Source: Pleurocapsales cyanobacterium LEGE 06147 (GTDB lineage Bacteria > Cyanobacteriota > Cyanobacteriia > Cyanobacteriales > Xenococcaceae). Taken from it: a stretch of DNA of 64,000 nt. The position numbers and the translations under genes are program-made. The notes below the pieces were generated by a model. That model did no database searches. It was not told the origin of the DNA and saw only the letters and a list, made by a program, of their open reading frames with translations. The stretch's first letter is position 1; every line of letters starts with the position of its first letter. The stretch spans positions 1 through 64,000 of the forward strand of contig JADEWQ010000005.1 in the NCBI GenBank assembly GCA_015207585.1. Reading direction: 5' to 3'. Positions 1 through 64,000 of this stretch are shown in pieces.

Positions 1-720
1 GGCAGATGGTTTGTCTCTTTGTTGGTTGAGGACTATACCGTAGAAGTACTTCCACCGACAGATAAAAATGTCGGGTTGGATGCGGGAGTAACTAGTTTTC
101 TCTGTACTAGCGATGGCGACAAGATAGCTAACCCAAAGCATTTTAATCGGCTGTACAAGAAACTTAAGATGGCGCAGAAGGAACTGAGTCGGAAAACCAA
201 AGACTCTAACAACCGAGATCAAGCGCGACTTAAAGTAGCCAGGATACACGCCAAAATTAAAGATGCTCGGACTGACTTTCTGCATAAGTTGACTACCCGT
301 TTGGTTAGAGAAAATAGCTTCATAGCTATCGAAGACCTCACGATTAGAAATATGGTTCGTAACCGCAAGCTGGCTCGTAGTATTAGCGATGCAGCTTGGG
401 GAGAGATGTTTCGTCAACTTGAGTATAAGTGCGAGTGGTACGGGAGAAGATTGGTCAAGATAGACCGCTTCTACCCTAGTAGTAAGCGATGTATGAGATG
501 CGGGTTTGTAGTCGATAAACTTCCGTTGGCTATTCGCAGTTGGGACTGTCCCAGTTGTAAGACCACAGGTATCGACCGCGACCTGAACGCAAGTAGAAAC
601 ATTTTGGCGGCAGGGCTTGCCGTGTCTGTCTGTGGAGCGGACGTAAGAGCTGATAACCATAGTGTTAGAAGCCAGTGGCGAAATCCTCGTAAGGGAAGGA
701 AGCAGAAACCTAAGTCGTGA
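1..720 (+). CDS. tnpB: RNA-guided endonuclease TnpB family protein (5' partial)
   Basis: TnpB is a compact RNA-guided nuclease of IS200/IS605 elements that cuts DNA next to a short flanking motif and helps the element persist. The reading frame is open from base 1, so the N-terminal part lies outside the window; the TTG at 19 is internal, not a true start. Seen: the RuvC-I Asp in NVGLDAG (about 67-87), the RuvC-II Glu in AIEDL (about 325-339), a zinc-ribbon with CMRC and CPSC pairs (about 490-560), and the RuvC-III Asp in DRDLNAS (about 573-593). All three acidic catalytic residues are present, so the C-terminal nuclease core looks intact. The gene is followed directly by the right-end hairpin. 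Confidence 0.9.
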   Translation, partial: GRWFVSLLVEDYTVEVLPPTDKNVGLDAGVTSFLCTSDGDKIANPKHFNRLYKKLKMAQKELSRKTKDSNNRDQARLKVARIHAKIKDARTDFLHKLTTRLVRENSFIAIEDLTIRNMVRNRKLARSISDAAWGEMFRQLEYKCEWYGRRLVKIDRFYPSSKRCMRCGFVVDKLPLAIRSWDCPSCKTTGIDRDLNASRNILAAGLAVSVCGADVRADNHSVRSQWRNPRKGRKQKPKS

Positions 721-773
721 GTCTTAGGAATCCCCCGCTACAATCTCTGATTTAGCGGCGGGAGGATGTCAAA
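620..773 (+). ncRNA. possible omega-RNA (reRNA) of the TnpB element
   Basis: In IS200/IS605 elements the guide RNA of TnpB overlaps the tnpB 3' end and runs through the right-end hairpin into flanking DNA. Here the hairpin around 733-761 and the terminal GGAGGATGTCAA fit that layout. The guide would then begin at about 774, reading into the transporter relic. The 5' boundary is a guess from known families; no promoter was identified. Confidence 0.4.
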
Positions 774-1711
774 TCAATAACCAAGATGAATATAAGCGTG
801 CCTTTACCGGTGCATTAGTGTTGGATGTTTTCAACATTATTGCAGTTTTTATCTTTTTGATTCTAGAGTTAATGTTTCGCGTATTATCTTGACCGGCTAC
901 ACAATTAACTAATTTAGTAGTAGGAGTTGGAGCTCCCTCCTTATTTGACCCTCTTGATTATATAGTCGAGCCCATTGCTGAGTTTATTGTTGGCTTAACT
1001 CAAGAAACGGGTTGGCTGGTTCTAATTGTTGCTTTTACCCTGCTCTATTTTGCGCTTCAAAACCTTGTCAAACTTCTGAGAAGTTTACTCGACAAAGATT
1101 TAGAAGGAAAGGTTAGAAAATATCTATTTGGTTCGGCATGGCAAGCGATGTTATTTGGCTTTTTGATCACCACTGCCGTTCAAAGTTCTAGTATTACTAC
1201 ATCAGTTGTTATACCAATTATTGCTCTTGGTGTTGTCGTAGCAATACAGGCTTTACCTTACTTTTTAGGAGCAAATGTCGGCACTTCCACAACCGCTTTA
1301 ATTGCAGCGATGTCTCTAGCAAGTGATGGAAGTCCAGATGGTATTGCTTCTTTAAATGTGACGTTCGTACACATGGTTCTGGAATTTTTTGCGATCGCCT
1401 TGCTATTTCCAATTCGGAAAGTTCGAAACATGTTTATTTGGTTGGCAGAAAAGGGTGCAGATATCCTTACTCGTGGACGAGTAACTGCCATTGTTTATGT
1501 TGCAATTATTTTCTATCTTTTACCTTTTGGTGTAGTTATGCTAACTCAAGATTGGCAAGTTGCAACAGATTACGAGCCTGTTGTCCCTCCAGAAGTAGAA
1601 CAATTAGAAGCAGAAGAGGCAGAGGCAGTAGAGGATAATGGTGATGCAACTGACATTCTAGAAGAAGCAGATACAGAGACGGACAATGGAGACAATAATA
1701 ATGATGGATGA
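774..1711 (+). pseudogene. Na+/phosphate cotransporter (NptA/PNaS family) relic, IS-interrupted with in-frame stop
   Basis: NptA-type proteins are inner-membrane Na+/Pi symporters. Translation in the frame of the 1148 ATG can be extended back to the IS end and gives family sequence (EYKRAFTGALVLDVFN), then a TGA at 890-892 in the context S-stop-PATQLTN, most simply a former TGG Trp codon. Downstream come the family signatures TAVQSSSITTS (about 1169-1201) and GANVGTSTTA (about 1270-1300), several hydrophobic segments and an acidic tail rich in Glu and Asp to 1711. The 5' half lies beyond the IS and outside the window. With insertion and nonsense mutation it is very likely non-functional; the fragment from 1148 alone lacks half of the transporter. 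Confidence 0.85.
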
Positions 1712-2243
1712 TGGCAATCAATAGTCAGAAAAAAGATGTTTTTGACTACTTCAAACATCCTAGAAATAGAAGTAATATTAACGAAGTAGCCTTTATCTAA
1801 GATACATTTTTATTACCAGAGTTTTATATATATATTAAGTGACAAATAGTCGATACCGTTTTGATTTAATTGCGTTCAAAAACTTAATTTACCATTATTT
1901 CTCTACAAAATCCTTTGCCTCCTTGGCGACGGACTTTAATGGAGCGAAATAATTCATTTCTCAGTTCTCGTCTTTACGTGATGCTTTAAAAATCTAATTC
2001 GGTATAAGCAGTTCAGTTGTTTCAACTAGTTTATAATGTTGTATAGCATGATTTTAAGAGAAAAAGTGTATCTGAGAAAGCTTTCAAAAATAAGAATTTT
2101 CTCATCAATCATTTATTTCCTTTCATAAAGAGTTAATTAAAGCTTTATTAGCAGATGAGATAGTAGTAAGCAAAGATCGCATCTCAGACAGACTTAGCGA
2201 TCGCTACTTACCTACTAACCGAAAGCAGAAAGGAAGAAGAAAG
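1712..2243. other. intergenic spacer, no gene seen
   Basis: AT-rich spacer between the transporter relic and the first glycosyltransferase. It includes a HIP1 octamer near 2200 and a purine-rich stretch (AGAAAGGAAGAAGAAAG, about 2226-2242) that can act as a ribosome binding site for the 2244 gene. The promoter of the 2244-12821 run is expected here, but I could not pick convincing -35 and -10 boxes. Confidence 0.6.
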
Positions 2244-3488
2244 ATGAGACTGATGGTTTATTCTCATGATTCGTTCGGTCTCGGTAACATTCGTCGAATC
2301 TTAGCTATTTGTAAACATCTTTTGGCTACTATCCCAGAACTGTCTATTCTAATCATTTCTGGTTCGCCGATGATCCACAGCTTTCGGCTACCGCAAAGGC
2401 TGGACTATATTAAATTACCTTGTTTGGGACGCGATCGCTTGGGCAAATTGGCAGCTAAATATTTAACTACAGATGTAGCAGAAACTGTACGGTTGCGTTC
2501 AAACTTAATTAAAACGGCAGTAGTCAATTTTCAGCCAGATTTACTTTTAGTTGATAAAAAACCTTATGGTTTATTAGGAGAATTAAAAGAAACTCTAGAG
2601 TATCTCAAAACTATTCTGCCAGAAACTAAACTTGCTTTGCTTTTGAGAGATATTTTAGATAGTCCTGAAGTCACCATCAAAGATTGGCAAGAACAAGGCT
2701 ATGATCGAGCAGTTCAACATTATTACGATCGCGTTTTAATTGTCGGCATGCCGGAAATTTTCGATCCTATTAAAGAATATCAATTTCCTCAAATTGTGTC
2801 AGAGAAAGTACGCTTTTGTGGTTATATTCGCAAGCAGCCAGCATTTAAATCCTCTCAACAAGTACGTCAGGAATTGCAAATTGGAACCGAAGAAAAGTTG
2901 GTTTTGGTTACTCCTGGTGGCGGAGAAGATGGTTACTGTTTAGTCAAAACTTATCTTGATAGTTTAGAACTATTACAAAATGGCTACAAAGTTAAAAGTT
3001 TAATTATTTCTGGTCCGGAAATGCCCGAATCCGAACGGAAAATTTTGTTGGAAATGACTAAGAATTATCCTGGGGCGATCGCTAAAGAGTTTACTGAAGA
3101 CTTAATGAGTTATATGGCAGCTTCGGATTTGGTGATTTCTATGGGAGGCTATAACACGATTACCGAAATTCTTTCTCTCAGTAAAAAAGCTGTTGTCGTG
3201 CCTCGTATTCAGCCTGTTTCCGAACAATTAATTCGGGCAAATAAAATGTCCGAACTTGGTTTATTTGTTACTATCCATCCCCGCGAGCTAACTTCTAAAA
3301 ATTTATTTAGAGCTATTTCTCAACAATTAAATAGTAACAATTTAGTTTCACCATTATTATTAAGTATTAATTTAAATGGTTTGACTTATATTGCTGAGGA
3401 AATATACCAATTATTATTCACTAAAAATAAATTAAGCACGATCTGTAATTATCAAAAGAACTTTTATGAACTAAGTTTAGCTGTTTAG
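2244..3488 (+). CDS. glycosyltransferase family protein (COG4671-type, MurG-like fold)
   Basis: Predicted cytoplasmic glycosyltransferase of the COG4671 type, GT-B fold related to MurG/GT28. Seen: N-terminal glycine motif FGLGNIRR (residues 11-18), a glycine-rich linker strand PGGGEDGY near residue 224, and the C-terminal donor-site region SDLVISMGGYNTITE near residues 291-306, followed by RIQPVSEQLIRANKM, which matches the GT28-like C-terminus. Length of 414 residues is normal. It begins a co-directional run; the next gene starts 40 bp after its stop and encodes a paralogue. Donor and acceptor cannot be told from sequence. No signal peptide is apparent, so it probably acts on the cytoplasmic face of the membrane. 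Confidence 0.8.
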   Translation: MRLMVYSHDSFGLGNIRRILAICKHLLATIPELSILIISGSPMIHSFRLPQRLDYIKLPCLGRDRLGKLAAKYLTTDVAETVRLRSNLIKTAVVNFQPDLLLVDKKPYGLLGELKETLEYLKTILPETKLALLLRDILDSPEVTIKDWQEQGYDRAVQHYYDRVLIVGMPEIFDPIKEYQFPQIVSEKVRFCGYIRKQPAFKSSQQVRQELQIGTEEKLVLVTPGGGEDGYCLVKTYLDSLELLQNGYKVKSLIISGPEMPESERKILLEMTKNYPGAIAKEFTEDLMSYMAASDLVISMGGYNTITEILSLSKKAVVVPRIQPVSEQLIRANKMSELGLFVTIHPRELTSKNLFRAISQQLNSNNLVSPLLLSINLNGLTYIAEEIYQLLFTKNKLSTICNYQKNFYELSLAV

Positions 3489-3528
3489 CAACCAACTCAA
3501 AAAAATTATAATTTATTAGGAGTTAAAA

Positions 3529-4689
3529 ATGTCTGGTAAAGTAATGTTTTACTGCCAACATATATTAGGTATAGGACACTTAGTTCGTAGCCTAGAAATA
3601 GTTCGCGGTCTGGTTTCAGAATTTCAAGTTTGCTTTATTAATGGCGGCGCAAAGATAGCAAATTTTCAGCCGCCAAGAGGCATTGAAATTATCGATATTT
3701 CAGCGATTGAAACAGATCCGGAATTTCAAGAATTAAAACCCGTCGATCGCTCTTTAAGTTTAGAGCAAGTAAAAGAAATTAGACGAGAAAAACTGCTAAA
3801 TATTTTTGCTAAATTTCAGCCAGATATTTTAATTGTAGAACTGTTTCCTTTTGGAAGAAGAAGATTTTCTTTTGAATTAATTCCTTTATTAGAAAAAGCT
3901 AAAGCAGCAGAAACAAAAATAGTTTCTAGTTTGCGGGATATTCTTGTTACTAAACAAGAACGACAGCGTCATGAAGAAAAAGTTTGTCGCTTGATAAATA
4001 AGTATTTCGATCTATTACTGATTCACGGCGATCCTAGTTTAGTAAAGCTAGAAGAAAGTTTTTCTCGCATTCAAGATTTAAATTGTCCGGTATATTATAC
4101 GGGTTATGTTACTCAAAAACTACCAAAAGCTAATCAAATAAGTATTAAAAAGCCGTTAATTGTAGTAAGCGTTGGTGGAGGAAGATTTGGACACGACTTA
4201 CTTGAATGCGTAGTGAAAACTGCACCAATTTTAGAAGAAAAAATCCCTCACTATATTCAAATGTTTACAGGTCCATTTATATCAGAAGAGATATTCGAGC
4301 GATTACAGAATTTAGCAGCCGGAAAAAATAATATCGCTATCAATGTTTATACCCCCGATCTACTGAGTTACATGCAACAAGCAGATTTATCTATCAGTAT
4401 GTCTGGTTATAACACCACGATGAATATTTTAAATACTGGAGTAAAAGCAATGATGATGGCTTTTCGAGGCAATGGCGATCGCGAACAAGAAATTCGCGCC
4501 AATAAGTTAGAAAAATTAAACAGAATTAAAGTAATTCATGCAGAAGATTTACAACCAGAAAAATTTGCTAATAAAATAATCACCTATCTTCAGGAAGAAC
4601 CAAATCAACTCCAATTAGACTTTACAGGAGTAGAAAAAACTGCTTATTATCTACGTCAATTAGTTCAAAAACCAGCAGTAGCAGTTTAA
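3529..4689 (+). CDS. glycosyltransferase family protein (COG4671-type), paralogue of upstream gene
   Basis: Second predicted GT-B glycosyltransferase of the same type as the preceding gene but clearly diverged, so not a recent duplicate. Seen: HILGIGHLVRS (residues 11-21), the phosphate-loop-like strand VSVGGGRFGHD near residue 214 and DLSISMSGYNTTMNIL near residue 287, then a REQEIRANKL helix as in the paralogue. A good AGGAG Shine-Dalgarno lies just upstream of the ATG. The next gene begins 23 bp after the stop, which supports one transcript. Two related transferases in a row suggest consecutive sugar additions, or a heteromeric pair; this is inference. Confidence 0.8.
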   Translation: MSGKVMFYCQHILGIGHLVRSLEIVRGLVSEFQVCFINGGAKIANFQPPRGIEIIDISAIETDPEFQELKPVDRSLSLEQVKEIRREKLLNIFAKFQPDILIVELFPFGRRRFSFELIPLLEKAKAAETKIVSSLRDILVTKQERQRHEEKVCRLINKYFDLLLIHGDPSLVKLEESFSRIQDLNCPVYYTGYVTQKLPKANQISIKKPLIVVSVGGGRFGHDLLECVVKTAPILEEKIPHYIQMFTGPFISEEIFERLQNLAAGKNNIAINVYTPDLLSYMQQADLSISMSGYNTTMNILNTGVKAMMMAFRGNGDREQEIRANKLEKLNRIKVIHAEDLQPEKFANKIITYLQEEPNQLQLDFTGVEKTAYYLRQLVQKPAVAV

Positions 4690-4712
4690 AAAAAAATTAT
4701 TAAATTATAGTC

Positions 4713-5354
4713 ATGCGTGTTTGTGTCATAGGTACGGGATATATCGGCTTAGTAACTAGTGCAGCCTTAGCACAGCTAGGACATCAGGTAATTTATATAA
4801 ACGAAAATGCAACCGAAATCGAACAGATACAGTTAAAAAAACTCCTCATTAACGAGCCAGAATTAGAAGAAGCTTTACATCTAGAAAAGGGTGTAGGTAG
4901 ATTAGAATTTAGCAGTAATTTAAACGTAGGAGTGGCTAATAGCCAAATAATCTTTATTGCTGTCGACTCTTTTCTGCTAAATACGACAAAAGATGATACG
5001 AGTCATATAGATCGTATAGAAGCAATAGCCAAGAAAATTGGCGTTAGTATTAGCGGAGAATATAAAGTCATTGTCAATAAATCTATTCCTTATTTCGGGA
5101 TCGGAAATTGGATACGGGAGATTATCGATGAGGAAATTAATAAGCGCAAACTAGAATTTACTCCAGAATTTGATGTAATTGATAGTTCAGGTTTATTAGA
5201 AAATAATTTGATTTTTAATAATATTAATAATGCTATCTTCTTTACTTTAGAAAGCAATAATCAAAGAGTAAATACAACTCTCAAGCAACTTGGTTATGCG
5301 AGCACAAATTATACAGAACCTACAACACCGTTCCCTTACCAAAATCAAAATTAA
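4713..5354 (+). CDS. truncated UDP-glucose/GDP-mannose dehydrogenase-like protein (NAD-binding domain only)
   Basis: The 213-residue product matches only the N-terminal Rossmann domain of UDP-glucose 6-dehydrogenases, which are usually above 400 residues. Seen: dinucleotide motif GTGYIGLVTSAALAQLGH (residues 7-24) and the order of family blocks (INEPELEEAL, IIFIAVDSF, VIVNKSIPYFGIGNW, EFDVIDSSGLLENN). Several blocks are degenerate: family VGTPP reads VDSF and the catalytic NPEFLREG block reads DSSGLLENN. The central and C-terminal domains, including the catalytic Cys, are absent. There is no frameshift remnant downstream: the next gene starts 21 bp later. It probably cannot oxidise nucleotide sugars; it may be an NAD-binding accessory or regulator. 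Function unknown. Confidence 0.7.
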   Translation: MRVCVIGTGYIGLVTSAALAQLGHQVIYINENATEIEQIQLKKLLINEPELEEALHLEKGVGRLEFSSNLNVGVANSQIIFIAVDSFLLNTTKDDTSHIDRIEAIAKKIGVSISGEYKVIVNKSIPYFGIGNWIREIIDEEINKRKLEFTPEFDVIDSSGLLENNLIFNNINNAIFFTLESNNQRVNTTLKQLGYASTNYTEPTTPFPYQNQN

Positions 5355-5375
5355 TCTAATTAATAAGTACCAAAA

Positions 5376-6668
5376 ATGAATAAAAAAGTTTGCCTGACAA
5401 CTCAAGAATTTCCTCCCGATATCGGTGGTGTAGGTGAATCAGCTAAGCGCATTGCTCTGTTATTAAAAGAATTAGGCTATAAAGTTCACGTCGCAGTTTT
5501 TCGCGGGGTTTTTCGTCGTGAAAAACAACTAGCAGAAGCAGGGAAATTTAGACGTTCTTACTGTCAAATTAGCGAACAAGATGGTATTGTCGTTCATCGC
5601 CTTCAGCCAGCAGTCCGCTCGACAGTTGCTCGTACTCAAGATTATCTTGCCGATCTTTACGGTCAATTAACAAGTTTGCAACAAAAATATCAATTTGATT
5701 TGTTCCACGCTTTCTTTATTAATGAAACAGGTTTTTTAACTACTATGTTAGCCAAAGAAAATGGGTTACCCGCGATTAATAGCGTGCGCGGAGCAGATTT
5801 GCACAAACACATTTTCGATCCCAAGCAACAAGCTCAAATTGCTTGGACTCTAGAAAATTCAGCTTGGACTACTTTTGTTAGTAGAGATTTAATGAAGCGA
5901 GCTAGAATTTTTGTTCCATCAATTACAAGTAAATCATCTGCTTTTTGGAACTCAATTGTATCGATAGAATTTGATAAATTACCCACACCAAAATTAATTC
6001 ATCAATTGCGAGGAACAGTAATCGCTTCAATTGGAAACTTTCGCGATAAAAAGGGTATAGAATATCTTCTCGACGCTTGCGAAAAACTACAAGCAGAAAC
6101 TGAATTTACTCTGTTATTAATTGGTGATTTTGTTACCAAAGAAAAAGGTTATTGGGAACAAGAACTTAACCGTAGCAGTATAACCAATCAGATTGTTATT
6201 ACAGGAATAATTAATCGTACAGAAGCCCTTGCTTACTTGCCTCATGTAGATATTTTTGCTATTCCTTCCCTTAATGATGGTTGTCCTAATGCTCTTCTAG
6301 AAGCGATGTTAGCAGGCAAAGCAATCGTCGGTACCCATACAGATGCTATTGGCGAAATTATCGAAGATGAAATTAATGGCTTATTAGTTAATCCTTATTC
6401 GAGCGAAGAATTATTTGCAGCCTTAAAAAAACTAATTGCTCGACCAACACTAAAACAACTATTAGGTCAAGCCGCCAAAGAAAAAGTCTTAGAACAACTC
6501 AACCCTTCCGTCGAGCAACAAAACTGGGCAAAAATATATCACCAAGTTTTAGAAACACCAACACATTCAATTACACAAATCGAAAGTCAAAACCATGCAC
6601 TGAGCGATGCAAATGGATCAAAAGACATCGAGGAGAACAAGACAATAGGTTTGTTGGCTAGTAATTAA
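5376..6668 (+). CDS. glycosyltransferase family 4 protein
   Basis: GT4-type retaining glycosyltransferase with GT-B fold, predicted cytoplasmic. Seen: N-terminal EFPPDIGGVGESAKR (residues 11-25) typical of the acceptor domain, the start of the donor domain at IASIGNFRDKKGIEYLL (about 216-232), and the EX7E-like segment SLNDGCPNALLEAMLAGKAI (about 297-316), where the first acidic residue is Asp instead of the common Glu. Length of 430 residues is usual; the last 40 or so residues are polar and low in conservation signals. It lies 21 bp after the dehydrogenase-like gene in the same direction. Substrate unknown; context points to surface glycan assembly. Confidence 0.85.
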   Translation: MNKKVCLTTQEFPPDIGGVGESAKRIALLLKELGYKVHVAVFRGVFRREKQLAEAGKFRRSYCQISEQDGIVVHRLQPAVRSTVARTQDYLADLYGQLTSLQQKYQFDLFHAFFINETGFLTTMLAKENGLPAINSVRGADLHKHIFDPKQQAQIAWTLENSAWTTFVSRDLMKRARIFVPSITSKSSAFWNSIVSIEFDKLPTPKLIHQLRGTVIASIGNFRDKKGIEYLLDACEKLQAETEFTLLLIGDFVTKEKGYWEQELNRSSITNQIVITGIINRTEALAYLPHVDIFAIPSLNDGCPNALLEAMLAGKAIVGTHTDAIGEIIEDEINGLLVNPYSSEELFAALKKLIARPTLKQLLGQAAKEKVLEQLNPSVEQQNWAKIYHQVLETPTHSITQIESQNHALSDANGSKDIEENKTIGLLASN

Positions 6669-6751
6669 TAACGTGCATCTAGTTTTATAAATAAGAATTT
6701 TATTGGCAGATTTTACGCTAAATTTGCCAAAAATAATAGGAGAAAATAGCA

Positions 6752-7849
6752 ATGACACAACCAGAAGTTACTATCGTAGTCGTTCCCAGAGAAAGATTTA
6801 GCTACACTCGCCAATCTTTAGAAAGCATTTATCAAAATACCAAATATCCCTTCTCTTTAGTTTACGTTGATGGTAACTCCCCAGACCATATTCACAGCTA
6901 CTTAAAAGAACAAGCCAAACAGAAAAAATTCCAATTAATCCGTACAGAATATTATCTATCCCCCAATCAAGCGAGAAACATTGGCTTGAGTCAAGTCCAA
7001 ACCAAATATCTTGTCTTTATCGACAACGATGTTAACGTTGCGCCAGGCTGGCTAGAGAAATTAATACAATGTGCCGAAGAAACAGAAGCAGCCGTTGTCT
7101 GTCCTCTCGTTTGCATCGGTGAGGGACTGTCTCTGGAGGTTTCCTCCAGAGCTTGTACGCCCCGTCAAAAATTACACTCCAAAATTCATTTAGCAGGCGG
7201 CGAAGCACGAATTGTTCTGGAAATTAAAAATGAGCGCGCCAGACGCAAAGTCCATGAAAAACACTATTTCGTCAATCGTTCCGTTGCCGAAGTACAAGAT
7301 CGACTGAAAAGGCGACAGTGCGAATTTGCTGAATTTCATTGCATGTTAGTCCGTATCGATATATTTGCCAAGACTGGATTGCTAGACGAGCAATTACTCA
7401 ATACCAGAGAACACATCGACTTTTCTCTAACTCTCACCAATGCAGGAGAGAAAATTTACTGCGAACCAGAATCGGTAGTCACTTACGTACCGGGACCTCC
7501 CTTTGAGTGGTCGGATCTTCCCTTCTTTATGTTACGGTGGAGCGATCGCTGGGAACTATCGAGCCTCGAACATTTTTCTCAAAAATGGGATTTAACCAAA
7601 AAAGATAAGTACTTCAAAAAACGCTATCGACGCTTGGGACAACGCCGCCATCAAGCTTTTTTAAGACCCTTAGTACGTCGTCTCTCCTTCGGCAATTATT
7701 ATCCTTGGTGGGAAAAAATACTCGTACCAATAGAACGAAAACTCAATCAATACATTATTAGCCGTTACGAGCAACAGCAACCCAAACAAGAGATAGTAGT
7801 TGCAAACTCTCAACCAGAAGATTTTCCAATAAAAGTATCTGTTCGCTAA
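6752..7849 (+). CDS. glycosyltransferase family 2 protein with in-frame palindromic insert
   Basis: GT-A fold, family 2 inverting glycosyltransferase. Seen: strand EVTIVVVPRERFSYTRQSLESI at the N-terminus, YVDGNSPD (38-45), and the metal-binding DXD-type motif FIDNDVNVAPGW (89-100). Residues 124-137 (after CPLVCIGE) are encoded by a perfect 9-bp hairpin with flanks that recur elsewhere in the window, so this loop is probably an inserted palindromic element. The C-terminal third is rich in Arg, Lys and aromatic residues and may contact membrane or polymer. The gene follows the GT4 gene by 83 bp with a clear AGGAG site upstream of the ATG. Confidence 0.85.
   Translation: MTQPEVTIVVVPRERFSYTRQSLESIYQNTKYPFSLVYVDGNSPDHIHSYLKEQAKQKKFQLIRTEYYLSPNQARNIGLSQVQTKYLVFIDNDVNVAPGWLEKLIQCAEETEAAVVCPLVCIGEGLSLEVSSRACTPRQKLHSKIHLAGGEARIVLEIKNERARRKVHEKHYFVNRSVAEVQDRLKRRQCEFAEFHCMLVRIDIFAKTGLLDEQLLNTREHIDFSLTLTNAGEKIYCEPESVVTYVPGPPFEWSDLPFFMLRWSDRWELSSLEHFSQKWDLTKKDKYFKKRYRRLGQRRHQAFLRPLVRRLSFGNYYPWWEKILVPIERKLNQYIISRYEQQQPKQEIVVANSQPEDFPIKVSVR
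7121..7162. repeat. palindromic element C, copy in GT2 coding sequence
   Basis: CTCTGGAGG (7131-7139) and CCTCCAGAG (7143-7151) form a perfect 9-bp stem with a TTT loop. The flank AGCTTGTACGCCC (7150-7162) occurs exactly, on the other strand, at 25961-25973. Related hairpins with GGGCG flanks lie at 26011-26052 and 41450-41493. Confidence 0.65.
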
Positions 7850-7955
7850 ATTTTGAATCTTGCGCGAAGACAAATAGATATAAAGCAGAGTAAATTATTC
7901 CTCTACAAAAGAATTTTTCCTTTTTGCCTTTTTAATTTTTACTTTTTACTTTCTT

Positions 7956-9836
7956 ATGAGTCGTCGTCCTCACAATTTACAGCAAGCAATCTTTGGTCTT
8001 CAGCGCATCTTGCGTCATTTTTTGCCCGAAATTCGCCAACAAAGCCGCCTAATCTTTTTTGCTTTTCTCGCATTATTGGCAGAAACGGTATTTCGTCTGC
8101 TCGAACCTTGGCCCCTCAAATTTATCTTCGATGAAATTATTTTGACAGGATTTCAAGTAAAAGATACAGGCCTTCCCTTACTCAATAATCTCGACGGGAT
8201 CGCTTTACTGACTATCTTGGTTGTTGCTTTGGTGGTATTTGCCTTTTTGAGGGGAGCGATGGCTTATGTAAGTACGGTGGGAATGGCGATCGCGGCTACT
8301 AGAATCTTAACCGAAATTCGCAGCAATTTATACGCTCACATTCAACGTCTCTGCCTCTCATTTCACAATAAAGCTAAAACAGGAGACTTAATTACCCGCG
8401 TTACCTACGATATCGACCGATTGGGGGAAGTTACGGTAATTGCAGCCTTACCTCTACTGACTAATGTCCTCACCATGATGGGAATGGTAGGAGTAATGTT
8501 CTGGCTCAATTTAGAACTGGCACTGATGGCTCTTACCATTTTCCCTCTCTTTGTCTTCTCGACAGTCAAAATGAGTACGCGCATTCAAAAAGTTGCCCGA
8601 CAGCAACGTAAAAGAGAAGGCAGGATGGCAGCTACAGCAGCAGAAGCGATCGGTGCCATCAAAGTAGTTCAAGCTTTGTCTCTCCAGTCGCTGTTAGAAA
8701 AATCTTTTGCCAAACAAAATCAAAAAAGCCTCCAAGAAAGCGCGCGGACACAGAAGTTAAAAGCGGGACAAGAACGCACCGTCGAAATCCTGGTAGCTGT
8801 TGCTACTGCCTTAGTTCTTTGGCGCGGCGTGCAATTAGTAATGCAGGGGACAGTCACTCCCGGTGACCTCCTCGTCTTTATTACCTACCTCAAAGTAGCC
8901 TTCAAACCCATGCGGCAACTGGCAAAATACATCGGACAAATAGCCAAAGCTACTGCTTCGGGAGAACGTATTGTGGATCTGCTAGAAGTTGTTCCTCAAG
9001 TGCGTGACTTGCGAGGAGCATATCCCGCGCCTCCTTTTCAGGGTAAAGTTGAGTTTCGCCAAGTTACTTTCGCCTACGATCGCAAAACGAATATTTTACA
9101 AAACATCTCTTTTACCGCCGAACCGGGTCAAAGAATAGCCTTAGTCGGTGCTTCTGGTGGAGGTAAATCCACTCTAGTTAGTCTGCTATTGAGATTATAC
9201 GACCCACAAGAAGGTCAAATTCTCATTGACGGACACGATCTGAGGGAATACACTCTCGATTCTCTCAGACAACAAATCAGTATCGTGCTGCAAGATAGCG
9301 TTCTCTTTGCCACAACAGTAAGAGACAATATTGCCTACGGTTGTCTGGATGCTACCGATACAGACATAGAAGCCGCTGCTCGTTTGGCTAATGCTCATGA
9401 GTTTATCATGGCAATGCCTCAAGGATACGATACGGTATTGGGAGAAAGAGGCACTACTCTTTCTGGCGGACAGAGACAAAGAATTGCGATCGCCCGTGCC
9501 GCTATCAGAAAAGCTCCTATTGTCATTCTCGACGAACCTACCGTAGGACTAGACAATCGTAGCGAACGCACCGTCACCGAAGCTCTCAACCGCTTAACTT
9601 ACAACTGTACTACCTTTCTAATTACTCACGACCTTAAAAATGCCCGTTCGGCAGACCAAATTTTTTACATCGAAGACGGCAAAATTTTAGAACGGGGAAC
9701 CCATGCCGAGTTAATTCACCTTGGCAAGCGATATGCTACACTCTACCAACTACAGGCGACGGTTGGCGATATTTCCCAAAACCAGAAAAATGGTCGTGGA
9801 ATTGAAACTGAAACCTCAAACTCAATCTATAACTGA
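7956..9836 (+). CDS. ABC transporter, fused permease/ATPase (MsbA-like type I exporter)
   Basis: Half-transporter of 626 residues that would dimerise in the inner membrane and export lipid-linked or hydrophobic cargo using ATP. Seen: about six membrane segments in residues 25-330, then an ATPase domain with Walker A GASGGGKST (about 397-405), signature LSGGQRQRIAIARA (about 501-514), Walker B IVILDEP (about 521-527) and the switch His in ITHDLK (about 555-560). All catalytic motifs are intact. Position after four glycosyltransferases and before a phosphatase and porin suggests that it flips or exports the glycan or glycolipid product. The gap from the GT2 gene is 106 bp, so a separate promoter is possible. 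Confidence 0.9.
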   Translation: MSRRPHNLQQAIFGLQRILRHFLPEIRQQSRLIFFAFLALLAETVFRLLEPWPLKFIFDEIILTGFQVKDTGLPLLNNLDGIALLTILVVALVVFAFLRGAMAYVSTVGMAIAATRILTEIRSNLYAHIQRLCLSFHNKAKTGDLITRVTYDIDRLGEVTVIAALPLLTNVLTMMGMVGVMFWLNLELALMALTIFPLFVFSTVKMSTRIQKVARQQRKREGRMAATAAEAIGAIKVVQALSLQSLLEKSFAKQNQKSLQESARTQKLKAGQERTVEILVAVATALVLWRGVQLVMQGTVTPGDLLVFITYLKVAFKPMRQLAKYIGQIAKATASGERIVDLLEVVPQVRDLRGAYPAPPFQGKVEFRQVTFAYDRKTNILQNISFTAEPGQRIALVGASGGGKSTLVSLLLRLYDPQEGQILIDGHDLREYTLDSLRQQISIVLQDSVLFATTVRDNIAYGCLDATDTDIEAAARLANAHEFIMAMPQGYDTVLGERGTTLSGGQRQRIAIARAAIRKAPIVILDEPTVGLDNRSERTVTEALNRLTYNCTTFLITHDLKNARSADQIFYIEDGKILERGTHAELIHLGKRYATLYQLQATVGDISQNQKNGRGIETETSNSIYN

Positions 9837-9965
9837 GCCCGTCGTGCATTTACATTGCAGATTATTGAGAAAACAAACCGTTAAACTCTCTGTGCGTCCC
9901 TGTGTCTCACTCTCTCCGCATCTTCTTCAGCCGTGTTCCCGCGTCAGTCATAATTAGTAAATTAA

Positions 9966-11186
9966 ATGATTAACAACTTATCCCTGTCTCCTCCTGAAGA
10001 AAAAAAATCTTCAACCACCAGAGTAATCCTCGTGCGTCACGGACGCAGCAACTACAACGATTGGGGAAAATATCAAGGATGCAGCGACGAATCAATCTTG
10101 ACCGAGAAAGGACGCAAGAGTGCTTATCAAACAGGGTTAGCTCTGCAAAAATTTACTTTTGATGCTATTTATACCAGCCCTCTGAAAAGAGTTCGGCAAA
10201 CTACTGAAGAAATTATTGCTGCTCTTAATACTCTATCTAATAAACAGTTACCTTCAGTATTTATTGACGACAAATTAATAGAAATTAATATGTCAGTTTG
10301 GGAAGGTTTATTTTATGAAGATGTTAAAAAGAATTTTGCTGAAGATTACTGTCGCTGGAGAGAAAAACCTCATTTATTTTCTTTTCAACAAAATAATAAA
10401 AAACAAAAAGATAATACTGCTTATTTTCCACTCCTAGAATTATATGAAAGAGCAAAACAGTTTTGGCAAGAAATTTTAGCCAAACATCGCGGTCAAACTA
10501 TTCTAATTGTCGCCCACGGTGGGACCAATCGTGCTTTAATCAGTCTGGTAATTGGTTTAAAACCTGCTTATTATCATTATCTCCAACAATCTAACTGCGG
10601 AATTAGTTTACTAGACTTCCCCGATCTAGAAAATTTTAACGGGCAGTTGCAATGGTTAAACCTGACAACTCATTTGGGCGAAACTCTACCAAAATTAAAA
10701 GAAGGTAAACACGGTTGGCGTTGGTTGTTATTGTCTGCCGAAGAAATCCAAAAATCTTCCCAGCAGTTGCAGGTATCGTTTTTATTTAAAAAAATGTTTC
10801 AGCAAGAAACAATAAATTTTATCCTAACTGATGGCGATCGCAATTCAGATATATTTGCCCAGAAATGGTGTGAGAATTATACAAAAACTGTTCATTTGTC
10901 GGTAGATAGAAAAGATACATTAGAGGTTTGGCAACAGAAAATATTAACTAAACAAAAAATTTCCAATTCTCAAGTAGAGTTGGGTCTATTTAATGGTTTA
11001 ATTATTATTCAAAATAACCTGTTACAAAACATTTTGGGACAAATCTTAGGCAGCAAAACTGCTTTCACAACAGAAGCAACATTGGGCATAATTCACTATC
11101 CTCACAATATTCAGCGAGCGATCGTACAAGCTTTATTGCCTTTAGAGAAGGAAATATATTACTTAGCTTCTAATCAATTAGTTTAG
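9966..11186 (+). CDS. histidine phosphatase family protein with extra C-terminal domain
   Basis: The N-terminal 230 residues belong to the histidine phosphatase (phosphoglycerate mutase-like) superfamily: VILVRHGRSNYNDWGKYQG (residues 20-38) carries the phospho-accepting His25, and IVAHGGTNRALI (about 180-191) carries the second His. The C-terminal 170 residues (from about LGETLPKLKEGKHGW) match nothing I recognise; they could be a degenerate second copy of the fold or a new domain. Single-domain members usually have about 200-250 residues. Within an export cluster it may dephosphorylate a sugar-phosphate or a carrier lipid, but that is inference. The porin gene starts 24 bp after the stop. 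Confidence 0.85.
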   Translation: MINNLSLSPPEEKKSSTTRVILVRHGRSNYNDWGKYQGCSDESILTEKGRKSAYQTGLALQKFTFDAIYTSPLKRVRQTTEEIIAALNTLSNKQLPSVFIDDKLIEINMSVWEGLFYEDVKKNFAEDYCRWREKPHLFSFQQNNKKQKDNTAYFPLLELYERAKQFWQEILAKHRGQTILIVAHGGTNRALISLVIGLKPAYYHYLQQSNCGISLLDFPDLENFNGQLQWLNLTTHLGETLPKLKEGKHGWRWLLLSAEEIQKSSQQLQVSFLFKKMFQQETINFILTDGDRNSDIFAQKWCENYTKTVHLSVDRKDTLEVWQQKILTKQKISNSQVELGLFNGLIIIQNNLLQNILGQILGSKTAFTTEATLGIIHYPHNIQRAIVQALLPLEKEIYYLASNQLV

Positions 11187-11210
11187 TTCTCGGAGGAAGC
11201 ACAGTAGTTA

Positions 11211-12821
11211 TTGACAAGTATGACAAGATTATTTCAGACAACTTTAAAATATAGTATAGTAATTTTTGCGAGAGGTTCGCTCCTTGCAGTCGCGGTCAGC
11301 TTCGCTGCGCCCTTGGCGATCGCTTCTCTATTTGCTCCAGCTACTCTGGCTAGTGAAATTGCTTCCTCTCAAAGATTAGTCGCTCAAACCCATAGTTTAG
11401 ATCGGATAAATCCTGTTTCCAAGTTAGTAGATATCAAACCCACCGATTGGACATTTCAAGCTTTACAATCTTTAATAGAACGCTACGGATGCATAGCAGG
11501 GTTTGAAGATAATACTTATCGAGGCAATCGCTCTTTAAGCCGTTATGAATTTGCGGCTGCTCTAGATTCTTGTCTGGAGAATATTACAAAGAGCGAGATT
11601 AACTCAGTTAACCGAAGAGATTTGACCCTATTACACAGGCTACAAGCCGATTTTGCCCGAGAATTAGCCCTGATGCGCGGGAAAATTGATGGTATAGAAG
11701 CTCGTACCACAGAACTAGAAGCTAACCAATTTTCCCCTACCACCAAACTAGAAGGCGAAGTATTATTGCAACTAGGAGACAGCTTTAGTCAGAGCAATGA
11801 TGAAAGTCAAACTTTTTTAGGTTATCGCGCGCGCCTGTATTTTGATACTAGCTTTACGGGGAAAGACTTATTGAGAACTCGTCTCGAAGCCAAAGATATC
11901 GGTAGATTAGACGAAGTGACGGATACCGTAATGACTCGCTTGGGGACTGACGGAGAAAGTGCCGATGAAAACGAAGGAGGAATCGATCTAGAGCTTTTCT
12001 ATCGGTTTCCATTGGCTCGACGTACCGAAGTTTTAGTAGGTCCCAAAGGAGTTGACCCAGATGATATAGCAGAAGCATTGAGTCCTTTTTCCAGCAGTAG
12101 CGGTGGAGCAGTTTCTCGCTTTGGACGCAGAGATCCGGCAACTTTGAGAGGACCTGGAGGAACGGGATTGGGTTTTATCCATCAATTTAGCGATCGCCTG
12201 CGGGGAAGTATCGGTTATTTTGCCTCTAGTGACAATGCAGCCGACCCCGAACCAGGTAATGGTTTGTTTAATGGTTCTTATAGCGCTTTGGCTCAATTAG
12301 TAGTCGCACCAACTGAAGAACTTGACTTAGCTCTGACTTATACCCATAAATATGAAGGTTTTGATGATGTCAACGTCATGGACAATACCGGTAGTTTCAA
12401 CGCTAACGAACCATTTGGTAAAAATGCTACCGCCTCTGATAACTTGGGTTGGCAATTTAACTGGAAGATTAATTCTAACTTTGAACTAGGAGGATGGGTT
12501 GGCTATACTAAAGCTCACCAAGAACAGAGAGGTAATGCTGATGCAACCATTTGGAATGGAGCATTAACTTTTGCCTTTCCCGATTTATTGGCGGAAAATA
12601 ATCTCGGAGGCATCATTATCGGCGTACCCCCCATCGTTACCGAAAATGATGAGGAGAATTTAGAAGATCCGCAAACTTCACTGCACCTAGAAGCTTTATA
12701 TCGGATCGAAGTAACTGACCAAATTGAGATTACTCCGGGAGTATTTGTGATTACTAATCCCAATCATGAAGATCGAGAGGCAATCTGGGTAGGAACGATC
12801 AGAACTAAATTTAGTTTTTAA
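11211..12821 (+). CDS. iron uptake porin family protein (SLH domain plus OprB barrel)
   Basis: Outer-membrane beta-barrel protein of the cyanobacterial SLH-porin type (SomA/iron-uptake-porin family), about 530 residues as usual. Seen: signal peptide with Ala-rich core ending near TLASEIASS, an SLH domain at about residues 65-115 (PTDWTFQALQSLIERYGCIAGFED, then LSRYEFAAAL), a coiled stretch (LRGKIDGIEARTTELEAN) and an OprB-like barrel ending in an aromatic Phe (TKFSF). The SLH domain anchors to peptidoglycan-linked polymer. The start may be TTG 11211 (GGAGGA about 12 bp upstream) or ATG 11220. The signal-peptide core (11268-11323) is encoded by a dispersed repeat. It lies 24 bp after the phosphatase gene. 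Confidence 0.9.
   Translation: MTSMTRLFQTTLKYSIVIFARGSLLAVAVSFAAPLAIASLFAPATLASEIASSQRLVAQTHSLDRINPVSKLVDIKPTDWTFQALQSLIERYGCIAGFEDNTYRGNRSLSRYEFAAALDSCLENITKSEINSVNRRDLTLLHRLQADFARELALMRGKIDGIEARTTELEANQFSPTTKLEGEVLLQLGDSFSQSNDESQTFLGYRARLYFDTSFTGKDLLRTRLEAKDIGRLDEVTDTVMTRLGTDGESADENEGGIDLELFYRFPLARRTEVLVGPKGVDPDDIAEALSPFSSSSGGAVSRFGRRDPATLRGPGGTGLGFIHQFSDRLRGSIGYFASSDNAADPEPGNGLFNGSYSALAQLVVAPTEELDLALTYTHKYEGFDDVNVMDNTGSFNANEPFGKNATASDNLGWQFNWKINSNFELGGWVGYTKAHQEQRGNADATIWNGALTFAFPDLLAENNLGGIIIGVPPIVTENDEENLEDPQTSLHLEALYRIEVTDQIEITPGVFVITNPNHEDREAIWVGTIRTKFSF
11268..11323. repeat. dispersed GC-rich element B, copy in porin signal peptide
   Basis: Begins GCGAGAGGTTCGCTC and continues through TCGCGGTCAGCTTCGC to GGCGATCGC. 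The reverse complement of 49568-49623 starts with the same 15 bases and shares the following TCGCGGT block. The element is much richer in G+C than its surroundings and is translated as the hydrophobic signal-peptide core. Confidence 0.55.
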
Positions 12822-12868
12822 AAAGTTCAGATTTATAACTAATACATCGATCGCGAGTGGAGCGATCG

Positions 12869-13183
12869 CTAATTGGTAGTTACTTTCTTAATCATCAACC
12901 CAATAATACTAAGATCTATATCTGGTTCATCCCATCTCAAACCTTTACCTGATGGGGTTAGTTCGACGGTGGCTGAGGTTTTAGTTGAGAGGTAGGCGAT
13001 CGCTTCTACTGAATCGGTTAGAAAGGAAAATATTGTTCCGTTATTGAAGTGAATGGTTATTCTACTTTCAGCTTCATCAAATAATACTTTTGTGGTTCTA
13101 GGTTCGGTTGCGTCTATTTCTGCCTGATAGGCGATTGCTCGATCGATTTGAGTCTCAATTTGTCGGTCTGTTAATTGTGTCAT
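12869..13183 (-). CDS. DUF2442 domain-containing protein
   Basis: Small soluble protein of 104 residues. The C-terminal 70 residues carry the DUF2442 pattern: a strand-rich segment (RITIHFNNGTIFSF) and the end motif SGKGLRWDEPDIDLSIIGLM. DUF2442 proteins are often found next to toxin-antitoxin-like or DUF4160 genes, but no such partner is visible here. The gene stands alone, converging with the porin gene 47 bp away. Function unknown; an antitoxin-like or DNA-binding role has been suggested for the family but nothing in this sequence proves it. Confidence 0.8.
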   Translation of the reverse strand: MTQLTDRQIETQIDRAIAYQAEIDATEPRTTKVLFDEAESRITIHFNNGTIFSFLTDSVEAIAYLSTKTSATVELTPSGKGLRWDEPDIDLSIIGLMIKKVTTN

Positions 13184-13286
13184 AATCCCCTACTCTCCAT
13201 GAATTCTATTCCATTCAAAAATTAACTTTTCTTGATGGTCGCACACGATTTTTATTGCCTTGGCTACTTATGCCGTAAAACTCAGA

Positions 13287-13643
13287 TTATGACAATACAC
13301 CTTGGATTCTAGCTAGCAAATCTTTAAAACTAAATGGTTTGGTCACATAATCTATGACACCAGCTTGCAATCCGGCTAAGCGATCTTGAGGGTCGTTGCG
13401 AGCGGTAACAATAATAGTAGGGAGAGACTTTTGAATTTGTTGCAATTGAGCTAAAACTGTCCAGCCATCTTTGACGGGTAAACCAAGATCGAGGAGAAGC
13501 AAGTGGTATCTGCCACTAGCTGCCATTTGCACGGCTTGTTCGCCATCAAAAGCGATCGCTGTTTCGTAACCATACTTGCGCAATCCTTTGTCAATAAAAG
13601 CCGCCAAACGTTCTTCATCTTCAGCAATGAGAATACAGCTCAT
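13287..13643 (-). CDS. stand-alone response regulator receiver domain
   Basis: A CheY-like single receiver of 118 residues. Seen: acidic pair E8-D9 (ILIAEDEE), phosphoacceptor Asp52 in LLLLDLGLP, Thr80 in IIVTARND and Lys102 in YVTKPF, so phosphorylation chemistry is intact. It is very similar along its length to the receiver of the OmpR-type regulator encoded at 13979-14647, including LLLLDLGLP and the LLARI end, and stops where that protein continues to its DNA-binding domain. It probably arose by duplication with loss of the effector domain and may compete for phosphate from the kinase at 14652-16118. It lies 335 bp downstream of that pair in the same direction. Confidence 0.85.
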   Translation of the reverse strand: MSCILIAEDEERLAAFIDKGLRKYGYETAIAFDGEQAVQMAASGRYHLLLLDLGLPVKDGWTVLAQLQQIQKSLPTIIVTARNDPQDRLAGLQAGVIDYVTKPFSFKDLLARIQGVLS

Positions 13644-13978
13644 AACTGCATCATTTCTCCCTTAAATAAAATACATTTATAGATGAGATAAAATCTGACA
13701 AAGAGCGAGAGAGCAAAAATAGGGCAATTTCTTATCGTTGCACGGGGAAAAGAAAAAGCGCAGCAATATCTGGAGACAGACAAAAATAAAGACATCTGCC
13801 GCTCGTTGTTGGTGAGATAGAAAGAAAACCAATCTCATCCTAGCTGTAATATTATATTTGTTTCCCGCTTTATCTAAAAAGAAATCAGTAGGGGAAAACG
13901 GTCGTTTGCCCGTACAGGAGTCAGTTATCAATTGGTGACTGGTGATTGTTACCTACTTTTGCAAGAAGTCTAGTTTTT
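13644..13978. other. intergenic spacer, no gene seen
   Basis: Spacer between the two regulators. The part at 13919-13965 (AGTCAGTTATCA..., GACTGGTGATTGTTACCTAC, then GCAAGAAGTCTAG) closely resembles 42846-42911, a dispersed short intergenic repeat. A weak open frame on the minus strand here (13677-13931) has no domain and no supporting context. Confidence 0.5.
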
Positions 13979-14647
13979 TCAGGTTCGCAGTCTATAACCG
14001 ACGCTGCGAACAGTTTCGATAGTTTCATTTCCTAGTTTTTTTCTCAAATAGCCGACGTAAACATCAACAATATTCGATCCCGGATCGTAATCGTAGCCCC
14101 AAACACGGTCTAGAAGTTGTTCTCGAGTCATTACTTGTCCGGGATGACGCATAAAAACTTCGAGAAGGGTAAATTCTCTAGCAGGTAAGTCTATTTCAAT
14201 TTGACCCACTCGTACTTTTCTCGTTCGCAAATTGAGGACAATCCGACCAATTTTTAAGACAGTTTCTGGTCTGACGCTGTTTGTTTGATGCGTCCGCAAA
14301 CGCAACCGGATTCTTGCCAACAACTCTTCAAAACGAAAAGGTTTAGTAACGTAATCGTCTGCACCTCCTTCCAAACCAGCTACCTTATCATTAATGTTAT
14401 CGCGGGCTGTCAAAATAATTATGGGTAAATCTGCTCCTTGACCGCGTAATTCTTCGAGAACGGTTAAACCATCTTTGAGCGGCAATCCCAAGTCGAGCAA
14501 CAGCAAATCGAAACCATCGCTAAAGACCATATCCATCGCTTCTACTGCATTTGTGGCGATCGCAGTAGTAAATCCATGTGCTCGTAAACCCTTCTCTAAA
14601 AAAGAGGCAATTCGTGGCTCATCTTCAGCTATGAGAATGCGGTTCAT
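13979..14647 (-). CDS. OmpR/PhoB-family response regulator
   Basis: DNA-binding response regulator of 222 residues. Receiver at residues 1-120 with acidic E8-D9, phosphoacceptor Asp52 (LLLLDLGLP), Thr80 and Lys102 (YVTKPF). Winged-helix effector at about 128-222 with the family block REFTLLEVFMRHPGQVMTRE and the recognition end SNIVDVYVGYLRKKLG. The kinase gene lies immediately upstream with a 4-bp gap, so the two are co-transcribed and very probably cognate. It would phosphorylate-dependently bind direct repeats in target promoters; the neighbouring lone receiver and the antiporter gene are possible targets, but nothing shows this directly. It is RppA/ManR-like in type; I do not assign a name. 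Confidence 0.92.
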   Translation of the reverse strand: MNRILIAEDEPRIASFLEKGLRAHGFTTAIATNAVEAMDMVFSDGFDLLLLDLGLPLKDGLTVLEELRGQGADLPIIILTARDNINDKVAGLEGGADDYVTKPFRFEELLARIRLRLRTHQTNSVRPETVLKIGRIVLNLRTRKVRVGQIEIDLPAREFTLLEVFMRHPGQVMTREQLLDRVWGYDYDPGSNIVDVYVGYLRKKLGNETIETVRSVGYRLRT

Positions 14648-14651
14648 TTTG

Positions 14652-16118
14652 CTAACTAATTTTTGATTCTACAAGCAATTTAGGCTCGACGGGTAAAATT
14701 AGAGTAAAAGTCGATCCGACTCCAAGTTGACTGTCTAATTCCACGCAACCTTGATGACTTTGAACGATCGCTTGAACAATAGCTAAACCCAAACCTGCTC
14801 CCTCGGAACGACGGCGACTATTACTCGCGCGGGCAAATCTTTGAAAAATGCGATGTCGATCTTTAAGTTCGATCCCTACTCCCGTATCTCGTACCCATAG
14901 TCGAACTTGTTGTTTTTCCATAGATGAACCTAAAGCTATGGTATCTGTTTCCGTGGTATGTTGCGTCGCGTTTGCGGCTAGATTCATTACTGCCTGAGTA
15001 ATGCGCTGGCGGTCAACCAAAATTTTCCCTTCACCCTTGGCTTCTAATTGCCAGTCGCGTGAGGCTAAACCCCGTGCCTTAGCGTACAATTCCTCTGTTA
15101 GCGTTGCCAAATCTACAGTTTCCAATTGGAGAAAATCTCTGCGTTCGGCTTTGGCTAACAAAATCAAATCTTCTACCAAACGGGTCATGCGCTCGAGTTC
15201 GTCTAAAACTAACTCTATGGTTGCTTGTCTTTCTTGGGGGTCTTCATCATCGATTAACTCTAAATGACCCCGAATAATCGTAATCGGAGTGCGTAACTCG
15301 TGACCGGCATCATTGACGAAATCGCGCTGAGATTGAAACGCAGCCTCGAGACGATCCATCATCTGGTTAAAAGTAATCGCCAACTCGCGCATTTCTCCCG
15401 TTCCTCGTACCGGAATTCTCTGGTTTAAGTCAGTTTCCCCGATCGAACGGGTTGTTTGTACTAGCGATCGCAAGGGCGACAAAACTTTTTTAGAGGCAAT
15501 CCAAGCAAAGATAAAAGCAAAAGCTAAAACAAAAAGTAGTACATTAATAACTATTGAAAGAGTATCATGGGCTTCTTCTAATTCTCCTGCGGTAGTGTGG
15601 ACTGCTACGAATACGCCCCGCGCTTGTCCATCTACTGCTACCGGTGTAGCAAGATACAAAAATTTACTAGGCTGTGTCTCGCTGGAGTTTTTTTCTCCTT
15701 CTTCAAAAGTAGATAATTGTGCCCAACGAGCCAGTAATTCTGGTTTTTTCAGGAATGGCGGCAAACCAAAGGGACTGGACTTATAAAATTGTCCGTCTAT
15801 AAAAGTTAGTAAAAAATTATCATCTCCTACCAATCTAGCGGAGAGAAAGCGATCGAAGAGTAATTGCAGATTATCTGTAGCGATAGTCTCCTGGGCGATA
15901 AACTCTTCAAAAGACTCAACTTCCTCAACTAAGTCTTCTCGTACCCGCTGATTTACTTGAAACAAAACCAACTGATAAAAGAGCGGAATAGACAAGGCTA
16001 AAAACAAACCCATCAAAGCCGTATACCAGACGAGGATGCGGGTACGAGCCTCCCAAAACAATCCTTTTCGCACCTCGATTGCTCCAGCTTGGGATTGTGG
16101 TTTTGTTTGCCTAGTCAT
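14652..16118 (-). CDS. sensor histidine kinase
   Basis: Membrane sensor kinase of 488 residues. Order: first membrane segment about 28-50, extracytoplasmic sensor region about 51-185, second membrane segment about 186-208, HAMP about 210-262, HisKA with phospho-acceptor His273 in DAGHELRTPITII, and an ATPase domain with N box (MNLAANATQHT), G1 (VRDTGVGIE) and G2 (GAGLGLAIV). All are intact. The sensor region has no recognisable named domain. It lies 4 bp upstream of the OmpR-family regulator and is its likely partner. The layout is that of EnvZ/ManS-like kinases; the stimulus cannot be read from sequence. Confidence 0.92.
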   Translation of the reverse strand: MTRQTKPQSQAGAIEVRKGLFWEARTRILVWYTALMGLFLALSIPLFYQLVLFQVNQRVREDLVEEVESFEEFIAQETIATDNLQLLFDRFLSARLVGDDNFLLTFIDGQFYKSSPFGLPPFLKKPELLARWAQLSTFEEGEKNSSETQPSKFLYLATPVAVDGQARGVFVAVHTTAGELEEAHDTLSIVINVLLFVLAFAFIFAWIASKKVLSPLRSLVQTTRSIGETDLNQRIPVRGTGEMRELAITFNQMMDRLEAAFQSQRDFVNDAGHELRTPITIIRGHLELIDDEDPQERQATIELVLDELERMTRLVEDLILLAKAERRDFLQLETVDLATLTEELYAKARGLASRDWQLEAKGEGKILVDRQRITQAVMNLAANATQHTTETDTIALGSSMEKQQVRLWVRDTGVGIELKDRHRIFQRFARASNSRRRSEGAGLGLAIVQAIVQSHQGCVELDSQLGVGSTFTLILPVEPKLLVESKIS

Positions 16119-16218
16119 ATTACCGGACTATCTCTCTAAGATCGAGTTTAATTATTTGTGTCAAAAAAAAGAAAAGACCGAGATAATACTGAGCGATCGC
16201 AATGAGAATTCAAAATAG

Positions 16219-16242
16219 GGATGTAGCATGCTACGTCCGTAC
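16219..16242. repeat. palindrome family D, copy 1
   Basis: GGATGTAGCATGCTACGTCC (16219-16238) followed by GTAC. One mismatch from a perfect 20-bp palindrome. Two related copies lie at 27059-27083 and 58798-58821; all share CATG at the centre and ACGTCCGTAC at the right. Confidence 0.7.
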
Positions 16243-16307
16243 AAAGCAGGGGCTTTAAACTTTATTTATCATATAAACGAAAACTACTGTAGCTGAGATC
16301 AACCCAT

Positions 16308-17939
16308 CTAACTTGGTTCCCTTTCATCTGCTACCACAATTACAGGAATAGAACTTGATTCCAGCACAGCCTGAGATACAGAACCTACTAAAACTTCATC
16401 CCACGGTTTATGTCCTCGTTTACCGATTACAATCTCGGCAACTTGATGTTCTCTAGCCACGCGGATGATTTCCTCTGTTACCGAACCCTCAACGGTGATG
16501 AACCGATAGCGAATATCTGCCAGTAAGTGTTTGGCATTGTCTTTTAAGAATTGGATTCCCTTGAGATTTGGCGTTCGGATAACATGTAGAACGATGACTC
16601 TACCATCGCTGCGACGGGCAAGTTCGGCAGCTTTTTTCAATACTTCGATTGATATGGGAGAAGTGTCTACAGCAGCCAAGATAACGATATGACGAGAGAT
16701 CGATACTTTAGTAGGGTCAACTTCTCCTCGTTCGAGCAATTTGGGTGCAAAGGTAGGAATTGCCCAGGCTCCAACGGGTGCAGTTACTAAAATTGAAAGT
16801 GCCGCGAGCGCCAAAATCGTTTCTCCCCCAGCAATCCCCTGCGCCAGAGGAACGGCACCGATTGCTGCTTGAACGGTTGCCTTAGCAGAATTTCCTGGGA
16901 GTAGAAATAACCGTTGTCGCCAATTCCAGTTACTTCCCAAGGTAGAAAGATACCATCCAATTGCCCTGCCAACTAGGGTACCGATTGCCAGAAGCAACAA
17001 ACCAGATAACAGAACATCGCCCAAAACATTTAATTGAATGCTAGCTCCCAATAATACAAACAGCACAATTTCGGCGACAATCCAAAGGCTATTGAAGCCG
17101 CCGCGTAATGTTCGGGCTAATGGTGCGTCCAACTCAATTAAGAAAAATCCCGTTGCCATCACTGCCAGATAGCCAGAAAAGATGGGAAAATTTTCTGCCA
17201 GCACCACTAAAAGCAAAGTCAAACTAGCTGCAACTAAGGTATCTTGCACGGCATTCTGCGTCCAGTTCTGATTTGCTAGGAGTAATACTAAAAGTCTTGC
17301 CGTCATCATTCCCAAGACAACTCCCAAGACAATTTGCAAAACGATCTGAATGGGAAGAAGTTGGACTGCACTGAGAGTAAAGCCTCCAGGCAAAGTCATT
17401 CCCGTCAGGTTTCTCCCCGATAGGAAGGCAAGTAGCAAGCTAAACACTAGCAATAACAACACATCTGACAAAGCACTTCCTGTCAGAATTGTATCGGGAA
17501 TACCTTTTTTAACTCCCCAGCCCAAACTTTTTAAACGCAACATCCCTGGGACAATCACCGCTGGAGATTCTGCACCGATAATACAACCTAGCAACAGTCC
17601 CGTAGGAAAATCGAACTGAAACAAGAGCATCGCTGCCAAAGCGATCGCCACTGCCTCACAAGTTGCGGGTAAAAATCCCAGCCGCAAGGCTACAGTTCCT
17701 TGTTGTGCTAGTTTTTCTCGGTCTAGTCCCAAACCCGCTTTCATCAAAATAACCATGACAGCGATTGTCCGCAAAGGCGTTGCCGCTGCCAATACTCCAG
17801 GACTAATTACATCTGCAACTTGCGGTCCCAAGATAATTCCTACCAATACCATGCCCACTAAAGCTGGTGCTTTGAGATGATGGGCAATCTGACCCACAAA
17901 AAAGCCCGTCAGCAAGATCCAGAGAATACTTTCTAACAT
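16308..17939 (-). CDS. cation:proton antiporter (KefB/CPA2-like) with C-terminal universal stress domain
   Basis: Integral membrane antiporter of 543 residues. Residues 1-395 hold about 12 hydrophobic segments of the Na+/H+ exchanger fold (ILWILLTGFFVGQIAHHLKA at the start, LLGCIIGAESPAVIVPGML in the transport core with an acidic GAE motif). Residues about 410-543 form a universal stress protein domain (HIVILAAVDTSPISIEVL, IVIGKRGHKPWDEVLVGSVSQAV) with the glycine-rich nucleotide-binding loop. Such fusions are known in cyanobacteria and suggest that nucleotide binding controls ion flux. It stands alone, transcribed toward the sensor kinase, with its promoter expected just after 17940. Confidence 0.88.
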   Translation of the reverse strand: MLESILWILLTGFFVGQIAHHLKAPALVGMVLVGIILGPQVADVISPGVLAAATPLRTIAVMVILMKAGLGLDREKLAQQGTVALRLGFLPATCEAVAIALAAMLLFQFDFPTGLLLGCIIGAESPAVIVPGMLRLKSLGWGVKKGIPDTILTGSALSDVLLLLVFSLLLAFLSGRNLTGMTLPGGFTLSAVQLLPIQIVLQIVLGVVLGMMTARLLVLLLANQNWTQNAVQDTLVAASLTLLLVVLAENFPIFSGYLAVMATGFFLIELDAPLARTLRGGFNSLWIVAEIVLFVLLGASIQLNVLGDVLLSGLLLLAIGTLVGRAIGWYLSTLGSNWNWRQRLFLLPGNSAKATVQAAIGAVPLAQGIAGGETILALAALSILVTAPVGAWAIPTFAPKLLERGEVDPTKVSISRHIVILAAVDTSPISIEVLKKAAELARRSDGRVIVLHVIRTPNLKGIQFLKDNAKHLLADIRYRFITVEGSVTEEIIRVAREHQVAEIVIGKRGHKPWDEVLVGSVSQAVLESSSIPVIVVADEREPS

Positions 17940-18940
17940 AATGCTTTCTAGATATGATGTAACTTGCTGATGGAAGTTCGGTTAAAAAAACAAATAGCCC
18001 CTCTCTTCCGTAGCAAGTCGGAACAGTAGGAGCCATCAGCCTTCTGGTGGCGATCGCCTAAGCCCAGATAGCGGTTAAGGCGAGCCCCATCGCCTTATTT
18101 ATTCTTTACAATTGCCAATTCTGATAGTACCAAGAGAAGTTTAATCTACAGCCATTTTTCAACAATGTTTATGACGAGCAATTGGACGCTAACCATTCTT
18201 TGAATAATTGACATCAGTAGCAAACACTAGGGTGTCTTCAGAACAAAAGTAATCCATCGCCATAGCAGAAATAATTAATAGAGAATTGGGATGCAATGAA
18301 TAGGCGATCGCGCACCTCACTTCTCTCCAGCAAACTGGCTGGGCGATTCTCTTTCTCTAACAAAAACTTTACGGTTTTGTCGCAGAACTTTCCTCTACTG
18401 CATTAATTAGTCGGGAGAGGCAACCTATCCTACTACATCAACAGGAATTAAGCATTTGCTTTAAGATTTAACTTGTCTCCGATGTCGTGCTGTGTTATTT
18501 GAATGGTGGCAAAGTCAGTCTATTTAATTTCCCACTAGCAATAATAAATAACCACTTGTCGTTATCTCAAGCTATCAAGCTATTCTGATTGAAGCAGAAC
18601 TGCAAGTACAAGATTAATTGTGACTGCCTTAGCAGCAGTAAAGCGATCGCTGCTTAAGCTCATCCCCTACTGTTGTTGCGAGGGATTTCGCGTCATTAGT
18701 CATTAGTTATTGGGAATAGGTGAACTTTACAAAGATAAGAAAACTCTCATCAAACTTTTATTAATCAATACTTATTAACATGCCAAATCCTAAAAACTAG
18801 AAAAGTTACATCCAAAAATGACTAAAACTATATTAATAACCAGCAAAAGCTATTTTCTGGACAAAAAGATAAACCTGTCCCCAGACACTTTCGGCTTAGG
18901 ACAGGCTTTTTACAATCTAACTTCAAGAGTTTAGCTAGAT
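17940..18940. other. 1-kb region without a gene
   Basis: No credible coding frame on either strand. It holds HIP1 octamers (about 18045, 18304, 18643), a hairpin with GCCATCAG against CTGGTGGC near 18032-18051, and a terminator-like hairpin at its right end. Short broken frames suggest decayed DNA, but no parent gene is recognisable. Confidence 0.6.
18872..18914 (-). terminator. Rho-independent terminator of the pyruvyl transferase gene
   Basis: CCTGTCC (18873-18879) pairs with GGACAGG (18900-18906), with a long loop containing a small inner stem. On the minus strand the stem is followed by TTTATCTTTTT; on the plus strand by CTTTTT, so it may work both ways. It lies just past the 3' end of the gene ending at 18941. 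Confidence 0.6.
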
Positions 18941-19987
18941 TTAAACAGAAACTGTTGAACTTAAAGCACCCTGGTTAATTGCATCTTTTAACTCGTTTAG
19001 CATTTTTAATGATGAAGCTTTTAGGGATGCTACGGTAGCAGGATCGATTGGCTGAATATCGGGAGAAAATTGATCGGCTAGAGTATCTCTACGATGGTGA
19101 GATATCAAATCTTCCCGATTAATTGCTTTATAGAAATTAACGAACTTATCAGTTGTTATCAATGTAATTGCAGGAATTCCCATCATTGATGCTACTACAC
19201 AGCCATGAAACTTCATACTTGCCATAACATGACAAGTGGAAATTTCTTCGGTAATGCGATCGATCTCCTCAGTATAAACTAGTTCAATTCCTGGTAGCTG
19301 GAACTGGAAGTTGTGTATTTCTTCATAATCTTCTTTGCCAATCTCGCCAGTGGCTAAGATAATTTGCTTGATCTTGTATCCTTCACCAATAACTTTTCCG
19401 CATAGTTTTCTAATATTCTGATAATTAATTTCTCCTTTTCCTTGTTTGCGGGTAATCAAACCAAAAATCTTTTCGCTATTTGAAGGATTAGCTTTAGGAA
19501 AGTCTAACGAGCATACTAGATCTGCACTGACGTGAACTTTGATTCTCGGTTGCAAAAATTTTTCGATCCATTCTTTACTTTCCACATCTCGAACGCTAAT
19601 AAAGCGAACATTGGGATGGCGCATAAATTTGCGAAGTCTTTCTATCACTTTCGGATCGTTATTGCTACCATAGTTACCCGCCCAGGTAGGTACGCCTACT
19701 CCAGCAATATAAACAGGCTTCTCCAGGAATTCGTCCTCAAAATATAAATCTGTCCAATAGCTGGGAATGAGCAAGTCACCGCCACCTATCAAAATACAGT
19801 CAACATTTTTAACTTTTTCAGCTTTAGGAGTAGTAAAATACGGACGATCGCAAATATCGTGAAGTATTTGAAAATTGAACTCGGGCATTGCTTTTTGAAA
19901 AGCTTTGACAAATAGTTCATCTCCGTAATTGCCAAAATTGTAATATCCTACCAAGCCAACAGTTTTTTTCTTGTTCTGAGCTTTCAT
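18941..19987 (-). CDS. polysaccharide pyruvyl transferase family protein
   Basis: Predicted cytoplasmic transferase of about 348 residues that adds pyruvate ketals from PEP to sugars of surface polysaccharides. Seen: the family start TVGLVGYYNFGNYGDELFVKAF, the GGGDLLIPSYW segment and the C-terminal MASMKFHGCVVASMMGIPAI block with the conserved KFHG. I chose ATG at 19987 because GGAG lies 8-9 bp upstream; an in-frame start at 20038 would add 17 residues without family similarity. It follows a sulfotransferase gene and the TPR-glycosyltransferase gene in the same direction, so a role in decorating an exopolysaccharide fits. Confidence 0.85.
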   Translation of the reverse strand: MKAQNKKKTVGLVGYYNFGNYGDELFVKAFQKAMPEFNFQILHDICDRPYFTTPKAEKVKNVDCILIGGGDLLIPSYWTDLYFEDEFLEKPVYIAGVGVPTWAGNYGSNNDPKVIERLRKFMRHPNVRFISVRDVESKEWIEKFLQPRIKVHVSADLVCSLDFPKANPSNSEKIFGLITRKQGKGEINYQNIRKLCGKVIGEGYKIKQIILATGEIGKEDYEEIHNFQFQLPGIELVYTEEIDRITEEISTCHVMASMKFHGCVVASMMGIPAITLITTDKFVNFYKAINREDLISHHRRDTLADQFSPDIQPIDPATVASLKASSLKMLNELKDAINQGALSSTVSV

Positions 19988-20181
19988 TATTTTTTTCTCC
20001 TTATCTATTAGGATTAGATTGAGTTTTAGACGAGACAAAACGTTAGGTCGAACATCAAAGATAAGATTAAGGCTTAAGCATAATCGACTTTAATTTACTT
20101 TAGGCAAACCTTTGATTCGCTTGGATGATTAATATTTTTACATAAGATTTATAATCGCCTTTGTTTGATATTCTTCGATGA

Positions 20182-20859
20182 CTAAATGTTAATCACTTTT
20201 TCGTCCTGTACAGGGTTAAAATCTATGCAACCCCCATTATGAAGAACTTTATAATATAAATTCATATCTTCTTGATAATGCTCGAAAATTAAAGTATAAA
20301 CTTTTTTTGTTGGTAAAATTAGCTCGCTATTATTTGCTTTTTTTTGATGCATGATTGTTTGATTAATATGCTCTAGGTGTACTTGCTCTGGTATGTAACA
20401 TTTCTTTTTTATATATTCAAAGCCTTCCTCGATCTTTGAAAGTAAAAAGATACAGTCAACAATAATTTTTCCTCGATCATCTACTAGCCAAGATATTTGA
20501 CTGGGTTTTTTGGGCTGTATCATCCATTCTTCTAGATTCAGAGAATTTGCTAAATTAAATTTTTCAGGCTGAGCTCTTTTTGACCATTCACTATATTTAT
20601 TAAATAAATACCAAGATCTAAAAAATTCAAAGGGTTCTCTGATAATAGCAAATGAAAATAACTTGTTGTAGGAATCGCCTAACATATTTTTAGCTTCAAA
20701 AGCTTTCAGATGTTTTCGATGAATACTAATATCTTTTTTTTGTCGATAACTATAGCCGTAAATGGTGTCAGAGTAAGGCTCCAAAACTTTTTCTATAGAA
20801 GTCCCCCCTGTCTTAGGTATGTGGATAAAAATAAATCTTTTTTGATTGGAAATAAGCAT
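20182..20859 (-). CDS. sulfotransferase family protein
   Basis: Predicted PAPS-dependent sulfotransferase, 225 residues. Seen: the 5'-phosphosulfate loop FIFIHIPKTGGTSIEKVL (about residues 8-25) and the 3'-phosphate site AIIREPFEFFRSWYLF (about 72-87). No signal peptide or membrane segment, so it acts in the cytoplasm. It belongs to the sulfotransferase family 2-like group often found in polysaccharide clusters. Base composition is more AT-rich than the neighbouring TPR gene, which may mark separate origin. It sits 34 bp after the TPR-GT gene in the same direction and probably sulfates the polymer made by this region, consistent with sulfated cyanobacterial sheaths. Confidence 0.8.
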   Translation of the reverse strand: MLISNQKRFIFIHIPKTGGTSIEKVLEPYSDTIYGYSYRQKKDISIHRKHLKAFEAKNMLGDSYNKLFSFAIIREPFEFFRSWYLFNKYSEWSKRAQPEKFNLANSLNLEEWMIQPKKPSQISWLVDDRGKIIVDCIFLLSKIEEGFEYIKKKCYIPEQVHLEHINQTIMHQKKANNSELILPTKKVYTLIFEHYQEDMNLYYKVLHNGGCIDFNPVQDEKVINI

Positions 20860-20893
20860 AATTTTTTTTTGTTAGGTGGATAAATAGATACAA

Positions 20894-23800
20894 TTATTTG
20901 CTGTTTGTTGGTATTAAGGACAAAATTTCTCGCTCATACTGAGCAAAAATACTCTGCCAGTCATATTCTTGTTCGACTAGCTTGCGACCATTAACGCGCA
21001 ATCTGTTTCTTAAGCCAGCACTAGAACTAAGTTGTAATATTGCTTCGGCAAACTCCTCCGGTTCGTCGCGAATTAAAATATTTTCTCCGTCCTTTACCTC
21101 TAAACCTTCACAACCAAGACTAGTAGAAATGACTGGTAAACCCATAGCCATAGAATGAAGAATTTTGATACGAGTACCGCTACCCAAACGGATAGGGACT
21201 ACAGTCATGCTGCAATCTCGAGCTACATCGCTCATGTTTTCTGGGTTGGCTACTATCTCTATGTGGGAATCACGTTCAGACAGTGCCTGCACTTGAGGAG
21301 AAGGATCGCGTCCGGCAATGCAAAACGGTAGGGTTTCGTCTTCTTGCCTAATTCGGGGTAAGATTTCTTCTACAAAATACAAAACGGCATCGATATTCGG
21401 GTAATACGCCATCGTTCCCATATACAGCATTTTTCGGTTATTAGTACTGTCTAAAGGAACGATGGTGCGAGTATCAATTCCATTTTTGACGATAATAGTT
21501 CTGCATCCCGGACAACGACGCTCTAATTCTTCTTTGTCGTCCTGACTAACTACTGTTCTGAGTGTAAACTTCGGCCATGTTTGATTTTCATAATTTTCTA
21601 GTAGTCTTGACTCTCTAGCAGAATCTAAAAATACTTTTACTGCATCTACATTTTCTGCTGTTGCTGCCAAGTCAGACTTGTCAACGTTAGCACATTGCTG
21701 AAGAATTCTCGACTCAATATTATGTTCATTTAAAATTGTGGTGTGGTTTTGAAATAGAGAGATATAGGGAGTAGAAAAAATAAAGTCAAACAGCACTGCA
21801 TCAAAAGGAATCTGAGCTAATTGCTGCAGCACTTTCCACATATTCCACGTTCCCCAATGATAAATTTGATTCTGTCGATCTACTCTACGGGGTGAAAGAG
21901 GAACGCCCAACTTTATCATGATGGCAAAATCGCAATAATCTTGCAGAGATTCTTCGATCGCATAATCTGCATCATCAAAAATAAAGGAAACTACTGTTAG
22001 GTGATGGCGATTTCCCAAATATTTAATTTGCTCGAACATGCGGATTGCTCCTCCGGTGTTGGGAGGATAGGGAGGATAGGGAGTAACGAGTAAAATTCTT
22101 AGAGCATCATCGTTCTTGGCAGGCTCGCGAGTGCAAGATACTCCGCCGTAAGACGAGGAGAGATGCTTGCACTTCGTAAGAATCTGCTGACAATAGTCGA
22201 CTACGCGCTGCCAACGACTTTGCAGTTGCAAAATGCGGTCTCGGTTGTGATAAAATCCTTCAAAATCGGGATTTAGTTGAATCGCTCGATTATATGCTTC
22301 TAGGGCTTCGCTCAGATCCCATCTGCCCGTGAGAGCATCTCCATATCCGTTATAGTACCAACAGTTTTCTGGTTCTAGCTCGATCGCTTTTCGATAACAA
22401 ACTAAAGCTCGGTCGAGATTAGCCTGATTGGTCAGAGCATTACCTAGTTGAAAATAAGCTTCTGCGCAGTGGGGGTGAAATTCGAGAGCCGTTTGCAACC
22501 AGACAATTGCCTGCTCGAGTTGTTTCTGATAAATGCAGTTTTTGCCTCGCTCTAGATAAGCTTCGGCTTTTTCTGGTCGGGGAGCTATTTGATCTAGCTG
22601 ACCGAGCAGCAAGAGTTTTTGCGCTGCGTCTCCTGTTTGATGGCTTAACTGCTCCAGTTTGGAGACGATTTCCGTGTTATGAGGTTGATACTGTAAGGCT
22701 AATTGATAGTAGACCAGTGCCTGCTGGAGCTGATTTTGTCTGACTAGGGTGTTGGCTAACTGAAAATAAAGCTTGCTGTTATTTGGCTGTAGTTCCAGAG
22801 CTTTGTGGTAAATTTCGAGATCGTCTGGATTTTGTTTGATGACTTCTTGATAATAAGTTAGGGCGTGATGAGAATCTAATTGAGAACGTCGCCCCAAAGC
22901 ATCGGCTAACTTAGCATGGATTAAAGGTAAATCTGGTTGAAGTTGAACTGCGCGGCGATAGCTAGCGATCGCCTCATCCCAAATTCCTTGTTTAGTTAGG
23001 ATGTCCCCTAAATAATAATAAGCCCAAGCAAAATTGGGGTCTAGTTGGGTAGCTTGACGGAAAGATTCAATCGCTTCGGTCGGTCGCTCTTGTTTGAGAA
23101 GAACTCTGCCCAGATTGTAGTGTGCCCAGGGATAATCGGGTTGGAGCCTAATAGTTCGTTGATAGACGATAATTGCCTCTGCCCATTTTTGCTGCTCGAA
23201 CAGAGCATCTCCTAATTGATGCTGGAGTTGAAAATCAGTTTGGTTGATTTGCCAAAAGTCGGGTTCGATTTCTGTAATTTTTTGATAGCAAGTAAATGTT
23301 TCCTCCCATCGATCCAGTTTACTGAGAGCTACCCCTAAGTTATAGTAAGACCAGCTAAAATGAGGTTCGATCGCAATCGCCTGACGATAAGCTGCTATTG
23401 CTTCTTGCCAGCGTTGCTGTTGGAGCAATGCATCTCCCAAATGGTGATAGGCTTGCCAGCAATCTGGTTGTAGTTGAGTGGTAGTTTGATAGCAGGCGAT
23501 CGCCTCTTGCCAATTCCGTTGTTTTGTCCGGGCTTGACCCAAATGGAAGTGTAGCTGTCCATCTTCGGGTAGTTGTTCTACAGCTTGTCGATACAGATTG
23601 AGCGCTTCCTGCTCCTCTAACAATTCTCCCAAGCGAAGATAACCTAATCTAAAATGAGGATCGAGTTCGATGGAAAGTTGATAACAAAAAGCAGCTTCGT
23701 CTCTGTTTCCTGCTTCTAGGAGAGCATTACCCAACTCGACACATTCGGAAGCATTTGCCTGCTCGGGTTCCAGCCTCAGTGCTCGATAGCGATATTCGCA

Positions 23801-26671
23801 AGCCGACTGTTGTTCTCCCCGAACTTCCATTAGCTTGGCTAAAGTCAGATAACCAGAAGTTAAACGAGGATTGTTAGCAATTACCATTTGGTAACGAGAA
23901 ATCAGTTCTTCTACTACAGTTTCCCTCAGCCCTCGAGCTAAGATTTTTTCAGTTAATAAAATATGGCTCAAACTAGCATAGATATCTAGATTATGTGGTT
24001 GAATTGCCAGTGCTTTGAGATAATTATCTATTTCCGTTGGCTCTTGGGCGATCGCCTGTAGATAAAAATAAAAAGCTTTTGCTTCATCTGCTTTGATTCT
24101 TTGATGAATTGCCCGCTCAATTTTCTGCTCTATCTGGGGTAAATCCGGCTGAAGCTGAACTGCGCGACGATAGCTGGCGATCGCCTCATCCCACTGTTCT
24201 AAGAAGACTAATACTTCGCCTAAATTATAATAAGACCAAGGAAAATCGGGATTGAGTTCGATAGCTCGACGAAAGGAGCGAGCAGCTTGCTCCCACTGTT
24301 GTAAGTGCAAGAAGGCATCTCCCAAGTTATTGTGAGACCAAGAAAAATCATCCTTGAGTTTAATAGCTTGCTGATAAGCTTGAATAGCCTCTTGCCATCT
24401 TTGCTGTTTACTAAAAGCATCTCCAAGATGATGAGCAATTCCCCAAGAGTTAGGTTGAAGTTCTTTGCTCCGTCGATAACAATCAATAGCTTCATCCCAT
24501 TGTTCCAGCTTAACTAAAGCCAAACCGAGATGATAGAAACATTGGGCGTTTTGCGGATTGTGTTTAATAGCTTGCCGATAGCAAGTAATTGCTTCTTGCT
24601 GCTGTCCCTTGCTCTGCCAAATTTCCCCCAACCGCAGATATGCTTCTGCCAGGGAAGGCTTAAACTGAATCGCACGACGATAACAGGCTGCTGCTTGCTC
24701 TAATTTACCTTGCTGCCAAAGGTTATTACCTAACTGTAAATGTTCTTCTGCTTTGACACTGTTTGGTTCTAGACTAAATGCCCGATACCAGTGTTGAGCC
24801 GCTAATGCTTTCTGCCCCACCTTTTCTAAAACTCGGGCAAGATTGCGATAAACTCCTGTAAACTGAGGATTTAACTCGATCGCCTTCCGATAACAAGCGA
24901 TCGCTTCTTTCCACTGTTGCTGACGAGCGTAGAGACTGCCTAAATTAGCTTGAATTTCTGCTGAATCTGGATACTGCTCGGCTTTTTGACGGTATTGCGC
25001 GATCTCGCTTTGCGAGTGCTGCCGCACCGCTCTTTCTATTTTTACCTGTTTAGACTTGCCCGTCTCGTCGGCTACCTGAATTACTTTAGATGTCGTAGCA
25101 GTTGGAAATGAAGATGCTTCTATGGCAGAATCTGCTGTTAAAAGCCGCTGTTCCTTGCTGTGGCTAACTAATCGAGGCATAGTCATCAAAAGACCAGACG
25201 GCAAATCTTTAGGTTGTGGTTGTGGAGAAGGATTGAGCCGATGCCGCTCTTGACGAGCGTTAAGATCGATTTCGATTAACTGGCGGTAGTAGGTTGCTGC
25301 TGCTTGCCATTGACCTAATTTTTCTAGAGTCTCTGCTAAGTTTTGATAACCGTCGTGTAAGTTAGGATCGATTTTAATAGCGTATCGATAATGAAGAACT
25401 GCTTTTTCTAGTTGACCTTGTTGCTTTAATTCATTGGCTAGTTGAAAGTGTTCTTCTGCCGTTCCCTTCTCTGGCTCCAAACTCAAAACTCGCTCTTGAC
25501 ACTCCCAAGCTTTCAGAGATTCCCCCAACTCCCTCCAAACTCTTGCTAAATGGCGGTAAGCTCCAGTAAATTCCGGATTAATAGCGATCGCTTTCTGGTA
25601 ATATTCGATCGCTTGCTGCCACTTCTGTTGCCGAGCATAAATGCTGCCCATGTTAGCGTATACTTCAGTCATATCGGGCTGAATGGCTATTGCTTCGGCA
25701 TAGCAACCCATAGCTTCTGCACTTTTACCGATTCCGAGTAAGGCGTTGCCCCAAATTCTGTATGCTTCTGCCAATTTCGGTGCCAGTTGGAGTGCTTTTT
25801 GACAGGCAGCGATCGCTTGCGACCATTGTTGTTCGTCACAATAACTCAAAGCTTGTCGAATATAAATTTGAGCTGCTTCTGTTGAGGAGGAAAAAGAGTT
25901 CATGGTATTTTCCGAATAGCTTTTAGTGCGTCCATCACTAACGCACTCATGTCCTTGACTGGGCGTACAAGCTAAGGGGACTGAGCTTTCAGGGACTCGA
26001 ACTAAATTCTGAGGGCGTAAGTCGAAGGTTTCCTCCGACTGTAAGACCGCCCGAAGTGCAATTCCAGACTCCTGCTCGTCTACAAGCGACGAGGGCAGTT
26101 CCTTACTGGAATAACTAAATTTTTCAGTATGCGTCACTTCCACCAAAGCCGACGAGGCGGATCGATTTATGCCAACTGTGTCAGTTTCTTTAAACCCATC
26201 AGAGTCATTATGACTGTCTAACTCTTGTTGTTCTTTTGTCGACAATTTAAAGGAAACAGTGGAATTAGTAGAAGCATAGACTGAATTTAAAACGTAACTG
26301 TTATTTAGCTCCGGTAACTGAAGCTTTGATGAGCATTTTAAATGCTTTTGGGACTCGGAATGATGATAAAAAACTATCGCTTTACGATAGTGAATCATGG
26401 CTTCAACTAGATTGCCCTGTTTTTGCCAAGCTAGTGCTAGCTTTTGATGTGCTTTTGAGGAATTAGGCTCGATTTCCAGTGCCTGACGATAAAAAATAAT
26501 TGCTTCGGCTATTTGTCCTTGTTGACACAGTCGATCTCCCTGTTCAATTGTGGCATCTACTGTTTGTAGCACGATGGGAGAAAAGGAGGTAGCAATAGAC
26601 TCTTTTGGGTTGCAATTTTTCTGTTTTTCTACACTTGATGAGTTGAAAAAGTCTTTCAGGCGATTCCACAT
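20894..26671 (-). CDS. giant tetratricopeptide-repeat protein fused to a GT4 glycosyltransferase
   Basis: About 1925 residues. Order: MWNRLKDFFNSS start, a TPR pair (about 40-90), a low-complexity linker (about 110-260), TPR block (about 265-450), linker (about 470-560), a long array of TPRs to about 1490, a short linker (about 1498-1515), then a C-terminal GT4 domain (ILLVTPYPPYPPNTGGAIR; LYMGTMAYYPNIDAV; CIAGRDPSP; VVPIRLGSGTRIKI; SMAMGLPVISTSLGCEGLE). The ATG at 26671 is preferred over the TTG at 26725. Linkers at residues 187-237, 547-557 and 1498-1513 are encoded by dispersed palindromic elements. TPR arrays bind proteins, as in O-GlcNAc transferases, so it may glycosylate a protein or scaffold the assembly machinery. 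Confidence 0.85.
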   Translation of the reverse strand: MWNRLKDFFNSSSVEKQKNCNPKESIATSFSPIVLQTVDATIEQGDRLCQQGQIAEAIIFYRQALEIEPNSSKAHQKLALAWQKQGNLVEAMIHYRKAIVFYHHSESQKHLKCSSKLQLPELNNSYVLNSVYASTNSTVSFKLSTKEQQELDSHNDSDGFKETDTVGINRSASSALVEVTHTEKFSYSSKELPSSLVDEQESGIALRAVLQSEETFDLRPQNLVRVPESSVPLACTPSQGHECVSDGRTKSYSENTMNSFSSSTEAAQIYIRQALSYCDEQQWSQAIAACQKALQLAPKLAEAYRIWGNALLGIGKSAEAMGCYAEAIAIQPDMTEVYANMGSIYARQQKWQQAIEYYQKAIAINPEFTGAYRHLARVWRELGESLKAWECQERVLSLEPEKGTAEEHFQLANELKQQGQLEKAVLHYRYAIKIDPNLHDGYQNLAETLEKLGQWQAAATYYRQLIEIDLNARQERHRLNPSPQPQPKDLPSGLLMTMPRLVSHSKEQRLLTADSAIEASSFPTATTSKVIQVADETGKSKQVKIERAVRQHSQSEIAQYRQKAEQYPDSAEIQANLGSLYARQQQWKEAIACYRKAIELNPQFTGVYRNLARVLEKVGQKALAAQHWYRAFSLEPNSVKAEEHLQLGNNLWQQGKLEQAAACYRRAIQFKPSLAEAYLRLGEIWQSKGQQQEAITCYRQAIKHNPQNAQCFYHLGLALVKLEQWDEAIDCYRRSKELQPNSWGIAHHLGDAFSKQQRWQEAIQAYQQAIKLKDDFSWSHNNLGDAFLHLQQWEQAARSFRRAIELNPDFPWSYYNLGEVLVFLEQWDEAIASYRRAVQLQPDLPQIEQKIERAIHQRIKADEAKAFYFYLQAIAQEPTEIDNYLKALAIQPHNLDIYASLSHILLTEKILARGLRETVVEELISRYQMVIANNPRLTSGYLTLAKLMEVRGEQQSACEYRYRALRLEPEQANASECVELGNALLEAGNRDEAAFCYQLSIELDPHFRLGYLRLGELLEEQEALNLYRQAVEQLPEDGQLHFHLGQARTKQRNWQEAIACYQTTTQLQPDCWQAYHHLGDALLQQQRWQEAIAAYRQAIAIEPHFSWSYYNLGVALSKLDRWEETFTCYQKITEIEPDFWQINQTDFQLQHQLGDALFEQQKWAEAIIVYQRTIRLQPDYPWAHYNLGRVLLKQERPTEAIESFRQATQLDPNFAWAYYYLGDILTKQGIWDEAIASYRRAVQLQPDLPLIHAKLADALGRRSQLDSHHALTYYQEVIKQNPDDLEIYHKALELQPNNSKLYFQLANTLVRQNQLQQALVYYQLALQYQPHNTEIVSKLEQLSHQTGDAAQKLLLLGQLDQIAPRPEKAEAYLERGKNCIYQKQLEQAIVWLQTALEFHPHCAEAYFQLGNALTNQANLDRALVCYRKAIELEPENCWYYNGYGDALTGRWDLSEALEAYNRAIQLNPDFEGFYHNRDRILQLQSRWQRVVDYCQQILTKCKHLSSSYGGVSCTREPAKNDDALRILLVTPYPPYPPNTGGAIRMFEQIKYLGNRHHLTVVSFIFDDADYAIEESLQDYCDFAIMIKLGVPLSPRRVDRQNQIYHWGTWNMWKVLQQLAQIPFDAVLFDFIFSTPYISLFQNHTTILNEHNIESRILQQCANVDKSDLAATAENVDAVKVFLDSARESRLLENYENQTWPKFTLRTVVSQDDKEELERRCPGCRTIIVKNGIDTRTIVPLDSTNNRKMLYMGTMAYYPNIDAVLYFVEEILPRIRQEDETLPFCIAGRDPSPQVQALSERDSHIEIVANPENMSDVARDCSMTVVPIRLGSGTRIKILHSMAMGLPVISTSLGCEGLEVKDGENILIRDEPEEFAEAILQLSSSAGLRNRLRVNGRKLVEQEYDWQSIFAQYEREILSLIPTNSK
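22131..22178. repeat. palindromic element A, copy 1 (inside TPR-GT coding sequence)
   Basis: GTGCAAG (22131-22137) pairs with CTTGCAC (22166-22172) around an inner CTCC/GGAG stem. The same layout with TACTCCGCCGTAA and TGCTTGCACTTCGT is at 26770-26819. It encodes the linker CKHLSSSYGGVSCTREP exactly between the last TPR and the GT4 domain. Confidence 0.75.
24999..25030. repeat. dispersed element B, copy inside TPR-GT coding sequence
   Basis: GCGATCTCGC, two T, then TGCGAGTGCTGCCGCACCGC. The same two blocks flank three bases at 49568-49600. It encodes the segment RAVRQHSQSEIA in the linker before the long TPR array. Confidence 0.75.
25961..26052. repeat. two palindromic C-type elements in the first linker of the TPR-GT gene
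   Basis: 25961-25973 GGGCGTACAAGCT is an exact match to the GT2-gene element (7150-7162, other strand). 26011-26052 holds AGTCGAAGG, TTT, CCTCCGACT (one mismatch) with GGGCG at one end and CGCCC at the other. Both are translated in the low-complexity linker. Confidence 0.6.
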
Positions 26672-26769
26672 AGCAAAGCTGAGAAAAGGGGGAGAGCGGG
26701 TAGATACAGCTTGGAACACACTCAATGCTATTGCTGAAAAAATTAGATGACAACGGGATTTTTACCCAA

Positions 26770-26819
26770 GTGCAAGGTACTCCGCCGTAAAACGACGGAG
26801 TCTGCTTGCACTTCGTCAG
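26770..26819. repeat. palindromic element A, copy 2 (intergenic)
   Basis: Outer stem GTGCAAG (26770-26776) with CTTGCAC (26805-26811), inner stem ACTCCG with CGGAGT. The inner stem is better preserved than in the copy at 22131-22178. Confidence 0.75.
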
Positions 26820-27058
26820 CTTTCAGCTCGAAATAAACTTAATCTGATTAAAATAAATATGCTTATATTTACAGGCTTGAGACCTAATTGCCTCAGTTAA
26901 AATACTTAATTTTTTCCAGATAATTGACGAGTCAACCGCGCCCTACGTAAAAACTTTTACGTAAATAAATAAGCCAAAAATTTAATCAGGAGATAGCAAT
27001 TCACCGAATCAAGAATCAGTATTCCCATCTAATTTCTGACTACTTTTTTGACTTTTGC

Positions 27059-27083
27059 CGGACGTTCCATGGAACGTCCGTAC
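27059..27083. repeat. palindrome family D, copy 2 (perfect)
   Basis: GGACGTTCCATGGAACGTCC at 27060-27079 is a perfect palindrome, extended by one C/G pair on each side and followed by GTAC. Compare 16219 and 58798. Confidence 0.8.
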
Positions 27084-27179
27084 TTTTGACTTGTGCGAGC
27101 GGTACTAGCCAAATTTTATTCCTGAGCTACAATTAGACGGAGACAATCGACCGAGCATCTTGGAAGTAAGGAGCAGGAT

Positions 27180-27923
27180 TTGAATTGGCGATTAAAACTA
27201 TCTAATTGGCTTTCTGGTGGTGCGATCGAGAAATATCGGCGACAGGCAGAAACAGCTAAAGCCCAATGGCAACAGTTAGAATTGGATTTAGAAAATATCA
27301 AAGCTCAGCTAAAACAATGTCAAATCGAACTCGAACAAACTAAAGCGCAACTTCAGATTGGAAAAGGTTTTCAAATAGAATTGGGGCAAACTCAATTGAA
27401 ACTGCAACAAACTGAAGCCGAACTGAAGCAGTGTCAAGAAAAACGACAGCAGCAACAACAAGAATTGGAGCGATCGCAAACTCAACTAGAGCAAGCTCAA
27501 CAAGAGTTAGCAGGATCTCAAGATTGGCTGCAGCAGCTTCAGACCAAGATCGAAGTAGTAAAGGTCGAGCGTTTACCTATAAAAGATTTTGAGGCTTTGT
27601 GGGGTTTCGACATTGGAACACCCAGTCCGCAAACCGAGGTTACTGCTGGTTTGCTTGCGATTAAAGGTTGGGTATTGGGCAAAAGAGCAGAAGCTAAATT
27701 AATTAAAATTATTTGGCAGCAGCACCCATTAATCGAAACTACAGTAGATCGACCTCGCAAGTTTGTCAAACAACAATATCCAGAAATAGCAGCCGCAGAC
27801 AGTTGCGGTTTTGAAACTGCTTTTTCTGTTGCTGGTATGCCTGCAACTACCGAGTTAGAAGTTCAAGCTGTCTTAGCAGACGAAAGTTCGATCCCCCTCA
27901 GCACAATTCGTCTAAAACGTTAA
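27180..27923 (+). CDS. coiled-coil protein with C-terminal beta-rich domain, function unknown
   Basis: 247 residues. Residues about 18-125 are a Gln/Glu/Leu-rich heptad region (QLELDLENIKAQLKQC and so on), predicted long coiled coil. Residues about 130-247 form a compact domain with strands and the phrase LLAIKGWVLGKRAEAKLIKI and ends PLSTIRLKR; similar GWVLGK-type domains occur, to my memory, in cyanobacterial sulfotransferase and glycosyltransferase proteins of polysaccharide clusters. The TTG start is preferred because AAGGAG lies about 7 bp upstream. It is transcribed away from the TPR-GT gene and toward the rhamnose genes. It may be a scaffold of the polysaccharide machinery. Confidence 0.7.
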   Translation: MNWRLKLSNWLSGGAIEKYRRQAETAKAQWQQLELDLENIKAQLKQCQIELEQTKAQLQIGKGFQIELGQTQLKLQQTEAELKQCQEKRQQQQQELERSQTQLEQAQQELAGSQDWLQQLQTKIEVVKVERLPIKDFEALWGFDIGTPSPQTEVTAGLLAIKGWVLGKRAEAKLIKIIWQQHPLIETTVDRPRKFVKQQYPEIAAADSCGFETAFSVAGMPATTELEVQAVLADESSIPLSTIRLKR

Positions 27924-28090
27924 TTTGTATCCATTGAGTAGTTGAAAGACCTGTTATAAAAAAAGGAGTCAGGAGTAAGAATAATTGGTTTAATATCAGG
28001 TTCGCTTAAACAATTTAATGCGATGATTGACATGGAGATCTGACCCCTGACCTCTGACCTTTGAAGAAAGACGAGAAGAAATTTTATTAC

Positions 28091-29167
28091 TTATGAGTAG
28101 ACCTGCCCATAATAGCTTTGGTACTCTGGCGATAATAATGGCTGCCACCAATCGCGGTTGCTGAGATACCACTCTACTGTTCGTCGTAATCCTCCTTCAA
28201 GAGTTTGTTGGGGAGTCCAACCCAATTCTGTTTTAATTTTAGTAGCATCGATCGCATAACGGCGATCGTGTCCGGGACGGTCTTTGACAAAGGTTATCAG
28301 TTTCTTGGCAGGACGCACTGGCAATTCGGGTGCTAGTTCATCCATCAATGCGCAGAGTTGATAAACTAAATCGATATTTTTAACTTCATTATTGCCGCCA
28401 ATATTATAAGTTTCTCCCGGTTCACCTGTATGAATGACGACATCGAGGGCACGGCAATGATCTTCGACATACAGCCAGTCTCGAATATTTTGACCGTCTC
28501 CATACACTGGTAAGGGCTTACCGAGAAGGATGTTAATACACATCAAGGGGATTAATTTTTCTGGATAGTGATAGGGACCGTAGTTATTAGAACAATTAGT
28601 AACAATGGTTGGCATCCCGTAAGTATGGTAGTAAGCGCGAGCGAGATGATCGCTGCCTGCTTTTGAAGCAGAATAAGGACTGTTAGGCGCGTAGGGAGTA
28701 GTTTCGCTAAACGGTGGGTCGTCTGGTTTTAAACTGCCATAGACTTCATCGGTAGAAACATGAAGAAATCGATAGTCTGTGGATTTTCCCTCAATTTCCC
28801 ATCGCTGACGAAAAGATTCGAGTAAAGTGAAGGTACCGACTACATTTGTCTGAATAAAAGCATCCGGTCCGAGGATCGAACGATCGACGTGAGATTCGGC
28901 GGCAAAGTGAGCTATGGTATCGATCTCTTCTTCTTGGAGTAACTGTTGAACTAAAGGGCGATCGCAGATGTCTCCCTTAACAAAACGGAAATTAGCTTTT
29001 CCTTCTAGTTCGGCGAGATTCTGGCGATTTCCTGCATAAGTGAGAGCATCTAAGACAACAAGGCGATCGCCTGGATAATGCTTGCACCAATGATAGACAA
29101 AATTAGAGCCGATAAATCCCGCACCACCTGTTACGAGTACTTTACGAGGTTTTCGATAATTAGTCAT
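28091..29167 (-). CDS. rfbB: dTDP-glucose 4,6-dehydratase
   Basis: Second step of dTDP-L-rhamnose synthesis: converts dTDP-glucose to dTDP-4-keto-6-deoxyglucose with bound NAD+. Extended SDR fold with dinucleotide motif [12 protein letters not shown] near the N-terminus, the catalytic STDEVYGSL segment, and the Tyr-Lys pair in [15 protein letters not shown]. Length of 358 residues from ATG 29167 is normal. I chose this ATG because the upstream extension (to 29215) is encoded by a heptamer repeat and has no family similarity. The other three rhamnose genes lie upstream on the same strand: order of transcription rfbC, rfbD, rfbA, rfbB. Confidence 0.93.
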
Positions 29168-29172
29168 GATGG

Positions 29173-29207
29173 TAATTGATAATTGATAATTGGTAATTGG
29201 TAATTGG
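29173..29207. repeat. five tandem heptamers TAATTGR before rfbB
   Basis: Two copies of TAATTGA followed by three of TAATTGG, directly upstream of the rfbB ATG on the minus strand, where the ribosome binding site would be. Short tandem heptamers of this type are common in cyanobacteria. Confidence 0.8.
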
Positions 29208-29251
29208 ACTAACATATAGATAGTTTTAAATCAATTACCTTTTACCCAAAT

Positions 29252-30328
29252 CTAAGTTAGTTCTATTTGCGAGTCATCTCCAATCATGAAGCGTAGGGCT
29301 TTAGGACGTTGGGGAGCAAGTCTAACCTGTGCTCGTTCGCCAATCAAACTATCGACAACCCGTTGATGAATGCCAATTACCTTTGCCCCTTTGAGGAGCA
29401 CGCTGTGTTCGATATCCGTATCGATTAGAGTAGTTTCATCGGCAATACTAGTATAGGGACCGATAAAACAGTTTTCGATATGACAGTCGTTGCCGATATT
29501 TACCGGACCGCGAATAGTACTATTGATAATGCGCGAACCTGCGCCAATATGTACTCTACCAGAGATTTTACTGGGCGCATCAATTTCTCCTTTAATAGTT
29601 AAGTCGAGGCAACTGTCTAAAATGATTTGATTGGCTGCCAGTAAGTCATCTTTTTTCCCCGTATCGAGCCACCATCCCTCTAATTTAAAGGATTCGACAT
29701 TTTTTTGTCCGTCGATTAAATACTGGATGGCATCGGTAATTTCTAGTTCTCCTCTGGCAGAAGGTTGAATATTAGCGATCGCTTCATGAATAGAGGGAGA
29801 AAATAAATAAACTCCCACCAATGCCAAGTTGGACGGAGGTACTTTTGGTTTTTCGATTAGTTGCAAGACTTTTCCGTGTTCGTCTACTTTGGCTACCCCA
29901 AAAGCACTGGGATTTTCTACTTCCCGAAGTAAAGTCAGGGCATCGAGGTGTTTCGAGTAAAATTTATCGATAAAAAGATCCAAATCGCTTTGTACTAGGT
30001 TATCTCCTAGATACATTACAAATGACGCATCTTCTAGAAAAGGTTGAGCTACTTTGACGGCGTGGGCTAATCCTAAGGGTCGATCTTGTAATATATAGGT
30101 TATCTTAGCCCCAAAGCGATCGCCGTCTCCAGTTTTCGCCCGTACTTCCCTACCTGTTTCTGGACTGATAATAATGCCGATTTCGGTAATTCCAGCAGCA
30201 ACAATCGATTCAATACCGTACCACAATATCGGTTTGTTGGCGACGGGTACTAGTTGTTTGGCACCGGTATAAGTTAAAGGTCGCAAGCGCGTTCCTTTAC
30301 CACCAGAGAGAATTAGAGCTTTCATCAT
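29252..30328 (-). CDS. rfbA: glucose-1-phosphate thymidylyltransferase (long form)
   Basis: Makes dTDP-glucose from glucose-1-phosphate and dTTP, the first step to dTDP-rhamnose. Seen: nucleotidyltransferase signature ALILSGGKGTRLRPLTYTGAKQLVPVANKP at the N-terminus, LGDNLVQ (metal-binding Asp) near residue 105, and a C-terminal left-handed beta-helix of hexapeptide-type repeats (about 250-345, e.g. GRVHIGAGSRIINSTI). At 358 residues it is the long form, distinct from the about 290-residue enterobacterial RmlA. It lies between rfbD and rfbB with gaps near 100 bp. The initiator may be either of two adjacent ATG codons. Confidence 0.92.
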   Translation of the reverse strand: MMKALILSGGKGTRLRPLTYTGAKQLVPVANKPILWYGIESIVAAGITEIGIIISPETGREVRAKTGDGDRFGAKITYILQDRPLGLAHAVKVAQPFLEDASFVMYLGDNLVQSDLDLFIDKFYSKHLDALTLLREVENPSAFGVAKVDEHGKVLQLIEKPKVPPSNLALVGVYLFSPSIHEAIANIQPSARGELEITDAIQYLIDGQKNVESFKLEGWWLDTGKKDDLLAANQIILDSCLDLTIKGEIDAPSKISGRVHIGAGSRIINSTIRGPVNIGNDCHIENCFIGPYTSIADETTLIDTDIEHSVLLKGAKVIGIHQRVVDSLIGERAQVRLAPQRPKALRFMIGDDSQIELT

Positions 30329-30435
30329 AAGTGTTTGGCAATAGGTAATAGAATATTGAGTTTAGATTTCAGCAAATTAGGACTATATTTGCAGAAGAAA
30401 ATCAGATTGCCATTATGTCGAATAATTATTAAGTT

Positions 30436-31326
30436 TTAGTTTAGCGATCGCCATTGAACGAGCATTTGTTTCAAGGAGTCACGCCAATAGGGAGGATAAT
30501 CTCCCAGTACTTTAGCGATTTTAACTTTAGAAAGTACAGAATAGGCAGGACGTCGAGCAGGAGTTGGATATTCGGCAGTTGTAATTGGCGCAACTCGTTT
30601 AATTTTTAAAGGAAAGCCTAACGGTTGCGCTTCAGCAAAAATAGCGATAGCAAAGTCGTACCAGCTAGCTACACCACTATTGGTAAAGTGGTATGTTCCC
30701 ATGGAAATTTCTACTTCTTCGGTATAGGAAGAAAGAAGTTGTGCGATCGCCTTAGCAAGATCGTAGGACCAAGTAGGAGTACCGATCTGATCGGCAACGA
30801 CTCTCAGCTCTTCCCTTTCTCCTCCTAGTCTTACCATCGTTTTGACAAAGTTACCATGACCGCGCGAACCATATACCCAAGCCGTACGCAGGATCAAGTG
30901 CCGAGCGCAATTTTTTCTTACCCCTTCTTCCCCCATTAATTTAGACTTGCCATAGACACCGATGGGATTGGGAGAGTCTGCTTCGGTGTAAGGAGTATAA
31001 TTGCGACCGTCAAACACATAATCTGTAGAGATATGCACCAGCGTTGCGCCTCTTTTTTGCGCTTCTTCTGCCATCACTGTAGGGGCAACACTATTAATTG
31101 CCTTAGCTAATTCTGGTTCCGTTTCCGCTCGATCGACTGCCGTGTAGGCGGCAGCATTAACAATTATATTCGGTTTAATAGCGGCGATCGCTTGACGAAT
31201 CTTATTTGGCTGACTTAAATCTAATCCTTGACGACTCAGTCCGATTACTTTCCCCAAAGGAGCGAGAGTGTGTTGTAGTTCTTGACCTAATTGTCCTGTA
31301 ATCCCTATTAGTAATATTTTGTTCAT
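30436..31326 (-). CDS. rfbD: dTDP-4-dehydrorhamnose reductase
   Basis: Last step of dTDP-L-rhamnose synthesis, NAD(P)H-dependent reduction of the 4-keto group. Seen: KILLIGITGQLGQEL (NAD-binding) at the N-terminus, VNAAAYTAVDRAE, STDYVFDG and the catalytic VYGKSKLMGE Tyr-Lys pair; about 296 residues, normal. ATG 31326 was chosen since GAGGTAT precedes it and it overlaps the rfbC stop in an ATGA arrangement, pointing to translational coupling. A longer frame up to 31431 would overlap rfbC by over 100 bp and adds no family sequence. Confidence 0.92.
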   Translation of the reverse strand: MNKILLIGITGQLGQELQHTLAPLGKVIGLSRQGLDLSQPNKIRQAIAAIKPNIIVNAAAYTAVDRAETEPELAKAINSVAPTVMAEEAQKRGATLVHISTDYVFDGRNYTPYTEADSPNPIGVYGKSKLMGEEGVRKNCARHLILRTAWVYGSRGHGNFVKTMVRLGGEREELRVVADQIGTPTWSYDLAKAIAQLLSSYTEEVEISMGTYHFTNSGVASWYDFAIAIFAEAQPLGFPLKIKRVAPITTAEYPTPARRPAYSVLSKVKIAKVLGDYPPYWRDSLKQMLVQWRSLN

Positions 31327-31868
31327 AAAAATACCTCGGCTGTCTTCAAAGGCTGAGCGACTTTGTCTTTTGCCGAGAGAAGAGGAGCATCTTCGAGCGG
31401 CCAATCTATATTTATATCGCGATCGTTCCAAAGAATAGATCTTTCGTATTCTGGCGCGTAATAATTGGTAGTTTTATAGAGAAAATCAGCCGTTTCTGAA
31501 AGAACGAGAAAGCCATGAGCAAAGCCGGGAGGAATCCAAAGCTGCCGCTTATTAATTCCACTTAGGACGCATCCTACCCACTGACCAAAAGTGGGCGAGC
31601 TTTTCCTTATATCGACCGCAACATCAAATACTTCTCCTAAAACTACTCTTACTAACTTTCCTTGAGACTGCTTAATCTGATAATGCAAGCCGCGCAAAAC
31701 ATGTTTTGCAGAACGAGAGTGATTATCTTGAACAAATTGAATTTTAACCCCTGTTTTTTCAGCAAATATTTTTTCGTTATAGCTTTCATAAAAAAAACCG
31801 CGTTCGTCGCCAAATACCTGTGGTTCAATAAGTAAAACGTCAGGAATTGTAGTTGGGATAACGTTCAT
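31323..31868 (-). CDS. rfbC: dTDP-4-dehydrorhamnose 3,5-epimerase
   Basis: Third enzyme of dTDP-L-rhamnose synthesis, a cupin-fold epimerase. Seen: IEPQVFGDERGFFYESYNE, the active-site His in HVLRGLHYQ (about 62-64) with its dyad Asp in VFDVAVDIRKSSPTFG, and IPPGFAHGFLVLSE. Length of 181 residues is typical. It is the first gene of rfbCDAB; its start region would hold the operon promoter. With this set the cell can make rhamnose for the surface polymer suggested by the neighbouring transferases. Confidence 0.93.
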   Translation of the reverse strand: MNVIPTTIPDVLLIEPQVFGDERGFFYESYNEKIFAEKTGVKIQFVQDNHSRSAKHVLRGLHYQIKQSQGKLVRVVLGEVFDVAVDIRKSSPTFGQWVGCVLSGINKRQLWIPPGFAHGFLVLSETADFLYKTTNYYAPEYERSILWNDRDINIDWPLEDAPLLSAKDKVAQPLKTAEVFL

Positions 31869-32238
31869 GAAGTCTTCTAAACTACTGCCACTGGCATTAA
31901 AATATCATATTAGTTTCTTAAGCTAGATACTCTTTTAGTCACGAGTACACAAACTCTCATCTAATACCTAACCTCTTATCTCCATCCCTTAATTTACAAC
32001 TCAACTTTCAGCTGGATGCAACAAGCTCTCGCTGCTGCGATGAACAAGCTTAAATGGGATTGCTATATCTCGTTGTTTTAAATCTTACTTTAGTTAGAGG
32101 TAAAATAATCTTTGTCGATTTTTATTAGCAATTTTCTATCTATTTTCGTAATAAATACTCCTTCTCTGAATAGAAATAAAAATTAAACCATAGCAATAAA
32201 ATAGAGAAAAGGAAAAAGTAGAGCTTAAAAGGAAAATA
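31869..32238. other. divergent spacer between rfbC and a small gene
   Basis: AT-rich, no gene seen. Purine-rich AGAGAAAAGG... precedes the 32239 ATG. Promoters for both directions are expected here but no clear boxes were found. Confidence 0.5.
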
Positions 32239-32484
32239 ATGGCAGAACCAACTCCATTTAAATACAATAAAACTGAAGACCAGCTCGATGAGTCAACCGA
32301 ATTAACGGAAAGGGAGGCTTTCGTTGCTACTCGTAGAGCTTTTACAGAATTAGAAGCAATGGGAGCTTCTTATTTTAATATTTTTAATGCTTTAGCCTGT
32401 TTATTTGGTGAAAGAGGCAATTCAGAAATAGCCGAAGCCTTGACCGAAGTAGCGTACAAATTTTACCAACAAGATGAAATATAA
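32239..32484 (+). CDS. small conserved-looking hypothetical protein (81 aa)
   Basis: 81 residues, acidic, soluble: polar N-terminus (TPFKYNKTEDQLDESTELT) then two amphipathic helices (REAFVATRRAFTELEAMGASYFNIFNALACLFGERG and SEIAEALTEVAYKFYQQ). No motif of known function. The frame has normal codon use, a purine-rich leader and HIP1 sites nearby, so it is probably real and, I believe, of a type restricted to cyanobacteria. It stands alone between the rhamnose operon and the riboswitch. Confidence 0.65.
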   Translation: MAEPTPFKYNKTEDQLDESTELTEREAFVATRRAFTELEAMGASYFNIFNALACLFGERGNSEIAEALTEVAYKFYQQDEI

Positions 32485-32751
32485 TTTCATAGTTTCAAAT
32501 TATTTTGATAAATAAAACGCGATCGCCTAAAAATTCACTTTTTAGAAAATTTTAATTAAGTAGGTACAATCAACCTGAAATAAGCAATTGCTTCCTGCTC
32601 GAATTTTATTTATCTCTTGTTTGTTTTCTTAATAATCCGTTAAGTGCGATCTAACTAACAAACAACATTTACATAAACTATGTTATGATTTGGCAGAAAC
32701 TCTAGTAAGTCAGCCTAATCCTATTTTCACCGTAGTAGCATTTTAGTTATA

Positions 32752-32880
32752 AAAGTGAAGTGGGAACGGGGGAACCATTATTTGGGGCGTATCTCTAACT
32801 ATAGTGAAAAGGTAGAGAAGAGCAACTCTCAGCCCTAGCCCGTCAGCTAACTCCGTCGGCATAGAGAGGGGACTGAAGTG
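32752..32880 (+). promoter_or_regulatory. probable c-di-AMP riboswitch (ydaO/yuaA type)
   Basis: Two blocks of the ydaO consensus are seen in the right order: GTGGGAACGGGGGAACCA at about 32759-32776, and AGCCCGTCAGCTAACTCCGT at about 32836-32856 followed by GGCAT, matching the highly conserved CCGTCAGCTAACCTCG...GGC. In between lie GGGGCG and a variable stem. An intrinsic terminator follows 25 bp later, giving a classic off-switch before a membrane transporter gene. c-di-AMP riboswitches commonly control ion and osmolyte transport. Confidence 0.8.
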
Positions 32881-32902
32881 TCAAGATTTATGCAATGTCT
32901 TG

Positions 32903-32941
32903 AACTCATCAGTTACTTCGGCTAATACTGCTGAGTTTTTT
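32903..32941 (+). terminator. intrinsic terminator, expression platform of the riboswitch
   Basis: AACTCATCAG (32903-32912 approx.) pairs with CTGCTGAGTT (32928-32937) with one bulge, then a TTTTTT run. A competing TCAAGA/TCTTGA stem (32881-32903) overlaps its foot and could connect it to the aptamer. Confidence 0.8.
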
Positions 32942-33243
32942 GTACCTTCTATATGACCTAAGAGGCATTGCTTATGAAATTGTCATCAAGTAATAAGTAT
33001 TGGTTCTACATTTTTTTTAGCAGATATTCGCACTACAGAGAAAATTACTGTCTTAATTTGCTCCAATTAGAGCATTAGGGTCGATAAATTCTAATTTAAG
33101 TCTTTTGCTGGCTTAAGTACCAGAATTTAGTAACTCAGCATTTACATCATTTTCAGCTTATTGAATGCGCTGAATGCGGAAATTTAATTGCTGCGTAAGA
33201 AACGTAGTGTTGTCACTGTAATTTTCGAGGGAGCGATCGAAGT

Positions 33244-34581
33244 ATGCCTGCCATACCTGCTATTGTTTCGGCTTCAACTTTTATCGCTGTACTTGTAGCG
33301 ATAATGACAGAAAGACTGCATTTAACTATTGCCGCTTTTTTGGGAGCATTAATTTTAGTTTTTGCCCACATCATGACCTTAACTGAAGCTGTGGGATACA
33401 TCAGTAAAAGCTATCCTACCTTGGCTTTATTTTTTGGGGTCATGGTGTTAGTTAGGGCATTTGAACCAACCAAAATTTTTGATTATTTAGGTACACAAAT
33501 AGTATTACTTTCCAAAGGTCAGGGTAAACGACTGTTGTTGGGTATAGTCGCTATTACAACTCCTATTTGTGCTGTTTTACCCAATGCAACTACCGTAATG
33601 CTCTTAGCCCCTCTAATTCCTCCAATTGCAGCAGAAATTGGTGTGGACTTTGTTCCTTTGCTGATTCTGATGGTTTTAGTTGCTAACAGTGCCGGATTGC
33701 TCACATTGGTAGGAGATCCAGCTACCTTTTTGGTTGGGGATGCAGTTAACCTCAGCTTTCCTGATTATTTAACCCGTTTAAGTCTGGGTGGTGTCTTGGC
33801 AGTAGCAGTTATTTTATTAGCCATCCCATTTTTATTTCCCAAAATTTGGCATAAGAAACTCGATAGCCTAGAAACGTTACCCCATCCTAAAATTAATCAT
33901 CCGCGAGTGTTGATGCTGGGAGGAATAATTGTTGCCTTAGTCTTAACATTTTTCGTCATAGGAGAATTGCTACCAACACCGATTCCACCTCCAGCTACTG
34001 CATTACTTGGGGCTGGATTGGCTTTATTCCTGGCGCATCAAAGTAAAATTGATACGGTCAATAACATCTTCCAAGATATAGACTGGAGTACATTACTGTT
34101 TTTTATGGGTACTTTTGTTCTAATTGGAGGATTGGAAAAAACTGGGGTAATCGAAGGCTTATCGGGTTTGTTGGGGGTAATGATTGGCAAAAATATTTTT
34201 CTAGGTTCGCTTTTATTAATTGTATTTGTAGGAATACTTTCTAGCGTGATTCCCAATATTCCTCTGGTCGTTGCCATGATACCCTTACTGCAACAATATT
34301 TAGTTAACGTTGGCTTTGTAGGGTCTCAAATTTTGTCTCCAGGTTTTGAAGGTCAACTACCTTCTGAAGTGTTGCCTCTATTTTATGCCATGATGTTTGG
34401 CGCTACTTTAGGAGGCAATGGGACTTTAGTAGGTGCTTCTTCTAACATTGTGGCAGCAGGAATCGCAGAACTACACGGACGGCGGATTTCTTACAAGAAG
34501 TTCCTGCATTATGGTTTGCCTGTAATGGGATTGCAACTGTTGGTTGCTGCTTTGTATATCACTGTTTTCTTTCTTCTATAG
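33244..34581 (+). CDS. ArsB/NhaD-family (SLC13-like) ion transporter
   Basis: Inner-membrane transporter of 445 residues with about 11-12 hydrophobic segments. Seen: family motifs NATTVMLLAPLIPPIAAEIG near residue 118, LTLVGDPATFLVGDAVNLSFPDYL near 156-180 and, in the second half, NIPLVVAMIPLL and GATLGGNGTLVGASSNIVAAG near 395-420, the paired re-entrant loops of the ion transporter superfamily. ArsB/NhaD members carry out Na+/H+ exchange or anion export; the VGDPATF motif favours that group over dicarboxylate carriers. A riboswitch for c-di-AMP upstream suggests a role in ion or osmotic balance. True substrate uncertain. Confidence 0.85.
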   Translation: MPAIPAIVSASTFIAVLVAIMTERLHLTIAAFLGALILVFAHIMTLTEAVGYISKSYPTLALFFGVMVLVRAFEPTKIFDYLGTQIVLLSKGQGKRLLLGIVAITTPICAVLPNATTVMLLAPLIPPIAAEIGVDFVPLLILMVLVANSAGLLTLVGDPATFLVGDAVNLSFPDYLTRLSLGGVLAVAVILLAIPFLFPKIWHKKLDSLETLPHPKINHPRVLMLGGIIVALVLTFFVIGELLPTPIPPPATALLGAGLALFLAHQSKIDTVNNIFQDIDWSTLLFFMGTFVLIGGLEKTGVIEGLSGLLGVMIGKNIFLGSLLLIVFVGILSSVIPNIPLVVAMIPLLQQYLVNVGFVGSQILSPGFEGQLPSEVLPLFYAMMFGATLGGNGTLVGASSNIVAAGIAELHGRRISYKKFLHYGLPVMGLQLLVAALYITVFFLL

Positions 34582-34795
34582 CTTTTATGGCAGCGGTCAT
34601 TAGTAAAATATGACCGCAGTTCTTCAATTAAAGATCGTATCCTTTTTAATAGCAATTCAAACTAAATCGTGAAAAAGTTAATTGAGGAAAGCCAGGAGAC
34701 AAAAAAGGGCATGAGCAATTGAAATTAAGGCGTGATCGACCTAAAACCTCATCACTGCTGACTAATAACCTGATTACTGTTGACAGCTCACTAAA

Positions 34796-35959
34796 CTAAG
34801 TTCCATTTGTGAGCAAATCCTTAATTACCTTATGTTCTACCAGTTCTTCCTCTGGTGGGCTTTGACGGGCATCAGTAATCAACCAATCTAAGGCTGCTGC
34901 TTGAACATCGATCGCCGCTCCAGTTTTATCGACACAATAACGTCCAAATACTAACTTGTCTATTAAACGGACTCCCGCACCCAAGCGAGAATATTCAAAA
35001 ATAACGCTATTATCTACGGTTGCACCACTACATACCCAGCAGTTGGGACCGATCATCGTCGGACCGATAATGGTTGCACCATCTTCTATTTTGGTCATGC
35101 TACCAATATAGACCGGACCTTGGATGTTAACCTTATCCCAATTAACCGCAACATTTAGACCGGTATAGATACCCGGCGCAACTTCTCTTCCGGGAATATT
35201 AACGTTTTTAATTTCTCCCATCAAAACACCACGAATGGCTTGCCAATAATCGGGAACTTTGCCAATATCCACCCATTGAAAATCCATGGAAACGGCATAA
35301 AAAGGTGCTCCTATTTCTACTAACCTGGGAAATAGCTCGCTACCGATATCATATTGCTGTTTGGGAGGAATGTAGTCGATTACCTCGGGTTCAAAGATAT
35401 AGATACCAGTATTAATCTCAGTACTGAGGGCTTCTTCGACAGAGGGTTTTTCCTGAAAAGATTTGATGCGACCGTCATTGTCGGTTACGACTACACCATA
35501 ACTAGAAACTTCTTCTTTTGGTACTTTCTTAGTTACTACAGTGGCGATCGCTCCCTTAGCTTTGTGCCATTTAACAGCTGCGGTTAGATTGAGGTCGATT
35601 AAGGCATCACCACAAAGAACGATAAAAGTATCGTCAAAAAAAGTATTAAAATCTTGAATTCGTCTCAATCCGCCAGCAGAACCAAGAGCTTCTCCCACTA
35701 ATTGTCCTTCGACAATTCTCCCTTCAAAGGAATAGCCAATTTCCACACCAAAGCGTTGACCGTCGCGGAAATAACTTTCTATCTCGTCAGCCAGATGACT
35801 AACATTAACCATAATCTGGTCAAAGCCATGCTTGCGCAGGAGTTCGAGCAAAAATTCCATCACTGGTTTTTGCAAAATAGGAATCAGGGGTTTGGGAATA
35901 GTATAGGTAATGGGACGTACTCGAGTGCCTTTACCAGCAGCCAGAATCATGGCTTTCAT
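34796..35959 (-). CDS. NDP-sugar pyrophosphorylase (mannose-1-phosphate guanylyltransferase-like)
   Basis: Nucleotidyltransferase of 387 residues that makes an activated sugar. Seen: AMILAAGKGTRVRPITYTIPKPLIPILQKP at the N-terminus, the metal-site LCGDALIDLNL near residue 115, and a C-terminal left-handed beta-helix (about 255-350; GPVYIGSMTKIEDGATIIGPTMIGPNCWV). This arrangement is that of GDP-mannose and related pyrophosphorylases; donor specificity cannot be settled from sequence. It stands apart from both polysaccharide clusters and 60 bp upstream of scpA's end, same strand. Confidence 0.85.
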   Translation of the reverse strand: MKAMILAAGKGTRVRPITYTIPKPLIPILQKPVMEFLLELLRKHGFDQIMVNVSHLADEIESYFRDGQRFGVEIGYSFEGRIVEGQLVGEALGSAGGLRRIQDFNTFFDDTFIVLCGDALIDLNLTAAVKWHKAKGAIATVVTKKVPKEEVSSYGVVVTDNDGRIKSFQEKPSVEEALSTEINTGIYIFEPEVIDYIPPKQQYDIGSELFPRLVEIGAPFYAVSMDFQWVDIGKVPDYWQAIRGVLMGEIKNVNIPGREVAPGIYTGLNVAVNWDKVNIQGPVYIGSMTKIEDGATIIGPTMIGPNCWVCSGATVDNSVIFEYSRLGAGVRLIDKLVFGRYCVDKTGAAIDVQAAALDWLITDARQSPPEEELVEHKVIKDLLTNGT

Positions 35960-36021
35960 TAAAGCTTCTCCTCAACCATATACCGTTTATCTTTTTAGAT
36001 GAGACTATACCAGTCTATCAG

Positions 36022-36855
36022 CTACGCTCCTAAACAGCGATACTTAGATTCACAATTGAGTGATCGAACACTCAGATCTTGATAAAATTCTTGTTGGGAC
36101 AATTCTACTTTAGACTGAGCTGAAAGCAAGAGCAATGCCCAAAAAACTCCCGCCCGGTCTGAAGAAGAATGACGTTCATTAGATATGGTTTCTTCGTTAG
36201 AGCGATGGCGATTGTTATTATGCCACCAATGGAGCAGTTGTTCCCAATCAATCCATTCCTGTTCTGGTGATAGTTCAGGCAGGTCAAAGTGAAGAAAACG
36301 CTCTAATTGAGCCGCTAATTCGGTCAAATTCTCGTTGTGAGCTAGTTGCGTAATCGCGCGAATTGTATCGCGACGAGAACCATGGGAATGACGGGGTCGA
36401 GGTTTAGATGGAGCAACTTCTAACTCAACCGCTATGTGTTCGAGTTGTTCGATTAACTCTTGTAAAGTTACTCGACGTTTATAGACAGGTGGAACAGATG
36501 TACGCCGACGCAGATGTCGTTCCAAGTTCAGAGGTAGGGAAGATTGGCGATTATCCTCGCTCTCCAGGAAATTTTCTTCTATAAATTCTTCCTGTTCTTG
36601 TAGCTCTTTTTGTTCCTGGAGTAGTTCAAGTGTATTTGCTTTAAGTAAAACTAACATCGATGCCCATAAAAAAGCTTGACCCGACTGAGGTAAATCCGCA
36701 TCTGGCTCAACAGCCTCAACTTCGCCTATCAATCCCAACTCAGCGAGGAAACGGTCAATTACTTCAATTACCCGAACATTCCAGGGATCGATTTCTCCTC
36801 GTTCGGCTAGGTCAATCAAAATTGCGATCGCTTCATGAGCAGGAGTTATAGCCAT
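36022..36855 (-). CDS. scpA: segregation/condensation protein A (ScpA)
   Basis: Kleisin subunit that bridges SMC heads in chromosome condensation. Seen: N-terminal helix with AIAILIDLAERGEIDPWNVRVIEVIDRFLAEL, the middle QAFLWASMLVLLKANTLELLQE segment, an acidic variable stretch, and a C-terminal winged-helix (WALLLLSAQSKVELSQQEFYQDLSV). The length of 277 residues and the IDPWNV block are typical of cyanobacterial ScpA. No scpB or smc gene is adjacent. The upstream pdxH gene is divergent. Confidence 0.9.
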   Translation of the reverse strand: MAITPAHEAIAILIDLAERGEIDPWNVRVIEVIDRFLAELGLIGEVEAVEPDADLPQSGQAFLWASMLVLLKANTLELLQEQKELQEQEEFIEENFLESEDNRQSSLPLNLERHLRRRTSVPPVYKRRVTLQELIEQLEHIAVELEVAPSKPRPRHSHGSRRDTIRAITQLAHNENLTELAAQLERFLHFDLPELSPEQEWIDWEQLLHWWHNNNRHRSNEETISNERHSSSDRAGVFWALLLLSAQSKVELSQQEFYQDLSVRSLNCESKYRCLGA

Positions 36856-36967
36856 CAGACACCTAATTCTGCTACTTAATTAAACATTGCTCGGTATTTA
36901 GCCCTTTACGGGAAAAAGACCGATGCATTTGTCAGTATAAGAATAAGAAGACAAAAGATTCGCCAAT

Positions 36968-37612
36968 ATGAACTTATCTGTTGCCGATTTACGCCAAAAC
37001 TACAGCCGTTGTGGCTTGAGCGAAACAGATGTTGACCCCAACCCATTCAAACAGTTTGCTACTTGGTTTCAACAAGCTGTAAATGCTCAGTTAATAGAAC
37101 CAAACGCTATGACTTTAGCTACAGCTACCCCCGATGGTCAACCCTTTGCTCGTATAGTACTGTTAAAAGATTTTGATGAGCGGGGTTTTGTTTTCTACAC
37201 TAATTACCAAAGTAATAAAGGAAGACAACTGGCAGACAACCCTTGGGCTGCTCTAGTTTTTTGGTGGGCACCCTTAGAGCGACAAGTCCGCATTGAAGGC
37301 AAAGTAGAAAAAATTACTCCCCAAGAATCAGATGCTTATTTTCACAGTCGTCCCAAAGAGTCTCAACTTGGTGCCTGGGTATCTAACCAAAGTCAAATAA
37401 TTGTCAGTCGGGAGCTGCTAGACCAAAAATTAGAGGAAATCAAAGCTCGATATACAGATCGAGAAATTCCTCGCCCTCCTTATTGGGGTGGATTTCGAGT
37501 GGTACCGACAAATATTGAATTTTGGCAAGGTCGCCCCAGTCGCCTCCACGACCGTCTGCGCTATCGCCTTACCGAAGAAAAGGCTTGGCTGATCGAAAGA
37601 TTATCACCTTAA
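36968..37612 (+). CDS. pdxH: pyridoxamine 5'-phosphate oxidase
   Basis: FMN enzyme that makes pyridoxal phosphate from pyridoxine- or pyridoxamine-phosphate. Seen: N-terminal [22 protein letters not shown]-binding [19 protein letters not shown] and [31 protein letters not shown], and the C-terminal signature [17 protein letters not shown] with the substrate-binding Arg-x-His. Length of 214 residues is normal and the chain ends in the usual RLSP. It is single and complete. Confidence 0.95.
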
Positions 37613-37696
37613 CAGGGAACAGGAAACAGGGAACAGGAGTCAATGGATAATTGATAATAAATAATTCATAATTATCAATTTTATTTTGAATTTTCC

Positions 37697-38287
37697 TCAC
37701 TGCTCGCCGACAGGGGATTGGCTTGCTTTCCACAAACTACTAGATACTAAATTGGTAATCACATGAGCAATGATGGGAATGAGTAGATTACCAGTTACTA
37801 GGGCGCTGTAGCCCAGTACAAGACCCACCACTGTTGCCCAGACTACGTAAGACCATTGCCCTACTCCGCTTAGGTGCAGCACTCCAAATAAAAGGCTGGA
37901 GATAATTACAGCAGTTAAATTCAGTCCCAAAGCAGGAAGCATTACGCCCCGAAAGAGCAATTCTTCACTTAAACCTGGTAAAAGACCCAGCCAGATTAAA
38001 TCGGGCCACAATAGAGGTTTAATTATTAATTTTAGATACATATCCGCACTGCGACGATAGGCAGGCCAGAGGCGATAGACGATACTGCTAGCAATAGTGA
38101 TCCCGACAGCAATACCTATTCCCCACAAAAAAGCGTTTGCTGTAAATTGGATGGGGATTAGGGCGATCGCGCCCAGTTTCTGCCATATTTTAGCAACAAC
38201 TAGCAGAATAACTGCTGTTACCCCCATGACTACTAAAATTTGGGTACGGCTTAAAGGTTCGATTTCTGGATTTTTAAAGTCAGTCAC
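37697..38287 (-). CDS. CPBP family intramembrane metalloprotease
   Basis: Membrane protein with about five hydrophobic segments and the CPBP (type II CAAX protease/Abi) motifs: LLPGLSEELLFRGVMLPALG with the EExxxR core, SSLLFGVLHLS with the zinc His, and IIAHVITNL. Such proteases cut within membranes; substrates in cyanobacteria are mostly unknown. I prefer the GTG at 38287, which overlaps the stop of the upstream DUF3326 gene by 8 bp, suggesting translational coupling; a longer frame to 38362 would overlap that gene by 83 bp with unlikely sequence. Confidence 0.85.
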   Translation of the reverse strand: MTDFKNPEIEPLSRTQILVVMGVTAVILLVVAKIWQKLGAIALIPIQFTANAFLWGIGIAVGITIASSIVYRLWPAYRRSADMYLKLIIKPLLWPDLIWLGLLPGLSEELLFRGVMLPALGLNLTAVIISSLLFGVLHLSGVGQWSYVVWATVVGLVLGYSALVTGNLLIPIIAHVITNLVSSSLWKASQSPVGEQ

Positions 38288-39350
38288 TAGTTTGAGTAAG
38301 ACAACAAAGAGACGAAAATGAGGGACGCAAGGCGTTTGCATCGATCCCAGCACGATGAGCAACTAAAACGCCCAACGCCTCTACATAAGAGTTTACTCTA
38401 ATTGCTTTAATCCCTAAAGGTTCTGGAGGAACTTCCATTTGAGTGCAATTGTCGGCTACGGCAATAATTTGAGTTTTGTAGTCACTGAAACTGAGAAGGG
38501 CACTACCACCACAAGCAGTAGCCGGAACTACTACAGCATCGACTTCCTCAGCCCAAATTGCTACAGCAGAAGCAGTTCTATCGGTCACAAATTGAGGAGC
38601 ACGACTCAACCCTACTAAAACGCAGGGTAAAAAAGTATAGCCCAATTCCTCTGCTGCAGCACGAGGAGATAAATTGGGATCTGGAGGTAGGGGCATGAGA
38701 GCCGGTGCGTGAGCTGCGGGAATTTGAAAGGTACGGACGATCAGGTGAGAGATTACCGCTTCGGCTCCCGCTAGGGGGTCTACCCCACCACCGCGACGAT
38801 ATTCTTGTAAAGCAGCAGTGTCGGGTTCGTCCGGAAAACGAGCCACTATAGCGATCGCTTCTGCCCCAGCTTGTTCGATCAGAGTTTTGGCTGCTCTGAG
38901 CAAACTGCCAGGATTGCGAATCGTTCCCCAACTAGCACCTGAAGGAGCAGTACGCAGTTCTACTTCAAGGGGTGCATCGGTGACGACATAGTTGGTGAGA
39001 TTTAATCCTAGAGTAGCTCTTGTGGCATCGGCTGCTTGCAAGTGTCGCAAGCGTAGTTCTGGCTCTATGGCACAATCTAGCAGCAATCCAACACGATTTT
39101 GGTGGACTGGTTGAAGTCCCCAACAGGAAGCAGCAAATCGATCCAGTCCATAGCCTTCTACATATAAAGTATTTTCTAAAGACCAATAGAGCTGCGCTCC
39201 GTTGAGGACATTGGGATGAGTAATCAGGCGATCGCTAACATTAGCGATCGCGCGGGCTACGGGTATGGCATCTCCTGCATAACCACCAATAGCTGCCCCC
39301 ACTCCTGTAGGAACGATTAGAACAACTGTATAAGGACGTAAATTCACCAA
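38280..39350 (-). CDS. DUF3326 domain-containing protein
   Basis: 356-residue soluble protein of the DUF3326 family, conserved in cyanobacteria and plants' plastid lineages. Seen: VVLIVPTGVGAAIGGYAGDAIPVARAIANVSDRLITHPNVLNGA at the N-terminus, GLLLDCAIEPELRLRHLQ, the glycine-proline block GGGVDPLAGAEAVISHL and VVVPATACGGSALLSFSD. No known reaction. It lies directly upstream of, and overlaps, the CPBP protease gene, so the two are co-expressed. Homologues that I recall are annotated only by DUF number. Confidence 0.88.
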   Translation of the reverse strand: MVNLRPYTVVLIVPTGVGAAIGGYAGDAIPVARAIANVSDRLITHPNVLNGAQLYWSLENTLYVEGYGLDRFAASCWGLQPVHQNRVGLLLDCAIEPELRLRHLQAADATRATLGLNLTNYVVTDAPLEVELRTAPSGASWGTIRNPGSLLRAAKTLIEQAGAEAIAIVARFPDEPDTAALQEYRRGGGVDPLAGAEAVISHLIVRTFQIPAAHAPALMPLPPDPNLSPRAAAEELGYTFLPCVLVGLSRAPQFVTDRTASAVAIWAEEVDAVVVPATACGGSALLSFSDYKTQIIAVADNCTQMEVPPEPLGIKAIRVNSYVEALGVLVAHRAGIDANALRPSFSSLCCLTQTSD

Positions 39351-39364
39351 AATTAAATTAATAA

Positions 39365-39541
39365 TTATGAATTCTTGGTAACGATTGCTTCTACTCGTGC
39401 TGTTTGTTTTTCTTTGTCTATTTTAGCGATCGCCCAACGTAAAGGTTCGCCTTGTTTTTTTAATTGAGCTTCAATTTCTTGGTGGAGTTTGACAGGAGCT
39501 TCTTGAAGGTCGATTTCTGCAGTAATGAAGTGAGTAGTCAT
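39365..39541 (-). CDS. small conserved-looking protein, 58 aa
   Basis: An open frame from ATG 39541 encodes MTTHFITAEIDLQEAPVKLH and continues with a basic helix (QEIEAQLKKQGEPLRWAIAKID) and a final strand (KQTARVEAIVTKNS) to TAA at 39367. It is in normal codon use, contains a HIP1 site (TTAGCGATCGCCC), and sits just upstream of the DUF3326 gene on the same strand, 14 bp before its start. The alternation of helix and strand resembles small cyanobacterial conserved hypotheticals. Function unknown; translated overlap with the DUF3326 operon is likely. Confidence 0.7.
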   Translation of the reverse strand: MTTHFITAEIDLQEAPVKLHQEIEAQLKKQGEPLRWAIAKIDKEKQTARVEAIVTKNS

Positions 39542-39664
39542 AGCGTTCTTTATTAGTTTAGATCCGGTAATTAAATTCTCGGTAAATCTACTTTAGTTGC
39601 AGAAATACCGAGCTTACAATAAAAGTAATAATCAATTTTTTGTTAATTAACAAACTTTAATTAT

Positions 39665-41407
39665 ATGAAAGTTTCGCAAAATTTGGTGCCGATTTTTTTA
39701 AGTATCTTAATGGCAAATCAGGCAGTCGTAGCCCAAATTCCTTCTCCCGAAGTCAAGAAAACTAGAGAAACCCCGACAGCAACTGTCTCTCAAAAGTTAG
39801 AAGAGATCGGCACAGAAACATTACCTATAGATTCTTCCAGAGTAACAGATGCTGTAACTATCGATACAGAGTCAACCTCTACAGAACAAGAAAAGATAGA
39901 CGAAATAGAATCGACAACCGAGACAAATACTGAACCGTCCGATGGGGATTCGGCTACAGACCAAACCGAGTCGGAAACTGCGGAACAAGAAAAGCCAGAA
40001 CCCACTCCAGAAGAAATTGCCCGTCAGCAAAAGTTTGCAGAAGCAGATCGACTTTACTTAGCAGGAAATAAAGTTGCTGCGGCAAAACTTTATCGAGAAG
40101 TTAAGCAGCCATGGGATATAGAAGGTTCGACCGACCACTCAGAAAAAAGACCAGCAGCAATTAACGATCCGGCTCAATTAAACCCAGCAGCAGCAGTATA
40201 CTGGCGCACCTATCAACAAGGAAAAGAACAAAAACTAGATAGCAAAATTTTCGTTCCTCTGCAACTGCTAGTAACTAAATATCCAGAATTTATGCCAGCT
40301 CATATTCATTATGCTAGAACATTGCAAGAACAAGAACGAATAGAAGAAGCGATCGCCGTTTTAGAAAAAGCGATCGCTTTATATCCCAACGAACCAGAAT
40401 TATTACTAGCAAAGATCGAGACAGATGTAGCCGACGAAAGATGGCTGGATGCGTCGATTACCGCCCGTCAATTTGCCCTTTTTAATCCCAATCATCCTCA
40501 GACACAAAAGTTTAGACAGCTAGCAGACGAACATCTCAATAGTTACAAAAGTCATTTACGTTCCGAGTTAACTGCCAATGCTATAAGCGGAGTTATTACT
40601 GGCGCACTTGGTTATGCCGTGACTGGTAGTTTATTCGGTCCTATTTCCGCTATAGATACAACCATGATGCTATTGCGGGGAGAGTCTGGAATTGGCAATA
40701 GTATCGCTGAACAAGCGCAAAAACAACTACCCATGGTAGAAGACCCAGAAATTCTTAACTATGTTCGAGAAATCGGTCAAAAAATTGCCTCTGTCGCTGG
40801 TAGAGATGACTTCGAGTATGAATTTTATGTAATTAAAGACGACCAAATTAATGCCTTTGCCTTGCCAGGAGGAAAGATATTTATCCATTTAGGAGCGATT
40901 ATGAAAACTAATTCAGAAGCGGAGTTAGCTGGATTACTTGCCCACGAAATCTCCCATGCTGTTTTATCCCACGGTTTTCAACTAGTCGCCAAAGGAAATC
41001 TAACTGCTAATGTTGCTCAAATGATTCCCTATGTTGGCGGTACGGCAGGCAATCTGATCGTTCTCAACTACAGCCGCGATATGGAAAGGCAAGCAGATGT
41101 CTATGGAACTAGAATTCTCGTTGCTTCTGGTTATGCTGCCGATGGCATGAGGAACTTGATGGTAACTTTAGAAAAACAAGGAAAAGAAAAAGACCAACCC
41201 AATCCTCCTGTTTGGATGTCAACTCACCCAAATACCAAAGAACGAATCAGCTATCTAGAAAATTTAATCGTTAGCAATAAATTCAATCGCTACGCTTATG
41301 AAGGAGTAGTTAAACATCAAAAAATTCAAGAAAAGTCCGAAAAAGTGTGGCAAAAATACGAAAATAGCGAAGAATATCGCCAACAGCAACGAAGTCGTGA
41401 GTGGTAA
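39665..41407 (+). CDS. M48 family metalloprotease with TPR region (BepA-like)
   Basis: 580 residues. Signal peptide (LVPIFLSILMANQAVVAQIPSP) followed by a Glu/Thr-rich acidic stretch (about 30-120), TPR-like helices (about 125-300), a hydrophobic segment (NAISGVITGALGYAVTGSLFG) and an M48 peptidase domain. The zinc motif HEISH is at 427-431 and the third ligand Glu near 474 in SRDMERQADVYG. It probably acts in the periplasm or at the outer membrane on assembly intermediates or misfolded barrel proteins; order (TPR before protease) is the reverse of E. coli BepA. Stands alone, divergent from the 58-aa gene. Confidence 0.88.
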   Translation: MKVSQNLVPIFLSILMANQAVVAQIPSPEVKKTRETPTATVSQKLEEIGTETLPIDSSRVTDAVTIDTESTSTEQEKIDEIESTTETNTEPSDGDSATDQTESETAEQEKPEPTPEEIARQQKFAEADRLYLAGNKVAAAKLYREVKQPWDIEGSTDHSEKRPAAINDPAQLNPAAAVYWRTYQQGKEQKLDSKIFVPLQLLVTKYPEFMPAHIHYARTLQEQERIEEAIAVLEKAIALYPNEPELLLAKIETDVADERWLDASITARQFALFNPNHPQTQKFRQLADEHLNSYKSHLRSELTANAISGVITGALGYAVTGSLFGPISAIDTTMMLLRGESGIGNSIAEQAQKQLPMVEDPEILNYVREIGQKIASVAGRDDFEYEFYVIKDDQINAFALPGGKIFIHLGAIMKTNSEAELAGLLAHEISHAVLSHGFQLVAKGNLTANVAQMIPYVGGTAGNLIVLNYSRDMERQADVYGTRILVASGYAADGMRNLMVTLEKQGKEKDQPNPPVWMSTHPNTKERISYLENLIVSNKFNRYAYEGVVKHQKIQEKSEKVWQKYENSEEYRQQQRSREW

Positions 41408-41449
41408 GTAGTCCGACTAAATTAAATTCATTGATGGAGAAAGGGGAAC

Positions 41450-41493
41450 GGGCGGGCTTACAGAGTGCGGAAACAAGTTCCGCACACAGCCCC
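41450..41493. repeat. palindromic element C, intergenic copy
   Basis: GTGCGGAA (41465-41472) pairs with TTCCGCAC (41478-41485) between GGGCGGGCTTACAG and CACAGCCCC. It shares GGGCGG-CTTACAG with the reverse complement of 26011-26052. The loop differs from the coding copies. Confidence 0.55.
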
Positions 41494-41607
41494 TTGGGAA
41501 CGGGGAACAGAGAACAGGTAATAGGTAATGAGCGAACTTTGAACTTTTTTGTGTAATTAATTCTGTCTAAGTACTTAAAGTAGCTTTCCGTGTCTCCGAG
41601 TCCCCAT

Positions 41608-42783
41608 TTATCTAGCAGTTTTGACTAATAACCATCCTCCCAAACCCAAACCCAAAAAATTGGGTAACCAAGCTGCTAAGAAAGGGGAAAGAATACTCAC
41701 TAAACCTAATGCACCGAGCATAAAGCTCAATAAATAATAACTAAATGCGATCGCCACGCAAAGACCGAAACTTTTTGCTCTACCAATCGATTCGATACTA
41801 GCACCTAAAGCAGAACCAATTAAAGCAAAAATTATACAAATAAAGGGAAAGGCAATTTTTTGTTGAGTCCGGACTCGAAACATTAAAATTTTCTTTTCGT
41901 CACCACTAAACTTGAGAATTTTTAAATACTCCCAAGCTTGAGCAGTATTCATTTCGTAAGGATCGCGTTCTTGACTAATTAAGTCAAACGGAGCGCGAGA
42001 AATAGTCAATTGCTGATGAGTAAATCGTTCTATCTTATCCGTACCATTCATTTCAGAAAAATTATAAATATTGCCCTGAAAAATATCCCAAATTTTTTGA
42101 CGCCCATTCCATTTTGCCGATTCAGAAACAATAATTTGATTTAATTTATTTTGCCTCCAATTAATAATAATTAATCCTCGCAGGTTTTTTCCATCAAAAT
42201 TTTCTGCATAAATTAGATTTTTGAGCTTTTGTTTATTTCCAAAATTATTGTGTTTAGAGTCTTTATTTCCTTCATATTCGGGATAAATAATATCTATTTT
42301 TTGCCAACTTTTTTTTTCTAGCGGTAGAAACTCTTGTTGAATAAGAGTTGCTTGATAATTGGCAGCAGGCACAACTAATTCATTAAATAAAAAAGTGATT
42401 GTTGTTACTATTAAGCTAAGAACTATAGCCGGAGCAACAAAACGATAAACGCTTATACCAATACTGCGCAGAGCAATTAATTCGCTATTGTTACCTAGAT
42501 GCCCATAAGTGATTAATGTAGCGAGCAAGATTGAAATGGGTAAAGCATAAGCGATAAATTCCGGAAATTTTAAAAGCAGTACTTCTAAAGCAGTAGGAAT
42601 AGGTAAATTGTACTCCAAAACTTTGTCGATCAAATCGGCAACAGTTCCAACCGCAATGCCAACAGCAGAAAATATGCCAAGACTAAATAAGAAAAAATAA
42701 GTTAACTCAATCGTAATATAGCGATCTATTAAATTTAAACGCGAAACAAGTAAGGAAAGAACAGAATATTTGCTTGGGTTCAT
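41608..42783 (-). CDS. LptF/LptG family permease
   Basis: Inner-membrane component of the lipopolysaccharide export ABC machine, 391 residues. Seen: six hydrophobic segments in the usual 3+3 arrangement (YFFLFSLGIFSAVGIAVGTV, LLKFPEFIAYALPISILLATLITYG, FVAPAIVLSLIVTTITFLF; then a beta-jellyroll periplasmic domain about 140-280; then FICIIFALIGSALGA, LCVAIAFSYYLLSFMLG, WLPNFLGLGLGGWLLV). Cyanobacteria usually have one such gene. No lptB is adjacent. It stands alone, with GT39 divergent. Confidence 0.9.
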   Translation of the reverse strand: MNPSKYSVLSLLVSRLNLIDRYITIELTYFFLFSLGIFSAVGIAVGTVADLIDKVLEYNLPIPTALEVLLLKFPEFIAYALPISILLATLITYGHLGNNSELIALRSIGISVYRFVAPAIVLSLIVTTITFLFNELVVPAANYQATLIQQEFLPLEKKSWQKIDIIYPEYEGNKDSKHNNFGNKQKLKNLIYAENFDGKNLRGLIIINWRQNKLNQIIVSESAKWNGRQKIWDIFQGNIYNFSEMNGTDKIERFTHQQLTISRAPFDLISQERDPYEMNTAQAWEYLKILKFSGDEKKILMFRVRTQQKIAFPFICIIFALIGSALGASIESIGRAKSFGLCVAIAFSYYLLSFMLGALGLVSILSPFLAAWLPNFLGLGLGGWLLVKTAR

Positions 42784-43003
42784 GCAAACAGATATATATT
42801 TTTTGGCACTAACTTAAAGTCTGGCAGAAACTATAGTAGAAGTCACCGAGTCAGTTATCAGTTATCAACTGTTGACTGGTGACTGTTCCCTACCTCACGC
42901 AAGAAATCTAATGTATCCAAATCTTTTGGGAAAAATTCATTCGGTCGCGATCTATGTCGCTAATTTGTATTAAATTGTATTGCGGTATAGAAAAAGTTGT
43001 TTG

Positions 43004-44671
43004 ATGAGAAAAGCTAGTAAATGGTTCAGACAAAAAGAAAGCCAATGGGTAATATTCTGGCTACTGGGAGGACTAATCGTCAGAGGATTCATTGCTTTTT
43101 GGCTATATCCCGGTTTTGATGAAGCTTACTACTTCCTCTATAGTCAACATTTAGATTGGAGTTATTTCGATCATCCAGTTTTAGTGGCAATTACGACTGG
43201 TTTGGGTCCTTGGCTTACTGGTATAGTTTCTCAATTTACCATTCGGATAGGAACACTCATTCTTTACACGGGTAGTTTATTCCTACTTTATCTAACTAGC
43301 GCAAAGTTATTTAACTTACAGACTGCCAGATTAACATTAGCGATCGCCTCTATTATTCCCATTTTTCAAATCGGCTTCGGCATTCTCACGCTTCCAGACA
43401 GTCCCCTCATCTTTTTTTGGTCTGCTGGCTTATATTGTGCTGTTTGCGAGTTTTTTCCTCAACGAACCTCAGAAAAACAGAAAACAGAAAACCAAGATCG
43501 ATTTTCAATTACTAATTTACCCATTCCTTATTCTCCTAGCTATCGACTTGCCATTCTGGGAATATTAGTAGGTTTAGCCTGTTTGGGAAAATACCATGGT
43601 TTTCTTTTAGGTTTGGGGTTAGTCGGTTTTTGTCTTACCAGTCGGCGACATCGCCGTGCTTTGTTATCTCCTTGGTGCTGGCTGGGATTAATATTATTTA
43701 TGCTGACTCTTTTTCCTCTCTGGTGGTGGAATTTTCACCATGATTGGATTTCTTTTCGCTTTCAGCTATCGACTCGTTTTGAATCCCATCTAGATATACC
43801 CCAAGAAGGAAGTTTTAATCCACTCAATATCGGGACTGTTTTTTTAGCCGAAGTCGGGTATCTTTTTCCCACTATAGGATTACCGCTGTGGTGGATAAGT
43901 TGGCGATCGCTAGCGGCACAATTTAGGGTTAAAAAAACAGATTTAGCGACAAAGCAGTTACTAATTTTGTGGGTTTCCTTACCCCTCACTATTGGTTTTA
44001 CTGTATTGGGAGGTTTTCAGCCGATTTTACCCACTTGGCCTCAACCTGGATTTTGGGGACTGACTTTGTTGCTGGGACATCAGGCTTTTCTTTGGCAACA
44101 GCAATCTCGTCGTCGGGTAAGAAAATGGTTAACTCTTTCGGCGATCGCCATTACCAGTATTTTATTATTGATTTTGCTGCACATTACGACAGGAACATTC
44201 CAGAAAAACAGTCAATATGCATTATTTGACGGATTTGTAAGCGCAAAAGACGATCCTTCAGTAGAATTAATAGACATCGAACAACTCCGTACTGGTTTCA
44301 CGGAATCTCCTGTCTTATTTCAGGCGTTAAAAAACTCCAATTTTATTTTTACCAATCAGTACTATCTAGGTGGATATATCGCCATGGCAGTCGCACCGCT
44401 AGTAGATATACCAGTTACTTGTTTTGGTGACGATGTTCGCGGTTTTGCTTATTGGTCGCAACCAGAAGAGTGGTTAGGTAGAGATGGCTTATATATTACC
44501 ATCGAAAAATTCCAACAAATTTCCTGGTTAACATCTATATATAGTTACTATTTCCACAAGTTTCAAGAAATTGGTACGATACCAATAACAAGAGGTGGAA
44601 AGATTACAGAAACCTTTCATATTTATCGGGGTCATCAATTACTTCACCCTTATCCTTTTAAATTAAACTAG
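43004..44671 (+). CDS. glycosyltransferase family 39 (ArnT/PMT-like) membrane protein
   Basis: About 555 residues. Seen: the acidic extracytoplasmic loop FDEAYYFLYSQHLDWSYFDHP after the first membrane helix, typical of GT39 enzymes (the Asp-Glu pair binds the metal or lipid donor), about ten hydrophobic segments to residue 400, and a soluble C-terminal part rich in aromatic residues (FIFTNQYYLGGYI, DVRGFAYWSQPEEWLG). These enzymes transfer sugar from polyprenyl phosphate to protein or lipid in the periplasm. ATG 43004 is chosen over the TTG at 42980. Substrate unknown. Confidence 0.85.
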   Translation: MRKASKWFRQKESQWVIFWLLGGLIVRGFIAFWLYPGFDEAYYFLYSQHLDWSYFDHPVLVAITTGLGPWLTGIVSQFTIRIGTLILYTGSLFLLYLTSAKLFNLQTARLTLAIASIIPIFQIGFGILTLPDSPLIFFWSAGLYCAVCEFFPQRTSEKQKTENQDRFSITNLPIPYSPSYRLAILGILVGLACLGKYHGFLLGLGLVGFCLTSRRHRRALLSPWCWLGLILFMLTLFPLWWWNFHHDWISFRFQLSTRFESHLDIPQEGSFNPLNIGTVFLAEVGYLFPTIGLPLWWISWRSLAAQFRVKKTDLATKQLLILWVSLPLTIGFTVLGGFQPILPTWPQPGFWGLTLLLGHQAFLWQQQSRRRVRKWLTLSAIAITSILLLILLHITTGTFQKNSQYALFDGFVSAKDDPSVELIDIEQLRTGFTESPVLFQALKNSNFIFTNQYYLGGYIAMAVAPLVDIPVTCFGDDVRGFAYWSQPEEWLGRDGLYITIEKFQQISWLTSIYSYYFHKFQEIGTIPITRGGKITETFHIYRGHQLLHPYPFKLN

Positions 44672-44762
44672 ATTGAGATCGACGCAGCGACACAAAAGTA
44701 AAGGGACACAGAGAAACTGACTTTATCTTTCTTAATTACCACTACTGAGGAACAAAAAAATC

Positions 44763-45626
44763 ATGTCTGTTCTACAAGGAAACTGGAAACACGAATTTAT
44801 CCAAACCAACGGTATTACTCTTCATTACGTTACTCAAGGGGAAGGAAAATTAATGCTGATGCTGCATGGATTCCCCGAATTTTGGTATTCTTGGCGACAT
44901 CAAATTACAGAATTCTCCAAAGATTATAAAGTAGTTGCCCTAGATTTACGGGGCTATAACGATAGCGATAAACCCCAGGCTGTAGAAGCTTATGCCATGA
45001 CAGAATTGATTGAAGACGTAAAGGGAGTAATTACAGGATTGGGATATGAAAATTGTATTTTAGTCGGTCATGATTGGGGAGGTCTCATTGCTTGGAATTT
45101 TGCTTATACTTATCCCGAAATGGTTGAGAAATTGATTATACTTAATCTACCTCATCCAGCTAAATTTAAAGAAGGATTAAGCAAGCCACAACAACTACTC
45201 AAAAGTTCGTATATTTTCCTATTCCAATTGCCTTTTATCCCAGAATTAATTTTACAGTGGAACGATTATCAGGCGATCGCTTCTGCTTTGAAAAACATGG
45301 CAGTCGATAAATCCATTTTTACCCAAGAAGATTTAGAAGCTTATAAAGATGCAGCAGCGAAACGAGGTGCTTTAACTGCCATGCTCAATTATTATCGCTG
45401 TACTTTTCAATCTCTGTTAAAAAATCAGCGACAATGGAGCATTTTAAATGTACCCACCTTAATGATTTGGGGAGAAAAAGATACCGCTTTAGGCAAAGAA
45501 TTAACTTACGGTACAGAAGCCTACGTAAGAGATTTACGCATTAAATACATTCCCAACTGCAGTCATTGGGTACAGCAAGAACAACCCCAATTAGTCAATC
45601 AATACATGCGCGAATTTTTAGCATGA
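44763..45626 (+). CDS. alpha/beta hydrolase (epoxide hydrolase-like)
   Basis: 287-residue cytoplasmic hydrolase. Seen: oxyanion motif HGFPEFWYSWRHQ (35-47), nucleophile Asp104 in ILVGHDWGGLIAW, an acidic residue in IWGEKDTALG and the catalytic His in NCSHWVQQEQP near 269. The Asp nucleophile with HGFPEFW favours epoxide hydrolase or fluoroacetate/haloalkane dehalogenase-like enzymes over esterases. Length is usual for the family. It is the next co-directional gene after GT39 (91 bp) but probably independent. Physiological substrate unknown. Confidence 0.88.
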   Translation: MSVLQGNWKHEFIQTNGITLHYVTQGEGKLMLMLHGFPEFWYSWRHQITEFSKDYKVVALDLRGYNDSDKPQAVEAYAMTELIEDVKGVITGLGYENCILVGHDWGGLIAWNFAYTYPEMVEKLIILNLPHPAKFKEGLSKPQQLLKSSYIFLFQLPFIPELILQWNDYQAIASALKNMAVDKSIFTQEDLEAYKDAAAKRGALTAMLNYYRCTFQSLLKNQRQWSILNVPTLMIWGEKDTALGKELTYGTEAYVRDLRIKYIPNCSHWVQQEQPQLVNQYMREFLA

Positions 45627-45860
45627 ACTTGCCAAAACCAATTTCTTCTCGCTCTTCTTTGCGCCCTTTGCGCCTTCTGAAAACATACTTTTCGTTTGGG
45701 AGTTTTAATTAGGCTAAAAAGCTTCTGCCCAATAACAATTGGCAGTGCTGCTCCGCAATCTGAATGGAACGCAGTTATTAATTGCGAATTGGGAACTGCG
45801 AATTGCGAATTGCCTTTACCCAACTTTTAAATCTTGTATTTCAACAGGATTTAGTATTAC

Positions 45861-46763
45861 TTAATTATTCTTAACTCTAGCCAGATAAAAATCAATTACT
45901 GTCTGTCGATAAAAAAGAGGCATTCCCGTATCAAAATATTGTCCTTTAACCAAATAGCCGATCGCGCCTTCATTTTGACGCAATTTTTCCAAACAAGTTG
46001 TCAATTGAAACTCTCCTCGATAACGAGCATTATTATTAATATCTGCTTCTAATAAAGCAAAAATGGCTGGCTCTAAAACATACATACCAAAAATGCCCAA
46101 AAACTCATCTTCGCTCATTCCCTCTACTCTTAGGTGCTTCTTGGCATAATCAAGACTCGGTTTTTCATATATTTGCCCGATTTCTAAAATCGAGCCATCA
46201 TCCTGCCATACCCCAGTAACGCAACCAGCCTTGTGAATAATATCGGCTGACATGATTGTCAAACCGATTACACTTTGACCTTTTTGCCGATAAACATCTA
46301 AAACTTGTTGGGCGCAAGAGATATTTGTATTAGAAGCGTATACGTGATCGCCCAACAACAACAAAAAAGGTTCTTCACCAACCCAATCTCTAGCACAAAA
46401 GACAGCATGACCGTATCCTTCTTGCTTTTCCTGAGTCAGAATCGTGAGGCGATCGCCCAAATCTTGGAGATACTGACAATATTGTCTATCTTCTGGAGAC
46501 AATTTCTGCCACAATTCGGGTTTGGATGGAGATTTGAAGAAGTTTGTAAATAAATCGCGATCGCCTGTTTGTACGACAATTCCTACTTCTTCTATTCCGG
46601 CATTAACAGCCTCTTCGGCGATTGCCAAAATTATAGGCTTAGTGCGCCCATCGCGATCGACGATAGGAAAAAGTTCTTTTTTGACAACTTTAGTAGCAGG
46701 GAATAAGCGAGTACCGAAACCAGCAGCAGGAACAAGAGCTTTTCGTACTTTCTGGCTAGGCAT
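45861..46763 (-). CDS. galU: UTP-glucose-1-phosphate uridylyltransferase-like nucleotidyltransferase
   Basis: Makes UDP-glucose, precursor of glycolipids and surface glycans. Seen: KALVPAAGFGTRLFPATKVVKKELFPIVDRDGRTKPII near the N-terminus, ILTQEKQEGYGHAVFCARDWVGEEPFLLLLGDHVY (metal-binding Asp), and the FGMYVLEPAIF and GEFQLTTCLEKL blocks of the GalU family. 300 residues is normal. Variation around the substrate loop (VKKELFPI) leaves the exact nucleotide less than certain. The next gene on the same strand, upstream, encodes an unknown membrane protein (57 bp gap). Confidence 0.88.
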   Translation of the reverse strand: MPSQKVRKALVPAAGFGTRLFPATKVVKKELFPIVDRDGRTKPIILAIAEEAVNAGIEEVGIVVQTGDRDLFTNFFKSPSKPELWQKLSPEDRQYCQYLQDLGDRLTILTQEKQEGYGHAVFCARDWVGEEPFLLLLGDHVYASNTNISCAQQVLDVYRQKGQSVIGLTIMSADIIHKAGCVTGVWQDDGSILEIGQIYEKPSLDYAKKHLRVEGMSEDEFLGIFGMYVLEPAIFALLEADINNNARYRGEFQLTTCLEKLRQNEGAIGYLVKGQYFDTGMPLFYRQTVIDFYLARVKNN

Positions 46764-46819
46764 AATCTAGGTCTTTCTTTTTATAACTAAAACCTACTTC
46801 AATTAATCAAAACTATTTT

Positions 46820-47941
46820 TTACTCAATCTTACAGATATTATTGCCTTGTAAAATTGTTTCGCTAACTCCAGGATCTTTACTATAGAGAAACTGACCGTG
46901 TCCTTGCTCCTTCCATTCAAGTATTGCTGCCATAGCTTTTTCGTAGTACGGAGAATCTTTGGGAACTAAAGCTAGCGCCTGCACTGCTTGCTGAAAATCT
47001 CCTCTAGCAGCACGAGTATTGGCTATCAAATAAATTTGCCTACTCCACTGTCGAATCAACTCCTGTGCTTCTCGATAATTTGCTGCCCCAGGAGCAACTT
47101 TTCGTAACATCATGATTCCCTGATTATAGGAAGAAGCCTGAGTCGGCTCGATTACTTTTTTGGCCGCTTCTAACAAATTGTGATTAATTTGCTGTCTTTG
47201 CGCTCGTATTTTCCAATAACCAATAGCTTCTGCTGCTTCTTGGGCAATAATACTAGTTGATGGCTCGTCTTGAGGAATTAGTGTTGCTGCTGCGATCGCC
47301 CCTGTAAAATCGTTTTGGTTGGCACGACCTTGAGCAATATCAAAAATTACTCGGCTCCAACGAACAATATCAGCTTGTGCCTCTTGATAAAAAGGAGAAT
47401 CGGCATCGATCTTTCGGGCTTGGTGAATAGCCTGGTTAAAGCCAGAAGCTTGATGAGAATATAAGTAGACTTTACCACTTTCAGGAACGGCAGTTGTCAG
47501 AGAAGAACCTAATTTAAGATAAATTTTCGTCCTTTCCAGTAGGTTGCGGGCTTCCGAGGAAGACTGAAATAAAAGTGCAGCAATTGCTCCCCAGAAGAAC
47601 CACTGCCACCAAGTTCTCTTGACTTGAGGAGATAGATATTGCTCGGATAAAATTGTCTTCTCTCTCCTAGAGAAAGCTTGTTTTTCAAAAGAAGGAGGAG
47701 AAGTAAGGGGTAAAATAGGAGAATTAACAGGGACAGAGGTTTTAGAGGTTACAAAGGAAGGTAATGAAACCGTTCGTACAGAAGGCTTTACCCGACTAAT
47801 ATTTGTTTGAGAATTATTAGTTTGCTCGATTTTAAATGATTTAACTTTAATGCCAATAGGAGAAACCTTAATACGATTTGTACGAATAAACGGAGGAACT
47901 ATTTGTTGGCTAATGTTTAGCGTTGCTCCCTGGTTGTCCAT
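46820..47941 (-). CDS. hypothetical membrane-anchored protein with helical repeats
   Basis: 373 residues, function not recognised. Residues 1-110 are polar and low in order (many Ser, Thr, Pro). A single hydrophobic segment (WWQWFFWGAIAALLFQ, about 112-128) is followed by an extracytoplasmic helical region containing two related blocks: FNQAIHQARKIDADSPFYQEAQADIVRWSR with NDFTGAIAAATLIPQDEP, and YNQGIMMLRKVAPGAANYREAQELIRQWSR with GDFQQAVQALALVPKDSP. These look like TPR-type repeats. No catalytic motif. Upstream of galU on the same strand, divergent from glcD. Confidence 0.7.
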   Translation of the reverse strand: MDNQGATLNISQQIVPPFIRTNRIKVSPIGIKVKSFKIEQTNNSQTNISRVKPSVRTVSLPSFVTSKTSVPVNSPILPLTSPPSFEKQAFSRREKTILSEQYLSPQVKRTWWQWFFWGAIAALLFQSSSEARNLLERTKIYLKLGSSLTTAVPESGKVYLYSHQASGFNQAIHQARKIDADSPFYQEAQADIVRWSRVIFDIAQGRANQNDFTGAIAAATLIPQDEPSTSIIAQEAAEAIGYWKIRAQRQQINHNLLEAAKKVIEPTQASSYNQGIMMLRKVAPGAANYREAQELIRQWSRQIYLIANTRAARGDFQQAVQALALVPKDSPYYEKAMAAILEWKEQGHGQFLYSKDPGVSETILQGNNICKIE

Positions 47942-48072
47942 AGGTCAAACTCCATTTACTAAATAGGCTGAACAGCAAGACTATTTGTCTCCACAGTCTA
48001 CTATCTTTCTGCAATTATGTCGTACAAGTTTTTTTAAGATTTAAAGTAGATATCTCAATAATCTATAGAAGA

Positions 48073-49554
48073 ATGAAACTAAGCAATTTCTTCAAGCAAA
48101 ACAATAATAAATGGCAACCGATTATCAAAGAATTAGAAACTGTTGTTGGCAAGGAAGGTGTAGTCCGCCGCAAAGATGAATTACTCACCTATGAATGTGA
48201 TGGTTTACCCAGCTATCGTCAACGTCCAGCAGTGGCTGTTCTTCCTCGCACTACCGAACAAGTAGCTGCCACAGTCAAAATTTGTCACGAACGCAATATT
48301 CCTTGGGTAGCAAGAGGCGCGGGTACGGGTTTGTCTGGGGGTGCCTTACCTGTCGAAGATTGCGTCCTCATTGTCACCGCCAGGATGAAACAAATTCTGG
48401 ATCTTGACTTAGACAACCACCGCATTACTGTACAACCAGGAGTTATTAATAACTGGGTAACTCAAGCAGTTAGCGGTGCGGGTTTTTATTATGCCCCCGA
48501 TCCTTCCAGCCAGATTATCTGTTCTATTGGAGGAAATGTGGCGGAAAATTCTGGTGGAGTTCACTGTCTTAAGTATGGCGTTACTACCAATCATGTCCTC
48601 GGTTTAAAATTAGTTATTCCTGACGGTTCTATTATTGATGTAGGTGGCTCGGTTGGGGAAATGCCCGGATACGACCTGACTGGCTTATTCGTCGGTTCTG
48701 AAGGCACTCTCGGTATTGCGACTGAAATTACCCTGCGAATTCTCAAAAGTCCCGAATCAGTTTGTGTAGTTTTAGCAGATTTCCCCTCTATCGAAGACTC
48801 TGGTGCAGCTGTTGCCGAGATTATAAGTGCAGGAATTATTCCCGCTGGCATGGAAATTATGGATAATCTCAGTATCAACGCAGTAGAAGACGTAGTGGCT
48901 ACAGGATGCTATCCCCGCGATGCCGAGGCGATTCTATTAGTAGAATTGGATGGTTTGGAGGTAGAAGTAACGGAAAATAAAAAACGAGTCGCTCAAATCT
49001 GCCAACAAAATAATGCCAGAAATATTACCTCGGCTAGCGATCCCGAAACTCGCCTCAAAATGTGGAAGGGTCGAAAAGCAGCTTTTGCCGCTGCCGGACA
49101 CATAAGTCCCAATTATTTCGTTCAAGATGGGGTTATTCCCCGCACTAAATTGGCAGCTGTTCTCAAAGAAATTAATTCCCTTAGCGAACGATACGGCTAT
49201 CGTATCGCTAATGTTTTCCATGCTGGTGATGGCAATCTGCATCCCCTAATTCTTTACGATAATTCTGTTGAAGGAGCGTTTGAGACAGTAGAAAAAATAG
49301 GCGGGGAAATTCTCAAACTTTGTGTCGAGGCTGGAGGAAGTTTGTCTGGAGAACATGGCATTGGTTCGGACAAAAATTGCTATATGCCTTATATGTTTGA
49401 CGAGATCGATATAGAAACTATGCAATATGTCCGCGATGCTTTCAATACCAAAGGATTGGCTAATCCAGGTAAGATCTTTCCTACTCCCCGTACCTGTGGA
49501 GAAGCTGCCAATGCTCAGAAAATGAAACAGTTTAAAGAAGCGGAGTTATTTTAA
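48073..49554 (+). CDS. glcD: FAD-linked oxidase, glycolate oxidase subunit GlcD
   Basis: 493 residues. FAD-binding PCMH domain with RTTEQVAATVKICHERNIPWVARGAGTGLSGGALPVEDCVLI, PDPSSQIICSIGGNVAENSGG and VGSEGTLGIATEI, then the C-terminal oxidase domain with VQDGVIPRTKL, NVFHAGDGNLHPLILYD (metal site) and LSGEHGIGSDKNCYM. These match the glycolate/D-lactate dehydrogenase GlcD family that acts in photorespiration. Cyanobacteria often encode GlcD apart from GlcE and GlcF, as here. Convergent with the MlaE gene; a dispersed repeat lies between them. Confidence 0.9.
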   Translation: MKLSNFFKQNNNKWQPIIKELETVVGKEGVVRRKDELLTYECDGLPSYRQRPAVAVLPRTTEQVAATVKICHERNIPWVARGAGTGLSGGALPVEDCVLIVTARMKQILDLDLDNHRITVQPGVINNWVTQAVSGAGFYYAPDPSSQIICSIGGNVAENSGGVHCLKYGVTTNHVLGLKLVIPDGSIIDVGGSVGEMPGYDLTGLFVGSEGTLGIATEITLRILKSPESVCVVLADFPSIEDSGAAVAEIISAGIIPAGMEIMDNLSINAVEDVVATGCYPRDAEAILLVELDGLEVEVTENKKRVAQICQQNNARNITSASDPETRLKMWKGRKAAFAAAGHISPNYFVQDGVIPRTKLAAVLKEINSLSERYGYRIANVFHAGDGNLHPLILYDNSVEGAFETVEKIGGEILKLCVEAGGSLSGEHGIGSDKNCYMPYMFDEIDIETMQYVRDAFNTKGLANPGKIFPTPRTCGEAANAQKMKQFKEAELF

Positions 49555-49567
49555 TTGCTGATTTGTG

Positions 49568-49623
49568 GCGATCTCGCGAATGCGAGTGCTGCCGCACCGC
49601 GAGGCACGAGCGAACCTCTCGCC
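49568..49623. repeat. dispersed element B, intergenic copy
   Basis: GCGATCTCGC, GAA, TGCGAGTGCTGCCGCACCGC, then GAGGCACGAGCGAACCTCTCGC. It combines both halves found separately at 24999-25030 (left half) and, reversed, 11268-11323 (right half). It lies in the convergent space between glcD and the MlaE-type gene. Confidence 0.7.
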
Positions 49624-49632
49624 CGGACAAAT

Positions 49633-50430
49633 TTATCCTCCTATAGTTGAACTACCCATACCCTGGAACATCAACCAAGAGAGAAAAAAGTTAGTAATAA
49701 AAATGGCGAGTAAAGCCGTAACTACTGCGGTGGTAGTTGATTGTCCGACTCCTTTAGCACCACCAGTAGTAGTTAACCCCCAACTACAGCCAATTACTGC
49801 CACTAAAGCCCCAAATACCACTGCTTTAATAATCGCACTGCACAAATCCCAAAATTGGAGGAAATTACGGACAGAATCGAGAAAAAGAAATTGGGAAATA
49901 CCATACAAACTTTGGGAGATTGCTAATCCACCGATGATGCCTGTCATTAAAAAGAGAACAGTTAAAATGGGTAACATCAAACAACAGGCAAGGACACGAG
50001 GTAGAACGAGATAGTCAATCGGGTCGGTTTTGAGTACGTAGAGGGCATCGATTTGTTCCGTTACCCTCATGGTACCGATCTCTGCGGCAAAGGCGGAACC
50101 CACTCTTCCCGCTATTACTATTGCTGTTAACACTGGAGCTAGTTCGCGAGTCAAAGCTATGGCTAAAACTCCTCCTACTGCCTGTCCCGCCCCAAAATTA
50201 ATAAACTCCCGCGCTACTTGAATCGTAAATACCATACCCACAAAAATCGCCGTAATTAGAGCGATCGCTAAAGAATCGGGACCCACTATTGCCATCTGCT
50301 CTAAGGTATTGCGTCGATGTATTTTTGCTTTTAGTAAGTGAATTAAAACCTGCCCTCCTAACAAAACAGCTGCTAGGAAGCGTTGAAACCATAGCTTTAT
50401 TCCACTGTTGAAAGTTGTTTTACTGGTCAT
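49633..50430 (-). CDS. MlaE family lipid ABC transporter permease
   Basis: Inner-membrane permease of 265 residues with five to six hydrophobic segments and the family blocks FTIQVAREFINFGAGQAVGGVLAIALTRELAPVLTAIVIAGRVGSAFAAEIGTMRVTEQIDALYVLKTDP and FGALVAVIGCSWGLTTTGGAKGVGQSTTTAVV. MlaE-type proteins move phospholipids between membranes with an ATPase and an MCE-domain protein, neither encoded here. It follows pilJ by 90 bp on the same strand. The same order after pilGHIJ exists, to my memory, in Synechocystis (slr1041-slr1045). Confidence 0.9.
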   Translation of the reverse strand: MTSKTTFNSGIKLWFQRFLAAVLLGGQVLIHLLKAKIHRRNTLEQMAIVGPDSLAIALITAIFVGMVFTIQVAREFINFGAGQAVGGVLAIALTRELAPVLTAIVIAGRVGSAFAAEIGTMRVTEQIDALYVLKTDPIDYLVLPRVLACCLMLPILTVLFLMTGIIGGLAISQSLYGISQFLFLDSVRNFLQFWDLCSAIIKAVVFGALVAVIGCSWGLTTTGGAKGVGQSTTTAVVTALLAIFITNFFLSWLMFQGMGSSTIGG

Positions 50431-50520
50431 TGATTATCGATCTGGTATTGCTTGCTATCAATTATTACTAATGATCGATAACCAAAAATTAATATTTTCT
50501 ATTTTTCCCCCTTAAAATAA

Positions 50521-53151
50521 CTACCCTTCATTTTTATCAATGCGGAAACGTTCTACCGAGGATAACAAAGCTCGAGCAATACTGACGAGGTTTTGGAGAG
50601 AACCGGCAACTCTTTGGGACTCTTGAGAAGTTGCTTGAGCCGTTAACTCTACTGACTGCATTACTTGCGCTACAGCGCGAGAATTTTCTCTTTGTTCGAC
50701 TGTATCGGCTGTAATCGAACGGACGAGGGTATCGATGCGATTAGAGACATGAATGATATCTTCTAGGGCTTTCTTGGCTTGTTCTGCCCTGTTAGTAACG
50801 TCAATTACCTCTTGAATACCTTCTTCCATAGCCGTCATTACAGAACCAGTTTCACTTTGAATCTGCAAAACAATCTGCTCGATTTCTTTCAAAGATTTGG
50901 CGGATCTATCCGCTAGCTGTCTTACTTCATCGGCAACTACTGCAAAACCACGACCTGCTTCTCCTGCTTTAGCTGCCTGAATCGAGGCATTAAGAGCTAG
51001 CTGGTTCGTTCTTTCGGCAATTTGCGAAATTAACAGCACGATTTTGGAAATTTCTTGAGATGCTTCTGCTAATCGCTTCACTTTACGAGCTGTTTCCGAC
51101 ACCGTTTCCCTAATTTGCAAGATTCCGGATACGGTACGTTCTACCGCGTTACCTCCTTTGAGAGCAGTGACCGAAGACGAACGGGCTACTTCTTCTGCTT
51201 CCCTTGCGCTCTCTGCAACCCGCTCGATTGACTCCGTCATCATCTGCACCGAGTTGAGGGTTACCGCTAACTCTTCTGCCATGCGTAAGGCTTCGCTAGA
51301 CTGATTGCGGGCAAATAGCTCACTGTCAGTAGAGCTTTTATTTACTTGTTCTGCTGCCTGTTTTACCTGACGGACGATTTCCCGCAAGCTTTGAATGGTT
51401 AAGTTAAAAGCATCGGCAACTGCTCCTAACACGTCAGCAGTTACAGTAGCTTGTACGGTTAAGTCTCCTCTAGCTGCTCCCTCTACATCATCGAGGAGAC
51501 GAATTACCTGTCGTTGCAAATCTTCTTTTGCTTGTTCGGTTTCTTCTGCTCTTCGTTGTGCTTCCTGAGTCGTAGTTAAAATCACTCCCGTCATCCGATT
51601 AAATCCAGCAGCCAAGCGACCTAATTCATCTTGAGAAAAAACTGTTGCTTTGGCATTCAAATTTCCTTGATAAACATCTTCGAACTGATTTTGTAAATCT
51701 TTGGTTGCCCGTTCTACTTGTTTAGCCGTAAAACTACCGAACAACATCGTCGTACCAAAGCTGCTTATCCCGGCAACTCCAGCAGCAACTAGAGCTATTA
51801 AAGGATTGACCGATCGCTCCTCTACATTATCTCGATCGGCAACATTTGACCCTACCAGTCCAATGGTAAAACCCACAGCGATCGCCGAGACAATTCCCGT
51901 AATACCAGCAGTTACTAATTGCTTTTTCCGCATCGAGGCATTAGTAAATCCGGCTAGCGGTCCTTGCTTAATTTCGACCGTCGGTTCAACGATTATTTCT
52001 GTTGAAGTACTCGTTGATGAAATAGAACTTTCGCCAGGTCGATCTTGTTCTTGACCTATCAAATTTGGCTCTTGAACGAGAGGATTTGTTTCCCCGGCTA
52101 CGGGGCGATCGCTATTTACTGACTTCTGAACGTTAAATAAACCCGTATCGGGCAGTCCCCGTTCTAGTTCTTCAAGATCGAAAAAGCTGCTGTCGATTTC
52201 ATCAAACTCTAACTCTTCTCTATCTTCAAATCCGTCTCGGTCTGAAATTGCACCGACATCTTCAACTGGCTGTCCGCCATGAGCTTCCGTCAGTACCGTA
52301 TCTAATTCTAATTGAGAACTGCTTTTCTCTACTTGGCTGAGTTCAAAGCTAAAGTTGTTTTCTTCTAAAGAATCTATAGATAAATAATCTCCGAAAGACT
52401 CTGATTCTGATAGGGAATTTTCTTCATCTTCATCTGAATCGACCATAAAAGACATATTATTGGCAATCGGTTGGTAGCCGATACTATCTGGTTCTCTACT
52501 CTCTTGGGAGATAAAAGAAGCCATATCCTGCTCATTGTCTTCTAGGTCAAATTGGGCAAAAGGATCTAGAAATCCGCTATTGCCATGAAATTCTTCCCAG
52601 TTTTCTTCTCTTTCTTTCATGAAAGAAGTATTAATACCATCTCGTTCTTGTGGGACGATATTTTCTAAATATTCTTCTTCGATTTGAACTGGCTCTAAAT
52701 AATCATCTTCGAGTTCAAAATCGTATCTATTTTTATCCTCATCATGTTTATCTAAAAATTCTTTATCATCAGCAAAATCTGTTGCCATCCAGTCTCGATC
52801 GTTTATATCTCGCTCTGCTACTGTTTCGGACGGCTTTATCTTCCCACAAGCTTCATCTCTTGTCTCGAATTGCTGCCGTAATTGTTGTACTTGCTCGATG
52901 CCGTTATAGGCAAAATCGAGTAGATCTTGCTCTTCGCTTAACTCCAATACTGCCTCATACTGTTGTTGTGCCAAATCGTAGTTTTGCAAGCCATAACAGT
53001 AAATATGACCCCGTAGCAGTAGGACATTAGGATCTTCTGGAAATTCTTCAGCCAAACGGTCGATAATTTGTGCTGCCCGCTCAAAATCTTCTTGCAGATA
53101 AGCTTTTTCCGCTTGTCCGTATTCTTGTGAATAATTTGTTCCTGATGCCAT
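50521..53151 (-). CDS. pilJ: methyl-accepting chemotaxis protein, PilJ type
   Basis: 876 residues. Order: TPR-like N-terminus (about 5-75), a long acidic low-complexity region (about 110-395), two membrane segments (about 410-430 and 445-466) joined by a loop of about a dozen residues, HAMP (about 466-520) and a second HAMP-like stretch (about 550-600), then the signalling domain (about 610-865) with the conserved hairpin tip [23 protein letters not shown]. There is no extracytoplasmic ligand domain and no GAF domain, so input must come from the cytoplasmic N-terminus or from membrane state. Fourth gene of pilGHIJ. It probably signals to a CheA encoded elsewhere to control pilus activity. Confidence 0.88.
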
Positions 53152-53231
53152 TTGCTTTTTATCAAATTAATCCAAATAATTATCAATAAACACTAAATTA
53201 TTCTCATTATTGAGAGTAACCCCGACTTAAC

Positions 53232-53762
53232 TTAAGCTGCCCATCTAGCCGAACGTAGAATCTCTATTTGGTCGAGCAAACTTAAAGCTCGATGGGACTC
53301 ATCGTCAAGTTTCCATTGACCTTGAATAAAAGGAGCCATAGTATCTGGTAAATTAGTAGCAACTTGTAATTGTTCGACATCGAGCCAAGCCATTTCGCCT
53401 ATACGCTCGATCGCCAAACCGATAACTTGTTCTTGGTTTTCAATGGCGATTATTGGTATTGCTGGTCTATCGGTTGTCAAAACTCCAGAATCGCCTAAAA
53501 ATTGACCTAAATCGGCAACCCAAATTATTTTTCCCCGTAGATTAACCGTTCCTAATAACAAGGGCGATGCATTGGGGACAGGCGTGATTTGTTCGGGACT
53601 CGGTTGCATCACTTCAGCAATCCCCGTAGCTGGCAAAGCTAATTCTTCTCCAGAAGCTAGATAAAATTTTAAATGAAGTTCACCTTCTGGATTTTCCAGA
53701 TTATCTAGTTCTAGCGATAGTGCTCCACCATCTCCTGTAAATAGTTCGGGATTACTAACCAT
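53232..53762 (-). CDS. pilI: CheW-like coupling protein, PilI type
   Basis: Adaptor that links the PilJ receptor to CheA. About 176 residues with an SH3-like CheW core: LHLKFYLASGEELALPATGIAEVMQPSPEQITPVPNASPLLLGTVNLRGKIIWVADLGQFLG and the GLAIERIGEMAWLDVEQL end. Start taken as ATG 53762 since upstream residues to 53813 lack family features, though neither start has a clear ribosome binding site. It lies 80 bp upstream of pilJ and 35-90 bp after pilH, same strand. Confidence 0.87.
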   Translation of the reverse strand: MVSNPELFTGDGGALSLELDNLENPEGELHLKFYLASGEELALPATGIAEVMQPSPEQITPVPNASPLLLGTVNLRGKIIWVADLGQFLGDSGVLTTDRPAIPIIAIENQEQVIGLAIERIGEMAWLDVEQLQVATNLPDTMAPFIQGQWKLDDESHRALSLLDQIEILRSARWAA

Positions 53763-53848
53763 AGTATTTATTGTCAATTTGCTTGATAGTTTGTCTTGGC
53801 AGCTACATGACAATTAGCTAAGTTTCAACTACTTTTTACTTTTTAAGC

Positions 53849-54214
53849 TTAAGCTCTTAGCAATTGTTTAACAGTACCAATTAGTTCTACTGGCTGGAAA
53901 GGCTTTGCTATATAGGCATCGGCACCTTGTTTCATTCCCCAGTAACGGTCAAATTCTTCTCCTTTAGAAGAACACATAACGACGGGAACATTTTGGGTTT
54001 TCGGATCTGATTTCAACCGCCGACATAGTTCGTAACCATTCATTCTTGGCATAACAATGTCCATAACAACTATATCGGGGCTAAACTTTTCTACATATTC
54101 GAGTGCTTCTACTCCGTCACTGGCTACTACTACTTTAAGCCCACTCCCTTTGAGAAGGTCAGAAATCATTTGCCTTTGCGCCAAGCTATCTTCTACAATC
54201 AGAACTTTACTCAT
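53849..54214 (-). CDS. pilH: CheY-like response regulator, PilH type
   Basis: Single receiver of 121 residues. Phosphorylation site residues are complete: D9 (VEDS), Asp52 in IVVMDIVMPRMNG, Ser82-type position in VMCSSKGEEFD and Lys104 in YIAKPF. PilH-type regulators act with PilG in type IV pilus phototaxis and twitching. Second gene of the pilGHIJ set; gap to pilG is 161 bp, to pilI 86 bp. The intact receiver here contrasts with the altered one in the neighbouring PilG protein. Confidence 0.9.
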   Translation of the reverse strand: MSKVLIVEDSLAQRQMISDLLKGSGLKVVVASDGVEALEYVEKFSPDIVVMDIVMPRMNGYELCRRLKSDPKTQNVPVVMCSSKGEEFDRYWGMKQGADAYIAKPFQPVELIGTVKQLLRA

Positions 54215-54375
54215 AGCACGCTATCTGACAACAATTCATACGTAGTTTTTTTATCTTTTTTAACGAAAAATTTAGTCTTTGAGAGCTTAAAAATTATCAT
54301 TTTTTTTGCTCATTTTCATTTATAGTTAATTACTCCTTATGAGGATCTTTTTTCTTTATAGGAAGACTAGTTAGT

Positions 54376-55626
54376 TTACATCTTTACTGGAGACGAGCCA
54401 ATTGTCGAGAAGTCTTTATTGTTAATCGAGCTAAGGTGCTTTTCTACTAATGCCAATAACTCATTTTTTGTAAAAGGTTTGGTTAAATAGTCAGTTGCCG
54501 ATAGAAGCTTAGCCTTAACGCGATCGATAAAATTATCTCGGTCTGCTAACATAATAATTGGAGTTTTTTGGCATATTTGAATATGTTGTAGCATAGTGCA
54601 TAGTTCATAGCCACTAAATTGAGGCATATTGATATTGCACAAGATTAGAGTCGGTTTGATTGTCAGAATTAGGCTTAACGCTTCGATAGAATTTTTAACA
54701 ATTGTCAAATCATAACCTCTCTGCTTCAGAATATACTCTACTTTATTCCCATTCGCCACGTCGTTATCTATGCAAATAATATGGGTCTTTTCTCTAGTTG
54801 CTTTCGGGAAAAATTCTATAGATTTGTCTCGCTCGTTATCCGACAGCTTAATCCAACCTTTTCTAACATAAGGCTCGATAGCTTTGGCTAGCTGAACTAC
54901 AGAGGAATTTATATACCTTGATATTTGAAGCAAAGAAGCTTTTTTGTCTGTCCAGTCAGATAAAGTTTGATAGGTTTGCTTAGATAAACATAGGCGTAGT
55001 CGTTCTCGATCGCTAATCACGAGATATTGATGTGGCGATCGAATATAAGGATAAAACTGCTTCCACAATTTTATCTGATTCTTAATTGTTCTGATGACCG
55101 AAGAAACGCGTAGATTAGTTACTTGAGGAATTGGAAAAAAGTTTGAGGTAAAAATAATTTTTTTTTGATTTAAAATAAGTAGCTCAAATAAAGTTTCTTT
55201 GATTATATTTTGGACAATTGTTTGTACCTGAATAGGCTCGAGCAGCTGTTGTTGCAATAGCATAAGAATAGCGAAATATTCTGGCGCGATAGTTGAATGG
55301 CCGGATAAATCAGTTATTTGTTCCCTAGCCTTATCTTGTTGATAAAAATCAAGATAGTTTTTGAGACGAAGTATGTCTTGATTATTACTATCAGTGGCGT
55401 AGATAATTTGTCCCGCAACAAAAAAAATGAACCAGTTTCGCTGCTGAGATTGAGGTTTTATAAAAGGAAGAAAGTTTATCTCCGTATTAATACAATCCCA
55501 ATCTTGCTTTTGTGGAAGATGAAAAGAGCAAATTTCGGTTTCCACGTACAGCATGCCTGTTTTTTGTTCGGATTCTAGCAGTTGCAAAATACTATAGATA
55601 TTAATGTCGTGTAAATTTCCTTGCAT
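54376..55626 (-). CDS. pilG: PatA/PilG-type response regulator with altered receiver
   Basis: 416 residues: N-terminal DUF4388-type domain (MQGNLHDINIYSILQLLESEQKTGMLYVE), a middle helical region (about 120-280) and a C-terminal receiver (about 290-405). The receiver departs from the norm at three key points: the acidic pair reads IDND (usually DD), the phosphoacceptor reads LCNINMPQFSG with Asn331 (AAT, 54634-54636) in place of Asp, and the switch Thr/Ser reads IIMLADRD (Ala). Only Lys in YLTKPF is kept. It probably cannot be phosphorylated by the usual route. Most PatA-type PilG proteins keep the Asp. First gene of pilGHIJ, divergent from hmpF. Confidence 0.85.
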   Translation of the reverse strand: MQGNLHDINIYSILQLLESEQKTGMLYVETEICSFHLPQKQDWDCINTEINFLPFIKPQSQQRNWFIFFVAGQIIYATDSNNQDILRLKNYLDFYQQDKAREQITDLSGHSTIAPEYFAILMLLQQQLLEPIQVQTIVQNIIKETLFELLILNQKKIIFTSNFFPIPQVTNLRVSSVIRTIKNQIKLWKQFYPYIRSPHQYLVISDRERLRLCLSKQTYQTLSDWTDKKASLLQISRYINSSVVQLAKAIEPYVRKGWIKLSDNERDKSIEFFPKATREKTHIICIDNDVANGNKVEYILKQRGYDLTIVKNSIEALSLILTIKPTLILCNINMPQFSGYELCTMLQHIQICQKTPIIMLADRDNFIDRVKAKLLSATDYLTKPFTKNELLALVEKHLSSINNKDFSTIGSSPVKM

Positions 55627-55994
55627 TTTTTAGCTTGAGCCACTTACATATTACTCAAGTTTAATTGAAGAATTGGAAATGCCAAGCTTTAAATCAATGT
55701 TATTACCAAAAACCTTGGCAACCAATTCTCTAGCTAGTTATGCTGGATATGAAAGTCAGAGCCGACGCAAAGCAAATTAGATTTCGTCGAAGTAAAAATA
55801 ATTAATTTGTCGAGTTATGATTTTTTCTAAAATATTCCGCCCATCTATAAATTTTTATTAATTTTTGTAAGCAATAAAAAATTGTCAGTACAGATGAAAT
55901 AATCAAACTACTATAGAGCAAACAAAAAAAAATTCAATTTAAGCAATAATATTGCAGGGTTAGGCACAGAAGAGTATCGACGAGGAACACTAGG
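55627..55994. other. divergent spacer between pilG and hmpF
   Basis: AT-rich spacer of 368 bp, no gene seen. Promoters of the two taxis units should lie here. CGAGGA at 55981-55986 serves as ribosome binding site of hmpF. Confidence 0.6.
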
Positions 55995-57755
55995 GTGCTA
56001 TATCTGGCAGAGGTACAAAAACAAAGTAAAGGATTTATGGGAGGCTCTGAGACAAAGCTAAAGCTCTTAGCGTGTCAGCGTAACGATCGGAGTTGGAGTA
56101 TTGTTCCTGGAAATGAGTTAATCGGGGCAGAAGAAGCAAGCAATTTTGGGGATGGTTCTCTAGTCATTGTCAACTTAAGTACTAATCGCCAAATTCAGGG
56201 AGAACCTGAATCGGCTTCTAAGAGAGTCATCGGTATTTTACAAGGGTTTTCTCGTTTGCTAGAGAAAACGAAAAATCAGGAAGACGAAATCGGACAATGG
56301 AAGGAGTCGCTGACTATTCAAAGTGAAGAGCTAAGTCGTCGAGAGATGGAAATGGAAAACCGTCTCGAGCGGCTCGAACAAATGGAGGAGGAATACAAAC
56401 AACTAGAGCAGCAAAAGAAAGAAATTATTCTTGTTAAAGAGGAAGCCGACAGAATTAAAGAAGAATTTGAACGTAAAAGTCAGGAATTAAAAGGAGCTTG
56501 GGAACAACTTAGAGGAGAACAACAAAGCTTACAACAACAACGAAGTGAAATTCAACACTCAAACGTGTTAGATGAAGTGCAAACGTCTGCAATGCAAGCA
56601 CTGATAGAGTCACTCTCATTAACTACACAACCCACAGAGTTGGTTAAAGAACACTTAACCCAAGCATTTACTGCCGTTAATGCTCATCAAGAATATTTAG
56701 ATCGACACTGGCAACAACTGAAGCAACAAAAAGGCAGCTTAGAACACCAACAACAGGAAGTTGTACGACAAAGAGAAGAATTAACACAAAGCAGACAAGA
56801 ATTGGAGGCAATTTTAACAGCATCTGAGGAAACAAAAATACAGCTACGAGTAAAGCAAGAGTCTTTGGCGACTAAGCAAGATTTGGCACAATGGTTGAAA
56901 GATTGGCAGCAAATAGAGGAGGAACTTCAAGAAACTATTGCTCGTATAGGTATTGAGTCGGGAGACTTCGATTTAGAGGCAAAAATCGATTTTGCTGCTC
57001 TAGAAAATATGCCCCTCATTGAGTTACAGAAAGTGGTAGACCGTCTGCAACAAGATTTAGAGAAAGTAATGCGGTTTGTCAACGAACAAGAAGAAGAATT
57101 AAATTGTCAATGTCAGACTGTTGAAGAATTAGAAGCCAAAGTCAAGGCAGCTAATGAACTAGACCGCTTAGCCTTAGAACAAGAGCTAGCGGAAGAAAAA
57201 GAAGCCAAGAAAATGTTAGATGAGACTTTGGTCGGTCAGCGTCGTTCACTCAGAGAAAGAGAGGCAATTTTATTACAACATCTACGCATTTTAAAACGTC
57301 GTCAAGGCACTCTCGACTTAGATGCTCAGCTCGAAGGAATCGATCTCGAACCACTGAAGCAGAAATTGGAACAGCAGCAGAGACAAATAGCAGAGCAACA
57401 TTGGCAAGTCATTCAAGAAATCGCCCAACTAGAGCAAGATGTGCAACAGCTACAGCAAAATCTTCAGCAGCAGAGTTCTCAACAAGAGATATTTAAACAA
57501 AACATCAAACAAAAAGAAGAGCATTGGGAACAAGCTAAGATTGCTGTTGTTCAATTACAATCAAAACTAGATTTTTATCAACAACATTTGCAACCCCTAC
57601 AAGATTGTCTTAACAAACTTCGTCAAAAACTAGAAGCAATCGAAGAATTAATCGTTACTTTGACGGAAAATAACAACCTTCAAGATCGAGCAGTAAATCA
57701 AATGCGGCAAATAGTTCAAGAGTTAACGACTACCTCAAAAATATCAGCAAGTTAG
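55995..57755 (+). CDS. hmpF: HmpF-like pilus motility coiled-coil protein
   Basis: 586 residues. The N-terminal 100 residues form a conserved domain (MLYLAEVQKQ, then TKLKLLACQRNDRSWSIVPGNE and VIGILQGFSRLLEKTK), as in HmpF of Nostoc punctiforme, a protein needed for gliding and pilus activity. Residues about 105-570 are a long Gln/Glu/Leu-rich coiled coil. The GTG start at 55995 is supported by GAGGA 8 bp upstream. It is divergent from pilGHIJ, the same neighbourhood as in other cyanobacteria, which supports a role in type IV pilus function. HmpF identity is from memory of the family. Confidence 0.78.
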   Translation: MLYLAEVQKQSKGFMGGSETKLKLLACQRNDRSWSIVPGNELIGAEEASNFGDGSLVIVNLSTNRQIQGEPESASKRVIGILQGFSRLLEKTKNQEDEIGQWKESLTIQSEELSRREMEMENRLERLEQMEEEYKQLEQQKKEIILVKEEADRIKEEFERKSQELKGAWEQLRGEQQSLQQQRSEIQHSNVLDEVQTSAMQALIESLSLTTQPTELVKEHLTQAFTAVNAHQEYLDRHWQQLKQQKGSLEHQQQEVVRQREELTQSRQELEAILTASEETKIQLRVKQESLATKQDLAQWLKDWQQIEEELQETIARIGIESGDFDLEAKIDFAALENMPLIELQKVVDRLQQDLEKVMRFVNEQEEELNCQCQTVEELEAKVKAANELDRLALEQELAEEKEAKKMLDETLVGQRRSLREREAILLQHLRILKRRQGTLDLDAQLEGIDLEPLKQKLEQQQRQIAEQHWQVIQEIAQLEQDVQQLQQNLQQQSSQQEIFKQNIKQKEEHWEQAKIAVVQLQSKLDFYQQHLQPLQDCLNKLRQKLEAIEELIVTLTENNNLQDRAVNQMRQIVQELTTTSKISAS

Positions 57756-57783
57756 TGTGATTGTTAATTTTCAATTCAAGGGA

Positions 57784-58779
57784 CTAATCTACACTCTGTC
57801 GATTTATCGTTTGCCTAAATAAAATCCACTCTCCGTCTACTTCAGCACTCGCCCCTCCGGGTAAAGTAGAAGTACGGGTTTTATTAGGCGCGTTAATTAG
57901 GTAAATGATGGCTTCTATTTGCTCGAAAGTAGGATTTTTGTCAATAATTCGGAAAAGAAACTGACGCAGAGCACGACGCTGTAGGGCGATAGGAGCCTTC
58001 CGCAGGCAAAAACGATTGATTTTGTAGTTATCTGGCACTATTACTTGCTTTAGTAACTGCCTAGCTTGAGTTTCTAGATATTCTACGTCAGCGTGTAATA
58101 ATTCTGCGGTTTGTGCTAAAGACTTTTCTACTTGAGGATTGAAGTTATCGCTCAGATAAGGAATTAACTCATTGCGGATGCGGTTGCGAGCGTATTTAAG
58201 GTTTTGATTGGCAGCATCGAACCAAATCGGTAGTTGCAATTGTTGACAAAATTGTAGAGTCTCCTGACGAGAGACATCGAGTAAAGGTCGGACTAACTCA
58301 ATAGTAGGAGTGACAAGACGTTGCCAGGTAAGAGAGCTTAAACCGTCAGCACCAGCACCGCGAATGAGATTATAAAGGAGAGTTTCTGCGCGATCGCTTT
58401 TGGTATGTCCGGTAACGATCGATTTAAACCCTCGTTCTCGGGCAATTTCGCTCAGAGCTTGATAACGCCATTGTCTCGCTGCTGCTTCGGTTTCTTTTAA
58501 TGAATCGGCTACTTTAAGATAAAAAGGAAGATGCCAAGATTGGGCAATTTGCTGGACGTGCGCGGCAATACCAACATCTGAAGACCAACGATGATCGCAA
58601 TGGGCGATCGCCAAAATCCATTCCCATTTTGGTTGTAAGTCTAATAGTAGTTTAGTCAAACACAGAGAGTCCTGTCCTCCCGATAAAGCAACTAAAATTC
58701 GTTGCTGTCGGGGTAATAATTGCCGTTGACGTAGAGTTTGATGCAGCCGCGCGTGCAACAGAGTCCATTTATCGCTCAT
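57784..58779 (-). CDS. tilS: tRNA(Ile)-lysidine synthase
   Basis: Modifies C34 of tRNA-Ile(CAU) to lysidine, essential for reading AUA. Seen: the ATP-binding P-loop ILVALSGGQDSLCLTKLLLDLQP (SGGxDS, residues about 32-37), AIAHCDHRWSSDV, VTGHTKSDRAETLLYNLIRGAGADGLS and YARNRIRNELIPYL. At 331 residues it is the short cyanobacterial form lacking the C-terminal TilS domains of E. coli. Start ATG 58779. A palindrome D copy lies just upstream (58798). Confidence 0.93.
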   Translation of the reverse strand: MSDKWTLLHARLHQTLRQRQLLPRQQRILVALSGGQDSLCLTKLLLDLQPKWEWILAIAHCDHRWSSDVGIAAHVQQIAQSWHLPFYLKVADSLKETEAAARQWRYQALSEIARERGFKSIVTGHTKSDRAETLLYNLIRGAGADGLSSLTWQRLVTPTIELVRPLLDVSRQETLQFCQQLQLPIWFDAANQNLKYARNRIRNELIPYLSDNFNPQVEKSLAQTAELLHADVEYLETQARQLLKQVIVPDNYKINRFCLRKAPIALQRRALRQFLFRIIDKNPTFEQIEAIIYLINAPNKTRTSTLPGGASAEVDGEWILFRQTINRQSVD

Positions 58780-58797
58780 TAGTCAAGAAGTCAGTAG

Positions 58798-58821
58798 GGA
58801 CATTCCATGGAACGTCCGTAC
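58798..58821. repeat. palindrome family D, copy 3
   Basis: GGACATTCCATGGAACGTCC (58798-58817), one mismatch from palindromic, followed by GTAC. Nearly identical core to 27060-27079. It lies between ccsA and tilS. Confidence 0.75.
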
Positions 58822-58884
58822 ACCGAGTCACCGAGTCAATGGATAATTAATAATTATCCATTATCCATTATTGACTGTTTCCTG

Positions 58885-59904
58885 TTAAAAGAACCAACCG
58901 TAAGAATGTAACCCCTTACCCAATAAATTAACCCCCAGATAACAAATCCAAACCACCACTAAGCCTGTAGCTGCTAAAATTGCTGGTTTTCTTCCCTGCC
59001 AACCACGAGTAATCCGAGCATGGAGATAGGCAGCAAACACTAACCAGGTGATTAGTGCCCAAGTTTCTTTCGGGTCCCAACTCCAATAAGAACCCCAAGC
59101 TTCATTGGCCCAAACAGCTCCTGCAATAATCCCGATAGTAAGGAGAGGAAAGCCCAAACCAATAACGCGATAGCTAATATTATCCAAAGTATCGGCTAAA
59201 GTGAGACGTTCGGGAGATAGAGAAGGCTGAGAAACTTTTGTCGTTGCTCTGGCTAGATCGAGCACTACTGTCTTGCCAGTATTATTATTTATAGCTAGAT
59301 TGTTTATTTTATCGGGGTTTGACTGTGTTAGTTTGACAGACGACTGTTTGAGTTGGTGACGATAACCACCAGTACCGACAGAACTACCTTTAAGTTCTAC
59401 CTTTTGTCCGCCAGTAACGATCAAAAAGGCGATCGCTATTACAGAACCTACCATTAGTGTAGCGTAACTGAGCATCATGATACTGACGTGCATCATTAGC
59501 CAGTTAGATTTGAGAGCTGGTACTAAAGGAGCGGAAGCTTGCATTTCTGGCGGTAGAGATAAAGCGGCAAAAGCGGTCACTCCCATCGCTAGAGGACTAG
59601 TAAATACCCCGACCAAACGACTGCGACTCATTTTTTCCGCAATTAAATGAATTGTCGTTATGCCCCAAGCAAGGAAGAAAAGGGATTCATATAGATTGCT
59701 TAAGGGAAAATAGCCAGCCTCCAGCCAACGAGAACCGAGTAAAGCGGCAGTACAGAGATTGGCGATCGCCATTCCCGCCGTACCTAAAGCTGGTAAGTAT
59801 GGTATGTCCGGGAATGCAGTTCCTAACCAATATATCAGCATGGTTAGGAAAAGGATAAAGAAAGAAGCATTGTCCAGCCAGTTCTGGAGTGTTACTAAAT
59901 CCAT
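58885..59904 (-). CDS. ccsA: cytochrome c biogenesis protein CcsA (system II)
   Basis: Thylakoid/plasma membrane haem transporter of the CcsA (Ycf5) family, 339 residues with about eight hydrophobic segments. Seen: the tryptophan-rich haem motif [18 protein letters not shown], the conserved His in [14 protein letters not shown] and [11 protein letters not shown], and [14 protein letters not shown] at the end. It works with CcsB to attach haem to apocytochromes on the lumen side. A variable basic loop (about 180-220) replaces the shorter form of plastid proteins. Upstream of tilS, same strand. Confidence 0.92.
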
Positions 59905-59952
59905 AAGTTTGCTCTATCGTGCTTAGTAAATCGAGTTTATAAAGGATACTGC

Positions 59953-61161
59953 TTATGAGATAGGGGCTAAAGCTTTCAATTGCAAAATCTTTTCAATCAC
60001 ATCGGCAACTACCTTATCGGGAGTAGAAGCACCGGAAGTCACTCCAACAGTAATCGGACCTTCTGGCAGCCAATTTTCTGCTACTTCCAGATCTTTATTG
60101 AGTGGTTTGTGTTCGACGCGGTTGCCAGGACCGATACGAGCAGCACTATCTATATGATAAGAAGGAATATTATAGTCGATGGCAATTTCCTGTAGATGAG
60201 TAGTATTGGAAGAATTAAAACCGCCAATTACTACCATCAAAGACAAATCCTCTTTGACCAGATCGAGCATGGCATCCTGCCGTTCTTGAGTCGCATCACA
60301 AATGGTATTAAAGCTCATAAAATGCTCGTTCAACTCAATCGGACCGTATTTTTTGAGCATAGTCTGCTCGAATAGTTTACCAATTTGTTCTGTTTCACTT
60401 TTGAGCATTGTCGTTTGATTGGCAATACCAATTCTGACTAAATCTCGATCTGGATCGAAGCCTTCAGAGTAAGCATTTTTGAATTTAACGAGAAATTCCT
60501 CTTTGTCGCCACCGTTGAGAATATAGTTAGCTACATACTCTGCTTGTTCCAAATTGAGAACTACTAGATATGTATCCGCAAAAGAACTAGTCGCGATCGT
60601 CTCTTCATGCTTATATTTCCCATGAATGATAGAAGTGTAGCTTCTTTTTTTATGTTTTTCGACGGAATTCCAAACCTTGGCAACCCAGGGACAGGTAGTA
60701 TCTACCATCGTACAACCTTTATCATCTAGCATTTGCATTTCTGTCACGCTGGCACCAAAGGCAGGCAAAATAACTACATCACCAGCTTCAACAACAGAAA
60801 AATCTTTGTTTCCATCGATCGTAGAAATAAAATCTACTTTCATTTCCCGCAAACGCTGATTGACTGAAGGATTATGGATAATTTCGTTGGTAATCCAAAT
60901 TCTTTGCGTAGGAAAGTGCTGACGGGTTTCATATGCCATTGCTACTGCTCTTTCTACCCCCCAGCAAAATCCAAAAGCCTCTGCCAAACGAATGGTGACT
61001 TCTCCTCGTTCTAGCCGATAGTTATTATTGCGGATGGTTTGAATTAGACTGCTTTGATACTCAGTATTCAGTACGCCAGCAACTTCTGCTTCATGTCCAA
61101 ATCCTTTACGATGATAATTTTCGGATTTTTGCAATGAACGTTTAAAAGCTTTAGTATCCAT
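59953..61161 (-). CDS. ispH: 4-hydroxy-3-methylbut-2-enyl diphosphate reductase
   Basis: Last step of the MEP isoprenoid pathway, a [4Fe-4S] enzyme making IPP and DMAPP. Seen: three cluster Cys in [24 protein letters not shown] and [14 protein letters not shown]; also [13 protein letters not shown] and [11 protein letters not shown]. About 402 residues, the long cyanobacterial/plant form with an N-terminal extension starting [28 protein letters not shown] place the start at that Met (61161); an ATG five codons earlier (61176) is also open and has a weak GAGA upstream. Confidence 0.93.
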
Positions 61162-61202
61162 TTGATTGTTTGTCATTTTTCTCTTGGGAAAATTGCAATA
61201 AA

Positions 61203-61248
61203 AAACCCGCCTTCTACTTAGTCAATTCTAAGCCGAAAGGCGGGCTAA
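61203..61248 (-). terminator. Rho-independent terminator of amt
   Basis: CCCGCCTT (61206-61213) pairs with AAGGCGGG (61237-61244), with a second inner stem CTTAG/CTAAG (61217-61221, 61228-61232). On the minus strand the stem is followed by GGGTTTTTT. It lies about 45 bp past the amt stop and stops read-through into ispH. Confidence 0.85.
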
Positions 61249-61291
61249 TCTTCTCTAAGAAAGTTATTGGCGAAGCAATTTTCAAGATAAT

Positions 61292-62794
61292 TTAGAAGTC
61301 AGAAGTACTTGCCACTTCACCAGAACCACTCATACTGCCAATGCTAGCACCGAGAACATCGGACTCTTTGACAAAACCGCTATAGGCTTCCATACCATGT
61401 TCCCCAATATCAAGACCTTGGATTTCCTCTTCTGTAGCTACGCGCATACCAAAGATAGCTTTGAGAATTAGCCAAGCAACAGCACTGAAGATGGCAGTGA
61501 AAGCACCGATAGCGAGTATACCAATAATTTGGCTAATTAATTGTCCTATACCACCACCGTAGAAGAGACCAGTTTCCGTATTAAACAATCCAACCGCTAG
61601 TGTCCCCCATATACCATTGACAAGGTGAACGGAGATTGCACCGACAGGATCGTCAATTCTAATCGAATCAAAAAAAGCTACGGAGAAGACAACAATAATA
61701 CCGGCAATTAGACCAATAATTACCGCACCCCAATAATCAACGCCAGCACAGCCTGCGGTGATACCGACTAAACCAGCCAGGATACCATTAATAACCATAG
61801 AAAGATCTGGCTTGCCATCTTTGATCCAGGAAGTAGCGGTAGCAGCAATTCCACCTGCTGCAGCTGCTAGGTTAGTGGTAACTGCAATATAGGGTACTGC
61901 TTCATTGGCCGCTAATTCAGAACCTGGATTGAAGCCAAACCAGCCAATCCAAAGAATCAAACATCCCAAAGTAGCAATACTCATATTATGTCCTGGGATA
62001 GCATTAATGCGACCGTTTTGATACTTACCTTCTCTAGGACCGAGAATGACTGCACCTACTAAAGCCGCCCAGCCACCGACAGAATGGACTATGGTCGAAC
62101 CAGCAAAGTCGGAAAAACCCAAGCCATCCAACCAGCCACCACCCCAAAGCCAGTGTCCGGTAATGGGGTAAGAAATTGCGGTAAGTAAAATACTGAAAAT
62201 GATAAAGTCAATAAACTTAATCCGTTCTGCTACCGCACCGGAAACAATAGTAGCCGCCGTTCCCGCAAAAGCTGCTTGAAACAAGAAAAAGACAGGTACG
62301 GGTAAACCTGCGGGGAAAGGATCGAGTCCATAGACTTCTGATTCTCCACTCAAGAACCAGCCACCGCCACCAATAAAACCGTTACCATTACCAAACATCA
62401 AGGAAAAACCAATTGCCCAGAAAGAAATAGTCGCCAGAGCAAAAACAATTAAGTTTTTTGCCAGGATGTTCACAGCATTTTTCTGACGACAAAATCCGGT
62501 TTCGAGCATACCGAATCCCGCGTTCATAAAAATTACGAGAATGGCTGCTACTAAAACCCAAATGGCATTTAGAGTTCCCTGAACTTGTTCTGGAGTAAGT
62601 GCTTCTTCAATATCTTGAGCGACAGCAGCACTATTCCAGACAGTAATAATTATGGCAACTAAAGGAATACAAGCTAGCCAATAGGGAGAAAAGAACTTAG
62701 TAATAGTTGAAATAGGTTCTAGATAAGATGATGTTGAGCGCGATCGCTTACTCAAAGTAAGCGATTTTCTCTTCGTGAAAGTTGCTTGAGACAT
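61292..62794 (-). CDS. amt: ammonium transporter
   Basis: Amt-family channel of 500 residues, inner membrane, with an N-terminal leader-like segment and about 11 transmembrane helices. Seen: [76 protein letters not shown] with the pore His, [14 protein letters not shown], and the second pore His in [19 protein letters not shown] 60-residue N-terminal extension (about 1-70) includes an extra hydrophobic segment. Preceded by an NtcA-type box and closed by a strong terminator. No glnK gene is adjacent. Confidence 0.93.
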
Positions 62795-63448
62795 GGTCGC
62801 TTTATCTTTTAGGGTTTCTAATTGAACTCCAGCTAAGTTTGAGAATTTTTGATTAAAATAAAATTCTCTGAAAACTAAGTATCTTGGGGTCGAGCTAGAC
62901 CGATTGGTTTACCAGATTGGTTTAATAAGCAACAATATTATCTGGATATTGCCTTTCTGGTCTATCGTACCGTTAGCCATTTTGCTAACAATAATTTATT
63001 TGATTTTAGTCTTAGAAAAAAATTTACAGACAAAGGTGATATTTAGTCAAGATTTTAATTAATCCCGATCTACTAGCTTTACTCAATTAATAGTAAGAAT
63101 CAAGGTTTGTCTTTTTTGATTATTTTTTCTGTATCAAAATATACTTATACTTTAAAAAAACTCTTAAAAAAGAAAAAGAATGTAAAGGCTAGCTAAACAA
63201 AATTTACATTCAATAGAAACAAATTAGAAATTTTCTTAAAGTTGCATTTGCTGTTTATCTCTTAAAAATTGAATGAGAAGCAGTAAAAAATAAAAAATTA
63301 ATTTTTTGCTTAATAATTTATAATAACTCGATTTGTTTTTTCGTCTTCTTATCTGATAAATTTATCCAATCTATTTGTCATGAAGTTGAGACTAGTTGTT
63401 TTAAAGCCGAGAGTTCAGTTTCTTTTTGTATAGTAAAGAATAAAGATT
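62795..63448. other. long AT-rich spacer upstream of amt
   Basis: 654 bp without a gene. Contains a GTA-N8-TAC box at 63131-63144; the remainder is AT-rich with no recognised element. The 3' end of the DedA gene is at its right. Confidence 0.6.
63131..63144 (-). promoter_or_regulatory. candidate NtcA site upstream of amt
   Basis: GTATCAAAATATAC fits GTA-N8-TAC, the consensus of the nitrogen regulator NtcA, within a dyad that also reads on the minus strand. It lies 337 bp upstream of the amt ATG. No canonical -10 at the usual 22-23 bp distance was found, and such a box is expected by chance now and then in AT-rich DNA. Confidence 0.4.
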
Positions 63449-64000
63449 TTAATCTTTGGCTAAGAGTTTTTCTTGCCCATATTTCCAAATAGTAGGGGCA
63501 AGGAAAAAAGCGATCGCTAATATTAGAGCAACCACGCCCGCACGAGCAATCCAATTAACGATTTGTTGTAGAGAAACTAAATTTCCTAAAAAATAAGACA
63601 GAGTTACTATAGTTGTAGCCCAAACAGTAGCACCGCCAAAATTACACAATAAAAATTGTCTATAAGGCATCTGGGCAATACCAGCCATTGGTCCGGCAAA
63701 AATCCGTAATAAGGTAACGAAACGACCAAAAAAAACAGCCTTAGCTGCGTTTTTACTGAACTGTTCTCTAGCTAATTCTATCTGTCGTTCCTGAATACGA
63801 AAAACTCGTCCGGCACGAACGAGAAATGACCAGCCGCCTACTTTACCAATCCAGTAACCAAAATTATCCCCCAAAACTGCTCCGGCGATCGCGCTGCCGA
63901 GTACGAGCCAATAATTCAACTCGCCGCTACCTGCCAAAAAACCACCAACGATGGTGATTGTTTCTCCTGGTAAGGGAATACCAGTGTTTTCTAAAGCTAT
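63449..64000 (-). CDS. DedA family protein (5' partial)
   Basis: Inner-membrane DedA/SNARE-associated-like protein, probably a lipid (undecaprenyl phosphate) flippase of the family's type. The frame is open to the right edge, where it reads IALENTGIPLPGETITIVGGFLAGSG (Pro-Gly-Glu of the first re-entrant motif), so the start lies beyond base 64000. Downstream: GAVLGDNFGYWIGKVGG, the second motif FFGRFVTLLRIFAGPMAGIAQMPYRQFLLCNFGGATVWA, and a C-terminal membrane segment. All expected motifs visible in the part seen. No partner genes in the window. Confidence 0.87.
   Translation of the reverse strand: MALENTGIPLPGETITIVGGFLAGSGELNYWLVLGSAIAGAVLGDNFGYWIGKVGGWSFLVRAGRVFRIQERQIELAREQFSKNAAKAVFFGRFVTLLRIFAGPMAGIAQMPYRQFLLCNFGGATVWATTIVTLSYFLGNLVSLQQIVNWIARAGVVALILAIAFFLAPTIWKYGQEKLLAKD

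Follow-up and report, generated by a model that had tools for sequence, protein, structure and literature searches.

The palindrome inside the gene for a TPR-repeat and GT4-type glycosyltransferase protein very probably belongs to a family of short mobile hairpins, found here only in one cyanobacterial family, that insert next to TNAC, are tolerated in frame and, in this gene, arrived after the domain fusion. The relevant features of the window, i.e., the whole 64-kb stretch of DNA analyzed, are as follows:

20894 to 26725, minus strand: TPR-repeat and GT4-type glycosyltransferase gene, 1943 aa when read from the TTG at 26725
22131 to 22175, minus strand: copy of the nested palindromic element (45 bp) within the gene, GAAGTGCAAGCATCTCTCCTCGTCTTACGGCGGAGTATCTTGCAC on the coding strand (covariance model, 60 bits, E=2.5e-9)
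22176 to 22180, minus strand: CTTAC directly 5' of the in-gene copy, fitting the core TNAC of the target motif
26770 to 26814, minus strand: second copy (73.9 bits), oriented like the first one with respect to the gene and lying upstream of the gene, in the divergent intergenic region
26815 to 26819, minus strand: CTGAC directly 5' of the extragenic copy, fitting the core TNAC of the target motif

The gene product consists of many TPR repeats (assigned by Pfam) followed by a GT4-type glycosyltransferase, and an ATG near 26671 is a likelier start than the TTG at 26725. The initial annotation described a nested palindrome in the gene and a second one outside it; both are present and share 37 of 45 positions. 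When the in-gene copy was compared with the window by blastn, the copy at 26770 was recovered with E=1.1e-10, the next best match having E=2.4. Folded as single-stranded DNA, each copy beats 200 of 200 shuffles (z=-3.3 for the in-gene copy and z=-6.5 for the extragenic one). The inner stem of the in-gene copy is partly lost, and several bases of the left inner arm of this copy are off the consensus with the length unchanged; a frame shift rescued by paired indels was considered here and is indistinguishable from plain substitutions.

The in-gene copy adds 15 codons in frame, translated as T-KCKHLSSSYGGVSC-T. The frame is open throughout the 48 bp originally assigned to the element, but the unit itself spans 45 bp (22131-22175), and the target site ends with the remaining 3 bp (22176-22178), which read TAC on the gene strand. 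Similarly, the element does lie in the interdomain linker but not exactly between the domains, as had been proposed: about 22 residues separate the element from the end of the last Pfam TPR match, after which a helix follows, and about 11 residues lie between the element and the start of the first GT4 strand. In the AlphaFold2 prediction with the window segment and ten homologues, residues 80-99, which cover most of the insert, have a pLDDT below 50 and no secondary structure, forming a coil between that helix and the first GT4 strand.

The two copies are also direct repeats (within 22131-26814) around most of the TPR part, and recombination between them would delete the TPR region. The intergenic region of the extragenic copy contains in addition a perfect 20-bp palindrome, GGACGTTCCATGGAACGTCC (27060-27079).

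The TPR-GT4 joint in relatives

When the last TPRs and the GT4 domain were used as a query against 60 genomes, 11 loci in 10 other genomes were found to share the TPR-GT4 joint, one of them with internal stops (G024) and another cut by a contig end (G025). These provide the element-free homologues that the initial annotation had proposed to look for: wherever the joint could be aligned, the insert is missing and the joint is shorter by about 14-18 residues, and no relative keeps an insert at this position. One of them, G052, belongs to another family of the order and carries the TPR-GT4 fusion without the element. The two closest homologues (about 70% identity) have DYCEQLKQNECHDKLRILL or alike where the window has DYCQQILTKCKHLSSSYGGVSCTREPAKNDDALRILL. 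The linker is so variable among relatives that they do not reveal the exact empty site in this gene. It varies in both length and sequence, and does not show the conservation in protein but not in DNA that had been named as evidence against a role of the palindrome at the joint.

The suggestion that the element fused two genes is refuted by these data, since element-free relatives carry both domains in one open frame. Nor is there a remnant of a former stop or start at the joint; once the flanks are joined, they read as an ordinary open linker, QQILTREPAKNDDALR. Judged from the compared sequences, the element entered the TPR-GT4 gene after the domain fusion, and we consider the order of the two events settled.

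Unit, target site and distribution of the family

With a length of 45 bp, or 15 codons, the mobile unit reads about GAAGTSSAAGCAGGCTCCGYCGTYTYACGGCGGAGTAYCTTSSAC and contains two stems, the outer one of 8 bp and the inner one of 9 bp. Only one of its six frames contains a stop codon, the other five being open. Across 49 distinct copies, 92.5% of the stem cells are paired, and the outer-arm variants GTCCAAG, GTCGAAG, GTGCAAG, GTCAGAG, GTCAACG, and GTGGAAG are each matched by their partner, i.e., by compensatory changes. The covariation score was 0.285, compared with 0.04-0.11 for slid partners and with 0 of 500 shuffles reaching it, although such scores are favored by the relatedness of the copies, which the slide control retains, and by the model-fitted alignment.

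Some copies are longer (78-102 bp), with extra modules between the same ends. Those of about 99 bp contain, between the inner arms, a second palindromic module, GGGGCTGTGT...CTTGTAAGCCCC, and look, by their sequence, like one mobile palindrome nested in another:

L064:1975-2073: long copy (about 99 bp)
L072:2056-2154: long copy (about 99 bp)
L074:1967-2065: long copy (about 99 bp)
L095:2037-2135: long copy (about 99 bp)
L047:1501-1599: long copy (about 99 bp)

A module like GGGGCTGTGT...CTTGTAAGCCCC also adjoins tnpA of IS605-like elements (L174, L172), and it seems to lengthen the C-terminus of tnpB in L174. At other loci (L005, L007, L011, and L014, around 1450-1600), copies are clustered with other palindromes (GCTCAAACCCATTGAAATGGGTT..., GTCAGTTTTAACTGAC, and GTGGCGTGCCGTC...) into composite repeats with swapped arms.

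The copies in the genome were counted by pattern and model searches. In the 6.2-Mb genome, the inner-core pattern gave 83 matches (40 and 43), compared with 6 (3 and 3) for the reversed control, and a covariance model built from nine copies found 18 distinct places at E<0.001 plus a weaker tail. The family was present in 23 of 26 sampled other genomes of the same family, whose named members are Xenococcaceae/Hydrococcus, and was found in none of 33 same-order genomes of other families and none of 144 other genomes of the class. An exact stretch of the element occurs in the named records of Hydrococcus rivularis NIES-593 and Hydrococcus sp. Prado102 and in several Xenococcaceae MAGs. It was also seen in a MAG labelled Planctomycetota (L124:1639-1659), possibly through binning contamination or chance. 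The element loci matched no Rfam family, and the element had no match in the plasmid collection.

The element sits directly 3' of TNAC, mostly TTGAC. In a set of 56 copies, for which AC had been a selection criterion, the bases before GAAGT are TTNAC, with T two bases before AC in 53 copies, the other T in 41, and G at N in 37; in the window background, T precedes AC by two bases in 28% of the cases (p about 3e-26 for 53/56). The same columns in 65 model matches, mostly from relatives, show T in 49, A in 63, and C in 53. The right flank is not conserved, and the motif is one-sided. The target is not duplicated, because the element-encoded right end (SAC) differs from the left NAC in many copies. 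In a BY-kinase-like gene of the same genome, the insertion point reads NTNAC in 12 of 12 uninserted homologues, with the full TTNAC in 4; these bases are constrained by the protein (Leu/Ile/Val-Thr), and thus they show that the target bases lie outside the element and add nothing to the motif.

A MITE with terminal inverted repeats, mobilized by a DDE transposase with target duplication, would have short inverted ends such as those found here and could explain the 78-102 bp copies with extra modules between the same ends, but the missing target duplication and the one-sided motif make this origin improbable, and we rejected membership among the classical MITEs on the lack of a target-site duplication. 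A single-strand transposase (HUH/Y1, IS200/IS605-type) acting in trans on the hairpin may well be what moves it. No transposase gene, Y1 or RAYT, adjoins any of the copies (the genome has 14 Y1 genes, in whose flanks the model detected no element), and no autonomous element with matching ends was seen. At L063:2068-2116, an element-like sequence (...YQVSDLTKSKQA...) apparently interrupts a tnpB-like gene close to the zinc finger.

In-frame copies in unrelated genes

The TPR-GT4 gene is not the only one with an in-frame copy. Another is a leucyl-tRNA synthetase (LeuRS) gene of a relative, apparently single-copy, whose 91%-identical neighbor lacks exactly 45 bp. In the genome studied here (gene names without a Pfam scan being read from the sequence), in-frame copies occur in the BY-kinase-like gene and in an FAD-oxidoreductase-like gene, each compared with about a dozen relatives that lack the element, at a PAS-CRP joint whose homologues are too divergent for a clean comparison, and in two PKS-type genes and one small ORF. 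The Pfam-supported cases in relatives comprise, besides LeuRS, a TPR-sulfotransferase joint, a CheA-like kinase, an MHYT kinase, a nuclease, a nitroreductase, and a cytochrome b561. Overall, 17 of 65 copies fall within ORFs of 180 codons or more; in this count, one copy is read on both strands, and ORFs unconfirmed as genes are included.

Given the length of 15 codons and the five open frames out of six, most genic insertions only add 15 residues. The element would insert directly 3' of TNAC, mostly TTGAC, leaving the target undoubled; insertions falling in loops or interdomain linkers would survive. In this gene, the insertion took place in the linker of a TPR-GT4 protein whose domains were already fused. 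The in-gene copy is most likely a tolerated passenger, and the added peptide probably has no function of its own in this protein. The other option offered in the initial annotation, i.e., insertion in a tolerant linker, is thus the one favored by the relatives, the structure prediction, the target-site signature, and the many parallel in-frame insertions.

It could be argued that the hairpin has been kept in the gene because it has a function, with the hairpin in the mRNA or the 15 added residues tuning translation or the TPR-GT4 spacing, as the in-gene hairpin still folds better than its shuffles and the stems covary across the family. However, this covariation belongs to a mobile family of mostly intergenic copies, the in-gene inner stem is partly lost, all relatives do without an insert at this position, and the other in-frame copies lie in unrelated genes and in different frames, so that we regard such a function as very unlikely. 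That the palindrome fused separate TPR and GT4 genes through an insertion spanning or adjoining a stop/start junction is hardly credible: its position in an interdomain linker and the similar copies at other joints (PAS-CRP, TPR-sulfotransferase) would suit it, but element-free relatives, one of a different family, share the fusion, the joint holds an ordinary linker without stop or start remnants, and insertions also fall within single domains (BY-kinase, FAD oxidoreductase, LeuRS).

Returning to the tolerated passenger, a broader and rather doubtful extension is that the 45-bp length, the five open frames, and the short T-rich target make the element near-harmless in genes, so that it steadily writes 15-residue inserts into Xenococcaceae proteins, essential ones included, some of which would become functional interdomain linkers. 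The clean pairs with and without the insert (LeuRS, 45 bp; BY-kinase) make the neutrality of the insertions and the mobilizing enzyme directly testable.

Comparison with known systems

In its mode of insertion, the element resembles the IS200/IS605 family (ISDra2, IS608), with insertion 3' of a short fixed target, here mostly TTGAC, and no target duplication; ISDra2 inserts 3' of TTGAT (PMC2806898). The exact 45-bp gain in LeuRS fits this mode as well, though its site, ACAGAC, departs from the motif. Unlike those insertion sequences, the present element is only 45 bp and non-coding.

The GTAG/CGTC REPs are dispersed hairpins, some of them intragenic, and the GTAG types are tied to Y1-type transposases (PMC3733652, PMC3116915). 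They form a single short stem (8-9 bp with a loop of 4-5 nt in CGTC REPs) that carries an unpaired tag at one end. We rejected membership in this group, since the element starts with GAAGT, has two stacked stems (8 and 9 bp), and has no GTAG tag; its GACG/CGTC-like string has the opposite polarity to that of CGTC REPs, and the NAC part belongs to the target, so that NACG spans the junction. A GTAG REP/REPIN system with a RAYT flanked by repeats was also rejected, as the element flanks none of the Y1 genes.

Very small mobile repeats are known from cyanobacterial genomes as small dispersed repeats (Elhai et al., 2008, as cited in PMC3116915). Our literature search on palindromes of Xenococcaceae, Stanieria, and Pleurocapsa found no description of this family, and the element is apparently a new, undescribed family of a known kind, RPEs and small dispersed repeats being compared by description only. 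A close parallel in behavior is provided by RPE-1, RPE-4, and RPE-6 of Rickettsia, short palindromic repeats found both in intergenic regions and in frame in unrelated genes, where they add a peptide to apparently working proteins (PMC3733652, PMC10969869). The present element is likewise palindromic, multicopy, and in frame in several unrelated genes, but the RPEs described in PMC10969869 are about 150 bp and have a Rickettsia host, whereas the present unit is 45 bp and cyanobacterial, with an insertion motif of the TTNAC type and covarying stems. Intragenic palindromes that add peptides are known as Rickettsia RPEs and as GTAG/CGTC REPs in several species (PMC3733652, PMC10969869), and the present family is a cyanobacterial case in which mobile palindromes of very small size can extend proteins that apparently work by a peptide segment.
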